NCBI RefSeq assembly: GCF_014174375.1 | Contig: NZ_JABEQE010000004.1 | Span: 124,001 to 188,000 of the forward strand | Reading direction: 5' to 3' | From: Gluconacetobacter asukensis | Lineage (GTDB): Bacteria; Pseudomonadota; Alphaproteobacteria; Acetobacterales; Acetobacteraceae | DNA: 64,000 nucleotides | In this document: positions 1 through 64,000 of the stretch, piece after piece | Position numbering within the stretch: position 1 is the stretch's first letter | Layout: the number at the start of each line of letters is the position of its first letter | Notes under the pieces: model-generated | Databases searched by the model: none | What the model saw: only the letters and a program-made list of their open reading frames with translations | What the model was told of the DNA's origin: nothing | Program-made: the position numbers and the translations under genes

Positions 1-101
1 GGGGCGGCATGGCCGGCACCCGGGCGCGGCAGCAGGCCCGCCATGCCGCCGGCCAGCAGCGCCCGCCGGCGGGTGATGGGGGGAATGTCAGTCACTGCCA
101 T
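1..101 (-). CDS. Tat-exported protein, N-terminal part only (runs off the window)
   Basis: Reading leftward from an ATG at 101 there is an open frame to the window edge. Its 33 visible residues contain a twin-arginine leader: three Arg (RRRALL) at about residues 11-16, then a hydrophobic stretch and an Ala-X-Ala-like end (GHAA). A strong GGAGG lies 8-12 bases upstream of the ATG. The start overlaps the last bases of the upstream FAD oxidoreductase gene by 10 bp, so the two are translationally coupled and the products probably work together in the periplasm. The function cannot be read from the leader alone. Confidence 0.65.
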   Translation of the reverse strand, partial: MAVTDIPPITRRRALLAGGMAGLLPRPGAGHAA

Positions 102-1966
102 GATGCGACCTCCCGCGCGGCGCGGATTCCGTGCTGGAATGCGCCGGTATAGTTCTGTGCGCCGTTGAGTTCGGCATGGGCGATGGCGATGCGGCCGAAG
201 CCGCGCGCCACGATCTCGCGCTCCGGCGGCTGGCCGTTGCGGCCGTAATAGAAGCCGGGTGTCTGGATGACCCGCGCATGGCCCCAGCGATTGAGGATGA
301 TGCCGTCGATGTCGCGCGCGGGGTCGAACCCGGCCTCGGCGAACATGGCGGCCATCTGGGTGCGGATGATGCGCTCATATTCCGCGTAGCTGGTGGACAG
401 CAGGCGCATCCGCCCGCGCGCGCCCTGTTCCCACGCGCTCAGGCCGGGGGTGTACAGTCCCATGTAGAAGGTCAGCAGGGCTGGGCGGTCGGGGTGCAGC
501 GGAGGGGTGTAGTCGGGGGTGACGATCGACTGGCGGATATTGGCGCAGAAGCCGAACATGGTGCCGTCATCCATCCAGCGGGCTGCCGTCGCGTTCAGCC
601 GGTAGAGGAAGCGCCAGTTCTTCAGCCCCACATTGGCCACCAGGGCGGGGGCGTAGCTGAACCGGTCGTAGGCCGTGCGGATGCCGGCCGGCAGGTCGCG
701 CACTACATGTTTGGTGATCCACCCGCCGGTCGCCATGATGACGGCGCGCGCGCGAACCCGATGGATGCAGCCGGCGCGGGCGTAGGCCACGTCGACGATG
801 CCCGAGGCCGGGTCGTCGCCGCGATGGCGGACCGACAGCACGGTTGCATCCTGGCGGATGCGCACCGGCCCCTCGGCGTCCAGCCGGGCCGGGTCGATGC
901 GGCCCCACTGCATGGCCGAGAACGACACGCCGCCGGGAAACAGGCCGGGGATGAGCTGCGACGCCAGATAGCGGCCCAGCAGCGCGTTGCCGCCGGGGAA
1001 GGAGTAGGTCATCCGCTCGGACTGGGTGACCAGATGCATGCCGTAGCGCGCGGAAATCGCATCGGCGCTGACGCCGCCCAGCAGGCCCACCACCGGCTGG
1101 TGGAATGAAGTCACCTCCGGCCGGTAGCCGCACAGTCCTTCCAGATAGGTGCGGTAATCGATCTGGTCCAATGCGCGCGGATCATCGGCATGCACGGCGC
1201 CTTCGCCCCGTCGCCAGCGCAGCAGGCTCTGCCGGACCTCGGGCGGGAAGGGCGTGCGCGCCAGGTCGTCGCGCCAGATGTTTTCGGTCCAGCAGGGGCG
1301 GGGCGCGCCGTCCCTGGTGTCGAAACGATAGGCGATGTCGACCTGTTTCTCGTTGAAACCATCCATGTTGGAATAATTGTCGAACGAGAAGCGGAGCTTC
1401 TTCAGGGACGGGTCCCATGACTGCACGGTGAAGTCGTAGGGGATGCCGCATTCGCGAAACAGGGCGCCGATGGGGGTGTCGGCATCGGGCTTCGGCGCCA
1501 GGAAATCGTTCGATCCCTGCGGGCCGAGCAGGCGCGTGCCCTCGACCATGAATTCGTTCTGTCGCGCCTCGCCGCCGAAGATCGGGTGGTTGTCCAGGAT
1601 CAGGCAGTGCCGGGTACCCTCGGTCAGGGCCCGGTATTCCTTGGCCGCCATCAGGCCGGTCAGGCCGCTGCCGACGATCACCAGGTCGTAGGATTCGACG
1701 TCCTCGCCGGCAAGGGGGGCGGCGGACAGGGCGTCATGGAACCCGTCGCGCACGCGGTGCGCCGCCGTCAGGACCGGCAGCGTGTTGCCGTTGGCGCGTG
1801 CATAGTCGCCGACGCCGCCATAACCCGAAAAATCGTCGATTCCGTCTGGATCGTGCCCTGAAACCGGGCAGGCTGTCACCGGGCGCGCCCTGCCGTTCAG
1901 GAAGTCTCGCCGCGTGGTTCCACCCCCCATGCCCAGGCGGCGGTCTTCGCTGCTGCCATTGCCCAT
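92..1966 (-). CDS. FAD/NAD(P)-binding oxidoreductase, spermidine-dehydrogenase-like
   Basis: This 624-residue protein carries a Tat-like motif (TRRDFLNG, residues about 18-25) and then a Rossmann dinucleotide fold (DLVIVGSGLTGLMAAKEY, about 94-111), followed by FGGEA and LLGPQGSND segments typical of the flavin amine-oxidase-like group that includes bacterial spermidine dehydrogenase. The N-terminal block (EDRRLGMGGGTTRRDFLNG) resembles that group, whose members are about 620 residues long. GAGGAA precedes the ATG. The next gene downstream starts inside its stop region and also has a Tat leader, so they look like a two-gene periplasmic oxidoreductase unit. The substrate is not certain: polyamine oxidation is an analogy, not something the sequence proves. 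Confidence 0.72.
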   Translation of the reverse strand: MGNGSSEDRRLGMGGGTTRRDFLNGRARPVTACPVSGHDPDGIDDFSGYGGVGDYARANGNTLPVLTAAHRVRDGFHDALSAAPLAGEDVESYDLVIVGSGLTGLMAAKEYRALTEGTRHCLILDNHPIFGGEARQNEFMVEGTRLLGPQGSNDFLAPKPDADTPIGALFRECGIPYDFTVQSWDPSLKKLRFSFDNYSNMDGFNEKQVDIAYRFDTRDGAPRPCWTENIWRDDLARTPFPPEVRQSLLRWRRGEGAVHADDPRALDQIDYRTYLEGLCGYRPEVTSFHQPVVGLLGGVSADAISARYGMHLVTQSERMTYSFPGGNALLGRYLASQLIPGLFPGGVSFSAMQWGRIDPARLDAEGPVRIRQDATVLSVRHRGDDPASGIVDVAYARAGCIHRVRARAVIMATGGWITKHVVRDLPAGIRTAYDRFSYAPALVANVGLKNWRFLYRLNATAARWMDDGTMFGFCANIRQSIVTPDYTPPLHPDRPALLTFYMGLYTPGLSAWEQGARGRMRLLSTSYAEYERIIRTQMAAMFAEAGFDPARDIDGIILNRWGHARVIQTPGFYYGRNGQPPEREIVARGFGRIAIAHAELNGAQNYTGAFQHGIRAAREVASWQ

Positions 1967-2094
1967 ACCGTTTCCTCTTGAACGCGCGTTCCGCCTGCCT
2001 TTCCGGGGAATGCAGGCGGATAATCGGTTTATCGTCGAAATGGATTCTGCAGAGCCAGATCAATGCGGCCATAGTACTATCCGCCGGTGAAGGA

Positions 2095-2307
2095 AATCCC
2101 GGAAGAGTTCAAATCACAGGGACCTGCGCCGTGATCATTGACATGCAGCAGGACTTTTCCGGGCCTGACGTTGCGCGAGCTGGTGCGGCGCCGGCGGCAG
2201 GGGGAACTTTCGGGACGTCCACCCGTAGCGATGCACGTGACAATGGTCGGGTCGTGCCGACCGTCCATGCCGATCGCCTCGACGGGGCCGCGCACGTGCC
2301 CGGCTGA
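2095..2307 (+). pseudogene. possible isochorismatase-family N-terminal remnant
   Basis: One forward frame reads GTCAVIIDMQQDFSGPD from about 2113, which matches the first beta strand and catalytic-Asp motif of isochorismatase-like cysteine hydrolases. The similarity stops after about 20 residues and the frame ends at 2307, with no Lys or Cys of the triad. The rest of the 1967-2358 gap holds only the poxB leader and the promoter side of the upstream reverse gene. It could be a decayed gene or a chance match. A complete family member lies at 6446. Confidence 0.3.
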
Positions 2308-2358
2308 TCCGTTCCCTCAGGCGATGGTCGATTCCATGATGCATTCGGGAGAGAGTGG

Positions 2359-4095
2359 ATGCCTGTCGCCACCGTTGCCGACCTGATCGCGGATACGCTT
2401 GTTGAAGCGGGTGTGAAACGCATGTTCGGCGTTGTGGGCGACAGTCTCAACGCCCTGACGGAGGCGCTGCGGGTTCGGCCGGCCATCGAGTGGGTGCATG
2501 TGCGTCATGAGGAGGTCGCGGCCTTTGCGGCGGCTGGAGACGCGCAGATCATGAACCAGCTTGCCGCCTGCGCGGGGTCGTGCGGGCCCGGCAACCTGCA
2601 CCTTATCAACGGTCTGTTCGATGCCCATCGCAGCCGGACGCCGGTGCTGGCGATTGCCGCGCATATTCCCTCGGGGGAAATTGGCGGCGGCTATTTCCAG
2701 GAGACGCATCCGCAGAACCTGTTTCGGGAATGCAGCCATTATTGCGAGCTTGTCTCCGATCCGTCCCAACTGCCCTATGTGCTGGAAAATGCCATTCGGG
2801 CTGCCGTGGGGCTGCGCGGCGTGGCTGTGGTGGTCATTCCGGGGGATGTCGCGCTGCGCCCGGCGCCGCCTGGCGCCCATGCGGCGCGCCGGGGGCTGTT
2901 GCCGCCGGTGCCGCTGGTGCGGCCGGCGGAGGCCGAGCTGGGTGCGCTGGCGGAACTGCTGAACGGTGCCGGGCGCGTCACGCTGTTCTGTGGCCGGGGC
3001 TGCGCGGGGGCCCATGGGCTGCTGCTGCAACTGGCGGAGGCGCTCAAGAGCCCGATCGTGCATGCGCTGGGTGGCAAGGAATGGGTGGAATATGACAATC
3101 CCTACGATGTGGGGATGACGGGCTTTATCGGGTTTTCGTCGGGCTATGCCGCCATGAATGCGTGCGACGTTCTGCTGATGCTGGGGACCGATTTCCCTTA
3201 CAAGCAGTTCCTGCCGGCCGAAGCCCGGATCGCACAGGTCGATATCCGGGCGCAGAATCTGGGGCGGCGCTGCAAGCTGGATCTGGGGCTGGTCGGTGAT
3301 GTGGGGGCGACGATCGCCGCCTTGCTGCCGAAACTGACGGTGAAGGCGGATCGGACGCATCTGGACAACAGCCTGAACCATTATGCCAAGGCCCGGGAAG
3401 GGCTGGATGATCTGGCGACCGGCACGCCCGGGCGCAGGCCGATCCACCCCCAATATCTGGCCAAGCTGGTCAGTGAGGCGGCGGCGGAGGATGCGGTCTT
3501 TACCGCGGATGTCGGCACGCCCACCATCTGGGCCGCCCGCTACCTGAAGATGAATGGCAGGCGCCGGCTGATCGGGTCCTGGGTTCATGGTTCCATGGCC
3601 AACGCCATGCCGCATGCGATCGGCATCCAGGCTGCGCAGCCGGGGCGACAGGTGGTGTCGCTTTCGGGCGATGGTGGCTTTACCATGCTGATGGGCGACC
3701 TGATTACGCTGACGCAGCAGGACCTGCCGGTGAAGATCGTGATCTTCAACAATGGCGTACTGGGTTTTGTCGCGCTGGAAATGAAGGCCGCGGGGTTTGT
3801 CGATGTCGGCGTTGATTTGAAGAATCCGGATTTCGCGGCGATGGCGCGGGCGATGGGCATCCATGCCCTGCGCGTCGAGGACCCGGGTGACCTGCCGGGG
3901 GCTGTGGCGGAAATCCTGGCCCATGACGGGCCGGCGCTGCTGGATGTGGTGACCGCAACCCAGGAGCTTTCGCTGCCGCCTACGCTCAAGGCCGAGCAGG
4001 TGAAGGGGTTCAGCCTGTATGTTCTCCGTGCGATCATGAGCGGCCGGGGGGATGAGATTCTCGATCTGGCCAAGACCAATCTTCTGAAACGCTGA
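2359..4095 (+). CDS. poxB: pyruvate dehydrogenase (quinone), PoxB type
   Basis: This 578-residue thiamine-diphosphate enzyme should convert pyruvate to acetate and CO2, passing electrons through FAD to membrane ubiquinone. It follows E. coli PoxB almost motif for motif: catalytic Glu in [10 protein letters not shown] (about residue 51), [37 protein letters not shown], and the ThDP/Mg motif [11 protein letters not shown] with the distal Asn (IFNNGVLGF). The C-terminal end ([27 protein letters not shown]) corresponds to the lipid-binding peptide by which PoxB docks on the membrane when pyruvate is bound. GAGAG lies upstream of the ATG. A direct pyruvate-to-acetate route suits an acetic acid bacterium. 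It converges on the MAPEG gene with only 18 bp between the stops. Confidence 0.95.
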
Positions 4096-4113
4096 ATCGG
4101 GGCGCAGTGCCGG

Positions 4114-4500
4114 TCAGAAGATCTGCACGATGATCAGCACGATGCCGGCCACGCCCACCAGCCATGCCAGCGTGCGGATGCCGGTAATGCCGGCGATGTA
4201 GCTCGCGGCATGGACGACCCGCGCCCCCAGGAACAGCCATGCGCCCAGCACGGTCATGCTGTTGGAGATGCCGGCGGCGTGCGCGATCAGCACGACAATG
4301 GCGAAGGGGAGCAGGTTTTCCACCAGGTTGCGGTGCGCCCGCAGGCCCCGCCCCGCCGCCCCCGTGGGCTCGGGGACGCCTTCGCGGTTGCCGAGCACGC
4401 CGGCCTGTCCGATCTGGCGGAAATAGAGGGTCCCGTAGAGCACGGGCAGCGCCAGGCAGAGGATGGCGGACCAGAGCAGGGCCCAGAGTTCGGACGTCAT
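4114..4500 (-). CDS. MAPEG family membrane protein
   Basis: The product is 128 residues, mostly hydrophobic, with about four membrane helices (residues about 5-25, 62-80, 83-103 and 108-127). The segment RGLRAHRNLVENLLPFAI is the hallmark of the MAPEG family (membrane-associated proteins in eicosanoid and glutathione metabolism), where Arg, Asn and Glu lie near the glutathione site. Bacterial members are often monocistronic and of unknown substrate; glutathione-dependent detoxification is the usual guess. It stands alone, converging with poxB. Confidence 0.85.
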   Translation of the reverse strand: MTSELWALLWSAILCLALPVLYGTLYFRQIGQAGVLGNREGVPEPTGAAGRGLRAHRNLVENLLPFAIVVLIAHAAGISNSMTVLGAWLFLGARVVHAASYIAGITGIRTLAWLVGVAGIVLIIVQIF

Positions 4501-5102
4501 GGCAGGCTACCTTCTCGCGCCGGACAGAAGAATGGCCACGCACCGGTCCTGGGCGGCCGGTGCGTGCAACGCGGCCAGTCGCTGCGGGTTGCGGCTTTCA
4601 TCGCGACGGCCTTTCGGGCCTGCCCGGAAACGGCTCGTTGTGTGGGGCCTGGAGGGGCGTAGCCCCGTTCGGTCTTCTTCATGCAGGGCGGTTTATGTGT
4701 ACGTGGAAACGGCGAGGCCCGTGACAGGAAGGGGATATTCTATGAAATGGGCCATCAAATTCTCTGTTGCGCCAGGGGATGGTGGGGTGGCGTGGGCCGG
4801 AATACCATTGCAAAGGGATGAATTGAAAAAATAAGGATATGAAAGAAGAATATGGAAATTCTTTGTGCGGTCTCAGTGTGTTGTGCGTGGAGTTCACGAG
4901 TGGGTGATTTGTGGCTTCGAGGGGAATCCTCTTGCCACATCAATCGGGTAGTTCATTTCACATGTGTTTAAAAATATTCTTTTTAGAAAAGAAAATTTTA
5001 TAAATTTGTCCCAACGGGTGTATGGGAGGGGTGGGAGCCGGGCAGGTCCGTGAGGCTGCGGTGTGATGCGCGGTTCGATTTTCAAAAAAATAGGAGCATT
5101 CC
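4501..5102. other. gene-free stretch, AT-rich on the right
   Basis: No credible coding frame is visible. The left part (about 4640-4675) carries a short GC-rich hairpin segment (GGGGCGTAGCCCC) resembling the repeats at 16530 and 46003. From about 4800 to 5100 the DNA is strikingly A/T-rich for this genome and probably holds the promoter of the KGG-repeat gene that follows. No clear terminator or structured RNA could be assigned. Confidence 0.5.
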
Positions 5103-5483
5103 ATGATTTTACTGGAAAAATATCATTCGTCTCTCGTGTATGCGGCGGATAGCCGTGGTGGCAGGGGTGCCGGCCATAATCCGGGAAATTTTGCACAGGA
5201 TCACGAACGGGCGGTCGAGGCTGGCCGCAAGGGAGGCCAGCACGGCCATGGCGGGACTGCCGCGCATAGCAGCGGCGGTGCCGAACATAAGGGGGGCAAT
5301 TTTGCCGACGATCCCGAACGGGCGGCTGAGGCGGGGCGCAAGGGCGGCCAGCATAGTCATGGCGGGAGTGCCGGGCATGCCAGCGGTGACGCCGGGCATA
5401 AGGCGGGGAATTTCGCCGATGATCCCGAGCGGGCGGCGGAAGCGGGCCGCAAGGGTGGTCACGCGTCCCACAAGGGTTCGTGA
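5103..5483 (+). CDS. KGG-repeat general stress protein (three repeats)
   Basis: This small, very hydrophilic protein (126 residues) has three near-identical units built on NFA.D.ERA.EAGRKGG, separated by His/Gly/Ser-rich linkers. That is the KGG motif of stress-induced proteins such as E. coli YciG and fungal con-10. The first about 20 residues are not part of the repeats and the true start could be slightly downstream. Such proteins are probably disordered and accumulate in stationary phase, desiccation or acid; the biochemical role is unknown. Neighbours DUF4142, an isochorismatase-like hydrolase and a YciF-type ferritin-like protein match the E. coli yciGFE association. Confidence 0.88.
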   Translation: MILLEKYHSSLVYAADSRGGRGAGHNPGNFAQDHERAVEAGRKGGQHGHGGTAAHSSGGAEHKGGNFADDPERAAEAGRKGGQHSHGGSAGHASGDAGHKAGNFADDPERAAEAGRKGGHASHKGS

Positions 5484-5581
5484 GGCAGCGGCAGGCGTGG
5501 CGGCGTGCGCGGTCATGATGGACGCGTGACGGATCATGTCGAAATGGCCTGCAACCTTATGTAAACGCTCAACGTGCTCAT

Positions 5582-5615
5582 GGAACCCGGCTGACGCAGG
5601 CGTCAGCCGGGTTCC
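5582..5615. terminator. perfect 15-bp hairpin, likely terminator
   Basis: The arms 5582-5596 and 5601-5615 are exact reverse complements (left arm GGAACCCGGCTGACG) around a 4-base CAGG loop. It lies 100 bp after the KGG gene. There is no T-tract, so it may be a Rho-assisted or RNA-stabilising stem rather than a classical intrinsic terminator. Confidence 0.6.
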
Positions 5616-5848
5616 GGCGTTTGGTGGTGCGTTTTCTGCGCCTGGGTAAGGACGCCGATCGGGATGTGTTCTCACAAACTGGTGTAGAGGTATTTAAAAA
5701 ACTTATTCATTGTTAGGGCTTTTTTGATTCTACGTGACGCCGTGTTGTTCCGGCGCTTCACACGCGACAGAAGCGTGCCGTGGAGCACCCGTCTGCGTCC
5801 TGCCGCGAACCAGGGCAGGCCTGAATCATTCAAGCGAAGGAAATCGTC
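5616..5848. other. intergenic region upstream of the DUF4142 gene
   Basis: There is no coding frame. A T-rich stretch near 5695-5730 is a plausible promoter area, and AAGGAAA lies before the ATG at 5849. I looked for an EcfG-type general-stress promoter (GGAAC and CGTT boxes at 16-17 bp spacing) and did not find one. Confidence 0.35.
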
Positions 5849-6415
5849 ATGTTCATGACATATCGTGCCGTCCTGACCGCGGCTGGCGCGGCGGTGCTCG
5901 TCGTGCTGTCGGGCGGTGGCCCGTTGCATGCGCAATCGGTTGGCGAACGGTCCGGCGTCAATTCGCTGCTGGGGGTCAGCCCCTCGACCGCGGATTTTGT
6001 GCGGATGGTGGCGTTGAGCGACATGTTCGAGATCCAGTCGGCCAAACTGGCGCTGGCACGCAGTAAGGATGACTCCGTGCGGGCCTTTGCGCAGCGGATG
6101 CTGAAGGACCATCAGGCAACGACAATGCAGCTCAAGGAGGCCATTGGCGGGCGCGCCGGCATCGAGGCGCCGCCCACCGCGCTGGACCAGGCGCATGAGA
6201 CGAAGCTGAACCAACTGCGCAACCTCAAGGGGCCTGGTTTCGATCGGCAGTATCGCACCGAGCAGATCACGGCGCATGAGGATGCCGTGTCACTCTTCAC
6301 GCGCTACAGCGAGGGCAAGGAGGACCAGGCGCTGCGGGATTTTGCCACGCATGCGCTGCCCACGCTGACGGAACACCTGCGCATGGCGCGTGCGCTTCCC
6401 ATCACGCATGACTGA
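5849..6415 (+). CDS. DUF4142 exported protein
   Basis: This 188-residue protein has a signal peptide (residues about 1-29, ending LHAQ). The mature part is alpha-helical: TADFVRMVALSDMFEIQSAKLAL, then KDDSVRAFAQRMLKDHQATTMQLKEA and a C-terminal SEGKEDQALRDFATHALPTLTEHLRMA. That pattern (E..SA..A, FA..M..DH, LP.L..HL) defines DUF4142, a ferritin-like four-helix domain of the periplasm or outer membrane. The function is unknown; its association with stress genes is common. It is followed after 30 bp by the isochorismatase-like gene, with a GAGGAGAG site between, so the two may be co-transcribed. Confidence 0.88.
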   Translation: MFMTYRAVLTAAGAAVLVVLSGGGPLHAQSVGERSGVNSLLGVSPSTADFVRMVALSDMFEIQSAKLALARSKDDSVRAFAQRMLKDHQATTMQLKEAIGGRAGIEAPPTALDQAHETKLNQLRNLKGPGFDRQYRTEQITAHEDAVSLFTRYSEGKEDQALRDFATHALPTLTEHLRMARALPITHD

Positions 6416-6445
6416 CAGGCCCGAGGAGAGAGGATAGGGGGCCGC

Positions 6446-7051
6446 ATGCCTGACGATCTCCGCTATGGTGCCCTCGGGGCGAACTGCGTGCATCTGTGCG
6501 TCGACATGCAGCGCCTGTTTGCGGAAGAGACCGACAGGTACATGCCGTGGATGAAGCGTGTGTGCCCGACGGTGGAGCGGATCGCCGCCCACGCGCCGGA
6601 GAGAACGATCTTTACGCGCTTCATCCCTGCCAGCCATCCGGGTGAGGGGGAGGGGACGTGGCGCCGTTATTATCGGCGCTGGGCCTCGATGACGCTGGAG
6701 CGGATCGGGATGGGCATGGTGGAGCTGGTGCCGGAATTGCGCCGTTTCGTGCCGCCGGCGGAAATGGTGGACAAGCATGTCTATTCGCCCTGGATGAGGA
6801 CGGATCTGCAATCGCGGCTTGTCCGGCGGGGAACGGATACGCTGATCATCTCGGGTGGTGAGACCGATATCTGCGTGTTGGCTACCGTGCTGGGGGCGAT
6901 CGACCGTGGTTACCGTGTTGTCATTGCGATTGATGCACTTTGTAGTTCTTCGGATTCCGCGCATGACGCGTCGCTGCGCGTCTATCATACGCGGTATGGG
7001 CAGCAGGTCGAAACCGCGGCTGCTGACGAGATTCTGGCTGCCTGGTCGTGA
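6446..7051 (+). CDS. isochorismatase-family cysteine hydrolase
   Basis: The 201-residue protein has the triad layout of the family: Asp20 (LCVDMQRLF), Lys110 (VDKHVYSPW) and Cys143 in GGETDICVLATVLGAIDRGY. Cytosolic enzymes of this fold hydrolyse amides or vinyl ethers (nicotinamide, N-carbamoylsarcosine, isochorismate). The substrate is not deducible here. The residues before the Cys are GGETDIC rather than the more usual GV.T..C. It follows DUF4142 by 30 bp and may share its transcript. An N-terminal remnant of the same family may exist near 2113. Confidence 0.85.
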   Translation: MPDDLRYGALGANCVHLCVDMQRLFAEETDRYMPWMKRVCPTVERIAAHAPERTIFTRFIPASHPGEGEGTWRRYYRRWASMTLERIGMGMVELVPELRRFVPPAEMVDKHVYSPWMRTDLQSRLVRRGTDTLIISGGETDICVLATVLGAIDRGYRVVIAIDALCSSSDSAHDASLRVYHTRYGQQVETAAADEILAAWS

Positions 7052-7164
7052 TGGGCGGCTGGTGCGGGCATATCTCCGCCCGTGACGGTGTCGGTGCCGA
7101 CAGCGCCGGGCGATAGCGGGCGATAGGGCGCCCCCGGTTTTCCCGAGGGGCGCCCGGAGGAGGG

Positions 7165-7671
7165 TCAGCTTGCCTGGAGCATGGCCTCCGGATTGCTCTC
7201 ACGCTCGGCGATTTCGGTGAGGAGGGCGTCGGTCCGCTTCTCTTCTTCCAGTGTTTCGCCGAGAAGTTTTTCGGCCTGGGTAAGGCCGAGGGTGGCGGCC
7301 CATGCCTTCAGCGTGCCGTACCGGGAGATTTCATAATGTTCGATGCACTGGGCGCACCCGATCAGCACCGCGTCCGCCGCTTCGGTCGAGCCGAAATCTT
7401 CGAGATCTTCTTCCATTTCGGCCAGAATGCCCTGTGTCGCTTCACAGGTCTTGGAGCGCGGCGCCTTGCCGATCAGGCCGAACACCTCGTTCAGTCGCTC
7501 GACGTGATGGGCGGTTTCCGTGGCGTGCGTTTCGAACGCTTCCTTGAGGTCCGGTGCGTGGGCGGCGCGGACCGACCTCTTGAGGGCCTTCAGGATCTGC
7601 TTTTCGGCGAAATAGATGTCTTTCAGCGTCTCATAGAACGCGTCGGACAGGGGCTTTTCTTGGATTGGCAT
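7165..7671 (-). CDS. DUF892 ferritin-like protein, YciF type
   Basis: The product is 168 residues, all helical, beginning SDAFYETLKDIYFAEKQILKALKR and containing HATETAHHVERLNEVF and GCAQCIEHYEISRYGTL. These helices carry the Glu/His positions of the di-metal site in the DUF892 (YciE/YciF) family, which has the ferritin fold but no cage. In enterobacteria yciF is stress-induced beside the KGG gene yciG, as here. Function is unproven. It is transcribed toward the isochorismatase-like gene (convergent). Confidence 0.9.
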   Translation of the reverse strand: MPIQEKPLSDAFYETLKDIYFAEKQILKALKRSVRAAHAPDLKEAFETHATETAHHVERLNEVFGLIGKAPRSKTCEATQGILAEMEEDLEDFGSTEAADAVLIGCAQCIEHYEISRYGTLKAWAATLGLTQAEKLLGETLEEEKRTDALLTEIAERESNPEAMLQAS

Positions 7672-8157
7672 GATGACTTCCTTTCCATTTCAAGGGGGAT
7701 GCGGAGCCTCGGCGGATTCATCCGCTCCGATCGCAGACCGGTTTGCGTTCCGGAAGACCGTCTTCACGCCTGCGATTTCTGGCTTGGGCAAGGTGGGGCG
7801 GTGTTCGTGGGATGCCGGTCGGTCGTGGGCGGGGAGGTTCATCCGCCGGGACTGCCTCGAGAGCGCCATCCATGGTGCTCCCCCGTCGGGAGGCATGTCT
7901 GAACCTACGCGGCTGTGCCTATAGGGTTGCGGATCGCGTAAAATTCTTCTGCGGTCGGGTTTTTAGCAGGATGCCGTATGAGGAGGGTTGGAGAGATCTT
8001 GTTTTGTTTGTTGTAATGACGACATTTTTTCGTGGAGCCGTCGGAGTGGCTGTTTCATTTTTTCGCCTGTGCCGCGCGCTGCTGCTGGTGGGCGTGGTGT
8101 TCGGAACCTCGCGGCGGCGGTCGTGTTACCTTGGCTCACGCAATGGAGGGGTATGCC
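7672..8157. other. gene-free stretch between yciF-like and small exported-protein genes
   Basis: There are no convincing genes. The left side must hold the promoter of the reverse yciF-like gene; GGAAAG lies 8 bp before its ATG. The right side contains a T/A-richer stretch (about 7940-8060) likely driving the gene at 8158. Short frames here have no family resemblance or good ribosome binding sites. Confidence 0.45.
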
Positions 8158-8451
8158 ATGCATAATTTTCCAGATCGCTGCCATGAAGCGCGCTCGGCGA
8201 GCGGCCGCCCGGCAGGAGGGCCAGCAGGGCGGGTTTGTAAACAGTCTCTTGCGGCTGCATGGATTGCGTTGGCGGTCATTGCGGCGACTCCGGTGGCCTC
8301 GGCATCGGCTCAGGATGCGGGCACTCCGCCCGCGGCGCCCCGTTTGCCATCGGCCCTGGAGCCACCCTCCAGCAGTGGCTATCTGCAGAAAGACAAGAAG
8401 GTGCCGCCTTCGGAAAAGCTGCCGGACTGGCCGCAACTGAAGCGCGACTAG
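8158..8451 (+). CDS. small exported protein of unknown function
   Basis: The ATG at 8158 is chosen because GGAGGGG lies 7 bases upstream; the same frame is open further 5', but that part is Trp/Cys-rich nonsense. The 97-residue product has an N-terminal polar segment of about 24 residues, then a hydrophobic signal-like stretch (SLAAAWIALAVIAATPVASASAQ) and a short Pro/Ser/Lys-rich mature tail (GYLQKDKKVPPSEKLPDWPQLKRD). I do not recognise a family. The long n-region is unusual for a signal peptide, so a single-pass anchored protein is possible. Confidence 0.55.
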   Translation: MHNFPDRCHEARSASGRPAGGPAGRVCKQSLAAAWIALAVIAATPVASASAQDAGTPPAAPRLPSALEPPSSSGYLQKDKKVPPSEKLPDWPQLKRD

Positions 8452-8800
8452 GTTTCGCCGACGCCTCGGGCTCCGTGCCCCACCAAGACCGGTTGCAAGA
8501 TGATGCCGTTGTCGCACGGGGACGCGACGAAGCGGCTGAAGCATGCGCCGCCCAGCGGCGATGCGTCGCAGGACCGGCAGGGGGGTGTCGAAACGCCTCG
8601 GGACTAGGACTGTCTATCAGGTTACGCGGGACATTGTCGCCCGTGCCCATGCCTGGGCAAGCTTTGGAGCCCATAGAAGATACCCCCAAACCGATGGTAT
8701 TGCATGGTTCGTTCGGGCTGCGGCTGGCCACACGCGTCACGCGGAAAATGGGCCGGAGCTGCGGTCTGTAGCCTATATGCGGCATGGTGGGTGAGCGGGG
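8452..8800. other. gene-free stretch before tRNA-Ser
   Basis: No gene could be supported. A 35-residue frame at 8500-8607 is in phase with the upstream gene after its TAG but has no ribosome binding site of its own. The part next to 8800 lies downstream of the tRNA 3' end. Confidence 0.4.
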
Positions 8801-8891
8801 TGGCGGAGAGAGTGGGATTCGAACCCACGGTACGCTACTAACGTACACACGCTTTCCAAGCGTGCGCCTTAAGCCGCTCGGCCATCTCTCC
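8801..8891 (-). tRNA. tRNA-Ser (anticodon GGA)
   Basis: Reading the reverse strand, the acceptor 5' strand GGAGAGA (8891-8885) pairs with TCTCTCC (8811-8805), followed by discriminator G and an encoded CCA (8803-8801). The D-loop segment GCCGAGCGGCTTAAGG, the anticodon loop CTTGGAAAG (GGA reads UCC/UCU), a long class II variable arm and the T-loop GGTTCGAATCC are all present. At 91 nt including CCA, size and variable arm are as expected for tRNA-Ser. Confidence 0.97.
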
Positions 8892-9042
8892 GGCGCACTG
8901 GCGGGGCTGCCGGTGTGGCAGGCCCGTCGGTATGGGGCGGGAACATAGCAACAATTCCGGCCGGCGCAAGGGGGAAAGGTGCGCCGGATTTGGGGCCGGC
9001 GCGGGTTGGGTGGTGAGGACTGGCAGTGACAGGTGGTGGGGG

Positions 9043-10848
<1,806 letters not shown>

Positions 10849-11014
10849 GGGCGCAGACATAGGCCAAAACCCCACGAAAGTCAGCGGGTCGCGCGTAAAT
10901 TCTCCCGTGGGCCCGGCGCCCGCTGTCCTCGTTCAGGGTCCTGTCAGCTTGGTGTGTTAGAGCGCGCTTTCGACAGGGGTGGCATCGGGCCATCCGGAGT
11001 GCGGGGGTGGATGG

Positions 11015-12295
11015 ATGCCAGGGGGCTTGTCGCGGCGGCATGATGCCGAAAAGCCGGCCCTGGGTGCCATGCTGGCCGTGATCGTGGGGGTAGGGCTTGC
11101 CGCTGGGCCGGCCGGCCGTGCGCGTGCGGCGGACCTGTCCTTTCGCGATGCCGTCACGGCCGCGTGGGCGGTCGATCCTGTGCGGACGGAGCTGACGACC
11201 AACGGCCAGTCGGCCGATGCGCGGGCCGATGCCGCGAAATCCTGGTTTCCCGGCGGCCCCGTGGTGTCGGCCCAGTATTTCGACGACCATTTCATCGGCA
11301 CCAATATCGGCTACACCACCTATCAGGGCACAGTGTCGGTGCCGCTGTGGCTGCCCGGGCAGGGGACGGCGACGCAGCGTGTGGCGCAGGCCGAATCCGC
11401 CACCATCCAGGAAAAGCTGAATGTCGAGCACATGGCGGTGGCCGTGCGCGTGCTGGAGGCGACCGGGGCGCGGGTGATCGCCCAGCGGCGGCAGACGGTG
11501 GCGCTGTCGCTGGTGCAGGCGATGCAGCGGGTTGCCGCCGCCGTGGGGCGGGCCGAACATCAGGGGGAGGCGGCCGCTGCCGACCGGCAGGCGTCGGATG
11601 CCGAACTGGCGGCCGCGCGGAGCGAGGCCGGGCTGGCGCGCGAGCAGGTCGCGACCACCGGCGCGGCGCTGGAGACGCTGCTGGGCCGGCCGGGGCTGCC
11701 GGACATCCTGTCCTATGACGATCGCCTGCTGGCGCGGACGCGCCTGGATATGCCCCAGGCGGTCGAGGATAACGACCCGCGCGTGCGGGCCGCCACCCGC
11801 GATGTGGCCGCAGCGCGCGAGGGGGTGCGGCTGGCCCGGGCGTCGTTCATGCCCAATCCGGAAATCGGGGTCGGCGCGATCCATGAAGGGTCGTATGGCA
11901 GCCCGTGGGACAATCGGGTGGGGGTCCAGATCTCGGTGCCGCTGCCCAGCGAGGCGCGGAACGTGCCGATGATGGCCGAAGCCCGCAACCGGCTGGCGGC
12001 GGCCGGCAGCCAGGAAGTGCAAGCGCGGCGCATGGTGCGGGTGGAGCTGGCGCAGGTGCGGGCCCGGCTGGATGCGGCGCGGACGATTCTGGAGGGCGCG
12101 CGGGCCTCGGCCACCGCGCTGAACCGGCGCGCCGACGAGATGGAACATTCCTGGCAGGTGGGGGAAACGACGCTGATCGAGGCATTGCGGGCGCGGCTGG
12201 CCGCCTATAACGCCATTCTGGCGCTGAATTCCGCCGAAATCGGCTGGCATGCGGCCATTCTGCGCGCCGCCATCGCCACCGGGATGACGCCATGA
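11015..12295 (+). CDS. TolC/CzcC-family outer membrane efflux factor
   Basis: The product is 426 residues from the ATG at 11015. A signal-like stretch (MLAVIVGVGLAAGPAGRARAA) is followed by an early LSFRDAVTAAW repeat and long Ala/Gln/Arg-rich helices characteristic of the outer membrane factor fold; the second half repeats it (RVRAATRDVAAAREGVRLARASFMPNPEI.VG, then the amphipathic beta segment VGVQISVPLP). It is the exit duct of the tripartite pump encoded with the next two genes. Its ATGA stop/start overlap with the adaptor gene shows translational coupling. Confidence 0.9.
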   Translation: MPGGLSRRHDAEKPALGAMLAVIVGVGLAAGPAGRARAADLSFRDAVTAAWAVDPVRTELTTNGQSADARADAAKSWFPGGPVVSAQYFDDHFIGTNIGYTTYQGTVSVPLWLPGQGTATQRVAQAESATIQEKLNVEHMAVAVRVLEATGARVIAQRRQTVALSLVQAMQRVAAAVGRAEHQGEAAAADRQASDAELAAARSEAGLAREQVATTGAALETLLGRPGLPDILSYDDRLLARTRLDMPQAVEDNDPRVRAATRDVAAAREGVRLARASFMPNPEIGVGAIHEGSYGSPWDNRVGVQISVPLPSEARNVPMMAEARNRLAAAGSQEVQARRMVRVELAQVRARLDAARTILEGARASATALNRRADEMEHSWQVGETTLIEALRARLAAYNAILALNSAEIGWHAAILRAAIATGMTP

Positions 12296-13458
12296 GGCGC
12301 CTGGGTGCGGCCATCGGGCTGGCGGCTGCCCTGATCGGCCTGATCCGGGCGCCCGCCGTCCGGGCCGAGGCGCCGGCGGGGCTGGAGCCGGTGACGATCG
12401 GGGCCGAGGCGCGGCAGATCGAGGGGGTGGTCGACAGCGTGGCCCGGCCGGGCAGCCTGTCGCGGATGCTGCCGGTGCTGGCCAGCGTGATGCCGGACGA
12501 GACGCGGATCGTGCGGGTGCGGCCGGTCGGTGCCGGCAAGGTGCTGCGGGTGTATGTCATGGCCGGGCAGCATGTGGCGCGCAATAGCGTGCTGGTCGAT
12601 TATCTGGACCATTCGCTGCATGTCGCGCGCCTGCAATCGGTGCAGATGCAGGCCGCCCTGGCCGGGGCCCTGGCGGCGGAGGCCGAAGCCGAGGCGGCGT
12701 GGAAGCGCGCGCGGGACCTGGCCGGCACCACCGTCTCGCAGGGGGAAGTGCGGCGCCGGCTGGCCGTGTTGCAGGAGGCGCGCAGTACCGTGGCCGCGCG
12801 GCAGGCCGATGTCGGAACCATGACGCATCGCTTCGAGGAGGAGTTCAACTCGATCAGCGAGCGCATCGGCACCGGTGGGGACGAGACATCGTCGCTGCTG
12901 GCCCCCATCGATGGCATGGTCCAGGAGATGGGCGTGTCGTCCGATGGGGATATCGAGGCCGGGCAGGTTGCCGCGACCCTGATCGACCTGTCATCGGTCT
13001 GGATCGTGTCCGACATTGCGCCGCAGGATGCCGCCCGGCTGGTGGTGGGCGGGCGGCAGACCGCGATGCTGAACGGGCGGCGGATCGAAAGCCGCATCAG
13101 CAGCATCAGCGGCGTGGCCGCGCCCGCCACCGGGCTGGTGCGCGTCATCAGCAGCGTGCCCAATCCGGACGGTGCGCTGCGCCCGGGCATGATGCTGGAT
13201 GTGGCGCTGGAAACCGCCGAGACAAAGAGCGGCATCGTGGTTCCGTCCGAGGCGGTGCAGCAGGTTGCGGGCCGCGATGTGGTGTTCGTGCGGAACGGGG
13301 CCGACAGCTACCGGCCGGTGCCGGTGACGGTCGGGATCGATAATGGAGACAGTGCGGTCATCGTCTCGGGCCTGTCGGCGGGGCAGGCGGTGGCCGTCCA
13401 TGGCAGCTTTGCCCTGAAATCCATGATTCTGCTGGCCGGGATGGGCGGGGACGACTGA
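12292..13458 (+). CDS. periplasmic adaptor (membrane fusion protein) of heavy-metal RND pump
   Basis: This 388-residue protein has an N-terminal signal stretch (LGAAIGLAAALIGLIRAPAVRAEA) and a split lipoyl/barrel domain (about residues 80-115: VRVRPVGAGKVLRVYVMAGQHVARNSVLVDY). An alpha-hairpin (about 117-190) and a second lipoyl half (LLAPIDGMVQEMGVSSDGDIEAGQVAATL) follow, then beta-barrel and membrane-proximal domains. That is the CzcB/CusB layout. It links the outer membrane factor to the RND pump. No His-rich metal-binding N-terminus, as in some CzcB proteins, is visible. It starts in an ATGA overlap with the preceding gene and is followed after 2 bp by the pump gene. Confidence 0.9.
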   Translation: MRRLGAAIGLAAALIGLIRAPAVRAEAPAGLEPVTIGAEARQIEGVVDSVARPGSLSRMLPVLASVMPDETRIVRVRPVGAGKVLRVYVMAGQHVARNSVLVDYLDHSLHVARLQSVQMQAALAGALAAEAEAEAAWKRARDLAGTTVSQGEVRRRLAVLQEARSTVAARQADVGTMTHRFEEEFNSISERIGTGGDETSSLLAPIDGMVQEMGVSSDGDIEAGQVAATLIDLSSVWIVSDIAPQDAARLVVGGRQTAMLNGRRIESRISSISGVAAPATGLVRVISSVPNPDGALRPGMMLDVALETAETKSGIVVPSEAVQQVAGRDVVFVRNGADSYRPVPVTVGIDNGDSAVIVSGLSAGQAVAVHGSFALKSMILLAGMGGDD

Positions 13459-13460
13459 CC

Positions 13461-16529
<3,069 letters not shown>

Positions 16530-16655
16530 GCTTTCGGGGCTCTGCCCCGAGACCCGCCAAAGGGCGGTCGCCCTTTGGAAACCCGGTCGTTGTCGGATTG
16601 GGGTGCAGGGCCTCAGGCCCTGCCGGGTTCGGGCAGAGCCCGATTTCAGGTTGGG
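16530..16655. repeat. GC-rich intergenic palindromic segment (family C)
   Basis: After the pump stop there is a run of hairpins: GGGGCTCTGCCCC, CCAAAGGGCGGTCGCCCTTTGG and GCAGGGCCTCAGGCCCTGC. Related shorter segments lie near 4640-4675 and 46003-46075. It could fold into a processing or terminating structure that lowers expression of the regulators relative to the pump. Confidence 0.6.
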
Positions 16656-16662
16656 GGATGCC

Positions 16663-17331
16663 GTGCGGCTGCTGATTGTGGAGGATGAAAGGCCGTTGGG
16701 GTCGGCGGTGCAGGAGCGGCTGCGCCGGGCCGGGCATGCCGCGGACTGGTTTACCACGCTGGCCGATGCGCGCGCGGCCCTGGCGGCCATTGCCTATGAT
16801 TTCCTGCTGCTGGATCTGGGATTGCCGGATGGCAGCGGGCGCGACCTGTTGCGGGAGATCCGCCGGGGCGGGTCGGCGATGGCGGTGATGATCGCCACCG
16901 CGCAGGACCAGATCAGCGACCGTATTGCCGGCCTGTCGGATGGTGCGGACGATTACATCGTCAAACCCTATGATTTCGATGAATTGCTGGCCCGGATCGA
17001 TGCTGTGTCGCGCCGCTATGGGGCGCTGGCCAGCAACCGGCTGGTGCTGGGCGGGGTGGAGATCGATCTGGGCCGGCGCAGCCTGTCCCGCGAGGGGCAG
17101 GATGTGGACCTGACGGCGCGGGAATGGGCGGTGATCGAATTGCTGGCGCGGCGGGCGGGGGCGCTGTGCTCGCGCGAGCAGATCGAGGATGCGCTCTATG
17201 GGCTGGGGGAGGAGATCGAGAGCAATGCGATCGAGGTCTTTATCAGCCGCGTGCGCAAGAAGGTGGGGGCCGGGCTGATCCTGACCGTGCGCGGGCGGGG
17301 CTACCGGCTGGCGCGGGAGGGCGCGGCATGA
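16663..17331 (+). CDS. OmpR/PhoB-type response regulator of the efflux operon
   Basis: The start is taken as GTG at 16663 (residues VRLLIVEDE), because receiver domains begin exactly there and GGTTGGGGG precedes it; this gives 222 residues. The receiver domain has acidic E7-D8, phospho-acceptor Asp51 (LLLDLGLPDGSG) and Lys101 (DYIVKPYDFDELLAR). The C-terminal winged helix ends NAIEVFISRVRKKVGAG...TVRGRGYRL. It overlaps the kinase gene by ATGA. By position it should control the metal pump upstream, like CzcR/CusR; the metal sensed is inferred only from this linkage. Confidence 0.93.
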   Translation: MRLLIVEDERPLGSAVQERLRRAGHAADWFTTLADARAALAAIAYDFLLLDLGLPDGSGRDLLREIRRGGSAMAVMIATAQDQISDRIAGLSDGADDYIVKPYDFDELLARIDAVSRRYGALASNRLVLGGVEIDLGRRSLSREGQDVDLTAREWAVIELLARRAGALCSREQIEDALYGLGEEIESNAIEVFISRVRKKVGAGLILTVRGRGYRLAREGAA

Positions 17332-18728
17332 GGCGTGATGGCGGAGGATGGAGCCTGGCCACGCGCATCATGGCCGGGGTGCTGGTGGTGGTGCTGGGCT
17401 GTCTGGCGCTGTTGAGCGTGCTGGTGGCGGGTTTTACGCGCTACGAGGTGACGGAGCGGCTGGATAATTCGTTGCAGGAGGTGGCCGAGCGGCTGGAATT
17501 CGTGATTGCCGCCCATGCCGTGCATCCCGCCGGGGGTACGGTCGCACTGCTGCCGGAGGTCGGGCCGCGCACGCTGGCCTATCAGATCGCGACCCCGGAC
17601 GGGCAATTGCTGCTGCGGTCGCAGAATGCGCCGGTCGAGGCTTTTGTGCCGGTGCTGCGGGGCGGGTTCTATGACCGGCCGCGTTTTCGCGTCTATGTCG
17701 TCAAGGCCTCGGATGGCGGGCATTACATTCTGGTGGGCGAGCCGACCTTCCATCGGCGGGAGGCGGTGCGGCGGGCGACGCTGATTTCGATCCTGCCGAT
17801 GATCGTGTTCCTGCCGGCCGTGTGGCTGCTGGTGCGCTGGGTGGTGCGGCGGGCGCTGCGGCCGCTGACATCGTTGCAGGCGGAAATCCGTGCCCGTGGC
17901 AGCGGCAACCTGGCCCCGATCCCGGCACTGGATTTGCCGGAGGAACTGTCGGCGATCCATATGGCGGTCAACATGCTGCTGGACCGGCTGAAGAAGGCGC
18001 TCTCGACCGAGCGGGCCTTTGCGGCCAATGCGGCGCATGAACTGCGTAACCCGATCGGTGCGCTGCTGGCGCAGACCCAGATGCTGCGCGAGCAATTGCA
18101 TGAGCCCGAGGCGCCGGGGCGGGTGGCCGCCATGATCGGGCAGATCCGCCGGCTGGGGCGGATGACGGAGAAGCTGCTGCAATTGTCGCGCGCGTCGTCG
18201 GGGGCGGCGATGGGGGATGACCGGTTCGACCTGATTGCGGTGTTGCAGATCCTGGCGGAAGAATTTGCCGACATGCCGCCCGCCTTTCCTGTCGTGACGG
18301 TGGATTGCGACGGGATGGAGGCGCTGTTCGCGCGTGGGGATATCGACGCGGCGGGCATCCTGTTTCGCAACCTGATCGAGAATGCGGCCCATCACGGCAC
18401 GCAGGATGCCGTGATCGCGGTCACGCTGTCGCGGGGCGGGGTGGTGGATATCGTCAATGATTGCGCGCCGCTGCCGGCCGCGATCCTGCCGGGTCTGACC
18501 GAGCCCTTCGTGCGCGGGGGGAGTGCCGCCGACGGCAGCGGGCTGGGGCTGGCCATTGCCGCCAGCATTGCCGGGCAGATGGGGGCGCGGCTGGAGATCG
18601 CATCCCCGGTGCCGGGGCGGGAGAGGGGGTTCCGCGCGCGCGTGGTGCTGGCGGAATGTGAAATGGTGCCGTCGCTTGTCCCGCCGCGCCCGCTGGGCGG
18701 GATGGTGGTTACAGGAAGGCCATCATGA
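17328..18728 (+). CDS. sensor histidine kinase of the efflux operon
   Basis: This 466-residue kinase has a membrane helix at about 15-36, a periplasmic sensor (about 37-150) and a second helix at about 152-172. A HAMP region follows, then the dimerisation helix with His237 in AFAANAAHELRNPIGAL, and an ATPase domain with N-box (RNLIENAAHHG) and G-box (GSGLGLAIAASIAGQMG). It should phosphorylate the regulator encoded immediately upstream, with which it overlaps by 4 bp. The sensor domain contains no His- or Met-rich cluster that would point to a metal. Its last 20 bp overlap the convergent S24-like gene. Confidence 0.92.
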   Translation: MRRDGGGWSLATRIMAGVLVVVLGCLALLSVLVAGFTRYEVTERLDNSLQEVAERLEFVIAAHAVHPAGGTVALLPEVGPRTLAYQIATPDGQLLLRSQNAPVEAFVPVLRGGFYDRPRFRVYVVKASDGGHYILVGEPTFHRREAVRRATLISILPMIVFLPAVWLLVRWVVRRALRPLTSLQAEIRARGSGNLAPIPALDLPEELSAIHMAVNMLLDRLKKALSTERAFAANAAHELRNPIGALLAQTQMLREQLHEPEAPGRVAAMIGQIRRLGRMTEKLLQLSRASSGAAMGDDRFDLIAVLQILAEEFADMPPAFPVVTVDCDGMEALFARGDIDAAGILFRNLIENAAHHGTQDAVIAVTLSRGGVVDIVNDCAPLPAAILPGLTEPFVRGGSAADGSGLGLAIAASIAGQMGARLEIASPVPGRERGFRARVVLAECEMVPSLVPPRPLGGMVVTGRPS

Positions 18729-19362
18729 TGCGGTGCAGGTGATCGGCGGGGGCGGCCTCGAACGGGCCGCCGCCCGCCGCCGCGCCGATCAGGGCCAGCA
18801 GGGGGGCGGAGCCGAGGCCCGCCCGTGCGTCGACCACCACCGCGCACAGGGCGCCTTCCGGCCGCAGGACCAGCACCCGGTCATGCCGGCGGACCGGGGT
18901 GCCGGGCGAGACCATCAGGATTGTGCCGGCGCGGAATACGGGCTCGAACAGGGCGGTATCCAGCGTGACGGCGTAGAGATCGGCCTCTGTGGGGCCGGGC
19001 ATGTCCCACTGGTCCCAATGGCGACCGCTGGGCAGGCCCGCGCCGTCGAACATGCCCGGCTGGTCGAGATGCGAGAAGGGGGACAGGCGCAGGCGCGACC
19101 GGCCGGCGCGGGGTGTGGGGGCGAGCGGGTGCTGGCCGCCTGCCAGCCGGGCGAAGGCCTCCAGGCTCAGGCCGGTGATGTCCAGCACGCGCGCCAGGCT
19201 TTCGGTGCCTGGCCAGCGGGGGCGGCCGGCCGGAGTAGTGCGTTTCGACGGGTTGAAGCTGGTGGGGTCCAGCCCCGCCGCCCGGGCCAGCCCGGATGGG
19301 GTGAGGCCGTGTTCGGCGGCCAGCGTGTCCAGCGCGCGCCACAGATCGTCATGCCGCATCAT
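18709..19362 (-). CDS. HTH / S24-peptidase-like regulator with degenerate active site
   Basis: The product is 217 residues. The N-terminal part (WRALDTLAAEHGLTPSGLARAAGLDPTSFNPSKR) is a helix-turn-helix of the phage-repressor type, and residues about 130-180 align with the LexA/CI (S24) fold: LDTALFEPVFRAGTILMVSPGTPVRRHDRVLVL. Where active members read DSMEP, this protein reads TALFEP, so the nucleophilic Ser is lost, and no catalytic Lys is evident (CAVVVDA). It is therefore probably a repressor that does not cleave itself. It forms an ATGA-coupled pair with the small gene upstream. Confidence 0.75.
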   Translation of the reverse strand: MMRHDDLWRALDTLAAEHGLTPSGLARAAGLDPTSFNPSKRTTPAGRPRWPGTESLARVLDITGLSLEAFARLAGGQHPLAPTPRAGRSRLRLSPFSHLDQPGMFDGAGLPSGRHWDQWDMPGPTEADLYAVTLDTALFEPVFRAGTILMVSPGTPVRRHDRVLVLRPEGALCAVVVDARAGLGSAPLLALIGAAAGGGPFEAAPADHLHRIMMAFL

Positions 19363-19574
19363 GACGGGGACAGGATTTCCGATTCATGCCGCGCCGTGCC
19401 CTGGGGCGTGGAATGGTAGCGGCCGCCGGCGTCCTGGGTTGCCAGGCCCATGCGCGCCAGCCGTTCCAGGCAGGGCTGGTCCTTCAGCCCCGCCGGGCGC
19501 CCCGCCGCGCCGCTGAGCATCAGCCGGTGCAGCGCCGACCGGCAGCAGGTTTCCAGATAGGGTTCGGTCCACAT
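19359..19574 (-). CDS. small conserved-looking protein upstream of the S24-like regulator
   Basis: From the ATG at 19574 the product is 71 residues (MWTEPYLETCCRSALHRLML...), with an in-frame TTG 36 bp earlier as an alternative. The sequence has a compact winged-helix feel (CLERLARMGLATQDAGGRYHSTPQG resembles the recognition helix and wing of small DNA-binding proteins). It overlaps the regulator start by 4 bp, so the two are expressed together. I do not recognise a named family; a partner or anti-repressor role is speculation. Confidence 0.6.
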   Translation of the reverse strand: MWTEPYLETCCRSALHRLMLSGAAGRPAGLKDQPCLERLARMGLATQDAGGRYHSTPQGTARHESEILSPS

Positions 19575-19670
19575 GCGGCGGAGGATCGGCGTTTCGGGCC
19601 CGGCTTGCAACCACGGTGGTGGATGTTATGAGACGAACGTCGGGGTTGACATGGCAACGCGTGACTTGCC

Positions 19671-19683
19671 CGAACATTGTTCG
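19671..19683. promoter_or_regulatory. 13-bp perfect palindrome, possible LexA/S24-type operator
   Basis: CGAACATTGTTCG is an exact palindrome about the central T. It looks like a Gram-positive-type SOS box (CGAAC-N4-GTTCG form), not the GTTC-N7-GTTC box usual in alphaproteobacteria. It sits in the region between the reverse S24-like gene pair and forward reading frames, so autoregulation by that protein is possible. Confidence 0.35.
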
Positions 19684-19722
19684 TATGGTCGCTGCCTGCG
19701 CCGACGAATGGAGACCCGTGCC

Positions 19723-20007
19723 ATGCTATTGAAGGAGAGCCTGCGCCATGGCATTGCCTCCGCGGTGTCGTATGCCGGACGCTCGACGACGGTTCGAAAC
19801 AGCATTATTGGTGCCGGTCGTGCGTTCGATCCCGCTCCTGGCGTTGCGCAGACCGGACCACGTCTGGTCGTGCATGCGATGACGTTCGATGGCGGTTTCG
19901 CGAAGGATCGGGGCAATCTCGCACTTGATCGCATGGCGGGCGAGCGTAAAGTGTTCGGGAAAGCATTCGACCGGGTAGAGAATGGCAAAACCCCCGCCTG
20001 CGCCTAA
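19723..20007 (+). CDS. hypothetical 94-residue protein
   Basis: An open frame starts at an ATG (MLLKESLRHGIASAVSYAGRS) and ends inside the start of the DUF2335 gene (26-bp overlap). The codon bias is weaker than in neighbouring genes and no domain is recognised. The segment SIIGAGRAFDPAPGVAQTGPRLVVHAMTFDGGFAKDRGNLALDRM reads like ordinary protein rather than an Arg/Pro-rich shadow. It could be a real small gene co-transcribed with DUF2335 or a chance frame. Confidence 0.35.
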   Translation: MLLKESLRHGIASAVSYAGRSTTVRNSIIGAGRAFDPAPGVAQTGPRLVVHAMTFDGGFAKDRGNLALDRMAGERKVFGKAFDRVENGKTPACA

Positions 20008-20521
20008 AACGAGGCCGGCCTCTGATACGTCGGTGCCGGTTCCCGCAGAAAATGTGGCTATTCTGAAGGAAAATCTGGGGATTGACCCGTCATCTTCCCC
20101 AGACGTTCTGCTGGCCCGGATTTCTGCGACGGTTTCGACCTCCAGCAGCCCATATACATCGGCGGAAATGCTGGAAGATTATGTTCAGCGCGGTATGCCC
20201 GATGTCAAAGATCGTGTTCTTGACACGATCGACGAAGAGCGCCGCTGGCGCCATGCGCGAGAGGAACAGGAACAAAACCACCGGCATGCGATTGAGCGTG
20301 AGGAGATTGCCCTTGCACGGGCCAGAATGGATGAGGAGCATCGCCAGCAGAGACGTTCCCAGAAAAACGCGCTCGTTATCGCGCTCATCGGTATTATTGG
20401 GGCTCTGGGCGGATCTTACTTTCTTCCTGCTGGCGTTTGTATCTGGGTGATCGTTATCTGTGTCGGTGGGCCATCGACGGCGACAATAGCGGCGCGCCTG
20501 CTGGATCACCGGAAGTCGTGA
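19982..20521 (+). CDS. DUF2335-like membrane protein
   Basis: This 179-residue protein has a Pro/Ser-rich N-terminus, then Y.SAEMLEDYVQRGMPDVKDRVLDTIDEERRWRHAREEQEQNHRHAIEREEIALARARMDEEHR, a charged coiled coil, and two C-terminal membrane helices (about 127-146 and 148-167). The order (short motif with a proline-containing loop, Glu/Gln/His-rich helix, paired helices) matches the DUF2335 family of phage- and island-associated membrane proteins. Function is unknown. The gene is less GC-rich than its surroundings, suggesting acquired DNA. Confidence 0.7.
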   Translation: MAKPPPAPKTRPASDTSVPVPAENVAILKENLGIDPSSSPDVLLARISATVSTSSSPYTSAEMLEDYVQRGMPDVKDRVLDTIDEERRWRHAREEQEQNHRHAIEREEIALARARMDEEHRQQRRSQKNALVIALIGIIGALGGSYFLPAGVCIWVIVICVGGPSTATIAARLLDHRKS

Positions 20522-20538
20522 GAGAGGGTTTTATCCAC

Positions 20539-20925
20539 ATGCTGCGCATCGACGACCCCGCCACTGTGGCTGAAGTGACCGCGATGGCCGACCGGTATGA
20601 GGCGGCGCTGATGGCGAATGACCTCGATACGCTGGATGCGCTGTTTCGTGATGCGCCGGAGACGATCCGTTATGGTGTGGGTGAGGTGCTGTACGGCTTT
20701 GCCGAGATCGCGGCCTTTCGCAAGGGGCGGGCCGGCGGGTCGCCGCAGCGGCGGGTGCTGCGGCGGGTGATTACGACCTTCGGCACCGATCTGGCCACCG
20801 TCAATCTGGAATTCCAGCGCGAGGGGGCTACGCGCATCGGGCGGCAGAGCCAGACCTGGGTGCGCACGGATGAAGGCTGGAAGATTACCTGCGCGCATGT
20901 ATCGCTGATGGCCGACATATCCTGA
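20539..20925 (+). CDS. HpxZ/AtzH-like (DUF3225) SnoaL-fold protein
   Basis: The start at 20539 gives 128 residues beginning MLRIDDPATVAEVTAMADRYEAALMANDLDTLDALF. The body RYGVGEVLYGFAEIAAFRKGR......RRVITTFGTDLATVNLEFQREG....GRQSQTWVRTDEGWKITCAHVSLM is the DUF3225/HpxZ signature, a nuclear-transport-factor-2-like fold found beside oxalurate or s-triazine amidohydrolases. In those pathways it is a small partner of an amidase. No purine-ring or amidase gene lies next to it here, so its partner is elsewhere or absent. A repeat element starts at the base after its stop. Confidence 0.8.
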   Translation: MLRIDDPATVAEVTAMADRYEAALMANDLDTLDALFRDAPETIRYGVGEVLYGFAEIAAFRKGRAGGSPQRRVLRRVITTFGTDLATVNLEFQREGATRIGRQSQTWVRTDEGWKITCAHVSLMADIS

Positions 20926-21038
20926 GAACCTGTCTGGAAATGCGGGCTGGTGGCGATCCGGCGCGCGTTTCCTGTGCTCCGATGCTCACGGCCATTGAGG
21001 CCGCTCTCGCTCACCAGCCCACATTTCCAGACAGGTTC
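20926..21038. repeat. long palindromic repeat, family A, copy 1
   Basis: The 17-bp ends (20926-20942, GAACCTGTCTGGAAATG, and 21022-21038) are exact reverse complements. Inside them a second pairing, GGGCTGGTG with CACCAGCCC, extends the stem. The core GGCGATCCGGCGCGCG...CTCCGATGCTCACGG is shared with copies at 27576, 31594, 31754 and 33866. It begins on the base after the upstream stop codon. Short frames within it are by-products of the repeat, not genes. Confidence 0.9.
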
Positions 21039-21064
21039 TGCTTCTGCGTGTTGGCGGGGAGTCT

Positions 21065-21186
21065 GTTCTTTTTTGAAAAAAAGAACCAAAAAACTTCTGA
21101 TCTGTTCAGGAGCTTTTTGCCTGCTCGTTGCGAGGCACCTGAACGGATCAAAAGTCTTTTTGCTTCTTTTTCTTCAGAAAAAGAAG
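21065..21186. repeat. three-hairpin A/T-rich element, family B, copy 1 (bidirectional terminator)
   Basis: This element has an A/T-rich hairpin at 21065-21086 (arms GTTCTTTTTT and the matching A-rich arm), a central inverted repeat TTCAGG...CCTGAA, and a perfect 11-bp hairpin at 21163-21186 (arms CTTCTTTTTCT and AGAAAAAGAAG). It separates the convergent HpxZ-like and cysG genes. Poly-T tracts on both strands after strong stems make it a convincing terminator in both directions. Confidence 0.88.
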
Positions 21187-21191
21187 AGTCT

Positions 21192-22595
21192 TTACTCTAT
21201 TGGTGGTGATACCACCCGGTGGCGTACCACTTCGCCTACCAGGATCAGCGCGGGGCTGCCTATGCCGCTGGTGCGGGCGAGGCTGGGCAGGGTGTCCAGT
21301 GTGCCGGTCAGTACGCGTTGGTCGGGCTGGGTGCCGCGTTCGACGATGGCGGCGGGCCAGTCGGGGGGGAGGCCGTGGCGGACGAGCATTGCGCACAGGT
21401 CGGGCAGGGCGTGGACGCCCATATAGATGGCGATTGTCTGGCCTGTGCCGGCCATGCGGTCCCATGGCAGGTCCAGCGTGCCGTCCTTGCGGGCGTGGCC
21501 GGTGACGAAGAGGCAGGATTGGGCGCAGTCGCGGTGGGTCAGCGGAATGCCGGCATAGGCGGCGCAGCCGCTGGCGGCCGTGATGCCGGGCACGACCTGG
21601 AAGGGGATGCCGGCTTCGACCAGGGCCTCGATTTCCTCGCCGCCCCGGCCGAAGATGAACGGGTCGCCGCCCTTCAGGCGCAGCACGCGCTCGCCCGCGC
21701 GGGCGCGGCGGATCAGTTCGGCATTGATGTTGGGTTGCGGCATGGTGTGGCGGTCGCGCTGCTTGCCGACGAAGACACGTGTGGCGTCGCGGCGCACGCG
21801 GTCCAGCAGGGCGGGCGGCAGAAGCTGGTCGTAGAGGACGGAATCGGCATTTTGCATCAGGTGCAGCGCGCGCAGGGTCAGCAGGTCCGGGTCGCCGGGG
21901 CCGGCGCCGACCAGCCAGACCTCGCCCGTGACGCGTGTGCCGTCCAGGATCTGGTCCAGCACCTGTCGGGCGGTTGCGGTGTCGCCGCGCTGGGCGGCTG
22001 CGCCGCCCGGGCCGTCGAGAAAATCTTCCCACACGCGGCGGCGGCGGTCGATGTCGGGGCAATGTGCGACGACATGGGGGCGGGCGTCGCGCAGGAAGCG
22101 GGCGAGGCTGTCGAGGCCGGCCGGCATCGCGGCCTCGATGCGTTCGCGCAGGCGGCGGGCCAGGACCGGGGCGGCGCCGCCGGTGGAAATCGCGATCCGC
22201 ACCGGGCCGCGATGGATCTGTGCGGGGGTGATGAAGCTGGAAGGTTCGGGATCGTCCACCGCGCAGACAGGAATGTTCAGCGCGTCGGCCCGCGCGGCGA
22301 CGGCGCGGTTGACCGTGCGGTCGTCGGTGGCGGCGTAGACCAGGCGGCAGCCGGGCAGCATTGCATCCAGTTGGTCGGGATGGGCTTCGGCGGCGATGTG
22401 GTGGATCTGCCCGGCGTCGCGCAGGGTGGTCAGCGCGTCGTCCAGCGTGGGGGCCAGCACCTCGACCCGTGCCGCGTGGGCCAGCAGCAGGCGGATCTTG
22501 TTCAGGGCGATGCCGCCGCCGCCCACCACCAGCACGCGTGTGTCGCGCAGGCGCAGGGCGACGGGGAACCAGCCGGGTTCGTCCGATGCGGTCAT
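21192..22595 (-). CDS. cysG: siroheme synthase (CysG: uroporphyrinogen methylase / precorrin-2 dehydrogenase / ferrochelatase)
   Basis: This 467-residue fusion makes siroheme for sulfite and nitrite reductases. The N-terminal half is the NAD-dependent dehydrogenase/ferrochelatase ([49 protein letters not shown]). The C-terminal half is the SAM-dependent methylase ([75 protein letters not shown]). The ATG at 22595 overlaps the mobB stop as ATGA. Its stop lies 6 bp from a bidirectional terminator element. The mobB pairing suggests joint supply of siroheme and molybdenum cofactor, as for nitrate/nitrite assimilation, although no such reductase is in this window. Confidence 0.95.
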
Positions 22596-23140
22596 GGCGT
22601 GTGTCCTGTGGTCTGGTTTCCTGTGATCCGGCAGGGGCGGGCATGGGCCAGCACGAAGGCGGCGATGGTGTCGGTGTCGTTCAGGTCCAGCCGGGTCAGG
22701 CCGGGTGGCAGGTCCAGCGTGGGGGCGTCGGTGGCGACGGCTGCGATCTGCGGCGTGGTGGGCCAGAGCGGGTCCTTGCCCAGGGTGGGGCGGTAGATTT
22801 CGATCGCGACCGGCAGGGCTGTGCGGAAGCCTTCGACCAGGATCAGGTCTGCCGGGGCCATGCGGGCGATCAGGTCGGGCAGGGTGGGGTGGTCTGGGCC
22901 ATCCTGTTCGTGCAGCAGGGCCCAGCGTGTGTCGGAGGCCACCAGCACCTCGCGCGCGCCGGCCGTGCGGTGGCGGTGGGAATCCTTGCCGGGGCGGTCC
23001 ATGTCGAAGCCATGGTGGGCGTGCTTGATGGTGGAGACGCGCAGGCCTCGCGCGGCCAGCGTTTCCAGCAGGCGGACCACCAGCGTCGTCTTGCCCGCGC
23101 CGCTGCGCCCGGTGATGCCCATGATGGCGGCCTGCCCCAT
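22592..23140 (-). CDS. mobB: molybdopterin-guanine dinucleotide biosynthesis protein MobB
   Basis: The 182-residue GTP-binding protein has a P-loop near its start (GITGRSGAGKTTLVVRLLETL), then TIKHAHHGFDMDRPGKDSHRHRTAGA, the signature of MobB, and LILVEGFR (Walker B region). MobB assists MobA in attaching the guanine nucleotide to molybdopterin. It overlaps the downstream cysG start by 4 bp and is divergent from mobA with about 107 bp between the starts. Confidence 0.93.
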   Translation of the reverse strand: MGQAAIMGITGRSGAGKTTLVVRLLETLAARGLRVSTIKHAHHGFDMDRPGKDSHRHRTAGAREVLVASDTRWALLHEQDGPDHPTLPDLIARMAPADLILVEGFRTALPVAIEIYRPTLGKDPLWPTTPQIAAVATDAPTLDLPPGLTRLDLNDTDTIAAFVLAHARPCRITGNQTTGHTP

Positions 23141-23247
23141 CGTTTCGTCCTGTTGCGTCCCGCGTGTTCGTAGGGGGTACAGGTGCCTCCAATCCCCGAT
23201 GATGGCAAGGTCGGGAGCTGAGGGGCCGGCGGCAAGGGAGCGTGGCG

Positions 23248-23853
23248 ATGGGGTGTGCTGGTGTGGTTCTGGCGGGCGGGGCGGCCACCCGCATGGGTGG
23301 GGGGGACAAGCCGCTTGTGACCGCCGGGGGGACCACCCTGCTGGCGCGGCTGCTGGCGCGTCTGGCGGGGGAGGATATGGCGCTGGCCATCAACGCGCGG
23401 GGGGACGCCGCGCGCTTTGGGGCCTATGGGCTGCCGGTGCTGCCTGACGGGATCGAGGGTGCCGGGCCGCTGGCCGGGGTGCTGGCGGCCATGGACTGGG
23501 CGGCCGGGCTGGAGTGCGCCTGGGTGCTGACGGTGCCGGGAGATACGCCCTTTGTGCCGCGCGGGCTGGCGGCAGCACTTGCGCCCGGGCCGTCGGTGGC
23601 GGTGTCGGGCGGGCGGCGGCACCATCTGGTGGCGCTGTGGCCGGTGGCGGCGCGGGGGGCGTTGCGTGCGCGGCTGGAGGCGATCGGGCCCGGTGCGCCG
23701 CGTGCCGCCTTTGGCGTGCGGGCCTTTGCCGAGACGATCGGTGTGCGGGAGGTGGTGTTTTCCGACCAGCCGTTCGATCCGTTCCTGAACGTCAATACGC
23801 CGGAGGATCTGGTGGTGGCGCGTCGGATCGCGGAGGGGGAGGATGGGCGGTGA
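23248..23853 (+). CDS. mobA: molybdenum cofactor guanylyltransferase MobA
   Basis: The ATG at 23248 is preferred because AAGGGAG lies 7-8 bases upstream; an in-frame GTG at 23242 is too close to that site. The 201-residue product has the nucleotidyltransferase motif VVLAGGAATRMGGGDKPL, the base/Mg segment VLTVPGDTPFVP and the terminal substrate motif FLNVNTPEDL. It transfers GMP from GTP to molybdopterin, making the dinucleotide cofactor of DMSO-reductase-type enzymes. The molybdenum hydroxylase subunits at 52.7-56.4 kb may instead use the cytosine form made by MocA-like relatives; the sequence reads as MobA, but this distinction is not certain. Confidence 0.88.
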   Translation: MGCAGVVLAGGAATRMGGGDKPLVTAGGTTLLARLLARLAGEDMALAINARGDAARFGAYGLPVLPDGIEGAGPLAGVLAAMDWAAGLECAWVLTVPGDTPFVPRGLAAALAPGPSVAVSGGRRHHLVALWPVAARGALRARLEAIGPGAPRAAFGVRAFAETIGVREVVFSDQPFDPFLNVNTPEDLVVARRIAEGEDGR

Positions 23854-23858
23854 AAGAG

Positions 23859-23946
23859 CCGAAAAAACTTTGATTCGTTCAGGAGTTTTCTGCTGGGGCA
23901 GGCGATGGCCCTGAACGGATCGAAAGTCTTTTTACGGCTTTTTCGG
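23859..23946. repeat. A/T-rich palindromic element, family B, copy 2 (terminator)
   Basis: The outer arms CCGAAAAA and TTTTTCGG and inner arms GTTCAGG and CCTGAAC flank a short spacer; A-runs at the left and T-runs at the right give terminators on both strands. It lies exactly between the convergent mobA and sorbosone dehydrogenase genes. The end hairpins of the other two family B copies are reduced here. Confidence 0.8.
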
Positions 23947-23963
23947 AGGACGGCAGAGGATGA

Positions 23964-25301
23964 TTACTGCGCGCCTGTTACCCGCCACACGGTATTGCCG
24001 ACATCGTCCGCGACGAGCAGGGCGCCGGATTTGTCCAGGGCCAGCCCGACGGGGCGGCCGTGGACATGGTCTTCGTCGGCGGTGAGGAAGCCGGTCAGCA
24101 CGTCGCGGGGCGGGCCGGAGGGGCGGCCGTCGGTGAAGGGGACGTAGAGGAGGCGGTAGCCGCTCTTGGGCTTGCGGTTCCAGGAGCCGTGCTGGGCGAC
24201 GAACAGGCCGCTGCGCCATTCGTCGGGCAGGCTGCTGTCCTGCGAGAAGGCGATGCCCAGCGAGGCCGTGTGCGGGCCCAGCGCGTAATCGGGGGCGATG
24301 GCGCTGGCCACCAGGTCCGGCCGCTGGGGCTGGACGCGGACATCGACATGCTGGCCGTAATAGCTGTAGGGCCAGCCGTAGAACGCGCCCTCCTTCACCG
24401 ACGTGATGTAGTCCGGCACGAGGTCGCTGCCGATTTCGTCCCGTTCGTTCACCGCCGTCCACAGGATGCCGGTCCGGGGTTCCCACGCCAGCCCGTTGGG
24501 GTTGCGCAGGCCGGTGGCGAAGGGGGTGAGCGTGCCGGTGGCGATGTCGAACCTGTCGATCCGCGCGCGGCCTTCCTCGGCTTCCATGCCGTTATCGGCG
24601 ACATTGCTGTTGGAGCCGATGGTGACGTAGAGGGTGCGCCCGTCCGGGCTGGCCAGGATGTTCTTGGTCCAGTGGTGGTTGTATCCGGCCGGCAGGTCCG
24701 CGGCTTTCTCGCCCGGGGCGTCGATATGGGTTTCGCCCTCGCGATAGGGGAAGCGGACCAGGGCGTTGGCATTGGCCACGTAGAGCGTATCGCCGACCAG
24801 TGCCATGCCGAAGGGCGAATAGAGATGGTCGAGGAAGACGCTGCGCTGGTCGGCGAGCCCGTCGCCATTGGTATCGCGCAGCAGGATGATGCGGTTGGGG
24901 CTTGGCGCGCCCGCGCCGACGCGGCCCATGATCAGGCCGGCGATGCGGTTTTTCAGGGTCTTGATATCGGTGCCGGGCGAATTGGATTCCGCCACCAGGA
25001 TATCGCCGTTGGGCAGCCTGTACAGCCAGCGCGGATGGTCCAGCCCGGTTGCGAACGCATGCACCGCCAGCCCCGGTGCCGGGACCGGGGCCTGCGTGCC
25101 CTGCCAGCCGATGGGGGTGGCGATGTTGACCGTGGGCATGAAGGTCGGGTTGGGCGGCAGCAGGATCGGATTGGGGCCGGTTCCGGCCGCGACCGACTGC
25201 CGGGCTTCCTCCGGCGACAGGATGGCGCGGCAGCCGACGGCCGCCAACAGCGCCAGGACGCCGGTGCCCGCCAGGAGAAGCCGGATATGGGAAGATGTCA
25301 T
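23964..25301 (-). CDS. L-sorbosone dehydrogenase-like PQQ/soluble-glucose-dehydrogenase-fold lipoprotein
   Basis: From the ATG at 25301 the product is 445 residues. It has an N-terminal hydrophobic signal with a possible lipid-attachment Cys (LALLAAVGC), then a six-bladed propeller: [142 protein letters not shown] and [17 protein letters not shown]. These are the blades of the sorbosone dehydrogenase/YliI family first described in Acetobacter (Gluconacetobacter) liquefaciens, of very similar length. It would oxidise sugar aldehydes in the periplasm. Cofactor use is by family. Confidence 0.88.
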
Positions 25302-25456
25302 GACGACGGCCTCGCACTCTGTGGCCCCGCGCATGCGTTTGGAGCCGGTGACGACAAGAATGGGTCGATCATCATGCGGTTTCGCGTGAGAGTGCAACCA
25401 TGTAGGGCCTGGAATAGAATGATGTCCGCATCCGACCCGATGAAGCGAGCTGCAGA

Positions 25457-26845
25457 ATGAGAGCGCGGAAAACGCCCCCGAACCGGGGGAAAAGCGGGGC
25501 GGCGGCATCGCCCGGTGGGGGCGAGGGGCCGGTTGTGCCTGCCGGGGGGCGGGGAGCGGATGATCCCGAACTGCCCAGCCCGGTGGTCGGGCCGAGCCGG
25601 CCGCGGCTGTTTCGCGTGCTGGGGCCCGGGCTGATCACCGGCGCGTCGGATGACGATCCGAGCGGGATCGCGACCTATTCGCAGGCCGGGGCGCAGTTTG
25701 CCTATGGCCTGTCATGGACGCTGCTGTTCACCTATCCGCTGATGGTGGCGGTGCAGATGATCAGCGCGCGGATCGGGCGGACGACGGGGCATGGGCTGGC
25801 GGGTGTGATCCGCCTGCATTGTCCGGCCTGGCTGCTGAGCGGGGTCGTGCTGCTGCTGCTGGTGGCGAACATCATCAATCTGGGCGCCGATCTGGGCGCG
25901 ATGGCCGATGCGCTGGGGCTGCTGCTGCCGGCGCCGCATGCGCTGTATGTGCTGCTGTTTTCGGCGATTTCGATCTCGATGCAGCTGTTCCTGCAATATA
26001 CGCGCTATGTGGCGGCGCTGAAATGGCTGACGCTGGCGCTGTTTGCCTATTTCGCCGCGCTGGCCTGCGTGGCGGTGGATTGGCGGGTGCTGGCCTGGCA
26101 TCTGGTCTGGCCCGGCCATGCGCTGACATCGGGCTATCTGACGACGCTGGTGGCGATCCTGGGGACCACGATCAGCCCTTATCTGTTCTTCTGGCAGGCG
26201 TCGGAGGAGGTCGAGGACCTGCATGTCTATCCGCAGCGCATCGACCTGGTCGATGCGCCGTCGCAGGGCAGGCGGGCGCTGCGGCGCATCGAGATCGATA
26301 CGCTGGTGGGCATGGGATTTTCCAATCTGGTCGCGCTGGCCATTCTGGTGACGACGGCTGCGACGCTGAATGTCCATGGCGTGACCGACATCCAGACCTC
26401 GGCACAGGCCGCCGAGGCGCTGCGGCCGATCGCGGGGGAATTCGCGTCGCTGGTCTTCACCGTGGGTATCGTGGGCACCGGGATGCTGGCGGTGCCGGTG
26501 CTGGCGGGATCGGCCGCCTATGCCGTGGGGGAGGCGCGGCAATGGCCGACGGGGCTGGAGCGCCGCCCCAAGGAGGCGCAGGCCTTCTACGCCACGCTGG
26601 TGATGGCCACCCTGATCGGCATGATCATCAATTTCGCGCCTGTCGATCCGATCCGCGCACTGTTCTGGAGTGCGGTGCTGAACGGGGTGACGGCGGTGCC
26701 GGTCATGGTCGTGATGATGGTGGTGGCGGCGCGGCGGGATGTGATGGGGCGGTTTGCCATTCGCGGCCCGCTGCGATGGCTGGGCTGGATCGCGACCCTG
26801 CTGATGGGCGGGGTGGTGCTGGCGATGTTCGGCGCTTTATTATGA
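25457..26845 (+). CDS. Nramp-family divalent metal transporter, variant metal site
   Basis: The 462-residue membrane protein has a disordered Pro/Gly-rich N-terminus (about 50 residues) and then 11 predicted helices. TM1 reads [22 protein letters not shown], where canonical Nramp has DPGN; TM6 reads [21 protein letters not shown], where canonical members have MPHN. The metal-coordinating Asn and Met are therefore replaced, as in Nramp-related carriers whose substrate differs from Mn/Fe (Mg in some). The fold assignment is secure; the substrate is open. It is divergent from the sorbosone dehydrogenase gene with 155 bp between, where I see no Mn riboswitch or clear Mur/MntR box. Confidence 0.88.
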
Positions 26846-26978
26846 TGGGGTGACCGGTAAAAGACGGAAACCGTGGGTTTCCGTCTTTGGGTACTGCCGT
26901 GTGGTGGGGTGGGCCGTATGGTCCGGGATGTAACGTTCGCCCCCCATGAAACGGCCCCGAGGCCGGGAAGAGGTCACG

Positions 26979-27575
26979 ATGACGAAGCTGCTGGTTCTCT
27001 ATTATTCCACCTATGGACATGTCGAGACGATGGCCGGGGCCGTCGCCGAGGGGGCCCGCGCGGCGGGCGTCGAGGTCGATATCAGGCGCGTGCCGGAGAC
27101 GGTGCCCGAGGAGATCGCGAAGGCGCATCATTTCAAGCTCGACCAGGCGGCGCCGGTCGCGACACCGGCCGATCTGGCGGAGTATGACGCCATCATCATC
27201 GGTGCGCCGACGCGCTTCGGGCGGCTGCCGGCGCAGATGGCGGCCTTCTGGGACCAGACGGGCGGGCTGTGGCTGAAGGGTGCGCTGGTCGGCAAGGTGG
27301 GCGCGGCCTTTACCTCCACCGCCAGCCAGCATGGCGGGCAGGAAACGACGCTGTATTCGCTGCTGTCCAACCTGATCCATCACGGCATGGTCATCAGCGG
27401 CCTGCCCTACAGCTTCCAGGGCCAGTTGAAGCTGGACGAGGTGACGGGCGGCGCGCCCTATGGCGCCACCACGCTGGCCGGTGGCGACGGGTCGCGCGCC
27501 GTGAGCGAGAATGAACTGGATGGCGCGCGTTTCCTGGGCCAGCATGTTGCCGGGCTGGCGAAGAAGCTTACCTGA
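26979..27575 (+). CDS. wrbA: NAD(P)H:quinone oxidoreductase WrbA
   Basis: The ATG at 26979 ([19 protein letters not shown]) gives 198 residues, the WrbA length; an upstream ATG in frame lacks homology. Flavodoxin-fold FMN motifs are present: [12 protein letters not shown] (phosphate loop), [27 protein letters not shown] and [11 protein letters not shown]. Cytosolic WrbA reduces quinones by two electrons and limits redox cycling. GAAGAGGTCACG serves as ribosome binding site. A family A repeat starts on the base after the stop. Confidence 0.95.
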
Positions 27576-27734
27576 GCCTGCCCGAAAATGCGCGCTGGCG
27601 GCGATCCGGCGCGCGTTTTCTGCGCTCCGATGCTCTCGGCCATCAAGGCCGCTCCGCTTCGGTGCTCAAAAACACACGCCGGGCGCGGCGCTTGCGGGCC
27701 GCTCTCGCTCACCAGCCCACATTTTCGGACAGGC
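27576..27734. repeat. long palindromic repeat, family A, copy 2
   Basis: The left arm is 27576-27590 (GCCTGCCCGAAAATG) and the right arm 27720-27734, paired with one mismatch. Relative to copy 1, both arms carry matching changes (CTGGAAATG/CATTTCCAG becomes CCGAAAATG/CATTTTCGG), so base pairing is conserved. It carries an extra inner hairpin (CCGCTTCGGTGCTC...GGGCGCGGCGCTTGCGG) absent from copy 1. It lies between convergent wrbA and the phospholipase gene. Confidence 0.88.
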
Positions 27735-27766
27735 TCTGAGACGGGGTATTTGCTCTCGTGTGACGG

Positions 27767-30271
27767 TCAAGTCGTGCCCATGGTGGGGTCCGTCCGTCCG
27801 GGGTGGCCGGTTTCGACCCGGCCGGCGAACCGGTAGGCCAGTTGGGGCTCGGCCGGGGTGGTGAGCGTGATGTCGTACCACATCGCGCCCGGTGCCAGGT
27901 CGAATGCCGCCGTGGCAGTTTGGCCGGGGGTTACGCGCAGTGTCTGCCTTGCGCCCCGGTGGCCGGCCAGGGTGCAGGCGAGGGTGATGGTCCGGTGGTC
28001 GGTATTGGTCACGCGCAGGACCAGGTCCCGGCCGCTTCCGTGCAGATATCCGCATTCCGCCTGCAGGCACAGCCCGCCCTGCCGGCCCTTGAAGCGGCGG
28101 TAGAAACCGTTGGGTGCGTGGACCGACACGTCATATTGCCTGCCCGCGAATGACGTCAGGTCGAAGGCCACGTCGAGCGTGTCGCCGGCTGCCACGGCGT
28201 AGGTGCCGGCCTGCATGGCCCCTTTTTTCCTGGTGCCGTCCAGGGCGACGCCGTGGCGGTAGATATTGAAGGGCAGGCCCGCCGCGCGGGCGCCGTGCAA
28301 TTTCTGGCCGGCGTGCAGGCGCAGCGCGAGCTGCTCGCCATCCGGCGTCAGGCCGCCGTCGCAATAGGGTTCGTAGGGCAGGGCGCAGGAGGGGCGGGTG
28401 CCGGGTTCCTGCCGCACCATGGTGCGCAGGCTGGCCGGATCGGTGCGGAGCGCGGCGAGTTCCCTTGCGTGCAGTGCGCGAAAGCCGCCGGGCAGGGGCT
28501 GGTCGCGGGCTTCCTCGATGGTCTGGAGATGCGCGTCGCGATCCAGATAGGGCAGGGCGGGCACCGTGCCGTCATAGGGGCGGAAGCAGGAGGTGAGGTC
28601 GCCGCTGATCGCGCGGCGCCAGGGCGAGATGTTGGTTTCGGTGACCGTCTTGCCGAATTTCTGCTGGATGAAGGTTTCCAGGAATTGCAGGGTCGAGCTG
28701 TGCTCGAAGAGCTGCGAGTTGACCCAGCCGCCGCGGCTCCAGGGCGAGGCCACGATCATGGGCACGCGGAAGCCCAGCCCGATGGGCCCGGTACGTGCCA
28801 GGCGGGGGGGAACGCCCCGGTCCTCCTCGTCGCGGGCGGAGGTATATTCCAGCCCGTCGGGGCCGATCGCGGCCGAGGAGCGGCCGGTTTCCGGTCGGTA
28901 CGGGTCCGGCGCGGCGTAGGAACAGCCATGGTCGAAATAGCCGTCATTCTCATCGTAGGTGATGAGGAAGATGGTCTTTTTCCAGATTTCCGGGTTTTCG
29001 GTCAGGATATCCATGATTTCCGACACGTACCAGGCGCCGTACCATGGTGAGGTGGGGTGGTCGGAAAAATGCTCGGGGGCGGCCAGCCATGAGACGGTGG
29101 GCAGTGCGCCCGTGCGCACATCCTGCCGGAACTGGTGCAGGATATCGCCCCTGGGAGCGTCCATGTGCCGCCTTCCTTCATCGTCGGGGAAGGAGAGGGA
29201 TTCGAGGGTCCTGTAATCCGGGTCGCCGCTGTTGGTGACGAACGCCTTTTCGAACAGGGCGCGTTCTTCCCGCCGGAGTTTTTCCACCGTGCGGCCGGCC
29301 GAGGCGCGGCGCTGGGTCAGGACCGCCAGCAGGACCCTGGCTTCGGCAAGCTGTTCGTCCCGCGTTTCGGAGGCGGGCGTGTCCTGCGTCATCAGCCGGT
29401 CGATATGCTCCGTGCAGTCGCGGATGCGGGCCTCGAGCCAGTCGCTGAAGCCGGGATTGGCCGAGACGCAATATTGATCGAAACATTCCAGCACGTTGCA
29501 GCCGAAATTGGACAGCCACGCCCGTTCCGGCCCGGTCATGCCGCCGGTCTGGGAGAGTTCGTTCTGGTAGAATTTCCAGGAAATGCCGGCTCTTTCCAGC
29601 CGTTCGGGGAAGGTGGTCCAGTTCATGCCGCCTTCCAGGATCTCGCCGTTGCGCATGTAGACCCGGGAATCGGGCGCCTGCAGGTCGCGGACGGTGCCGG
29701 TCCAGAACAGCAGCCGGTTGGGGGTCGTGCTGGTCATCGCGCCGCAATAATGCTGGTCGCAGATGGTGAAGGCATCGGCCAGCGCGTAGTAGAATGGCAG
29801 GTCCTCGCGCGTGTAATAGCCCATCGTCAGCGGATAGCGGTCATAACCCTTGTGGTGCGATGCCTTGGCGTCGATCCAGCGATCGTGGCCGCCATCGTTC
29901 CATGCATCGACCTGGCTGTCGCGTGAATGGGGGAGGGAGCCCATCCAGGTGACGCGCGTGTCGCGGATGTTGAGCCGCCAGGGCAGGTACGTGTGGCCCG
30001 AGGCCCCGGATTGGGCGAAGACCGGATTGCCGTTGGCAAGGCGCATCGCGCGCGGATCGTTGAAGCCGCGCACGCCCTGCAGCGTGCCGAACACATGGTC
30101 GAACGACCGGTTTTCCTGCATCAGGATCACGACATGCTCGGCATCCTGCCAGGTCGTGCCCGGATTGGGCGCGATGGCGAAGGCGCGCTGGATCGCCGCT
30201 GGAAGTGCCGTGGTGGCGCCCGCCGCACCGGACAGGAGAGCGTATTTCAGGAAATCGCGGCGTGTCGTCAT
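27767..30271 (-). CDS. Tat-exported phosphocholine-type phospholipase C
   Basis: The ATG at 30271 gives MTTRRDFLKYALLSGAAGATTALPA, a clear Tat leader, and 834 residues. Phosphoesterase motifs of the PLC/acid-phosphatase AcpA group follow: HVVILMQENRSFDHVFGTLQGVRGFNDPRA, GGHDRWIDAKASHHKGYDRYPLTMGYYTREDLPFYYALADAFTICDQHYCG, FLITYDENDGYFDH and RVPMIVASPWSRGGWVNSQLFEHSS. Two C-terminal beta domains (about 640-830, DUF756 type) complete the PlcN/PlcH layout. It cleaves the head group of phosphatidylcholine or sphingomyelin in the periplasm or outside. Phosphate scavenging from membrane lipid is a common role; no Pho box was identified with confidence. Confidence 0.92.
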   Translation of the reverse strand: MTTRRDFLKYALLSGAAGATTALPAAIQRAFAIAPNPGTTWQDAEHVVILMQENRSFDHVFGTLQGVRGFNDPRAMRLANGNPVFAQSGASGHTYLPWRLNIRDTRVTWMGSLPHSRDSQVDAWNDGGHDRWIDAKASHHKGYDRYPLTMGYYTREDLPFYYALADAFTICDQHYCGAMTSTTPNRLLFWTGTVRDLQAPDSRVYMRNGEILEGGMNWTTFPERLERAGISWKFYQNELSQTGGMTGPERAWLSNFGCNVLECFDQYCVSANPGFSDWLEARIRDCTEHIDRLMTQDTPASETRDEQLAEARVLLAVLTQRRASAGRTVEKLRREERALFEKAFVTNSGDPDYRTLESLSFPDDEGRRHMDAPRGDILHQFRQDVRTGALPTVSWLAAPEHFSDHPTSPWYGAWYVSEIMDILTENPEIWKKTIFLITYDENDGYFDHGCSYAAPDPYRPETGRSSAAIGPDGLEYTSARDEEDRGVPPRLARTGPIGLGFRVPMIVASPWSRGGWVNSQLFEHSSTLQFLETFIQQKFGKTVTETNISPWRRAISGDLTSCFRPYDGTVPALPYLDRDAHLQTIEEARDQPLPGGFRALHARELAALRTDPASLRTMVRQEPGTRPSCALPYEPYCDGGLTPDGEQLALRLHAGQKLHGARAAGLPFNIYRHGVALDGTRKKGAMQAGTYAVAAGDTLDVAFDLTSFAGRQYDVSVHAPNGFYRRFKGRQGGLCLQAECGYLHGSGRDLVLRVTNTDHRTITLACTLAGHRGARQTLRVTPGQTATAAFDLAPGAMWYDITLTTPAEPQLAYRFAGRVETGHPGRTDPTMGTT

Positions 30272-30510
30272 GATCGGCTCGACCCATGTCCCTGGTGGCG
30301 GAATCCCTGTCGATGGGATGCCACATACGGCATGGGCCGCATTCCCATTGTGACAATTCCATGAAACCGGGCGGGGCATGGCGGGTTCCCTGGCCCGTCG
30401 TCACCGGCCCGACATTGCCAACTTGTCAGGAAAAATGATCCGGACGCGCATTGGAAATGCCGGCCCGGTGATCTATGGCCTTCAGGCGCCATGACCGACA
30501 TCCGGGGACC

Positions 30511-31593
30511 ATGAACAGGACCATTCGTTTTCTGCTGCTGCTGCCCTGCCTGTCCGGTCTGCAAGGATGCTACGAAATCGGGCCCACCCGGCTGGACCGG
30601 GACCAGAGCGATTATTCGCGCGCGCTGACCAGCTCGGGCAAGCAGCAGACGCTGCTGAATGTCGTGCGCCTGCGCTATGCCGACACGCCGGGCTTTCTGG
30701 ACACCACCCAGATGATCTCGGGCTATCAGCTGCAGCGCAATCTCTCGGTCGGGATCGGGACCTATTCGCTGGCCAGCCGGCCCTATGGCGGCGCGGGCAT
30801 GCAGGTGCAGGAAAGCCCGACCTTCACCTTCCAGCCCGTGACCGGCGATGCGTACGCGCAGAGCATCCTGCGCCCGCTGCCGCCGGGCAACCTGCTGCCG
30901 CTGGCCATGGGCGGGCTGCCGATCGACGTGCTGTTCCGGCTGGCGGTGCAGTCGATCAACCTGATCAGCAATGCCGGTTCGCTGGGTGGGGATGTGGGGC
31001 GCGGGTCGCCGGTCTTCTTCGACCTGATCTACGATCTGCGCCTGCTGCAACTGGCGGGGCTGCTGGGCATCCAGCTGGAGCGCAGCCCCACCGCCTCGGC
31101 CACCGACAAGGACGGTGCGGCCGACCGCGTGTTCCTGTCGATCGCCTCGACCGACGATCCGGACCTGGCGCAGGTGGTGCATGACACGCGCCGCCTGCTG
31201 GGCATGGCGCAGGATGACGAGCGGGTGGAGGTCGTCTATGGCGGCGGGCGGCCGCGCCGGGGACAGATCCGGCTGCTGACGCGCACGGTGCTGGGGGTAC
31301 TGGGGCAGATCGCCTACCAGATCGACGTGCCGGAGGAGGATATTACCTCGGGCCGCACGCGCCCCACCATCCGGCTGGTCGGGCGGGAAACCCGGCCGAT
31401 CGTCGTCATTCACGTGACGAAGGAGCGCCCGGAGGCGGTCTTTTCCTGGACCAACTACAATCACAAATTCTACTGGATCGCGGACGACGATTTCGACAGC
31501 AAGCTGGCCTTTACCATGCTGCAGATCCTGCTGGAGCTGTCGAAGACCAGCAAGGGGCCGAATACCATCGTCACCATTCCCGCCAACGGCTAG
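30511..31593 (+). CDS. large lipoprotein of unknown function
   Basis: The ATG at 30511 starts a lipoprotein signal (MNRTIRFLLLLPCLSGLQGC, Cys20). The 360-residue product has no domain I can name. Notable are a stretch LTSSGKQQTLLNVVRLRYADTPGFLDTTQMISGYQLQRNLSVGIG, which looks like an amphipathic beta/helix surface, and a C-terminal half with regular strands (IRLVGRETRPIVVIHVTKERPEAVFSWTNYNHKFYWIADDDFDSKLAFTMLQILLEL). It is probably anchored to the outer membrane, facing the periplasm. It is divergent from the phospholipase gene (239 bp between starts). Confidence 0.8.
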   Translation: MNRTIRFLLLLPCLSGLQGCYEIGPTRLDRDQSDYSRALTSSGKQQTLLNVVRLRYADTPGFLDTTQMISGYQLQRNLSVGIGTYSLASRPYGGAGMQVQESPTFTFQPVTGDAYAQSILRPLPPGNLLPLAMGGLPIDVLFRLAVQSINLISNAGSLGGDVGRGSPVFFDLIYDLRLLQLAGLLGIQLERSPTASATDKDGAADRVFLSIASTDDPDLAQVVHDTRRLLGMAQDDERVEVVYGGGRPRRGQIRLLTRTVLGVLGQIAYQIDVPEEDITSGRTRPTIRLVGRETRPIVVIHVTKERPEAVFSWTNYNHKFYWIADDDFDSKLAFTMLQILLELSKTSKGPNTIVTIPANG

Positions 31594-31753
31594 AGCCGGC
31601 CTGCAAATGCGCGTTGGTGGCGATCCGACGCGCGTTTCCTGTGCTCCGATGCTCACGACCTGTAAGGTCGCTCCGCTTCGGTGCTCGGAAACGCACGACG
31701 GGCGTGCCGCTTTGCGGCACTCTCGCTCACCAGCCCGCATTTCCAGGCCGGCT
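31594..31753. repeat. long palindromic repeat, family A, copy 3
   Basis: The left arm 31594-31611 (AGCCGGCCTGCAAATGCG) pairs with 31736-31753 with one mismatch. The core and the inner hairpin GCCGCTTTGCGGC are shared with copy 4, to which it is directly joined. It begins on the base after the lipoprotein stop codon. Confidence 0.9.
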
Positions 31754-31913
31754 CCGCGGGTGGGGGGCGCTGGTGGCGATCCGATGCGCGTTTCCTGTGC
31801 TCCGATGCTCACGATCTGTAAGGTCGCTCCGCTTCGGTGCTCGGAAACGCGCGCCGGGCGTGCCGCTTTGCGGCACTCTCGCTCACCAGGCCGCATTTCC
31901 AGGCCGGCTCCGC
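31754..31913. repeat. long palindromic repeat, family A, copy 4 (tandem duplicate of copy 3)
   Basis: Apart from a few substitutions it repeats copy 3 from GCTGGTGGCGATCCG to CATTTCCAGGCCGGCTCCGCGG. Its left outer arm is replaced by GGTGGGGGGC, so it cannot close the long outer stem. This points to a duplication between short GGCTCCGCGG sequences. Confidence 0.85.
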
Positions 31914-31972
31914 GGTCGTTCGATAAGGCCGGATTTGATTATGCGGTATTTTCGCTTAAGAAATTGAGTGCA

Positions 31973-31986
31973 TTGATCTGGATCAA
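31973..31986. promoter_or_regulatory. FNR/Anr-type site upstream of the GGDEF-EAL gene
   Basis: TTGAT-CTGG-ATCAA is a perfect match to the FNR-family consensus TTGAT-N4-ATCAA. It lies in an A/T-rich segment about 175-190 bp before the assigned start at 32162. That suggests oxygen-dependent control of the c-di-GMP enzyme downstream. No fnr-like gene lies in this window. Confidence 0.6.
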
Positions 31987-32161
31987 ATAAATAATCAATA
32001 TTATATTACTTTGTGCGTCTTGCATGACTTTGTAACATTTAAGTTAGATTTTGAATGATTTCTTTGCGAGGGCTGCGTGCGTCCGTTGGGTGCGCGGGCA
32101 TCGATTGTGGAATGAATCGCGCCTCCCTCTTTTGAAGAGGAATCATTCCCGTTTGCCAGTG

Positions 32162-33865
32162 ATGGGACGTGAACTGTTGAATGACAGGTTCAAGACGAAG
32201 GAACGCGAATTTCTTCTGCGCATGATCGACGATCTGCCGGTGGCGGTCATGACCGTGGAGCCGGAGACGATGCTGATCGACTATGTCAACAACACGTCCC
32301 GGGCGCTGATCCGCAGGCTTGAGCATCTTCTGCCGATCCGCGCCGATGAATTGATCGGCACTTCCATCGACGTCTTTCACCGCTGTCCGGCCTATCAGCG
32401 CCATATCCTGTCGGACCCGCGCAACCTGCCGCACAATGCCCGCATCAGGCTGGGGGAGGAGGTGCTGGACCTCAAGGTCTCGGCCATTACAGACGCGGAC
32501 GGCCGGTATCTCGCGCCCATGCTGACCTGGGCACTGGTGACGAAGGAAGTCGAGGCGGAAAAGCGCATCGGCTATCTGGCGCATCATGATGCGCTGACCG
32601 GGTTGCCCAACAGGCTGATATTCCGCAGGACGCTGGAGGAACGACTGGCGGTGCCCGATACGGCATTCGGGCTGCTCTATATCGATCTCGATGGCTTCAA
32701 GCAGGTCAATGATGCGCGGGGGCACCAGGTGGGCGACGCGCTGCTGCGGCAGGTTGCCGACCGGCTGAGGGCGCTGTGCGGCGACCCGGCGATGATGCTG
32801 ACGCGGCTGGGGGGTGACGAGTTCGCGATCCTGCTGCCCCATGATCATCAGCAGCCGGCCGGACGGCATGCGGAGCGGGTGGTGGCGGCGCTGGGCAGGC
32901 CCTTCGATCTCGAACAGGGGCAGACCGTCCAGATCGGGGCGTCGGTCGGCATTGCGCTGGCGCCGGAGCATGGCGAGGCGCCCGAGAGCCTGCTGGCGCG
33001 GGCCGACATGGCGCTGTACGCGGCCAAGGAGGATGGAAAAGGGGTCGCCCGGCTCTTCTCGCGCGATCTGGAGCTGCGCGTGCAGGAACGGACGCGCCTG
33101 GAGAAGAGCCTGTATGCCGCCCTGCAGGACCGGCAGGGCCTGTTCGTCTTCTATCAGCCGATCATCGACCTGTATTCGGGGCGCGTCATGACGCGCGAGG
33201 CGCTGGCCCGCTGGCATCATCCGCAGCGCGGCTGGGTCTCGCCCGCCGAGTTCGTGCCGGTGGCCGAGCAATGCGGGCTGATCGACCAGTTGGCGGAATT
33301 CGTCCTGGACCGGGCCTGCCGGAGTGCCGCGCAATGGGATGACGGGGCGCATGTTGCCGTCAACATCTCGGCGATCCAGCTGGGGAAGGGCACGCTGGTG
33401 CCGGCGGTCTCTGCAGCACTTGCGGCATCCGGCCTGCCGGCGCACCGGCTGGAGATCGAGGTGACGGAAACGGCGCTGCTGGGTGACGAGCAGGGCGGTA
33501 TCCAGGATCTGCTGACCCTGCGCCAGATGGGAGTGCGTATCGCGCTGGACGATTTCGGCACCGGCTATTCGTCGCTGGCCCATCTGCGGGCCTTTCCGTT
33601 CGACAAGATCAAGATCGACGGTTCGTTCGTCCGCGATGCCCTGACGCGGCCGGAATGCGCCGCCGTGGTCCGGGCCATCGCCGATCTGGGCCAGCGCCTG
33701 GGGGTGCGGACCGTCGCGGAAGGGGTCGAGACCGAGGAGCAGCTTGCCCTTGTCCGGAGGGAAGGATGTGCCGAGGTGCAGGGCTATCTGCATGGCCGGC
33801 CCATGCCGGCGGCGGAGGATGCCGAGCTGGTGGCACGTCTGGATGCGGGACTGGGCGCCGGCTGA
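32162..33865 (+). CDS. PAS-GGDEF-EAL protein (c-di-GMP synthesis/hydrolysis)
   Basis: The ATG at 32162 (MGRELLNDRFKTKEREFLLRMIDDLPVAVM) is the likely start, giving 567 residues; the frame stays open to 32051, but the extra part lacks conservation. A PAS domain (about 15-125; DYVNNTSRALIRRLEHLLPI) precedes GGDEF (HHDALTGLPNRL, LYIDLDGFKQVND, RLGGDEFAILL near 217) and EAL (TREALARW near 346; VNISAIQL, VTETAL, LDDFGTGYSSL, KIDGSFV, AEGVETEEQ, EVQGYLHGRP). GGDEF and EAL catalytic residues all look intact; no RxxD inhibitory site precedes GGDEF. In acetic acid bacteria such enzymes set c-di-GMP for cellulose synthase, and PAS domains of this group can bind haem. Cytosolic. Confidence 0.93.
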   Translation: MGRELLNDRFKTKEREFLLRMIDDLPVAVMTVEPETMLIDYVNNTSRALIRRLEHLLPIRADELIGTSIDVFHRCPAYQRHILSDPRNLPHNARIRLGEEVLDLKVSAITDADGRYLAPMLTWALVTKEVEAEKRIGYLAHHDALTGLPNRLIFRRTLEERLAVPDTAFGLLYIDLDGFKQVNDARGHQVGDALLRQVADRLRALCGDPAMMLTRLGGDEFAILLPHDHQQPAGRHAERVVAALGRPFDLEQGQTVQIGASVGIALAPEHGEAPESLLARADMALYAAKEDGKGVARLFSRDLELRVQERTRLEKSLYAALQDRQGLFVFYQPIIDLYSGRVMTREALARWHHPQRGWVSPAEFVPVAEQCGLIDQLAEFVLDRACRSAAQWDDGAHVAVNISAIQLGKGTLVPAVSAALAASGLPAHRLEIEVTETALLGDEQGGIQDLLTLRQMGVRIALDDFGTGYSSLAHLRAFPFDKIKIDGSFVRDALTRPECAAVVRAIADLGQRLGVRTVAEGVETEEQLALVRREGCAEVQGYLHGRPMPAAEDAELVARLDAGLGAG

Positions 33866-33931
33866 CAGCCTGTTTGGACATGCGTGCTGGCGGCGCATCC
33901 TGTGCGCGTTTCCTGCGCTTCGCGCGTGCGC
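33866..33931. repeat. truncated palindromic repeat, family A, copy 5
   Basis: Starting on the base after the stop codon, CAGCCTGTTTGGACATGCG.GCTGGCGGCG...GCGCGTTTCCTGCGC matches the left half of family A and then stops; no right arm follows. It is a decayed or half copy. Confidence 0.75.
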
Positions 33932-33952
33932 GATAAAGTATAAATCTTTATC
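33932..33952. promoter_or_regulatory. A/T-rich palindrome (Fur-like) upstream of the TonB receptor
   Basis: GATAAAG-N7-CTTTATC is an exact inverted repeat of 21 bp, 130 bp before the receptor start. Its half-sites resemble Fur-box units (GATAAT). A second A/T-rich segment nearer the gene (about 34020-34045, ACTTATTCGCATTTGTG) may be the promoter or another site. Iron control fits a siderophore receptor but is inferred. Confidence 0.45.
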
Positions 33953-34080
33953 ATAACATTTCCGGGTGAGATTGAAAACCTCTGCCTGGACAGGTGGTCG
34001 ATATCGGATTTCTGCAATTGTGACTTATTCGCATTTGTGTTCTTAAGGCGCCACATCACCGTGGTTGCGAGAACGAGAGA

Positions 34081-36540
34081 ATGCCGAGTCCACTGATCCG
34101 TCGCCGTGTTCACCCTGCGCCGCTGATGGCGGGTTTTGCGCTGCTCTGTTCGGGGCTGCATGTCGGTTCGGCGGAAGGCGCCACCGATGGCGAGGCGGCG
34201 GCGGTGCCGAAGCATCATCGCCATGCCGGCCGCAGGATGCATGCCCGTGCCCATCCTGCCGGGGAGGCGCCGGTGGAGGGGCATCGGGCGACCGAAAATG
34301 CCGGGGCGCGGCCCGATGGGGTTGTTCCGGCGCGGCCGCTGAATGGCCAGAAGCTGGAGCAGGCGGGGCGAAGCGCTGCCGAGGAAGAGCGTGTGACCGT
34401 CGTGGGCAGTCGCATGAACATCCTGCATGAGGATATCGGCCTCAGCCGCATGCCGCAGGATGTGATGCACACGGCCCAGACCGTCAACGTGGTGCCCAAG
34501 CTGCTGATGGAACAGCAGAACGTGAAGTCGCTGGACGAGGCGCTGCGCAATGTACCCGGCATCACAGCCTCGGTCGGCGAGGGCGAGGGCGGGATGAGCG
34601 GTGACCAGTTTCTGATCCGGGGCTTCCAGGCGCAGAACGATATCTATGAGGACGGGCTGCGCGATTTCGGCGTCTATAGCCGCGACAGTTTCGATTATGA
34701 CCATGTGTCGGTCATCAAGGGCCCGTCCTCCGAAGTGTTCGGCAATGGCACGACGGGTGGTGCCATCAACATGGTCACCAAGATGCCGCATCTGGGGAAC
34801 AGCTATGGCGGCCAGTTCTCGGGCGGGTCGGCCGATTATTATCGTGGCACGCTGGATGTGAACCAGCAGATCGGCGAATCCACCGCCGTGCGCATTGCCG
34901 CCATGGGCAATGAGAACGACGAAGTGGGCCGTGACAGCGTCTATTCGCATCGGTGGGGGATTGCGCCGTCCATTGCGTTCGGCCTGGGTACGGCGACGAC
35001 GCTGACGATCGAATATTTCCATCAGACCGACAATCGCATTCCCGATTACGGCGTGCCGCTGCTGACGAAGCCGGGCACCTCCGTCTCGCGCCCGGCGACG
35101 TCGTTCGGGCTGAATCGGAACAATTGGTATGGCACGCAGTACGATCAGGACGCCACGAATGTCGATATGCTGTCGGCGCATCTCAAGCACGAGCTGAACA
35201 GCCATATCTCCTTCTATGACGATCTGCGCGGCGGGATGTATGAGCGGTACTATTCGGCATCATGGGAGGGCTGCGATGCGACCTGCAACGCGGCGTATTT
35301 TACCGATCCGTCCACCGCGCTGGTGAACCGTCGCGGCCATCTGGGTGGCCCGGAGCCCTATCAGCAGAATGACTGGTCGGTGCAGAATGTCTTCTCGACG
35401 ATCGCGACATTCAATACCGGCGCGCTGAGGCATCAGATCATCGCCGGATGGGACGTGTCGCACGTTTATGATCGGCGCACGAACTATGCCTATAATTATA
35501 ACGGTCTGAACGGAACACAGGCTGATACGACCAGCCTCGTCAATCCGACCAATGTCGTGCCGGGGCTGTTTCTGGGTGGGGTGGGACAGTATAGCGGTAA
35601 TCTTGTGAACATCAGCGGCGTCGGACGGGCCCTGCACAAGACCGGCGATGCGACCGATATCGGGGCCTTTTTCTCGGACCAGATCTGGTTCACGCCGAAA
35701 TTCTCGGTGCGTGCGGGCTTCCGCTGGGATCATTGGGACAGCCATTATGCCGCGAATGAAGGGCCGGTCGGTGCTGGTGTGTCCTATGGTCAGAACCAGG
35801 ATACCTACAATCCGACCGTCAACCTGATGTATACGCCTGATGACAACACGATGCTCTATTTCAACTGGGCGCAGTCGACGACGCCGCTCGGGCTGTATGT
35901 GACCAACAGTTCCGAGCCGTTGAAGGCCTCGACCGAGGGGTTCAAGCCCGAGCGCAGCAGCCTTTACGAAGTCGGCGCAAAATATAACGCGTTTCATGGT
36001 CGGATGGGCTTTACCGTGTCGGCGTTCCGGCTCGAGAAGGGCAATTCGCTGCTGACGGACCCGTCGACCGGGGATGTGACCTCGTCGAGCGATCGGCAGC
36101 GGAACCAGGGGTTCGAACTCAGCGCGTCGGGTGAGATCCTGAAGAACTGGAACGTGATCGCGACCTATGCCTATTACGACGCGCGGACCATTGCGTCGCT
36201 GACGGCGGCGGATGTCGGCAAGCGCATTCAATACGCGCCGAAGAATTCTGCGACTTTCTGGACCACCTATACCGCCATGGCGAACACGCCCTGGAACGTC
36301 ACCTTCGGTGGCGGCCTCACCTGGCGCCAGGGCGTGTGGCTGGATGCCGCCAATACCGCGCGGGCGCCCTCGACCGTGGAATGGGATGCCATGATTTCGC
36401 ACAGCTTCCTCAAGCACTGGAAGGTGCAGATGAACGGCTATAATCTGGCCAATCGCCTGAACTATTCCAATCTGTTCAGTGATCGCGTGACCCCTTCGAT
36501 GGGGCGGGCGTTTCTGTTCAATCTTTCGGCGACTTACTAA
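34081..36540 (+). CDS. TonB-dependent siderophore receptor
   Basis: The 819-residue outer membrane protein has a signal peptide (about 1-33), a His/Arg-rich linker (about 42-65) and a TonB-box-like EERVTVVGS (about 101-109). The plug domain follows (MPQDVMHTAQTVNVVPKLLMEQQNVKSLDEALRNVPGI, SGDQFLIRGFQAQNDIYEDGLRD, VSVIKGPSSEVFGNGTTGGAINMVTK), then a 22-strand barrel ending in an aromatic residue (FLFNLSATY). Plug motifs are those of the Fiu/FpvA-like ferric siderophore group. It imports a ferric chelate using ExbBD-TonB energy. A Fur-like palindrome lies upstream and a bidirectional terminator begins 4 bp after the stop. No siderophore synthesis genes are near. Confidence 0.92.
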   Translation: MPSPLIRRRVHPAPLMAGFALLCSGLHVGSAEGATDGEAAAVPKHHRHAGRRMHARAHPAGEAPVEGHRATENAGARPDGVVPARPLNGQKLEQAGRSAAEEERVTVVGSRMNILHEDIGLSRMPQDVMHTAQTVNVVPKLLMEQQNVKSLDEALRNVPGITASVGEGEGGMSGDQFLIRGFQAQNDIYEDGLRDFGVYSRDSFDYDHVSVIKGPSSEVFGNGTTGGAINMVTKMPHLGNSYGGQFSGGSADYYRGTLDVNQQIGESTAVRIAAMGNENDEVGRDSVYSHRWGIAPSIAFGLGTATTLTIEYFHQTDNRIPDYGVPLLTKPGTSVSRPATSFGLNRNNWYGTQYDQDATNVDMLSAHLKHELNSHISFYDDLRGGMYERYYSASWEGCDATCNAAYFTDPSTALVNRRGHLGGPEPYQQNDWSVQNVFSTIATFNTGALRHQIIAGWDVSHVYDRRTNYAYNYNGLNGTQADTTSLVNPTNVVPGLFLGGVGQYSGNLVNISGVGRALHKTGDATDIGAFFSDQIWFTPKFSVRAGFRWDHWDSHYAANEGPVGAGVSYGQNQDTYNPTVNLMYTPDDNTMLYFNWAQSTTPLGLYVTNSSEPLKASTEGFKPERSSLYEVGAKYNAFHGRMGFTVSAFRLEKGNSLLTDPSTGDVTSSSDRQRNQGFELSASGEILKNWNVIATYAYYDARTIASLTAADVGKRIQYAPKNSATFWTTYTAMANTPWNVTFGGGLTWRQGVWLDAANTARAPSTVEWDAMISHSFLKHWKVQMNGYNLANRLNYSNLFSDRVTPSMGRAFLFNLSATY

Positions 36541-36543
36541 AGT

Positions 36544-36664
36544 CTTCTTTTTCTGAAGAAAAAGAAGCAAAAAGACTTTTGTTGGTTCAGGAGCCTCGGA
36601 ACGGGCAAGCCCAAGGCTCCTGAACGGAATAGAAGTTTTTTGGTTCTTTTTTTCAAAAAAGAAC
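36544..36664. repeat. three-hairpin A/T-rich element, family B, copy 3 (bidirectional terminator)
   Basis: A perfect hairpin at 36544-36567 (arms CTTCTTTTTCT and AGAAAAAGAAG), central stem GGTTCAGGAGCCT...AGGCTCCTGAAC, and right hairpin 36643-36664 (arms GTTCTTTTTT and AAAAAAGAAC). It is copy 1 in reverse complement. It lies between the convergent TonB receptor and putA genes. Confidence 0.9.
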
Positions 36665-36678
36665 GGAAACGCGGACTC

Positions 36679-39600
36679 TCATGACGCATCCAGCGTCATC
36701 AGCGACGCATTGCCGCCGGCGGCGGTGGTGTTGGTGCTGACCAGTCGTTCTTCCAGCAGCCATTCGGGCAGCGGGCCTTGTGCCGTCAGGGTGTGCACCG
36801 TCACCACCGGGCCGTGGCGGCCGGCCTTGTCGTCCAGGGCCCGCAGGGCTGCCGCCAGACCGGGGGCGCCGGGTTCGGCCAGGATGGTGGCCGGCACCGG
36901 GTCCGCCAGTCCGATCAGGGAGGCGGCGTCGGGCACCGTGCGGATATGCGTGCGCAGGGTGGGGGGCAGGCTGGCGGCCCAGGAGGCGGCGTCGCCGGCC
37001 AGCAGCACCACGCTGTTGCCGGTGGCCAGGGCCATGCCGGTGGCGCGGCGGGCGGCGGCTTCGGAGCTGGCGAGGCACAGCACGCTGCCGCGCGGTTCGA
37101 GCGACCAGAGATTGGTCTCGCCCACCGGGCCGGGCATCGGCACGCGCAGCCCGTGCAGGGGGCGGCCGGTCACGCCGTCCGGATGGCCGGAGCCGGCCGA
37201 GAAGGCCTGCCAGTCGCGTGCGGCCTGGGGCAGGGTGCCGGGCCGGGCGTCGGCCGGATCGGATGGTGCCGGCGCCGGGGGCGTGAAGGCGGGGCAGGCG
37301 GCCAGCAGGCGGCGCAGGATCAGCGGGCCGCCGGCCTTGGGGCCGGTGCCCGACAGGCCGCGCCCGCCGAAGGGCTGGACGCCGACGACGGCGCCGATCG
37401 TATTGCGGTTGACGTAGAGATTGCCTGCCGCGATGCGGTTGGTGACGTGGTCCACGGTTTCGGCGATGCGGGTGTGCAGGCCGAAGGTGAGGCCGTAGCC
37501 GGTGGCGTTGATCGCGTCGATCAGCCGGTCGAGAGTCTTGCGCTGCCAGCGCAGGACGTGCAGGACGGGGCCGAACACTTCGCGCCCGATGGTGGCGATG
37601 TCGTCGATTTCGATCAGGGTCGGCGGCAGGAAATGGCCGCCCGGCACCACATGCGGCGTGGCGGGGGACCAGACGCGGCAGCCGGCGGCGCGCATGCGGG
37701 CGATGTGCGCGCTGATGCCGGCGCGGGCGTCCTCCGTGATGACGGGGCCGATATCGGTGGCCAGCAGTGCCGGGTCGCCCACGCGCAGTTCCTGCATCGC
37801 GCCGCGCAGCATCGCCAGCATGGGTTCGGCGCAATCGTCCTGCACGCACAGGATGCGCAGGGCCGAGCAGCGCTGGCCCGCGCTGTCGAAGGCGGAGGCG
37901 ATGACGTCGGTAACCACCTGTTCGGCCAGGGCCGAGGAATCGACGATCATCGCGTTCTGGCCGCCGGTTTCCGCGATCAGCGGCACCGGCTGGCCGTTGG
38001 TGCCCGTGCGCCCGGCCAGCTGGCGGGCGATCAGGCGCGCGACTTCGGTGGAGCCGGTGAACATGACTGCGGCGATCCGTGGGTCCGCGACCAGCGCCGC
38101 GCCGATATCGCCGCCGCCGGGCAGCAATTGCAGCGCGCCGGCCGGGATGCCGGCCTGGTGCAGCAGGGCGACCGCGCGGGCGGCGACCAGCGGCGTTTCC
38201 TCGGCCGGTTTGGCCAGCACCACGTTGCCGGCGGCCAGCGCGGCCGAGACCTGGCCGAGGAAGATGGCCAGCGGGAAGTTCCAGGGGCTGATGCAGACGA
38301 CCGGGCCCAGCGGCATGTGGGTTTCGTTGTTGAATTCCCGCCGGATCGTGGTGGCGTAGTAGCGCAGGAAATCGACGGCCTCGCGGATTTCCCCCACTGC
38401 GTTGGGGTAGGATTTTCCGGCCTCGCGCACCACCAGGCCGATCAGTTCCGCGTGGTGGGTTTCCAGCAGGTCGGCGGCTGCCTCGAGGCAGGCGGCGCGC
38501 GTGGCGGGGGGACGGGCGGACCAGTCCGCCATGGCGGCCACGGCCAGTCCGACGGCGTGGGTCGCCTGGGTGGGGTCGGCGAAATGGGCCGTGCCCGGCA
38601 TGTCGTCCGGGCGGGCCGGGTTGGGCACCTTGCGGACCGGGGTGGTGGGGGCGGCGCCGTCGGCCAGGATCGGGGTGGCCGCCCATTGGTGCTGGCCGGA
38701 CGCCATGGCGTTGGCCAGTGCGGTCAAGGACGGTTCGTCGGCCAGGTCCAGCCCGGCGGAATTACGGCGGCTGGTGCCGAACAGGGCGGCAGGCAGGGCG
38801 ATGACCGGGTGCGGCGCGCCCACGGGCAGGCCGTTCTGCGCGGCCAGGTCACGTGCCGTCTGCACCGGGTCGGCCACCAGCGTGTCCAGCGGGATGGCGC
38901 TGTCGCCGATCTGGTTGACGAAGGAGGAATTGGCCCCGTTTTCCAGCAGGCGGCGCACCAGATAGGCCAGCAGCGTCTCGTGCGAGCCGACCGGGGCGTA
39001 GATGCGGCAGGGGCGGTCGAGATTCGCAGAGCCGACGACGTGATCGTACAGCCCTTCGCCCATGCCGTGCAGGCACTGGAATTCATATTTGCCGTGGCGG
39101 AAATGCGTGCCGGCCAGGGCGTGGATGGTGGCGACCGTGCGGGCATTGTGGGTGGCGAATTGCGGGAACACCGCATCCGGCGCGCCCAGCAGCAGGCGGG
39201 CGCAGGCGATATAGCTGATATCGGTGTGGCATTTGCGGGTGTAGACGGGGAAATCGGCCTGGCCGTCGAGCTGGGCCTTCTTGATCTCGCTGTCCCAATA
39301 GGCGCCCTTGACCAGCCGGACCATGATGCGGCGCCCGGTGTCGCGGGCCAGGGCGATGATCCAGTCCAGCACGGCGGGGGCGCGCTTGCCGTAGGCCTGC
39401 ACCACGAAGCCGATACCGTTCCAGCCCGTGAGATCGGGGTGGCGGCACATGCCTTCCAGCAGGTCGAGTGACAGGTCGAGCCGTTCGCTTTCCTCGGCGT
39501 CGATATTCAGGCCGATATCGTAGCTGCGCGCCAGCCGGGCCAGGCGGACCAGCACCGGGAGCAGCTCGGCCATCACGCGGTCGCGCTGGGCGCGGGCATA

Positions 39601-40413
39601 GCGCGGGTGGATGGCCGAGAGTTTGATCGACAGGCCGTTGCGGTCGTAGATGTCGCGGCCCTGGCCCTGCGCCGCGCGGCCGATGGCGTGGATCGCGGTT
39701 TCGTAGTCGCGGCAATAGCGGGCGGCGTCGGCCTCGGTCAGCGCGGCTTCGCCCAGCATGTCGAAGGAATAGCGGAAGCCGCGATCGTAGCGAGCCTGGC
39801 TGGTGCGCAGGGCGCTCTCGATCGTCTCGCCGCAGACGAATTGCTCGCCCATCATGCGCATCGCGACATCGACCGCGCGGCGGATCAGCGGTTCGCCGCC
39901 GCGCGCGACCAGGCGCGTCAGCGCGCCGGCAAGCCCGTGCTGGCGCTCGGGCGTGACCAGGCGGCCGGTCACCACCAGCCCCCAGGCGGCGGCGTTGACG
40001 AACAGCGAGCGGCCCAGACCGACATGCGCCATCCAGTCGCCGGTGCCGATCCGGTCGCGGATCAGCGCGTCGCGGGTGGCGGTGTCGGGGATGCGCAGCA
40101 GGGCCTCGGCCAGGCACATCAGGGCCACGCCTTCACGCGAGGACAGCGAGAATTCCTGCACCAGCGCCTCCATCCCGCCGGGGCGGCGGCCGTCGCGCAG
40201 CGCGCCGGCCAGGCGGCGGGCGGTGGCGCCCGCCTGGGCCGCCAGTTCGGGCGGGAGGGTGGCGTCGTCGATCAGGGCGGCGACACACGCGGCCTCGGGC
40301 CGGCGCAGGCCGGCTGCGATGCGCGCGCGGGCCGCATCGCGGGGCGGCAGGGCGTCTCGCAGCGCGGCGGTTGGCGGGAGGGGAGCGGACGGAGGGACGG
40401 GCTGGGATGTCAT
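36679..40413 (-). CDS. putA: bifunctional proline dehydrogenase / L-glutamate-gamma-semialdehyde dehydrogenase PutA
   Basis: This 1244-residue enzyme oxidises proline to glutamate in two steps, passing the first electrons through FAD to quinone and the second to NAD. The proline dehydrogenase barrel spans about 180-480 (GQGRDIYDRNGLSIKLSAIHPRY, NIDAEESERLDLSLDLLE, RLVKGAYWDSEIKKAQ, HETLLAYLVRRLLENGANSSFVNQIGD). The aldehyde dehydrogenase part follows (PWNFPLAIFLGQVSAALAAGN, Glu in AETGGQNAMIVDSS, catalytic Cys in FDSAGQRCSALRI near 850), with a further C-terminal domain. There is no ribbon-helix-helix DNA-binding domain at the N-terminus, so it is not its own repressor; the divergent GntR gene is the likely regulator. 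Confidence 0.97.
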   Translation of the reverse strand: MTSQPVPPSAPLPPTAALRDALPPRDAARARIAAGLRRPEAACVAALIDDATLPPELAAQAGATARRLAGALRDGRRPGGMEALVQEFSLSSREGVALMCLAEALLRIPDTATRDALIRDRIGTGDWMAHVGLGRSLFVNAAAWGLVVTGRLVTPERQHGLAGALTRLVARGGEPLIRRAVDVAMRMMGEQFVCGETIESALRTSQARYDRGFRYSFDMLGEAALTEADAARYCRDYETAIHAIGRAAQGQGRDIYDRNGLSIKLSAIHPRYARAQRDRVMAELLPVLVRLARLARSYDIGLNIDAEESERLDLSLDLLEGMCRHPDLTGWNGIGFVVQAYGKRAPAVLDWIIALARDTGRRIMVRLVKGAYWDSEIKKAQLDGQADFPVYTRKCHTDISYIACARLLLGAPDAVFPQFATHNARTVATIHALAGTHFRHGKYEFQCLHGMGEGLYDHVVGSANLDRPCRIYAPVGSHETLLAYLVRRLLENGANSSFVNQIGDSAIPLDTLVADPVQTARDLAAQNGLPVGAPHPVIALPAALFGTSRRNSAGLDLADEPSLTALANAMASGQHQWAATPILADGAAPTTPVRKVPNPARPDDMPGTAHFADPTQATHAVGLAVAAMADWSARPPATRAACLEAAADLLETHHAELIGLVVREAGKSYPNAVGEIREAVDFLRYYATTIRREFNNETHMPLGPVVCISPWNFPLAIFLGQVSAALAAGNVVLAKPAEETPLVAARAVALLHQAGIPAGALQLLPGGGDIGAALVADPRIAAVMFTGSTEVARLIARQLAGRTGTNGQPVPLIAETGGQNAMIVDSSALAEQVVTDVIASAFDSAGQRCSALRILCVQDDCAEPMLAMLRGAMQELRVGDPALLATDIGPVITEDARAGISAHIARMRAAGCRVWSPATPHVVPGGHFLPPTLIEIDDIATIGREVFGPVLHVLRWQRKTLDRLIDAINATGYGLTFGLHTRIAETVDHVTNRIAAGNLYVNRNTIGAVVGVQPFGGRGLSGTGPKAGGPLILRRLLAACPAFTPPAPAPSDPADARPGTLPQAARDWQAFSAGSGHPDGVTGRPLHGLRVPMPGPVGETNLWSLEPRGSVLCLASSEAAARRATGMALATGNSVVLLAGDAASWAASLPPTLRTHIRTVPDAASLIGLADPVPATILAEPGAPGLAAALRALDDKAGRHGPVVTVHTLTAQGPLPEWLLEERLVSTNTTAAGGNASLMTLDAS

Positions 40414-40458
40414 GGGGCGGCTTGCCGACGGAGGGGAAGATTGGGTGGATGTTTCCGT

Positions 40459-40475
40459 ATCATATCGTATATGAT
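40459..40475. promoter_or_regulatory. palindromic operator between putA and gntR
   Basis: ATCATA-N5-TATGAT, with a similar half (ATATATGATTC) 15 bp further right, lies in the 111-bp A/T-rich gap between the divergent starts. GntR/FadR-type regulators bind short A/T-rich palindromes of this kind, so it is a plausible site for control of both genes. Confidence 0.5.
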
Positions 40476-40524
40476 GTGCAAGATAATATATGATTCGCTG
40501 GGTCGCGAAACGGGGAGGACAGGT

Positions 40525-41223
40525 ATGCTGCCGGAGAGTGTCTTCATGAATGCGCAGCAGGAGACGCGCGGTCTGGCGTCGGAGCGGGTGGGCAATGCGT
40601 TGCGCGAGGCGATCCTGGATGGGGTGCTGGCCGACGGGCAGTCGCTGCCGCAGTCGGAGCTGGCCAGCGGGTTTGGTGTCAGCACCATTCCGGTGCGCGA
40701 GGCGTTGAAGCAGCTTGAGGTCGAGGGACTGGTGCTGTTTCAGCAGAATCGCGGTGCCACGGTGATCGGCCTGTCGGAAGAGGATATCATCGATTTTTCC
40801 GAGATCCGGGCGGCGCTGGAGGAGATGGCGGCGGTGCAGGCGGTGCGACGCATGACCCGCATGGACCTGGCGCGGATCGAGGATGCGTATGAGGCCTTTG
40901 TGGCCGGCACCAGCGAGCAGCCGGAGGGGATGGCGCGCTCAGGCGCGCTGAACTGGGCGTTTCATGGAGCGATCTATCAGGCGGCGGGGCGGCCCCGGCT
41001 GCTGGACATGATCGAGGGCGTGCATCGCCGCGTCGACCGCTATATCCGGGCGCATCTGGAAATTGCCGGCCGCAAGGCGGTGACGGATGCCGAGCATCTG
41101 GCGCTGCTGGAAGCCTGCCGGAACCGGGACGAGGCGGCGATCGGGTCGTTGACCCGCCAGCATATCCTGGATGCCGCCACCGTTTCGATCGACGTGCTGC
41201 GTCGCAACCGCGCGGAGGGTTGA
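40525..41223 (+). CDS. GntR-family (FadR subgroup) transcriptional regulator
   Basis: The ATG at 40525 follows GGGGAGGA by 7 bp and gives 232 residues. The N-terminal winged helix reads ASERVGNALREAILDGVLADGQSLPQSELASGFGVSTIPVREALKQLEVEGLVLFQQNRGATVIGLSEEDI. The all-helical FCD effector domain (about 90-225) has metal-site-like Asp/His positions (NWAFHGAIYQAA, VDRYIRAHLEIAGR, EHLALLEACRNRD). FCD regulators sense carboxylates or amino acids; with putA divergent at 111 bp, proline or a proline metabolite is a reasonable guess. Confidence 0.92.
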   Translation: MLPESVFMNAQQETRGLASERVGNALREAILDGVLADGQSLPQSELASGFGVSTIPVREALKQLEVEGLVLFQQNRGATVIGLSEEDIIDFSEIRAALEEMAAVQAVRRMTRMDLARIEDAYEAFVAGTSEQPEGMARSGALNWAFHGAIYQAAGRPRLLDMIEGVHRRVDRYIRAHLEIAGRKAVTDAEHLALLEACRNRDEAAIGSLTRQHILDAATVSIDVLRRNRAEG

Positions 41224-41349
41224 GGGGCCGCTTTCGTGCCTTCCGCGGATCATTCCCACGATGATGGTTTCATGGAATCGTATCCCCTGTCCGGGGACGG
41301 GATGGGGCTCGGGGGGCGATCGGAGCCAAGGCAGCGGGAGCGTGGACGC

Positions 41350-41913
41350 ATGGACGGGATGGGGACGCTGGGGTCGGTCGGAGAGGCCGGCGCGCCGGTT
41401 CGCTACAGTGTCGAGACGCGGTGGCTGCACTGGTCGTGCGCGTGGCTGGTCCTGGCGCAGTTCGTGCTGGGCGAGCTGATGCATCGGGTGCCGAAGGCGC
41501 TGCATGGGCCGATCGTGTCGGCGCATCTGTCGCTGGGGGTGCTGCTGGCGGCGCTGTTCGTGATGCGGGTGGCCTGGCGCGTGACCGGGGGGCGGGCGAT
41601 CCGCTTTCCGGCCAGGGACGGGCTGGCCGGGTGGGCGGCGCGGGCGATGCATGGCGTGCTGTATCTGGCGCTGGGGGCGGAGATCGGGCTGGGCTACCTG
41701 GCCCGCTGGTCGGGCGGCAAGCCGGTGACGGCGTTCGGCGCCGTGATCAATTCGCCCTTCGGACCGATGTCGCAGGCGACGCATCATCTGTTCGGCAGCG
41801 CGCATGGCTGGCTGGCCTGGGCGATCATGATCCTGGCAGCCGGGCATGTGGCGGCGGTGCTGTATCATGTGCGGGTTGTCCGGGACGGCGTGCTGCGCCG
41901 GATGTGGGCGTGA
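41350..41913 (+). CDS. cytochrome b561-type membrane di-haem protein
   Basis: The ATG at 41350, preceded by GGGAG at 9 bp, gives 187 residues, normal for the family; upstream in-frame ATGs would add a long unconserved tail. Four helices carry the haem-ligand histidines: ETRWLHWSCAWLVLAQFVLG, HGPIVSAHLSLGVLLAALFVMRVAWRVTG, MHGVLYLALGAEIGLGYL and HHLFGSAHGWLAWAIMILAAGHVAAVLYH. Such proteins take electrons from ubiquinol to periplasmic acceptors or superoxide. A small lipoprotein gene follows after 5 bp and may be co-transcribed. Confidence 0.9.
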   Translation: MDGMGTLGSVGEAGAPVRYSVETRWLHWSCAWLVLAQFVLGELMHRVPKALHGPIVSAHLSLGVLLAALFVMRVAWRVTGGRAIRFPARDGLAGWAARAMHGVLYLALGAEIGLGYLARWSGGKPVTAFGAVINSPFGPMSQATHHLFGSAHGWLAWAIMILAAGHVAAVLYHVRVVRDGVLRRMWA

Positions 41914-41918
41914 GGCCG

Positions 41919-42056
41919 ATGCGGATGGCACCGCGCATGCTGGTTCTGACGCTGATGCTGGCCCTGGCGGCATGCGGGGGGCGGGGGAATATGGGGCATG
42001 GGCATCGCGCGGCCGGGCCCTATCTGGATGGTGGGGCCGGTTATGGCGCGCCGTGA
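41919..42056 (+). CDS. 45-residue lipoprotein
   Basis: Five bases after the cytochrome b561 stop, an ATG opens a short frame with a lipoprotein signal (MLVLTLMLALAAC, lipid Cys at about residue 19) and a Gly/His-rich mature tail (GGRGNMGHGHRAAGPYLDGG). Signal and Cys box are typical, so I take it as real despite its size. Function is unknown; linkage suggests a role with the cytochrome. Confidence 0.6.
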   Translation: MRMAPRMLVLTLMLALAACGGRGNMGHGHRAAGPYLDGGAGYGAP

Positions 42057-42201
42057 TGGGCTGGTCTTCCGTCCGAGGTGAGCCGCGTGTGGTGCGTTTG
42101 TAGAGTCCTCTGATCCTGCCGGGATATTGCGGATTTTGTGTCAAGGGGTGGGTGGGCTATCGTCGGGCCGTGCGCTGTCTGGACAGGGTGGGAGCGGGAC
42201 G

Positions 42202-43665
42202 ATGTATATCGGCATTGACGCGGGGACATCCGGGATCAAGGCGGTGCTGGTCGATGAGGCGCAGACTGTGCTGGCCACCCGCACGGAGCCCCTGACCAGC
42301 CAGTCGCCGCATGCGGGCTGGAGCGAGCAGGACCCCGAGGCGTGGTGGCGGGCCCTGCTGGCCGCCATCGATGCGTTGCGCGACAGCCATCCGCAGGCGG
42401 TTGCCGCCGTGCGGGGCATGGGCCTGTCGGGGCAGCAGCATGGTGCCGTGCTGCTGGATGGGGGCGGGCGGGTGCTGCGGCCCTGCATCCTGTGGAACGA
42501 TGTGCGGGCCAGTGCCGAATGTGCGGTGTTCGAGCAGCGTTTTCCCGAAAGCCGGGCGGTGACCGGCAATATCGCCATGCCGGGCTTTACCGCGCCGAAG
42601 CTGCTGTGGGTGGCGCGGCATGAGCCGGATATCTTTCGGGCCACGCGGCATGTTCTGCTGCCCAAGGCCTGGCTGCGCTATCGGCTGACCGGCGAGATGA
42701 TCGAGGAGATGTCGGACGCATCCGGCACGTTGTGGCTGGATGTCGGCCGCCGGCAATGGTCGGAGGCGGCGCTGGCGGCGACGGGCCTTTCGCGCGCGGC
42801 GATGCCGGCATTGTGCGAGGGGACGGACCGGGCCGGGACGCTGCGTCGGGAACTGGCGGAACGGTGGGGGATGGATGTGCCGCCGGTGCTGGCCGGCGGG
42901 GCGGGCGACAATGCCGCCGGGGCGGTCGGGCTGGGGGCGGTGCGGCCGGGAGATGCCTTTGTCTCGCTCGGCACGTCGGGGGTGGTGTGGGCGACGACGG
43001 ACCGGTTTCGGCCGGGGGCGGCCTCGGCGATCCATGCTTTCTGCCATGCCGTGCCGGGGATGTGGCACCAGATGGGGGTGACGCTGTCGGCGGCGTCCTC
43101 GCTGGCGTGGTGGGCCTCGGTCGCCGGGCGGAGCGAGGCCGAATTGCTGGCGGAACTGCCGGAGGTGATCGAACGGCCGTCGGGGCTGCTGTTTCTGCCG
43201 TATCTGTCCGGCGAGCGGACGCCGCATAATGATGCGGCCATCCGGGGGGCGTTTGTCGGGCTGGATCGTGGCACCACGCGCGCGCGGATGACGCAGGCGG
43301 TACTGGAAGGCGTCGCGTTTTCGCTGCGCGATGCGCTGGATGGGCTGGCCGGGGCGGGGTCGGTGCTGGAACAGGCCGATGTGATCGGCGGTGGTTCGCG
43401 CAGTATTGCGTGGCTGACCATTCTGGCCGCCGTGATGGGCATTCGCCTGCATCGTCTGGCGCATGGCGAGCAGGGCGGTGCGTTCGGTGCCGCGCGGCTG
43501 GCGCGGCTGGCGGTGACCGGGGAGGCGGTGGCCGATGTATGCCTGCCGCCGGAGCGTGTGGGGACGGTCGATCCGGATGCCGGGTTGCTGGCGGCCTATG
43601 GTGCGCTGCTGCCGCGTTATCGGGCGCTGTATCCCGCGCTGTTGGATCTGCCGCCGGTTCCGTAA
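42202..43665 (+). CDS. xylB: xylulokinase
   Basis: The ATG at 42202 gives 487 residues of the FGGY kinase family: MYIGIDAGTSGIKAVLVDE (phosphate 1), PHAGWSEQDPEAWW, MGLSGQQHGAVLLD (substrate), RPCILWNDVRA, GGAGDNAAGAVGLGAVRPGDAFVSLGTSG with the catalytic Asp, LPYLSGERTPHND and DVIGGGSRSIAWLTILAAV. These are the xylulokinase signatures. It phosphorylates D-xylulose for the pentose phosphate pathway. No xylose isomerase or transporter is adjacent; in acetic acid bacteria xylulose commonly arises from arabitol or xylitol oxidation. It is followed after 29 bp by the DsbA-like gene. Confidence 0.93.
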   Translation: MYIGIDAGTSGIKAVLVDEAQTVLATRTEPLTSQSPHAGWSEQDPEAWWRALLAAIDALRDSHPQAVAAVRGMGLSGQQHGAVLLDGGGRVLRPCILWNDVRASAECAVFEQRFPESRAVTGNIAMPGFTAPKLLWVARHEPDIFRATRHVLLPKAWLRYRLTGEMIEEMSDASGTLWLDVGRRQWSEAALAATGLSRAAMPALCEGTDRAGTLRRELAERWGMDVPPVLAGGAGDNAAGAVGLGAVRPGDAFVSLGTSGVVWATTDRFRPGAASAIHAFCHAVPGMWHQMGVTLSAASSLAWWASVAGRSEAELLAELPEVIERPSGLLFLPYLSGERTPHNDAAIRGAFVGLDRGTTRARMTQAVLEGVAFSLRDALDGLAGAGSVLEQADVIGGGSRSIAWLTILAAVMGIRLHRLAHGEQGGAFGAARLARLAVTGEAVADVCLPPERVGTVDPDAGLLAAYGALLPRYRALYPALLDLPPVP

Positions 43666-43694
43666 GGTGGGATGGAACAGGGAGGAATGAGGCG

Positions 43695-44252
43695 ATGACC
43701 CAGGTGAGGGGCTGGCGGGCCGATCCGCTGGTATGGGGGCACGGGCCCCGGCTGTTCGAGATGTTTCTTGAGCCGACCTGTCCTTTTTCGGTGCGGGCGT
43801 TCGGCAAGCTGGATGCGCTGCTGGAGGCGGCGGGGGAGGATCGCATCACCGTGCGGCTGACGATGCAGTCGCAGCCCTGGCACATGTATTCCGGTGTGGT
43901 GACGCGTTGCGTCATTGCGGCCTCGACGCTGCCGGGCGGCCGGGAGGCGGCCCGCGCCGTGCTGGCGGCGGTTGGGGCGCATCGGGAGGAATTCGAGTTC
44001 GCGCATCATTGTGCCGGCCCGAACATGGATGCCACGCCGAACCAGATCATCGCCCGGCTGGAAGAATATAGCGGGGTGGCGCTGGCGGAGGCGTTTGCGA
44101 TTGCCGATCTGGACCGCGAGATCAAGCGGCATTGCCGCTATGCCCGGCAGAACGGCATTCATGTCTCGCCGACTTTCATGATCGACGGGCTGGTTGATCC
44201 GGCGATCGGGAGCGGGGATGCGGTTGCCGATTGGGTGGCACGATTGGTTTGA
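43695..44252 (+). CDS. DsbA-like thioredoxin-fold protein with single active-site Cys
   Basis: The ATG at 43695 lies 9 bases after GGAGG; 185 residues, no signal peptide. FEMFLEPTCPFSVRAFGKLDALL is the DsbA-family active-site region, but the CxxC is CPFS, leaving one Cys. The helical insert and the cis-Pro loop (HVSPTFMIDGLVDPAIGSGD) are intact. Monothiol members resemble 2-hydroxychromene-2-carboxylate isomerase or glutathione-transferase kappa enzymes rather than disulfide oxidases. It is cytosolic, with no clear substrate. Confidence 0.8.
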   Translation: MTQVRGWRADPLVWGHGPRLFEMFLEPTCPFSVRAFGKLDALLEAAGEDRITVRLTMQSQPWHMYSGVVTRCVIAASTLPGGREAARAVLAAVGAHREEFEFAHHCAGPNMDATPNQIIARLEEYSGVALAEAFAIADLDREIKRHCRYARQNGIHVSPTFMIDGLVDPAIGSGDAVADWVARLV

Positions 44253-44307
44253 AGCGAGCGATGTCCGGGCGGCCTGTCTGCCGCCCGGTCCGATCGGAAA
44301 AATCCGA

Positions 44308-44481
44308 TCAGTAGCGGTGGTGATAGTAATCGCCGCGCCAGCCGCCGCGATCGTCGTACCAGCCGTAATGGCCGTCGTGATGGCCGCGATGCCAGCCGCG
44401 ATAGGGCGGGCGCTCGTAGACGCAGGCTGCGAGCGTCAGCACCGCGAGCAGCGCGCAGGTGGAACGGATCATTCTTGTCAT
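44308..44481 (-). CDS. 57-residue His/Gly/Tyr-rich lipoprotein
   Basis: On the reverse strand, ATG 44481 follows GGAGATCAGAGC and opens MTRMIRSTCALLAVLTLAAC, a lipoprotein signal with Cys20. The mature part is 37 residues with 7 His, 7 Gly, 7 Tyr and no Lys (YERPPYRGWHRGHHDGHYGWYDDRGG...). Short His/Tyr-rich lipoproteins are common in alphaproteobacteria and may bind metal; none has a role I can assign. Confidence 0.7.
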   Translation of the reverse strand: MTRMIRSTCALLAVLTLAACVYERPPYRGWHRGHHDGHYGWYDDRGGWRGDYYHHRY

Positions 44482-44599
44482 GCTCTGATCTCCTTCATCT
44501 GATCTCCATCAGTCGCCGGATCGGGGATATCCGCGCCCGATCAGGCTGACAGGGAATCATGGCCAGTACGGGGCGGAAACGCCCGATCGGGCGGCGGGA

Positions 44600-45382
44600 T
44601 CATTTCCAGACCCATTTTCCGACCACGCGGCCGTTGATATGCACCTCGTCCAGTGCGCGGGTGTAGGTCGGGTAGCCGGGGTTGATGCTCATGATCTGGA
44701 CCATGACCGGGTCGGTGGCGCCGTAGACGATTTCCAGCCGTTTCAGCACCAGGCCGAACCCGTCCCACAGCACATAGACGCCGGGTGGCGACGGGGTGCG
44801 GTGGCCCATATCGACCAGGACCCGTTCGCCCGCCTGGTAGTCGGGTTCCATACTGTCGCCCGCGACGCGCAGGACCACCAGGGATTCCGGACTGTCGGTA
44901 AAGGCGCCGAGGAAGCGGCGGGGCAGGAACCAGTGATCGACCGGCTGGGGGCCGTCCTCGACCGCCACATGGCTGGGCACGGCACCCGGCCCGGCCTGCG
45001 GGGCCACGTTATATTCGGGAATGCGGAACAGGCCCTCGGTCGGCGGGGGATCGCGCTCGACCGGTGCGGCCCCGAACGGGGCGCGGGGGGCGGCCAGGTG
45101 CGGCCGGCGGGGCGGGGACTGGTCCGTGCCGTGCAGCGTGCCGGGGGCCAGGGGCTCCCAGTTCGGGTCGGTATCGTCGCGGAACACGTTGGCGCTGACG
45201 GCGAAGCGCCGGGCCAGGGCCTCGCGCACATCCTCGGGCAGCCGCTGGGGGGTGCCCTTGTGGATATATTGCTGGAGATAGGCGTGGTTGCGCCCCAGCG
45301 CCAGCGACTCTGCCTTCAGGTTGCTGCCAGCGTCGGCGATGAGCCTGAGCAGCGCGTAGCGGGAGGGGGTCAGGACCGACAT
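44600..45382 (-). CDS. phage CI-like repressor (S24 self-cleaving type)
   Basis: The ATG at 45382 gives 260 residues. An N-terminal DNA-binding region (LLRLIADAGSNLKAESLALGRNHAYLQQYIHKGTPQRLPEDVREALARRF) is followed by a Pro-rich linker and a C-terminal S24 domain with Ser in VAGDSMEPDYQAGERVLVD and Lys in GLVLKRLE, so self-cleavage should work. It is divergent from the Cro-like gene at 45469 across an 86-bp operator region, the arrangement of a lysogeny switch. It should hold the small early operon to the right silent until DNA damage. Confidence 0.88.
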   Translation of the reverse strand: MSVLTPSRYALLRLIADAGSNLKAESLALGRNHAYLQQYIHKGTPQRLPEDVREALARRFAVSANVFRDDTDPNWEPLAPGTLHGTDQSPPRRPHLAAPRAPFGAAPVERDPPPTEGLFRIPEYNVAPQAGPGAVPSHVAVEDGPQPVDHWFLPRRFLGAFTDSPESLVVLRVAGDSMEPDYQAGERVLVDMGHRTPSPPGVYVLWDGFGLVLKRLEIVYGATDPVMVQIMSINPGYPTYTRALDEVHINGRVVGKWVWK

Positions 45383-45385
45383 GCG

Positions 45386-45467
45386 CCTATTATGCCGAGC
45401 GGAATAGGGAATTCCCAATAGGATATACCCTCTTGACGGCAGGAATATGCCTATTATGTTCCCTATT
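45386..45467. promoter_or_regulatory. repressor operator region with five CCTATT half-sites
   Basis: CCTATT or its complement AATAGG occurs at 45386, 45403, 45417, 45450 and 45462, filling the gap between the divergent repressor and Cro-like genes. A palindrome GGGAATTCCC lies at 45407-45416. The density in 82 bp and the location make this the switch operator for one or both proteins. Confidence 0.65.
45433..45460 (+). promoter_or_regulatory. sigma70-like promoter giving a near-leaderless message
   Basis: TTGACG (45433-45438) and TATGTT (45455-45460) are spaced by 16 bp. A start site 6-8 bases on would fall at about 45467, two bases before the ATG at 45469, and no Shine-Dalgarno lies before that ATG. 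Operator half-sites overlap the -10 box and the start. Confidence 0.5.
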
Positions 45468-45468
45468 C

Positions 45469-45747
45469 ATGCGGACTGATCCTGTTTCCCTTTCCTATCG
45501 GCCTGATCCCCTGCTGGGGGTCATCGAGCGCTTCCTGACGGAGAGCGGCCTGTCGGCCACGGCTTTCGGCGTGCTGGCGATGAATGATCCGCGCTTTGTC
45601 CATGAGATGCGGGCGGGGCGGGAGGTGCGGCGGGCCACGCGGGTGCGTGTCGTGGCCTGCATGCGCGATGCCCGCGCGCGGGATGGGGAAAACCGGCCGG
45701 TCTGCCCGAATGAGGCTGGGGGGCAAGATGAGGCCATCGAAATATGA
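45469..45747 (+). CDS. Cro-like small HTH protein
   Basis: The 92-residue product begins MRTDPVSLSYRPDPLLGVIERFLTESGLSATAFGVLAMNDPRFVHEMRAGREVRRATRVRVVACM. Residues about 25-65 form a lambda-repressor-type helix-turn-helix (SATAFGVLAMNDPRFVHEM). It is divergent from the CI-like gene over a common operator and overlaps the next gene by 20 bp. By position it plays Cro, opposing the repressor; the sequence supports DNA binding but not the detailed role. Confidence 0.7.
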   Translation: MRTDPVSLSYRPDPLLGVIERFLTESGLSATAFGVLAMNDPRFVHEMRAGREVRRATRVRVVACMRDARARDGENRPVCPNEAGGQDEAIEI

Positions 45748-46000
45748 CTGGGCGCGGCTGGACCCGCAGGTGGATGCGCTGCTGGGGCAGGGGCTGCGGG
45801 TGACGCAGGTGGCGCAGGCGCTGGAGATGCGGGTGCAGACCATTCGCGACCGGTTGAGCTATCGCCGGCGGGCGCCGAGGGCGGGGACGAAGCGGGTGGC
45901 GCCGAAGCTGATCGACCGGAGATGCCTGAACTGCCGGGCGGCGTTTCAGGTGGCCTCCCCCTTCCTGCGCCTGTGCCCAACCTGCCGAGCCGAATGCTGA
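45728..46000 (+). CDS. small HTH protein with C-terminal four-cysteine zinc motif
   Basis: The ATG at 45728 gives 90 residues. The first half (WARLDPQVDALLGQGLRVTQVAQALEMRVQTIRDRLSYRRR) is a helix-turn-helix like GcrA or phage transcription activators. The second half has CLNCRAAF...LCPTC, a likely zinc ribbon, and ends CRAEC. It overlaps the Cro-like gene and is followed by the primase; it is probably an early regulator or replication accessory of the element. Confidence 0.65.
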   Translation: MRPSKYDWARLDPQVDALLGQGLRVTQVAQALEMRVQTIRDRLSYRRRAPRAGTKRVAPKLIDRRCLNCRAAFQVASPFLRLCPTCRAEC

Positions 46001-46002
46001 AC

Positions 46003-46075
46003 CCCCAACGACCAGGGGTGAAGGGGACGACTGTCCCCTTCCGGGTGCAGGGCAGAGCCCTTCCACTACAAAGAG
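46003..46075. repeat. GC-rich hairpin segment (family C) before the primase gene
   Basis: AGGGGACGACTGTCCCCT and GGGTGCAGGGCAGAGCCCTT resemble the hairpin segment at 16530-16655. It lies between the small HTH gene and the primase start and may attenuate transcription into the latter. Confidence 0.5.
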
Positions 46076-46083
46076 GAAAAATC

Positions 46084-48609
46084 ATGACGGGAACGGCAGG
46101 AATTCCGTTCGACGCGATCAACGCGGCGGCGCTGGCGAACTGGCCGTCGCTGGTGGCGGGCTGGCTGCCGGCGGGACGGCGGCGTGGCGATGAATGGGTG
46201 GTGGGCGGCCTGGACAATGCGCCGGGGCGGTCGCTGTCGATCAATCTGCGCACGGGACGATGGGCCGATTTTGCCGACGGGCCGCGCGGGGGAGACCCGA
46301 TCAGCCTGTATGCGGCGCTGCATGCGCGGGACGACCGGGTGCGGGCGGCGCGGGAGCTGGGGGCATTGTTGGGCGTGGGGGATGGGGCGGCGGCTGCCGT
46401 CCGGGGTGCGCCGGATGAGGAGGATTGGCGCCCGGCCGTGCCGCCGCCGGGGGCGCCGATGCCGGATCTGGATGGCTGGGACCATGTCTATGCCTATCGC
46501 GACGCAGCCGGGCGGGTGATGCGCTATGTGGTGCGGCGCGATGCGACCGCGCATGCGCGCAAGCGGATCATGCCGCTGACCTGGGGCACGGTGCGCGCCG
46601 AGGGGGGCGAGCGGACGGGCTGGCATCCGCGCCATGCCGCGGTGCCGCGATCGCTGTACGGGCTGGAGCGGGTGATGCGGGCGCGCACCGTGCTGGTGTG
46701 CGAGGGCGAGAAGGCGGCGGATGCCGCGCAATGCCTGTTTCCGCGCATGGCGTGTGTGACCTGGACGGCGGGCAGCGGGCATGTGAGCCGCGCCGATTGG
46801 AGCGTGCTGGCGGGGCGGCATGTGATTCTGTGGCCCGACCATGACGCGCCGGGGGCCAAGGCGGTGGCCGAGATTGCGGCGATTCTGGGCGGGATTGCCG
46901 CGACGGTGCGGCTGGTGGATGTCGGCGATCTGGAACCGGGGGACGATGCGGCGGACCTGCGTGTGCCGGATGCGCGGGCGTGGCTGTGCGAGCGGGTGGG
47001 GCCGGTGCTGTGCGGCACCAGCGTGAAGCGGGCCGGGACGCGGGGCGGCCCGGCGGTGGCGCGCCGGGTGGCGGGGCTGGAGCCGATCGCGGTACGGGGC
47101 GGAGAGATCGACCTGGTGGCCAGTGCGGGCGAGCGGGCGCTGGTGGCGGCGAATGCGCCCGTTTATCAGCGCGGCACGCGTCTGGCGCGGCCGGGGCGGC
47201 GCGAGGTGGCGGCGGCGGACGGGCGGCTGACGCAGGCGGCGTGCCTGATGGATATCGGCGTGCCGGCGCTGACCGACCTGCTGTGCCAGGTGGTGGAATG
47301 GCGGCGGTTCGACCGGCGCAGCCAGGGATGGAAGGCGATCGACCCGCCGGCGGCGGCGGCGCAGGTGATCCTGAGCCGGGCGGGGACGTGGCCCTTTGCG
47401 GTGCTGGCGGGGGTGATTACCACGCCGACGCTGCGGCCCGACGGGTCGGTGCTGATGGCGCCGGGGCACGACGCGGCGACGCGGCTGTATCATGTCGATG
47501 ATCCGACGCTGGAGCTGAGTCTGCCGGAGCCGACGCGGGCGGCGGCCGAGGACGGGCTGGCGCGGCTGGAGGGATTGCTGGCGGAATTTCCGTTTGCCGC
47601 CGAGGCCGATCGGTCGGTGGCGTTGGCCGCGATCCTGACCACGGTGGTGCGGGGGATGATGCCGGTGAGCCCGCTCTTTGCCTTTCGGGCCAATGCGCCG
47701 GGGTCGGGCAAGAGTTTTCTGGTCGATCTGGCCAGTGTGATCGCGACCGGGCGGGTGTGCCCGGTGACCAGTGCGGGCGAGGATGTGGCGGAGATGGAAA
47801 AGCGCCTGACCGGGCTGTTGCTGGCGGGCTATCCGATCATGTCGCTGGACAATGTGAACGAGGAGCTGGGCGGGGACCTGCTGTGCCAGGCGACGGAGCG
47901 GCCGATCCTGCGGTTGCGCGAACTGGGGGCGTCTTCCAGCGTCGAGATCGAGAACCGGGCGGTGATCTTTGCCACCGGCAATGCGCTGCGCGTGCGGGGG
48001 GACATGACGCGTCGGGCGCTGCTGGCGACGCTGGATGCCGGGATCGAGCAGCCGGAGCTGCGGCGCTTCGCCCGTGACCCGGTGGCCGACATCATGGCCG
48101 ATCGGGGGGCTTACGTGAGTGCGTGCCTGACGATCCTGCGCGCGTGGATGGGGAGTGGGGCGGAGGTGGATCTGCCGCCGCTGGCCTCGTTCGAAGGGTG
48201 GAGCCGCACCGTGCGGGCGGCGCTGGTGTGGCTGGGGCGGGCCGATCCGTGCCTGAGCATGCAGGCGGCGCGGGAGGACGACCCCGAGCGCGGCGAGCTG
48301 CGCGAGATGCTGGGGCTGCTGGCCGAGGCGGCGGGGGTGGGGCGGCATTGCGGACGCACGGTGCGGGAGATCGAGGATCTGTCGGCGCTGGAGCGGCAGG
48401 ATTCCGCCGGGTATCGCGATGGCATGCGCCATCCGGAGTTGCGGGACGCGTTGCTGCGCATTGCCGGCACGCCGGCCGGGCGCGTCAATTCCCGCCGGCT
48501 GGGGCGCTGGTTTCTCGCCCGGCGGGGGCGGGTGATCGACGGGCTGCGGATTGTGGAATGCGGGATGGCGCATGGTGGGGTGAAGCGCTGGGCGGTCGAG
48601 CGTGTGTGA
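46084..48609 (+). CDS. phage/plasmid primase-helicase-like protein
   Basis: The ATG at 46084, after AAGAGGAAA, gives 841 residues. The N-terminal part is primase-like (LSINLRTGRWADFADGPRGGDPISLYAAL); a Toprim-like section follows (TVLVCEGEKAADAAQ near 204; VILWPDHDAPGAKAVAEIA near 247). The C-terminal ATPase has Walker A NAPGSGKSFLVD near 540 and Walker B YPIMSLDNVNEE near 583, with a sensor segment AVIFATGNALRVRGDMTRRALLATLD. The architecture is that of P4/D5-like phage replication proteins. No zinc finger is visible. It is last in the element; integrase, structural and lysis genes are absent, so the element is a remnant or a satellite. Confidence 0.8.
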   Translation: MTGTAGIPFDAINAAALANWPSLVAGWLPAGRRRGDEWVVGGLDNAPGRSLSINLRTGRWADFADGPRGGDPISLYAALHARDDRVRAARELGALLGVGDGAAAAVRGAPDEEDWRPAVPPPGAPMPDLDGWDHVYAYRDAAGRVMRYVVRRDATAHARKRIMPLTWGTVRAEGGERTGWHPRHAAVPRSLYGLERVMRARTVLVCEGEKAADAAQCLFPRMACVTWTAGSGHVSRADWSVLAGRHVILWPDHDAPGAKAVAEIAAILGGIAATVRLVDVGDLEPGDDAADLRVPDARAWLCERVGPVLCGTSVKRAGTRGGPAVARRVAGLEPIAVRGGEIDLVASAGERALVAANAPVYQRGTRLARPGRREVAAADGRLTQAACLMDIGVPALTDLLCQVVEWRRFDRRSQGWKAIDPPAAAAQVILSRAGTWPFAVLAGVITTPTLRPDGSVLMAPGHDAATRLYHVDDPTLELSLPEPTRAAAEDGLARLEGLLAEFPFAAEADRSVALAAILTTVVRGMMPVSPLFAFRANAPGSGKSFLVDLASVIATGRVCPVTSAGEDVAEMEKRLTGLLLAGYPIMSLDNVNEELGGDLLCQATERPILRLRELGASSSVEIENRAVIFATGNALRVRGDMTRRALLATLDAGIEQPELRRFARDPVADIMADRGAYVSACLTILRAWMGSGAEVDLPPLASFEGWSRTVRAALVWLGRADPCLSMQAAREDDPERGELREMLGLLAEAAGVGRHCGRTVREIEDLSALERQDSAGYRDGMRHPELRDALLRIAGTPAGRVNSRRLGRWFLARRGRVIDGLRIVECGMAHGGVKRWAVERV

Positions 48610-48758
48610 TCGGTGGAGCGAGGGGCGGGGTGGACGGGTAGCGGAACAGCAACAGCCGTTCTCGAAATTCACCTTGAACCGGATATGCGTCGCCGCAATG
48701 GTTCTGGACGTGGATTGTTCCTGATCGCCACCGAATTCCGATCGGGATGGAGATGAGA

Positions 48759-49913
48759 ATGGGTTGTGTGGACATCCTGGAAAGGATCGTGGCGTTCGAT
48801 ACCGTCAGTTCCCGTTCCAATCGCGACCTTGCGCGCTTCATCGCCCAATATGCGAGCGAACAGGGGGCTCATGTCCGGACGTTGAAGCATCCGGACATGG
48901 ACAAGCACGCGTTGCATATCGTGGTGGGTGCGGTGCGTGGCGGCGGCCTGGCCTTTGCCGGTCATCTGGATACCGTGCCGGTCGAGGGGCAGGCCTGGAC
49001 GAGCGATCCGTTCATCCTGACGCGGCGGGAAGGGCGGCTGCAGGGACGCGGAGCGACCGACATGAAGGGGTTCGTCGCCTGCTGCCTGTCGGCGATTCCG
49101 GAACTGTGCCGGATGGATCTTCCATTTCCGGTGCATATGCTCCTGACCTATGACGAGGAGGTCAATGCCGAGAGCGCCCGGCTGCTGGCGGCGGACCTGG
49201 CGGATCAGTCCCTGCTGCCGGCGGCGTGCATTGTCGGCGAGCCGACAGGCATGCGGGTGGTGACGGACCAGAAGAGCAAGCTGGTGGCGCTAGTGCAGGC
49301 GACCGGCCGGCCGGCCCATTCCAGCAACCCGGCCGCGGGGGTCAATGCGATCGACGCCGTCGCGCGGGCCGTGGCGTGGCTGGGTGCGCAGGCGCGTGCC
49401 GCCATCGCGGACGGACCGTTCGACAAATTGTTCGCGCCGCCCCATTCGACGATGAATGTCGGCAGGATATGGGGAGGGATATCGGTCAATATCATTCCGG
49501 AACTGGCCGGATTCGAAGTCGAATGGCGGGGCATCCCGCAGGATGTGCCGCAGCACAGCCTGGCGAAGCTGTCCGATTATATCAATGACGTGATCGTTCC
49601 CACGTCCGGGGTGAGAGGGGAGTGTGGCTTCTCGATCTCGGAAGTCGGCTGGTATCCGCCCCTGAGCCGGGGTGGCAATGCGGCTCTTGCCGACTGGGTG
49701 TGCGGGACGCTGGGCGTGGAGCGTGATGGCGGCGTCAGTTATGCGACCGAGGCCGGTGTCTATCAGCAGGCCGGAATCGCCACGATCATATGCGGTCCGG
49801 GCTCCATCGCCCAGGCGCACAAGCCGGATGAATGGATCGACGGCGCGCAGCTCGATGTCTGCGTGCGGGCCATTCCCGCCTTGAGCGCCGCTTTCGGCAC
49901 CCTGGACGGATGA
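48759..49913 (+). CDS. ArgE/DapE-family M20 deacylase
   Basis: Of three close in-frame ATGs (48747, 48753, 48759) the last is best spaced from GGAG. The 384-residue zinc enzyme has the M20 ligands: His in FAGHLDTVPVEG, bridging Asp in GRGATDMKGFVACCL, catalytic Glu pair in TYDEEVNAESA, Glu in VGEPTGM and the late His in AQAHKPDEWI. The lid domain (about 175-290, RPAHSSNPAAGVNAI) is normal. Family members remove acyl groups from amino acids (N-acetylornithine, succinyl-diaminopimelate). In this operon it more likely frees an amine or acid from an imported compound than makes arginine. It is the first gene of the catabolic operon. Confidence 0.88.
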   Translation: MGCVDILERIVAFDTVSSRSNRDLARFIAQYASEQGAHVRTLKHPDMDKHALHIVVGAVRGGGLAFAGHLDTVPVEGQAWTSDPFILTRREGRLQGRGATDMKGFVACCLSAIPELCRMDLPFPVHMLLTYDEEVNAESARLLAADLADQSLLPAACIVGEPTGMRVVTDQKSKLVALVQATGRPAHSSNPAAGVNAIDAVARAVAWLGAQARAAIADGPFDKLFAPPHSTMNVGRIWGGISVNIIPELAGFEVEWRGIPQDVPQHSLAKLSDYINDVIVPTSGVRGECGFSISEVGWYPPLSRGGNAALADWVCGTLGVERDGGVSYATEAGVYQQAGIATIICGPGSIAQAHKPDEWIDGAQLDVCVRAIPALSAAFGTLDG

Positions 49914-49940
49914 AGAACGATTCATGGAAAGAATGACGGC

Positions 49941-50243
49941 ATGATAAGTGAAGAAAGAAAATACCGCCTTGTTCCCGGTAGCATGGCGGAATTCATATCG
50001 CTCTACAAGGCGCAGGGCTATCCCATCATCAGCCGCTACGCGACGCTGGTGGGGTGCTGGACGCATGAAAGCGGCGTGCTGAACACGATATCCTTCATCT
50101 GGTCCTATGACAGTTTCGCCCACCGGGACCAGCAGAGGCAGCTTCTGGCCGCGAATCCGCAATGGCAGGATTTCAACAGAAAGATCATCGGATTCATCAT
50201 CTTCCAGGAAAGCATCTTCCTGAAATCGATATCCCTATCATAA
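49941..50243 (+). CDS. NIPSNAP-family protein
   Basis: The 100-residue product begins EERKYRLVPGSMAEFISLYKAQGYPI and continues LVGCWTHESGVLNTISFIWSYDSFAHRDQQRQLLAANPQWQDFNRKI, the NIPSNAP signature of a dimeric alpha/beta-barrel. Family members of this size accompany catabolic operons in proteobacteria; the biochemical role is unclear. It lies 27 bp after the deacylase and 36 bp before the TonB receptor, clearly in one operon. Confidence 0.88.
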   Translation: MISEERKYRLVPGSMAEFISLYKAQGYPIISRYATLVGCWTHESGVLNTISFIWSYDSFAHRDQQRQLLAANPQWQDFNRKIIGFIIFQESIFLKSISLS

Positions 50244-50279
50244 CGGAATAGCGCGGGTTTATGCAGCGGAGTTGCAAAC

Positions 50280-52676
50280 ATGAAAACATCAACGACTGAT
50301 TATTTCGTATTCGCAATGTGTTGTCTGGCGTGCAGCGGCGTGCAGGCCCAGACTTCGCGGAAGCCGGCACCCCGTCATCCGCCGCCGCAGCATGCCGCGC
50401 CGGGGCCGGCGCATGCCCCCCTTCATCCGGCGGCCGCCACGCCGGCCGCATCCGCGGAAAGCATCGTCGTCAACGCCAATCTGGGCAATAATCAGGGGGT
50501 GACCAATACCACGCCGGGCGGCGGCCTGATGCCCATGCAGACGGCCCCGAGGGTCCAGAGCGGCATCACCCGGGACTATATCGCCCGCCAGAGCCCGACG
50601 ACCAACGGCATGGCGCTGCTGGGCAACCTGCCCGGGGTGGTCTTTTCCAGCCAGGACCCGCTGGGAGCGTCGAGTGACAATGTTTCCATCCGTGGATTGA
50701 ACCAGACCGAAATCGGCGTGGTGTATGAAGGGGTGGCGCTGAACGATTCGCTGACCTATATCCCCTATACCGAAAACGCGGCCGATACCGAGAATATCCA
50801 GTCCATGACCCTGTCGCAGGGGGCGCCCGATATCAGCGCGCCCTTCTATGGCGATGTCGGCGGCCTGATCACCATGACGCTGCGCGACCCGGCCGACAAG
50901 GCGGGGGGGATGGTCAATCTGAGCTACGGTTCCAAATCGCTGCAGCGTGAATTCGGCCGGATCGACAGCGGCTATCTGGGGCATAGCGGGGTCAAGGCGT
51001 TCGTCTCGTTCTCGAACGGGACCCAGGACCAGTGGCGCGGCATGGGCACCCAGCGCAAGATGCATATCGATGCCAAGGCGCTGAAGGAATGGGGAGACGG
51101 CAACAGGGCTTCGGTCGTCTTCTCGTTCGATAATAACGATACCAACCGTTATCGGCCGGTGACGATGACGCAATGGAAGCAATATGGGCCGTCGCTGAAT
51201 TATGACGGTCAGTACAGCTTCGGCGATACGAACTATTACAAGTTCCTGACCTATGACCGGCGGACCTATATGGTGATGGCGCCGCTGCATTTCTCGCTGG
51301 CGAAGGGACTGACGCTGGACGTCACGCCGTCCTATCTGCATTATCTTGAATATTACGGTGCCGGCACGACATTCAGCAACACCAATAGCTGGTTCGGCAC
51401 CATGCCGGCCGGCAATCTGAAGCTGCCCTATACCAACGCGGCGGGGATGGTGACCGCGAAATACGTCAATCCGGTGCCGCAGCGCACGGGCACGCTGTCG
51501 ACCGGCCTGACCTGGAGCCATGGTATCAATACCTTCCGGTTCGGCGACATCTATTCCTATATGTCGATGTCCGAGCCGATCGAATATCAGTTGGCGGATT
51601 ATCAGGGCAATGTCTCCAACCAATGGGGGCAGTATCCGGTGCGCCTGCCGGACGGGCGGACCTATCGCACGCTGGATCTGGTGATCTGGCAGCAGATGAA
51701 CACGCTGTATCTGGACGATACGCTGTCGCTGCTGAACGGGAAGCTGAAGATCAACGCGGGTTTCAAATACATGATGCTGTCGCGGCATCTGACCAACAAC
51801 ATTCCCGGTGCCGACTATACCAGCGGGGGAAGCTATTCCCAGCCGCTGCCGCAGGTCTCGGTCAGCTACATGATCACGCCGGAAGACCAGATCTTCGTCG
51901 ATGGGACGACGTCCTACCGGGCTCCGCAATCGTTGCAGGCCTATGCGCAATTATTCTCGACCGCCAAGCCGGGGCCGGTCACGGTGGTGAACCGGCTGAA
52001 GGGCGAATATGCGATCGGCGAGGAAATCGGCTATCGCCATCATGGGCTGGTGAACGTCTCGCTGGCCCTGTTCAACTATAATCTGGTGAATTATCAGGTC
52101 CAGTCGACGACGTTCATCGACCAGGTGCCGATTCCGACCGTGCTGGATGCCGGTGGCAAGACCATACGGGGCGCCCAGATCGAACTGGGGCTGCGTCCGT
52201 GGCATCATTTCAGCCCCTATGTCTCGGCCCAGTACCTGCACGCGACGATGGATAACAATTTCGTCACCGGTGGCGACGTGCTGCCGACGGCCGGCAAGGT
52301 CGCGATCCAGAGCCCGGAATTTACCGCGGCGGTGGGCCTGTCGTACGATGACGGGTCCCTGTTCGGAACCTTCACGTTCAACTATGTTGGTTCGCAATAT
52401 TCGACATTCATGGACGACGAGAAGATCCCGGCTTACGAGACCGCGAATCTGGGCCTGGGCTACCGGTTCCGGAATGTGGGCTTTGCCAAGCATCCGCAGA
52501 TCCAGCTCAATTTCATGAATATCGGTGCCAATGACTGGCTTTCTGGTCTGTATAGTGTCGGAACGAATGCCCGCCCCGTCATGGGCCTGCATGGGCACAT
52601 GATCAACGCCTCCGCGCCGCTCTATACGATCGGCGGTGGATTTGCGGCGGTGGCGTCGGTCAGCACGGGGTTTTGA
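50280..52676 (+). CDS. TonB-dependent receptor of the catabolic operon
   Basis: The product is 798 residues with a signal peptide (about 1-24, GVQAQ), a His/Pro/Ala-rich linker and SIVVNAN as TonB-box-like start. The plug contains NGMALLGNLPGVVFSSQDPLGASSDNVSIRGLNQTEIGVVYEGVALNDS and IQSMTLSQGAPDISAPFYGDVGGLITMTLRDP. A beta barrel follows and ends in Phe (VASVSTGF). Plug and barrel differ from the siderophore receptor at 34081. Being inside an operon of soluble oxidative enzymes, it probably imports the organic substrate rather than iron. Start at 50280 follows GCGGAG. Confidence 0.9.
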   Translation: MKTSTTDYFVFAMCCLACSGVQAQTSRKPAPRHPPPQHAAPGPAHAPLHPAAATPAASAESIVVNANLGNNQGVTNTTPGGGLMPMQTAPRVQSGITRDYIARQSPTTNGMALLGNLPGVVFSSQDPLGASSDNVSIRGLNQTEIGVVYEGVALNDSLTYIPYTENAADTENIQSMTLSQGAPDISAPFYGDVGGLITMTLRDPADKAGGMVNLSYGSKSLQREFGRIDSGYLGHSGVKAFVSFSNGTQDQWRGMGTQRKMHIDAKALKEWGDGNRASVVFSFDNNDTNRYRPVTMTQWKQYGPSLNYDGQYSFGDTNYYKFLTYDRRTYMVMAPLHFSLAKGLTLDVTPSYLHYLEYYGAGTTFSNTNSWFGTMPAGNLKLPYTNAAGMVTAKYVNPVPQRTGTLSTGLTWSHGINTFRFGDIYSYMSMSEPIEYQLADYQGNVSNQWGQYPVRLPDGRTYRTLDLVIWQQMNTLYLDDTLSLLNGKLKINAGFKYMMLSRHLTNNIPGADYTSGGSYSQPLPQVSVSYMITPEDQIFVDGTTSYRAPQSLQAYAQLFSTAKPGPVTVVNRLKGEYAIGEEIGYRHHGLVNVSLALFNYNLVNYQVQSTTFIDQVPIPTVLDAGGKTIRGAQIELGLRPWHHFSPYVSAQYLHATMDNNFVTGGDVLPTAGKVAIQSPEFTAAVGLSYDDGSLFGTFTFNYVGSQYSTFMDDEKIPAYETANLGLGYRFRNVGFAKHPQIQLNFMNIGANDWLSGLYSVGTNARPVMGLHGHMINASAPLYTIGGGFAAVASVSTGF

Positions 52677-52709
52677 GGGCGGCAGGTCCAGGAACGGCAG
52701 GATGACGCG

Positions 52710-53591
52710 GTGAAACCAGCTCCTTTTTCCTATCACCGGCTACAGACCGTGGCCGAACTCGTGGGGTTGAAGGCACGGCTGGGTGATGCGGCCGTCATCC
52801 TGGCCGGCGGGCAGAGCCTGGTGCCGATGCTGACCCTGCGCCTGTCCCGGCCGGAGCATGTGATCGACGTGAACGACATCGTGGAGATGGACCACATTCT
52901 GCCCGAGCAGGACGGGTTGCGGATCGGAGCCCTGGTCCGGCATCAGCATGTGGCCGAGAGTGCGGTGGTGGCGACGCACCTGCCGTTGCTGAGGCGCATG
53001 GCCGGCGGGATCGGCAATTACGCGGTGCGCCAGCGCGGCACCATCGGCGGCAGCCTGGTCCTGGCCGATCCGGCGGCGCACATGCCGCTGGCCGCCTTGC
53101 TGTTCGATGCGCGGCTGGTGCTGCGTTCGGCGCGGGGTGTCCGTACCGCGGCCTATCGCGATCTGTATCGCTCGCCCCTGAACTGTGCGCTGGACGCCGG
53201 GGAGGTCGTGGTGTCGGTCTGTTTTCCGCGCCAGCCCGAGGCCATGCGGGCGGTGGCGGAGATGTTCCATGTCACGGCCGGCAGTTTTCCGGCCCTGATC
53301 TGCGCCGTCCGGCTGGTTGCCGATGCGCAGGGGGGACTGGCCGGGCTGACGATCGTGGTGGCGGCCGGGGCCGTGCGGCCGCCGGTCATGGAGGGCATGT
53401 TCGACGATCTGCGCGGCGTGCGTCCCGATGCGGCCCTGCGGGGCGAGGTCGCGCGGCGGGTCGTGGCGCATATGGGCGGGCTGATCGGGCAGGACGCGGC
53501 CGGTCGCTACCTGTTGTCGGTGCTGGAGGGGCGCATGGCCGTGTGCCTGGCCGGGGCGGCCGGTGATACGAAGGAGGGGGCAGGCGCATGA
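52710..53591 (+). CDS. molybdenum hydroxylase, FAD-binding medium subunit (CoxM/CutM type)
   Basis: The 293-residue subunit has the two FAD motifs of the xanthine oxidase family, AGGQSLVPMLTLRLSRPEHVIDVND (about 32-56) and TIGGSLVLADPAAHMPLAALLF (about 111-132), and then a C-terminal CO-dehydrogenase-flavoprotein domain. It relays electrons from the iron-sulfur subunit to FAD and onward. It overlaps the small subunit gene by 4 bp. The order medium-small-large is that of coxMSL and related hydroxylases. Confidence 0.93.
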   Translation: MKPAPFSYHRLQTVAELVGLKARLGDAAVILAGGQSLVPMLTLRLSRPEHVIDVNDIVEMDHILPEQDGLRIGALVRHQHVAESAVVATHLPLLRRMAGGIGNYAVRQRGTIGGSLVLADPAAHMPLAALLFDARLVLRSARGVRTAAYRDLYRSPLNCALDAGEVVVSVCFPRQPEAMRAVAEMFHVTAGSFPALICAVRLVADAQGGLAGLTIVVAAGAVRPPVMEGMFDDLRGVRPDAALRGEVARRVVAHMGGLIGQDAAGRYLLSVLEGRMAVCLAGAAGDTKEGAGA

Positions 53592-54064
53592 TCATCAGCC
53601 TGACGGTCAATGGCGAGGTCCGGGATGTGGCGGTCGAGCCGCATTACCTGCTGTCGGACGTGCTGCGGGACCGGTTGGACCTGACGGCGACCCATGTCGG
53701 TTGCGAGCAGGGGATCTGCGGGGCCTGTACCGTGCTGGTCGACGGGCAGTCGGCGCGGGCGTGCCTGCTCTTTGCCGTGCAGATGGAGGGCCATGCCGTC
53801 ACCACGCTGGAGGGAGGGGCTCCGTCGGCCGAACTGCGGGCATTGCGCGCGGCCTTCCATACGCATCATGCCCAGCAATGCGGGTTCTGCACGCCCGGGA
53901 TATTGATGACGTTCGCCGCCTATCTGCGCGACCATCCCGATTGCGACGAAGCGGGCGTTCGCGCGGTGCTGGGCGGCAATCTGTGCCGCTGCACCGGCTA
54001 CGGGCCCATCGTGCGGGCGATCATGGCGGCTTCCGCCGCCTTGCGGGAGGTGGCGGATGTCTGA
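53588..54064 (+). CDS. molybdenum hydroxylase, 2Fe-2S small subunit (CoxS type)
   Basis: The 158-residue protein contains both clusters: plant-ferredoxin-type Cys39, Cys44, Cys47 and Cys59 (GCEQGICGACTVLVDG......C), and the helical-domain Cys98, Cys101, Cys133 and Cys135 (CGFCTPGILM....GGNLCRCTGY). All eight ligands are present. It carries electrons from the Mo site to FAD. The start overlaps the medium subunit stop (ATGA) and its end overlaps the large subunit start by 8 bp. Confidence 0.95.
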   Translation: MIISLTVNGEVRDVAVEPHYLLSDVLRDRLDLTATHVGCEQGICGACTVLVDGQSARACLLFAVQMEGHAVTTLEGGAPSAELRALRAAFHTHHAQQCGFCTPGILMTFAAYLRDHPDCDEAGVRAVLGGNLCRCTGYGPIVRAIMAASAALREVADV

Positions 54065-56423
54065 GCGCGAGGCGTATGTCGGGCAGCCGCGGCCGCGCCG
54101 CGAGGACCACCGGCTACTGGCCGGGCTGGCGCGCTATGTGGACGATATCAAGGTCGCGGGGGCGTTGCATGCCGCCTTCCTGCGCTCGCCGCATGGGCAT
54201 GCGCGCATCGTCTCGATCGACGTGACGGCCGCGCTGGAGCTGCCGGGCGTCGTGACGGTGGTGACGGGGGAGGATCTGGCCGAGGATGTGACCGACCTGA
54301 CCGTCGCCCCGCCGATCGAGGGTCTGCGGCCCACCAGCATGCCGGTCATGCCGGTGGACCGCGTGCGGTTTCAGGGCGACCTGGTGGCCTGCGTGGTTGC
54401 CGCGGATCGTTACGTCGCCGAGGAGGCGATGGAGCGCATCGTGGTGGAATATGCCGAATTGCCGGCGGTTTCCGACATGTTCGCCGCCTTGCGGGACGAC
54501 AGCGTGCTGGTCGACGAGGCGCTGGGCACCAATCTGGTGGCCCGGCGCGTCCATCGCGCCGGCGATCCCGAAGCCCGCCTGGCCGCCGCGCCCCGGGTGA
54601 TCGAGGCCGAATTCCACCAGCAGCGCCAGACCCATGCGCCGATCGAGACGCGCGGCTGCATCGCGCAGTGGGACCCGGGCCGCGAACATCTGACACTGGT
54701 GATCGGCTCGCAGGTACCGCATCCGCTGCGCACGCAGATCGTCCGACGGCTGGGACTGCGCGACAGCCAGGTCAGCGTCTCCTCGCCCGATGTCGGGGGC
54801 AGTTTCGGCCAGAAGATCGCCCTGTATCGCGAGGAGCTGGCCATATGCGCCCTGGCGCGGCGGCTGGGGCGGCCGGTCCGCTGGAAGGAGGACCGCATGG
54901 AGAACCTGCTGGCGGCCTGCCATGCGCGCGAGCAATGGTGCCGCACCCGGGCGGCGGTGGACGATACGGGGCGCATCCTGGGCCTGACATTGGAGATGGT
55001 CGAGGATTTCGGGGCCTATTGCTTCTATCCCGCGAACTACATTTCCGAGGTCGTGGGCATCATCCTGACCGGGCAATACGGGATCGCGGATTACGGTTAC
55101 GAGATCCGGGTCGCCCTGACCAACAAATGCGGGGTCGGCCCGATGCGGGCCCCCATGGCGATGGCGAGCTGGGTGATGGAGGGCACGCTGGACGTCATCG
55201 CCCGGCGGCTGGGGCTCGATCCGGCCGAGGTCAGGCGCCGAAACATGCTGGCCGACCAGGCGCTGCCTTATGCCATGCCGGGCGGCGAGACGCTGCTCGA
55301 CGTCAATTGCGCCGAGACGATGGAAACTGCGCTGGACGAAATCGGCTATGCTGCGCATCGCCCGCATGACGATGGCCGGTACCTCTACGGGCTCGGCCTG
55401 TGCAATGTCGTGGAATCGACGACCTACGGGTCGCGCTTCTACAAGAATTCCGGCATCGGCGGCTCGGGGCACGAGGCCGCGCGCATCATCGTGGAACCAG
55501 ATGGCACGGTCAGCGCCTCGGTCGGGATGGCGGCCGCGGGCCAGGGATACGAGACCACCTTTGCCCAGGTCGTGGCCGACGGGGTGGGCGTGCGCCCCGA
55601 CGACGTGGCCGTCACGCTGGGACATAGCGACACCTCGCCCTATGGCATGGGCAGCCGGGGCGGGAGGGGGGCGACGGCCGGCGGGGGAGCGCTGTATCTC
55701 TGCGCGGCGGAGGTGCGGGCGCATCTGCTGCGGCTGGCGGCCCACCGGCTGGGTCTGAACGCCACCGATGGGCTGGGACTGCGGGACGGCAGGATCGTAT
55801 GGGTGCGCGCCGGCGGGAGCGAGGAGACCGGCCTGGACGTGGCCGACCTGGCGCGCACGGCCTATTTCGACCCGCTGGCCCTGCCGGAGGGGATGCGGCC
55901 GGGGCTGGAATTCTATCGCACATACGATCCGCCGCCGATGACGTTCTCGAACTCCACCCACGCGTGCCGGGTGCGGATCGCGCGCGAGACCGGGCGGCTG
56001 GAGATCCTCGATTATCTGGTGGTGGAGAATTGCGGCACCGTCATCAACCCGCTGGTCGTTCATGGGCAGCAGGCGGGCGCGGTGGCGATGGGATTGAGCG
56101 GTACGCTGCTGGAGAACGTCGTCTACGACCAGGCGGGCCGGAATCTGTCGGCCACGTTTGCCGACTACACGATCGCCACCGTGGCCGACATTCCCGCCAT
56201 TCGCATCATCGCACGTGCGACGCCGTCATCCCGTACGCCGCTGGGGCTGAAGGGGATGGCGGAAGGCGGCGTCATGGGGGCGATCGGCGCCGTGGCGAAC
56301 GCGGTCAACGACGCCCTGTCGGTTGTCGGCGCGCAGGTGACGTGCCTGCCGCTGACGCCGATGCGGCTGCATGCCGCGATCCATGACGGGATCGGCCGGG
56401 CGGCACAGGGACAGGAAGGATAG
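54057..56423 (+). CDS. molybdenum hydroxylase, Mo-cofactor large subunit (not CO dehydrogenase)
   Basis: The 788-residue catalytic subunit begins GQPRPRREDHRLLAGLARYVDDIK and contains the cofactor motifs GGSFGQKIALYREELAICALARRLGRPVRWKEDR, GGRGATAGGGALYLCA and the catalytic Glu736 in LKGMAEGGVMGAIGAVANAV. At the active-site loop, where CO dehydrogenase has the Cys-containing YRCSFR, it has GPMRAPM (residues 362-367), so it should be a hydroxylase of a heterocycle or aldehyde using water as oxygen source. The start overlaps the small subunit. No XdhC or CoxDEF-type maturation gene is in the operon. Confidence 0.93.
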   Translation: MSEREAYVGQPRPRREDHRLLAGLARYVDDIKVAGALHAAFLRSPHGHARIVSIDVTAALELPGVVTVVTGEDLAEDVTDLTVAPPIEGLRPTSMPVMPVDRVRFQGDLVACVVAADRYVAEEAMERIVVEYAELPAVSDMFAALRDDSVLVDEALGTNLVARRVHRAGDPEARLAAAPRVIEAEFHQQRQTHAPIETRGCIAQWDPGREHLTLVIGSQVPHPLRTQIVRRLGLRDSQVSVSSPDVGGSFGQKIALYREELAICALARRLGRPVRWKEDRMENLLAACHAREQWCRTRAAVDDTGRILGLTLEMVEDFGAYCFYPANYISEVVGIILTGQYGIADYGYEIRVALTNKCGVGPMRAPMAMASWVMEGTLDVIARRLGLDPAEVRRRNMLADQALPYAMPGGETLLDVNCAETMETALDEIGYAAHRPHDDGRYLYGLGLCNVVESTTYGSRFYKNSGIGGSGHEAARIIVEPDGTVSASVGMAAAGQGYETTFAQVVADGVGVRPDDVAVTLGHSDTSPYGMGSRGGRGATAGGGALYLCAAEVRAHLLRLAAHRLGLNATDGLGLRDGRIVWVRAGGSEETGLDVADLARTAYFDPLALPEGMRPGLEFYRTYDPPPMTFSNSTHACRVRIARETGRLEILDYLVVENCGTVINPLVVHGQQAGAVAMGLSGTLLENVVYDQAGRNLSATFADYTIATVADIPAIRIIARATPSSRTPLGLKGMAEGGVMGAIGAVANAVNDALSVVGAQVTCLPLTPMRLHAAIHDGIGRAAQGQEG

Positions 56424-56430
56424 AAAGAGA

Positions 56431-57336
56431 ATGTCGCAGCAGAAACCGCGGCTCGGCTTTATCGGGCTGGGGCAGATGGGCGCGCCGATCGCCGTGCGCC
56501 TGCTGGAAGCGGGATATCGGGTCACGGTTCACACGCGGACGCGGACCTCGGCCGCGCGGGTGCAGGAGGCCGGGGCCCGCTGGGTCGACAGCGTGGCCGA
56601 GGTCGCGCGCGCGGCCGACGTGATCCTGACCATGCTGGGGATGCCCGACGATGTGCGGCAAATCTACCTGGGCGATGACGGATTGCTGGCCCATGGCCGG
56701 GCCGGGCAGGTCTGTCTGGACCTGACGACCTCCAGCGCCTGTCTGGCGGCCGAGATCGCGGCCCGCGCCGAGGCGATAGGGATCGCGGTACTCGATGCCC
56801 CGGTTTCAGGCGGCGTGCCGGGGGCGCGGGCGGGTACGCTGTCGATCATGGTCGGCGGCGATGCGGCGGCTTTCGCGCGCATGCGGTCGATGCTGGAGCG
56901 GGTGGGTGCCACGATCTGCCGGTTCGGCGGTCCCGGCGCGGGCCAGCGGGCCAAGGCCTGCAACCAGATCGTGATCGCCGGGACGATGATGGGCGTCTGC
57001 GAAGGGCTGGCCCTGGCCGGGCGGGCCGGCCTGCAGCAGCAGGACCTGCTGCGGATGCTGGCGGGTGGCGCGGCGGGCGGCTTTCTGGTGCAGCATATGG
57101 GGCCGCGCATCGTCGCCGGGGATTATCGGGCCGATTTCTATGTCCGGCATTTCCTCAAGGATCTGGGCATTGCGCTGCGCGAGGCCGAACGGCTGAAACT
57201 GGTGCTGCCCGCGACCGAACTGGCCCACCGCCTGTATGCCCGCCTGGAGAAGGAGGGCAGCGCGGCGCTGGGGACCCAGGCCCTGGCGACCTTGTACGGG
57301 CCGGAGAGCATGATGCAGAAGGAACATCATCCATGA
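56431..57336 (+). CDS. beta-hydroxyacid dehydrogenase (HIBADH family)
   Basis: The ATG at 56431 follows AAGAGA by 2-4 bp and gives 301 residues. The NAD(P) fold reads LGFIGLGQMGAPIAVRLLEAGY, the substrate loop LDAPVSGGVPGARAGTLSIMVGG (about 121-143), and the catalytic Lys175 lies in GAGQRAKACNQIVIAG. Family members oxidise or reduce 3-hydroxyisobutyrate, tartronate semialdehyde or 2-hydroxymethylglutarate. In the Eubacterium nicotinate pathway a family member follows a molybdenum hydroxylase, which is a suggestive parallel only. It lies 7 bp after the large subunit and overlaps the next gene by ATGA. Confidence 0.92.
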   Translation: MSQQKPRLGFIGLGQMGAPIAVRLLEAGYRVTVHTRTRTSAARVQEAGARWVDSVAEVARAADVILTMLGMPDDVRQIYLGDDGLLAHGRAGQVCLDLTTSSACLAAEIAARAEAIGIAVLDAPVSGGVPGARAGTLSIMVGGDAAAFARMRSMLERVGATICRFGGPGAGQRAKACNQIVIAGTMMGVCEGLALAGRAGLQQQDLLRMLAGGAAGGFLVQHMGPRIVAGDYRADFYVRHFLKDLGIALREAERLKLVLPATELAHRLYARLEKEGSAALGTQALATLYGPESMMQKEHHP

Positions 57337-57920
57337 ACATCGAAGGGCAGCACGAGATCGCGGCACCTGTCGACATTGTATGGCGGGCGCTGAACGATCC
57401 GGAGATCCTGCGGCGCAGCGTTCCCGGCTGCACGCTGTTCGAACTGTCGGGACCCGACGAATACGCAATCCAGGTCGAGGCGCGTATCGGGCCGCTTTCT
57501 GCGCGGTTCGGGGGCAAGGCGCAGATTTCCGATATCGTGCCGGGCCGTTCGTATGTGCTGTCCGGCCGGGGGCAGGGCGGGGCCGCCGGCTTTGCCCAGG
57601 GGATGGCGCGTGTTCGCCTGGAGGCGCGCAATGAGGCGACGCTGTTGCATTACGAGGGCAGTTTCGATGTCGGCGGCAAGCTGGCCTCGGTCGGCGCGCG
57701 CATGATCGACGGGCTGGCGCGAGACAGGACGGAGGATTTCTTCCGGGCCTTTTCCGCGATCGTCGTCGGCGGAGAGGCCGCCGCGCCCGAGCCCGCGCCC
57801 GGCCCCGCAGGCCGCGCGGCGATGGAGGGAGGGACGATATCGAAGATCGCGCTCGTGCTGTCCGGCATGTCGCTGCTGCTGGCGCTGGCGGCGTTGCTGC
57901 GGGCGGGGCGTCGCCGCTAG
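57333..57920 (+). CDS. CoxG-like membrane anchor (SRPBCC domain plus C-terminal helix)
   Basis: The 195-residue protein has an N-terminal START-like domain (MNIEGQHEIAAPVDIVWRALNDPEILRRSVPGC, about 1-145, with GGKLASVGARMIDGLARDRTEDFF). A Pro/Ala linker and a C-terminal membrane helix (SKIALVLSGMSLLLALAALLRAG, about 170-192) follow. CoxG in carboxidotrophs recruits the molybdenum enzyme to the membrane and hands electrons to quinone. The same role here would couple substrate hydroxylation to respiration. It is the last gene of the operon, converging on lysR with 12 bp between. Confidence 0.9.
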   Translation: MNIEGQHEIAAPVDIVWRALNDPEILRRSVPGCTLFELSGPDEYAIQVEARIGPLSARFGGKAQISDIVPGRSYVLSGRGQGGAAGFAQGMARVRLEARNEATLLHYEGSFDVGGKLASVGARMIDGLARDRTEDFFRAFSAIVVGGEAAAPEPAPGPAGRAAMEGGTISKIALVLSGMSLLLALAALLRAGRRR

Positions 57921-57932
57921 ATAGGCGGCCGG

Positions 57933-58889
57933 TCAGGCGACCGCCTGCGGCGCGGTATTGCCGTTGGAGAGGGATTCGAGCCGTTCGCGCATGAAGGCCA
58001 CGAATTGCTGGACCGGAAGGGAGATGTTGGGCTGCGCCCGGGTGAACAGATGGACCGATGCCTCGGTGCAGAGCCGGTTTTCGATCGGCAGGGCGACCAG
58101 TGTGCCGGCATCGATTTCGGCCCGGACGGCGAAGACCGGCAGGAAGGTGATGCCGCGCCCGGACAGGACGAACCGCTTGAGGATACGGAAGGCGTTCGAT
58201 TCCAGTTCGGGGAAGATGTGCACCCCGTGATTGACCTCGATGCTCTTGAGCAACTTGCGGATGCCGTGGCTGCGGGTCGGCAGGGCCAGCTTGCGGTCCA
58301 GGATGTCCTCGATCGTCATATGGCTGCCGGCACTTTGGGCGTCCTGCGCCGATAGGATGGCATAGAGCGGCTTGTGGGTATGCAGGATCATGTTGATGCC
58401 GTTGAAATCCTCCATGTTGTAGGATAGCCCGATCTCGGACACGCCGTCCGACACGGCTTGGCGGATGTCGTCGGTGCTGCCGACCGTGACGCGGACGCGG
58501 ATGCCGGGATGCCGGTCGGAAAAGGGCAGGACGGCGCGGTCTGTCAGGTCCTCGACGAAGCCGTCGCCGCAATGTACCGAGATCTGGTGGATGCGGTGCC
58601 GTTTCTGGTTCGACAGATAGGCCAGGAGTTTCTTGTTTTCGTCCATCTGCTGGCGGGCATATTCGGCGATGACCATGCCCGTCTCGGTCGGGATGATGCC
58701 GCGTACGGTGCGTTCGAACAGCGGCACGCCATAGCGGATCTCGGCATCCGAAATCTTGCGGCTGATCAGCGAGGCCGGCAGGCCGAGCGATCTGGCGGCG
58801 TCGCGCACGGATCCCAGGCGTGTCACCTCCAGCACGCATTGCAAGAAGCGGGCATCCAGGCAGCGATCGAACGACTGAATGGTGTCCAT
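57933..58889 (-). CDS. LysR-family transcriptional regulator
   Basis: The ATG at 58889, after GGGGGGAAAGGACGG, gives 318 residues. The N-terminal winged helix is FLQCVLEVTRLGSVRDAARSLGLPASLISRKISDAEIRYGVPLFERTVRGIIPTETG. The periplasmic-binding-like effector domain follows (about 95-300). LysR proteins usually activate a neighbouring catabolic operon in response to a pathway intermediate; here the operon is convergent rather than divergent, so its promoter about 10 kb away, or the divergent cupin gene, would be the target. Confidence 0.92.
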   Translation of the reverse strand: MDTIQSFDRCLDARFLQCVLEVTRLGSVRDAARSLGLPASLISRKISDAEIRYGVPLFERTVRGIIPTETGMVIAEYARQQMDENKKLLAYLSNQKRHRIHQISVHCGDGFVEDLTDRAVLPFSDRHPGIRVRVTVGSTDDIRQAVSDGVSEIGLSYNMEDFNGINMILHTHKPLYAILSAQDAQSAGSHMTIEDILDRKLALPTRSHGIRKLLKSIEVNHGVHIFPELESNAFRILKRFVLSGRGITFLPVFAVRAEIDAGTLVALPIENRLCTEASVHLFTRAQPNISLPVQQFVAFMRERLESLSNGNTAPQAVA

Positions 58890-59238
58890 GATCCGTCCTT
58901 TCCCCCCGGATATCCTGTCCTGGAGGTGAATATGGCGACCCGCTTTTCGACGCGGGCCAGCGTGACGATTTCTATTTCGATGACGGATCGGACCAGACTC
59001 TCCTGTTTCTGTCCAGAATTTTCTTGTGCGAAGAGCCCGCCGCCCCGGGCGGATACTGGATGACGGGGCGTCCGGTATTGATGCGCGTCGTGTCGGACGA
59101 TACGCTCGGCCGCGATGGGCGGGTTTCCGACGGGACGGGCGGCAACGTTTTCTTCGCTCGGTGCGCCGCGAAGCACGGGAAGGGCGCGTCGGGTCGTCGT
59201 TGGCGTGCGTTTTCGGGCGGCTTCCAGGAGGGGATGTC
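58890..59238. other. divergent promoter region between lysR and the cupin gene
   Basis: 349 bp without a gene. An imperfect inverted repeat (ATACTGGA at 59053, TCCGGTAT at 59071; 7 of 8 positions pair) could be a LysR-type site. AGGAGGGG lies 5-6 bases before the cupin ATG. Nothing else is recognised. Confidence 0.4.
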
Positions 59239-59802
59239 ATGAGGAACGATGATCGCCCGCGGTCGCGCGCGTGCCGGCAGGCAGTCGGTGCGGTGATGGG
59301 GATTGCCCTTCTCGCCGGGCAGGTGCCCGCCGTCGGATCGGCCCGTGCGGAGCGTGCGCCGCCGCGTCCGACGATGTGGTATTGGCATAACTGGACCGAT
59401 CATGATGGCATCAGCCACATGACGAAATGTCCGGTGCGGGATTTCGATCTGAAGACCATGTCGGCGCCTGCCGGGCCGCAATGGCAGGACCGGTTGAAGA
59501 GCGGCCATGCGCAGGTGATCTTTACCGTGCAGCCGGCGCATTGGAATGGCGTCTGGCATCCGGACCCGACGGTGCAATGGATCATTCCGCTGCGGGGGAC
59601 GTGGTATGTGACCGCCATGGATGGGCACAAGGTGGTGATGGGGCCGGGGGAAGTCTCGCTGGGGGAAGACCAGCTGAGCCGGAAGGACGCGCAGGGGCGT
59701 GTGGGGCACGATGCCGGGAATGTGGGGGATGGGCCGGTGGAGTTGATGGTGATTCAGACGGATGAGGTGCCGACGGTGGATCGGCCTTGCCGGTTCGGGT
59801 GA
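59239..59802 (+). CDS. exported cupin-like protein
   Basis: The ATG at 59239 with AGGAGGGG gives 187 residues. An N-terminal signal (AVGAVMGIALLAGQVPAVGSARAE, preceded by several Arg) leads to a periplasmic domain: MWYWHNWTDHDGISHMTKCPVRDFDL, VIFTVQPAHWNGVWHPDPTVQWIIPLRGTWYVTAMDGHKVVMGPGEVSLGEDQ. Regular strands, the WHPDPTVQWIIPLRG.W.V turn and the GPG-V--GED pattern fit a cupin barrel with His ligands. Substrate is unknown. It is divergent from lysR, so it may belong to the catabolic cluster to its left. Confidence 0.8.
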   Translation: MRNDDRPRSRACRQAVGAVMGIALLAGQVPAVGSARAERAPPRPTMWYWHNWTDHDGISHMTKCPVRDFDLKTMSAPAGPQWQDRLKSGHAQVIFTVQPAHWNGVWHPDPTVQWIIPLRGTWYVTAMDGHKVVMGPGEVSLGEDQLSRKDAQGRVGHDAGNVGDGPVELMVIQTDEVPTVDRPCRFG

Positions 59803-59943
59803 GGGGCGAAGGGGGCGGCTGGGGCCCAAAAAAGAGGAGACGACAGCCGATAACGAGACCATCGTGAGGCGCTTGGCCGCTCTCGCGGTGGCTATGGAAC
59901 CAAGGTCTGCGTCGTCGCTGACGGGTGTGGCCGTGCTCAGGGC

Positions 59944-60582
59944 CTAGTTCGACAGTCTGCGGCTGAAGAGGGCGGCGGCTCCCAGGAACAGAACCGCCGT
60001 GCCGAGATTCCAACCCAGGACCATCGCCGTGGCATCCAGGGGGTGGAACATCGACAATGCGCTTGAGGTGATGGCCGATACGGCGAGGCTCCCCATCAGG
60101 ATGACGGAGGTCGGCCGGAGCGCCGCCGCGTAGCGCAGCATGACCAGCATCACCAGGGACAGGGGCAGGCTCGTCAGGACAAGCGTGGCGAGGCAACTGG
60201 ATGCCGCTTCGACCGTGACCGCTCCCGGGGGTATGGGCACCCATCCATCGAAGCACTGGTAGCCGATGGTCGACAGCCATATGACGAGCGGCGGAGCCGG
60301 CAGCAAGAGCCACCACCGCGACCGGTCCGGCAGACTGACGAAGAATGTGGCGATCGTTGCCAGCACCCCGGTCAGAAGTGCGGAGAGCATATTGATCGCG
60401 AAGCTCGCATCCCGCATGCGTTCGGCGAATTGCGGTCGTAAGCCATGGCCGACTGTCAGCAGAGCCATAAGCGCGGCAGCAAGCAGGAGCCAACCGGTGG
60501 CACGCATCAAAGGCGAACGGAGACGCGTGACCGGACCGGCGTTGGCGGCGAGGGACTGGATGAGATCCGACGTGTCCATCAT
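59944..60582 (-). CDS. nrsF: NrsF-type anti-sigma factor (DUF1109)
   Basis: The 212-residue protein has six membrane helices (about residues 28-46, 63-83, 90-107, 124-149, 160-177 and 186-205) and the DUF1109 features (LIQSLAANAGPV.RL..PL at the N-terminus). In Caulobacter NrsF holds the ECF factor SigF at the membrane and releases it on metal stress. Cysteines are Cys110 and Cys130 only; the later Cys I recall as important in Caulobacter NrsF corresponds here to Pro181 (MFHPLDATAMVLGWN). It starts in an ATGA overlap with sigF and is the last gene of the operon. Confidence 0.88.
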   Translation of the reverse strand: MMDTSDLIQSLAANAGPVTRLRSPLMRATGWLLLAAALMALLTVGHGLRPQFAERMRDASFAINMLSALLTGVLATIATFFVSLPDRSRWWLLLPAPPLVIWLSTIGYQCFDGWVPIPPGAVTVEAASSCLATLVLTSLPLSLVMLVMLRYAAALRPTSVILMGSLAVSAITSSALSMFHPLDATAMVLGWNLGTAVLFLGAAALFSRRLSN

Positions 60583-61229
60583 GAATCCCCCCGATCGGAA
60601 AGCATCGCCCGCAGATTTTTGAGCGCGCGATGGGTGGCCATCTTCAGGGACGCGATCGACAGGCCCGTCTCGGCCGCCGCGTCCTTCAACGACATTTCCT
60701 TGAGCTTGAGGAGATCGACAGCCCTCTGCTGGATCGGCGGCAGAGATCCGATAGCCTCCTCCAGATGATGTTTGTCAAGCATGCTGTCACTGTCCTGAGA
60801 CGGCGAGGCTATCCCCTCATGTTCGTCCCTGAGGGGCGCCTCGCGGAGCGCCTGGCGCCCGCGCCGGCGCAGCCGGTCGACAGCCCGGCGATTGGCGATA
60901 CCCACGAGCCAGGGACCGAACGGACGCGAAGGATCATAAGTGTGTCGGATGGAATGGAGGGTAAGCAAGATGTCCTGCACTGTATCCTCGGCATCCCAAT
61001 GGTCCTTGTGCCAGAGCCTGACCAGCGACCTCAGATAGGGCGTAATCTCATGAAGAAGGCGCAGGTAGGAAGCCGTGTCGCCATCCTGCGCCCGCGCCAT
61101 GAGAATGGTCCAATCGATATCGCGCGTTGCTTCCGCTCCGATGGTCCTGTCTGCGCTGTTCGCGTCCGCGCACGCTCTCTCCTCTCCCGACGACACCAGC
61201 CTCAGCCGCCGCTGCTTGTCATTGCTCAT
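60579..61229 (-). CDS. sigF: ECF sigma factor SigF of the bufferin operon
   Basis: The ATG at 61229 gives 216 residues. Region 2 reads YLRSLVRLWHKDHWDAEDTVQDILLTLHSIRHTYDPSRPFGPWLVGIANRRAVDRLRRR and region 4 LPPIQQRAVDLLKLKEMSLKDAAAETGLSIASLKMATHRALKNLR, an ECF sigma factor. The N-terminal tail before region 2 is about 40 residues. Encoded with NrsF, it corresponds to the Caulobacter SigF that drives bufferin operons under copper, chromate or cadmium stress. The start lies inside the doxX gene (11-bp overlap), so sigma and anti-sigma are made from the same message as the peptide, implying positive feedback held by NrsF. Confidence 0.9.
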   Translation of the reverse strand: MSNDKQRRLRLVSSGEERACADANSADRTIGAEATRDIDWTILMARAQDGDTASYLRLLHEITPYLRSLVRLWHKDHWDAEDTVQDILLTLHSIRHTYDPSRPFGPWLVGIANRRAVDRLRRRGRQALREAPLRDEHEGIASPSQDSDSMLDKHHLEEAIGSLPPIQQRAVDLLKLKEMSLKDAAAETGLSIASLKMATHRALKNLRAMLSDRGDS

Positions 61230-61731
61230 GACGGCGGCCCCCAAGAGGACGAAAGCGTCGATCGACCCAATGATCGATCGACAGGCCGCCTGGGCCAATG
61301 GCGACGATGCCCACCGCGATCGCTGCCCAGTACAGGTGAAAATTGGCCCATCCATCCGGGAACACAAGCTGGATGACGCCAGTCATAATCAGCAGGGCCT
61401 GGGCGGCGAAGCGAGTCCCAAGGCCGAGAAGCAGCAGAACCGGAAGCACGATCTCGGCTGTCGCGGTCAGCAGGGCCAGTTGGTCTGGCGCCGGAAGATT
61501 GCGCTCTCTGCCAAGGATATGCAGCTTGAACTGGTCTTCGAACAGAAAGAGCGTCCCAGGTGAAAGCGACAGGAAACCATCCCACCGGGTGAGCCCGGAG
61601 CGAAGGAAGGGCAATGCGAGGGATACACGCAGGAGCGGAGGCGCGATCTGTCGCGCGGCCACTTCGATCCAGGCGATAGCCTGGCGGACCGCCATGACAG
61701 GCCCGATCGGAGAAGTCGATGCCCCGCTCAT
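61219..61731 (-). CDS. DoxX-family membrane protein of the bufferin operon
   Basis: The ATG at 61731 overlaps the bufC stop (ATGA) and gives 170 residues; a longer frame upstream is the bufC region read in another phase. There are four membrane helices: IAPPLLRVSLALPFLRSGLTRW, LLTATAEIVLPVLLLLGLGTRFAAQALLI, VIQLVFPDGWANFHLYWAAIAVGIVAIGPG and a start helix. RSGLTRW....LFEDQFKLHILG is the DoxX signature. DoxX proteins accompany BufABC/HvfABC operons almost always; redox or export roles are suggested, not known. Confidence 0.88.
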   Translation of the reverse strand: MSGASTSPIGPVMAVRQAIAWIEVAARQIAPPLLRVSLALPFLRSGLTRWDGFLSLSPGTLFLFEDQFKLHILGRERNLPAPDQLALLTATAEIVLPVLLLLGLGTRFAAQALLIMTGVIQLVFPDGWANFHLYWAAIAVGIVAIGPGGLSIDHWVDRRFRPLGGRRHEQ

Positions 61732-62594
61732 GCGTCCCTTCCTGGCCGACGCGATGGCCTGTCGAAGCCGATAATCGCGCGCGCTTCGAACAGGCCCGTC
61801 AGCGCACAGGCCAGATCGAAACACGGACCGACGGACATCCCCCGCTTCATCGCATCGACGATCGGGGAACCCGCCAGCAACGCCTCGATGAATGCCGCGG
61901 CTCCAACCGGCAGGGCACGTATTTCAACCTCCGCGTCCGGCCGCGTGACGAGCGCATCCTCGCTGCCGTCGGCAAGGTTCACCTCGCGCGTCCCGCACGC
62001 GTCGACGTTGATCTGCCAGATGGCGACGATCGGAAAGATCGACCGCACGATCCGGACAGAGGGATGGAGAAGAAGACGCATGGAGGGCAGCTCCGCGGGC
62101 GGGACCCGAGCCAGCGCGGATGGCAGCAACGGTATCGCTTCCGCCGCGTGATAGGCCTCCACCCATGATCGCTCGAGCCGGGCAATATCCCGAAGATAGG
62201 GGAGCGCCGCCGCGGGTTCGAACTGCGCGATAAATTCTGAAAAACCTGCTCCGTAATCGAGCATGATCGGCGAACGCGGCGGTTCTCCGGCGACGTAAAC
62301 GCGGGCCATGGCAGCGAAGAATTCATCACCGACAAGGCGGCATGTCACGGGAAAGGCGGCTTTCAGGGTTTCGATCAGACCGGCCACGACATTGTTGCGA
62401 TAGACGGCAAACCGCCTGGCGCCCGGTCGCCCGTCGGGTCCGGTCAGGCCTGAAGGGACGGCCATGCCGGGATCGAGAATCGCGTTGGCAAATGCGGCCT
62501 GAAGCTGCGCAAGGTCCCGCACGACGGCACCGTCGCCCCGGCTTTTCCGGATGGGTGCGGATTGATCAATCAGCTCGGGCATGGCCGTCATGTC
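61728..62594 (-). CDS. bufC: BufC/HvfC peptide-modification chaperone (DUF2063)
   Basis: The ATG at 62594 ([10 protein letters not shown]) is taken as start, overlapping bufB by 29 bp; ATG 62582 is equally possible. The product of about 288 residues has the DUF2063 domain: [85 protein letters not shown] and [18 protein letters not shown]. In MNIO-dependent RiPP systems this partner presents the precursor peptide to the BufB enzyme. It overlaps doxX by ATGA. Confidence 0.9.
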
Positions 62595-63510
62595 CGGTGG
62601 GGTCGTTGCAGGATATGTGCGAAAAACCTTGAGATCGGTGGGATATCCCAACGGATGTCGCCGTCATGGTCCGCTCCGCGCGGTCCGCTTCCGCCTTCAG
62701 CATCGACCAGTCGGGCACATCCATGTCCCATTCGATCAGGGTCGGGACAGGCCCGATGCGTGCGACCGTATAGGCAAACAGATCCCAGACAAGGTCTGCG
62801 ACAGGACGGTCATGGGCATCGATCAGCAGGGGGCGTCCCTCGTCATCGGCATCGGGAGCAGAGCCCGCCAGATGAATTTCCTGCACATGGGCAAGCGGGT
62901 AGGAGTCGATATAGGCGATTGGATCCCATTGCTGGTTGATCGAGGCGACATGGACATTGTTCACGTCCAGCAGCAGGCCGCAGCCCGTGCGTCGCACGAT
63001 TTCCGCGATGAAGCCGGTTTCCGACCAGGTGCTTTCGGCGAACGCCAGATAGGTGGACGGGTTTTCAAGCAGCATCTGCCGCCCCAGGGCGCCCTGCACC
63101 TGATCGACATGGTCTGCGACATGCATGAGCGTCTCGGCCGTATAGGGCAGCGGCAGCAGGTCGTTGAGGAAACCCGCGTCGTGGCTCGACCAGGCAAGGT
63201 GTTCCGAGACGAGAGCCGGAGCGTAGCGGTCGATCAGTTGTTTCAGGCGACCGAGGTGATCGCGGTCCAGCGGCCGCGCCGCACCGATCGACAGGCCGAC
63301 GCCGTGGAGCGACAGGGGATAGCGTTCGCGGATGGCCGCAAGATAGCGATGCGGCGGCCCACCTGCGCCCATATAGTTTTCCGCGTGCACTTCGAAAAAA
63401 CCGACATCGGGGGACGTATCGATAATCGTGCGGTAGTGCTCGGCCTTCAGGCCGACGCCGGCGCGTTTGGGCATTCTGGCGTGCGGGCTTGCGAAGAAGA
63501 ATTCCGGCAC
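62566..63510 (-). CDS. bufB: BufB, multinuclear non-haem iron oxidase (MNIO, DUF692)
   Basis: The 314-residue TIM-barrel enzyme has the metal-ligand motifs of the family: His69 ([10 protein letters not shown]), Glu103-His104 (VSEHLAW), Glu149-Asn150 (LLENPSTYL), Asp182/His187 (LDVNNVHV), Glu211-His213 (EIHLAG), Asp231/His233 (LIDAHDRPV) and Glu260 (LIEWD). Enzymes of this family (MbnB, BufB) use a multi-iron centre and O2 to turn cysteines of a small peptide into heterocycles that bind copper. The tail after residue 280 ([14 protein letters not shown]...) is unlike the family and reads into bufC. It is preceded by bufA with a 60-bp gap. Confidence 0.94.
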
Positions 63511-63542
63511 GGTTCGCGTCTCTCCCGGATTGGAAAGGACGA

Positions 63543-63559
63543 CCGGGCCCGAGGCCCGG
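63543..63559 (-). promoter_or_regulatory. hairpin between bufA and bufB
   Basis: CCGGGCC-CGA-GGCCCGG is a perfect 7-bp stem with a 3-base loop in the 60-bp gap after bufA. There is no T-tract on the reverse strand, so it is more likely an attenuator or a 3' stabiliser making bufA message more abundant than the downstream part. Confidence 0.55.
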
Positions 63560-63570
63560 CCGAGCCGGAG

Positions 63571-63903
63571 TCAGGCCTTGGGCGTGAGGCTGCCTGCTCC
63601 ATTCGGGGTGGAGATGGCCGTGCAGCTGCCCGCAGGTGTGAGCTTGAAGGCATTGCCCTGATAGTCGGTGGTGCTGGTGCCGGCACAGGTCGTTCCGGCA
63701 CCGGCATAGCAGTCGTTCTGACCCTTGAGCGCCACGCCGAAGCAGGGCTGGACCTTGCCGGATTTCACCTTGATGGTGTTCGCGGCCTGGATCTTCTTCT
63801 GCAGGGCCGTGAACTCCTGCGCGCTGGCCGGGGTGACGCTCAGTGCGCCCAATGCGGTCGCGAAGGCACCCATCACCAGGGTGGACATCAAACGATCGGA
63901 CAT
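63571..63903 (-). CDS. bufA: BufA bufferin precursor peptide (DUF2282)
   Basis: Two ATGs six bases apart are possible; 63903 is chosen because GGAG lies 8 bases upstream, while 63909 abuts it. The 110-residue product has a signal peptide (residues 1-29, ending ASAQ), a Lys-rich leader ([20 protein letters not shown]) and a core with four Cys at 54, 65, 73 and 94: [36 protein letters not shown]...GSC. This is the DUF2282/bufferin pattern. In known systems MNIO modification of core Cys gives a copper-binding periplasmic peptide. It is first gene of the operon bufA-bufB-bufC-doxX-sigF-nrsF. Confidence 0.93.
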
Positions 63904-63909
63904 AAACAT

Positions 63910-64000
63910 TCTCCTGGATGTTGGACCAGTGCCCCTCGGCGACCGGCGGATGACGGCCTGACCTGGCGCGTCTGTCTGGAGGTTCGACCGGATAGCCTCC
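63910..64000. promoter_or_regulatory. probable start of the bufferin promoter region
   Basis: The reverse strand upstream of bufA should contain the operon promoter, but only about 90 bp are in the window. I see GTCGAACC near 63986-63979, reminiscent of an ECF -35 element, but no -10 at proper spacing. The promoter may lie outside. Confidence 0.3.

Follow-up and report, generated by a model that had tools for sequence, protein, structure and literature searches.

Buf1 bufferin clusters that combine an MNIO enzyme, a DUF2063 protein, a DoxX protein, a sigma factor and NrsF have already been described (PMC12452194). In the Buf1 cluster of Caulobacter vibrioides/crescentus, the DUF2282, MNIO, partner and DoxX genes are reported with sigF-nrsF nearby (PMC3511200, PMC8224329, PMC12452194). 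According to these reports, a SigF-type promoter lies ahead of the first buf gene, with the published motif GTAACC-N16-CGAA, and the two conserved cysteines of NrsF and release of the sigma factor were documented in the same species (PMC3511200). The Caulobacter sigF-nrsF pair is described as standing apart, under a promoter of its own, and sigF as not strongly autoregulated (PMC3511200). In Buf1 as described, the modification is on the middle two cysteines, and the outer two are linked by a disulphide (PMC12452194). The gig operon of Cupriavidus metallidurans and other captophorin clusters (fontiphorin, oxazolin) likewise have an MNIO with a DUF2063 partner, 5-thiooxazole chemistry and a link to copper (PMC13097082, PMC12452194); as these sources describe them, fontiphorin and oxazolin derive from other kinds of precursor than the BufA studied here and are set apart by this. 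Nothing relevant on bufferins in acetic acid bacteria was found among the literature matches listed, which does not prove absence in print, and the main text of PMC12452194 does not contain the word 'acetobacter'.

In this study, we found a Buf1 operon in the window, that is, the whole analysed stretch of 64,000 nucleotides from Gluconacetobacter asukensis. The operon consists of six minus-strand genes at positions 59944-63903, and all six Pfam assignments are over their gathering cut-offs. The sequence-only reading had given the genes, their coordinates and their strand correctly. It had also described the genes as overlapping. Four junctions do overlap (MNIO/DUF2063, 26 nt; DUF2063/DoxX, 4 nt; DoxX/ECF, 11 nt; ECF/NrsF, 4 nt), but at the fifth, between bufA and MNIO, a gap of 60 nt was observed. 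Since the order and content of the six genes are reproduced gene for gene in 19 of 80 named relatives, the arrangement is not due to chance. A search of the whole genome gave a single match each for DUF2282, MNIO and NrsF and no second copy of any of them. PADLOC returned no match for bufA, bufB or bufC. The genome encodes three PQQ alcohol dehydrogenases above the family cut-off, which fits an acetic acid bacterium and is not proof of one. GC content (operon, 63.5%; left flank, 67.7%; right flank, 64.5%) was dropped as a sign of foreign origin, the values being too close.

The first gene, bufA (63571..63903), encodes a Buf1 (DUF2282) precursor of 110 aa that matches PF10048 (2e-20; 72.9 bits against a cut-off of 22.4), as had been anticipated before any profile search. 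The start at 63903, already chosen in the sequence-only reading, is preferable to the ATG at 63909 because the alignment of most of the 26 relatives begins at MS(D/N)R, and with this start the numbering of the four cysteines as 54, 65, 73 and 94 is right. By eye, the N-terminus shows a hydrophobic stretch followed by ASA-Q, like a Sec signal. The first two cysteines are conserved in all 84 aligned rows; the third is found in 82 of them and the fourth in 70, with gaps in the remaining 2 and 14 rows; all four are present in 27 of 27 close rows, with the window counted in. A mass shift on all four cysteines had been expected. This expectation was wrong since the outer pair of the described Buf1 is a disulphide (PMC12452194), and by analogy only Cys65 and Cys73 should be modified.

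The bufB gene (62566..63510) encodes an MNIO (DUF692) bufferin maturase of 314 aa (PF05114, 2e-107). It passes the NCBIfam bufferin maturase equivalog NF050167 (MNIO_BufB) with 390.9 bits over a cut-off of 310, and its relatives in the PDB are 3bww, TglH (8hci/8hi7) and MbnB. The product of bufC (61728..62591), 287 aa, matches PF09836 (2e-27) and has the DUF2063 and RRE-like domains of a PME-type 1 partner protein. Its AlphaFold model (pLDDT 91) is most similar in fold to TglHI chain A (8hi7/8hci; 8hi7_A, E 2e-6) and NGO1945 (3dee, E 4e-5); its score against NCBIfam HvfC, 43.7 bits, is under the cut-off of 142. The next gene, bufD (61219..61731), encodes a DoxX-family membrane protein of 170 aa (PF07681, 8e-13). 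Together with the gene order shared by 19 of the 80 relatives, the Pfam and NF050167 matches, the conserved cysteines and the fold of BufC bear out the proposal of a complete bufferin-type operon and assign it to Buf1.

The operon ends with a SigF-like ECF sigma factor gene (60579..61229; 216 aa; PF04542 and PF08281) followed by a gene for an NrsF-like membrane protein with two conserved cysteines (59944..60582; 212 aa), the composition of a sigma-anti-sigma pair. The sigma factor has Sigma70_r2 and r4_2 regions (E-values 7e-13 and 1e-9), and among the 25 listed of 72 NCBIfam families the general model TIGR02937 (sigma70-ECF) is the only one whose cut-off is reached. The NrsF-like protein matches PF06532 (2e-23; 83.8 bits against a cut-off of 26.8). 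We call it NrsF-like, not an NrsF equivalog, because it has no match to the NCBIfam equivalog NF042994; a plasmid-borne homologue (locus L216) scores 20.6 in that model, whose cut-off is 300. Cys110 and Cys130 are both present in 39 of 41 aligned rows. They are 20 positions apart, whereas the Caulobacter cysteines, 131 and 181 as reported, are 50 apart, a comparison of numbering and not of aligned columns.

Whereas Caulobacter sigF-nrsF has its own promoter, the two genes stand last in the buf operon of the window, and none was found for them separately. A putative SigF-type promoter, GTTACC-N16-CGAA, is located 80 nt before bufA at 63983-64008 (contig 187983-188008, minus strand). Its part within the window is 63983..64000; the other 8 nt, with the -35 hexamer, lie past the window's end. 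It agrees with the published Caulobacter promoter at 9 of 10 positions, departing from the consensus at position 3, and has the same spacing of 16. Taken alone the site is weak, since an equally high score was reached by 1 of 40 letter-shuffled versions of the upstream region. Among 80 loci, one of which could not be scored, a SigF-like site (at least 9/10) precedes bufA in 22 of 22 with NrsF in the fetched stretch versus 8 of 57 without it (background about 0.01 per zone; Fisher p = 3e-13, a test that treats as unrelated loci that are the nearest relatives by MNIO). None of 19 six-gene loci has such a site in the 300 nt before the sigma gene. These two observations support the prediction that one SigF-type promoter drives the operon including its own sigma gene, and hence the feedback loop suggested earlier, in which sigF lies inside the operon that it drives. 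Nine exact GTWACC-N16-CGAA sites were found in the genome. When the ORF lists were inspected by eye, at least three of them, among these the bufA site and two on contigs C30 and C27, were followed by a plausible start at a distance of up to about 130 nt; the latter two may be further targets. When one mismatch was allowed, sites were no commoner (278) than in the reversed control (266), so the motif is little informative away from conserved positions.

Knowledge of the family allows us to predict the chemistry, export, copper binding, signal and promoter activity of the operon. At the inner membrane, NrsF would retain the ECF sigma factor, and an excess of periplasmic copper, or of a different metal (for example Cr or Cd), would act on the NrsF cysteine pair and free the sigma factor. 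The free sigma factor would then transcribe the whole operon, with the sigma gene and nrsF, from the single GTTACC-N16-CGAA site before bufA. In the cytoplasm, BufB with BufC would convert Cys65 and Cys73 of BufA to 5-thiooxazoles, Cys54 and Cys94 would form a disulphide, and the peptide would leave via Sec and bind copper in the periplasm. We consider it very probable that this is a complete, self-regulated Buf1 operon that was acquired as a unit from a Rhizobiales-type source and works in this manner.

The operon might mainly serve against another metal (gold, chromate, cadmium or mercury) or oxidative stress. The Caulobacter SigF regulon is reported to respond to Cr and Cd (PMC3511200), and related gig clusters owe their name to gold, and fusions with MerC are known (PMC12452194). 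However, Caulobacter Buf1 is described as chelating Cu(I)/Cu(II) and improving growth in copper excess (PMC12452194), and copper is reported to induce the SigF regulon and inactivation of sigF to impair growth with copper, unlike with Cr and Cd (PMC8224329). We regard a main role other than copper as improbable.

The operon is present in 1 of 14 genomes of the genus and in none of the 13 other congeners. Its nearest MNIO relatives are from Rhizobium plasmids (about 81% identity) and Ancylobacter sonchi (79%); pT136c, pPR1, pRgalIE4872d and A. sonchi share the six-gene order (MNIO identity about 79-83%), and the three plasmids share the GTTACC-type site where Ancylobacter has GTGACC. Vertical inheritance with loss from the other members of the genus would accord with an MNIO match of some kind in 39 of 299 same-family genomes. 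A quick tree of MNIO alone (112 rows; the short fragments L071 and L128 were dropped) placed the window as the three-protein tree below does, with SH-aLRT 93 (not starred), but the AU test, run on 23 of the 29 same-family rows, did not reject their grouping with the window (p = 0.50). Because this tree was too weak to exclude the family grouping, MNIO, ECF and NrsF were concatenated for the 37 loci with all three genes above the length limits, four duplicate loci having been left out beforehand. The window was nested with Ancylobacter and the Rhizobium plasmids (support 100/99), and grouping with 11 same-family operons was rejected (AU p = 0.0006). In addition, in the 13 of 29 same-family loci in which NrsF was seen, it is found upstream of bufA and not as the last gene of the operon; these loci span at most about 3 kb, with the sequence after bufC outside them. 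The site is variable, with differing spacing, and a remnant of a DDE transposase gene (59814..59936, plus strand, 123 bp) at the downstream junction is identical at 112 of 123 positions to part of a congener's DDE_Tnp_1 gene. Vertical descent is therefore very unlikely, and these sequence comparisons make it most likely that the operon came in whole, by horizontal transfer, from a source of Rhizobiales type, the direction being suggested by family knowledge. The disturbed site could also mark a decayed or silent insertion without product. The C-terminal tail of BufB (about residues 293-314) differs from seven compared relatives, and three of the four closest relatives (pT136c, pRgalIE4872d and Ancylobacter; a remnant in pPR1) carry between bufB and bufC a further gene, of about 328 aa, which was not found in the window. 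A scar of it at 62590-62665 was sought without a DNA match, and a five-residue likeness there in another frame was too short to count. Yet all six frames are open, BufB agrees at 64 of 64 columns invariant across 82 relatives, and the promoter site is present, so that we give decay only a slight chance.

In conclusion, gene clusters of this kind are ordinary and have been described before; they encode a modified peptide presumed to absorb excess copper, together with the switch that turns them on. The acquired Buf1 operon may belong to a portable autonomous regulon, in which sigma factor, anti-sigma sensor, one head promoter and effectors are transferred jointly from one bacterial order to another, in some cases on conjugative plasmids, and are functional on arrival, with its own operon here perhaps the main or sole target of the sigma factor; we regard the case for this as evenly balanced. 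Such a regulon could work on arrival because the host supplies little beyond core RNA polymerase and Sec. Here, the entry of a whole bufferin regulon into a genus that otherwise has none in the sampled genomes is well supported. The locus provides a version of SigF control through a single promoter that can be tested, and a compact cassette for transferring regulated copper buffering between laboratory strains.

Six genes follow one another on the minus strand from 63903 down to 59944, encoding a Buf1 (DUF2282) precursor (bufA), an MNIO enzyme (bufB), its DUF2063 partner (bufC), DoxX (bufD), a SigF-like ECF sigma factor and an NrsF-like anti-sigma factor. The available passages of PMC12452194 give the Buf1 precursor, MNIO, DUF2063 and DoxX as the core of Buf1 clusters, in which sigma factor and NrsF genes also occur. 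Because the same gene set is described there, the operon is a Buf1 system of an already described type, and the sequence-only reading of a complete bufferin-type operon is borne out. In a profile search the MNIO enzyme exceeded the NCBIfam equivalog cut-off for bufferin maturase. When aligned with 82 relatives, it matched at all 64 invariant columns and at 31/31 polar columns with a conservation of 98% or more. DUF2282, MNIO and NrsF have one match each in the genome, which is 99.7% complete. BufC was modelled on 38 aligned sequences, its own among them (pLDDT 91). The fold of the model matches NGO1945 (3dee) and, in the TglHI entries 8hi7 and 8hci, chain A, a protein of ~269 aa taken to be TglI. 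The operon is real and complete, and it is probably functional.

In the Buf1 covered by the available part of PMC12452194, it is the central cysteines that are modified, and a disulphide joins the outer two. Because of this pattern, we would expect Cys65 and Cys73 of BufA to be modified and Cys54 to be bridged to Cys94. The portion of PMC13097082 at hand supports 5-thiooxazole as the product common to this group of MNIO enzymes and partners.

Some relatives have a seventh gene of ~328 aa between bufB and bufC (12/80 named loci and two of four plasmid loci), which was not found at this position in the window. It lies at L064:4574-5560, L216:6916-7899 and L218:6894-7880 and in eleven more named loci, and remnants occur in two further loci, L217 and L071. 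For the copy in L216, a plasmid locus, neither Pfam nor NCBIfam gave a match, nor did a sequence search of the PDB. A model from 12 sequences (pLDDT 75) gave only weak fold matches: N-deacetylase/N-sulfotransferase 1 (E 1e-4) came first, then a beta-galactosidase (E 5e-4) and, at E 6e-4 and a TM of 0.5 by target, a ThuA-like protein; glutamine-amidotransferase proteins stood lower in the list. Matched by position, it is probably the 'adjamnio-VI' that section 18 of PMC12452194, as available, names between bufB and bufC in classical buf1 operons. The last ~22 MNIO residues of the window (62566-62635) are unlike those of seven relatives compared, and the MNIO gene overlaps bufC by 26 nt; this may be a by-product of losing the seventh gene.

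According to the accessible part of PMC3511200, Caulobacter SigF recognizes GTAACC-N16-CGAA and is held back by NrsF, in which two cysteines are important; that of PMC8224329 reports that copper induces the SigF regulon and that a sigF mutant is copper-sensitive. A pattern search found GTTACC-N16-CGAA at 63983-64008 (contig 187983-188008). Taken alone this site is weak, as a score as high arose in 1/40 shuffles of the upstream region. Its first ten letters, GTTACCTCGG, are common to the three nearest Rhizobium plasmid operons. We surveyed the 80 best-matching named loci (one not scorable) for sites with at least 9/10 matches and a spacing of 15 or 16 in the expected zone before bufA. A site was present in 22/22 loci whose fetched stretch includes NrsF and in 8/57 of those where it does not (Fisher 3e-13, a value that overstates independence because the loci are related). 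All 19 loci of identical six-gene order have the site before bufA, and in none of them do the 300 bases leading up to the sigma gene contain one; in the window, no site was found in the 400 bases ahead of that gene even at 8/10. The case for the promoter comes from conservation in relatives, not from the window's site by itself, and it points to one promoter at the operon head, with the sigma and anti-sigma genes transcribed last. Two more exact GTWACC-N16-CGAA sites in the genome, at C30:1024-1049 and C27:24800-24825, have, by eye, a plausible gene start ~30 and ~130 nt downstream, respectively; the sigma factor may act on these as well, or they may be chance occurrences.

NrsF of the window passes Pfam and has no match to the NCBIfam NrsF equivalog, for which the cut-off is 300 and the L216 homologue reaches 20.6. 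Its only cysteines are 110 and 130, whereas those of Caulobacter NrsF are numbered 131 and 181, the two proteins being compared here by their numbering. In an alignment of 41 rows, with one locus present twice, both columns hold cysteine in 39; L087 lacks the second cysteine and L062, a fragment of 81 residues, lacks both. Certain bufferin loci of the same family have NrsF, together with the sigma gene where this was seen, upstream of bufA, whereas it ends the operon in the window. NrsF is on the same strand in L035/L213, L043, L052, L053, L054, L055, L056, L057, L059 and L061, and divergent in L044, L051 and L062. The regulon is the same, but its genes are arranged differently.

The operon flanks are conserved in congeners. 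The site was judged from the 5/13 congeners with both flanks on one contig at most ~22 kb apart, the other eight having them far apart or on different contigs. The spacing there is 0.8, 1.9, 7.5, 10.1 and 21.5 kb, compared with 4.3 kb in the window genome. In one of these five (G247, C14:23926-34051), ~10 kb of unrelated genes occupies the site, including by Pfam a sodium:solute symporter, a TonB receptor, an M20 peptidase and an amidohydrolase; a LysR-like regulator was seen by eye. Directly beside nrsF, a 123-bp piece (59814-59936) lying between this gene and the conserved flank agrees at 112/123 positions with a section of a DDE transposase gene found in a congener. On these grounds the site is a variable locus in the genus, with a mobile-element remnant.

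Within the genus, MNIO was found in 1/14 genomes, namely the one that holds the window, and within the family in 39/299 sampled genomes. The best other family match, 74%, comes from a single genome, G078, which encodes the same protein as locus L067, and further ones are 61% and below; Rhizobium plasmids reach ~80-83% and Ancylobacter sonchi 79%. In a tree of MNIO, ECF and NrsF (37 loci, 680 columns), the window falls in one clade (100/99) with Ancylobacter and three Rhizobium plasmids; grouping it with 11 same-family loci was rejected (p = 0.0006). A quick tree of MNIO only gave the same placement (93); there, grouping with 23 same-family rows was not rejected (p = 0.50). Because the roots are midpoints, the direction of transfer is inferred from the fact that congeners lack the gene. 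Of the four plasmid relatives inspected, two are typed as conjugative and two as non-mobilizable.

These comparisons speak for arrival of the regulon as a whole from a Rhizobiales-type source. The evidence for this origin and the conserved single promoter at the operon head are modest new points.
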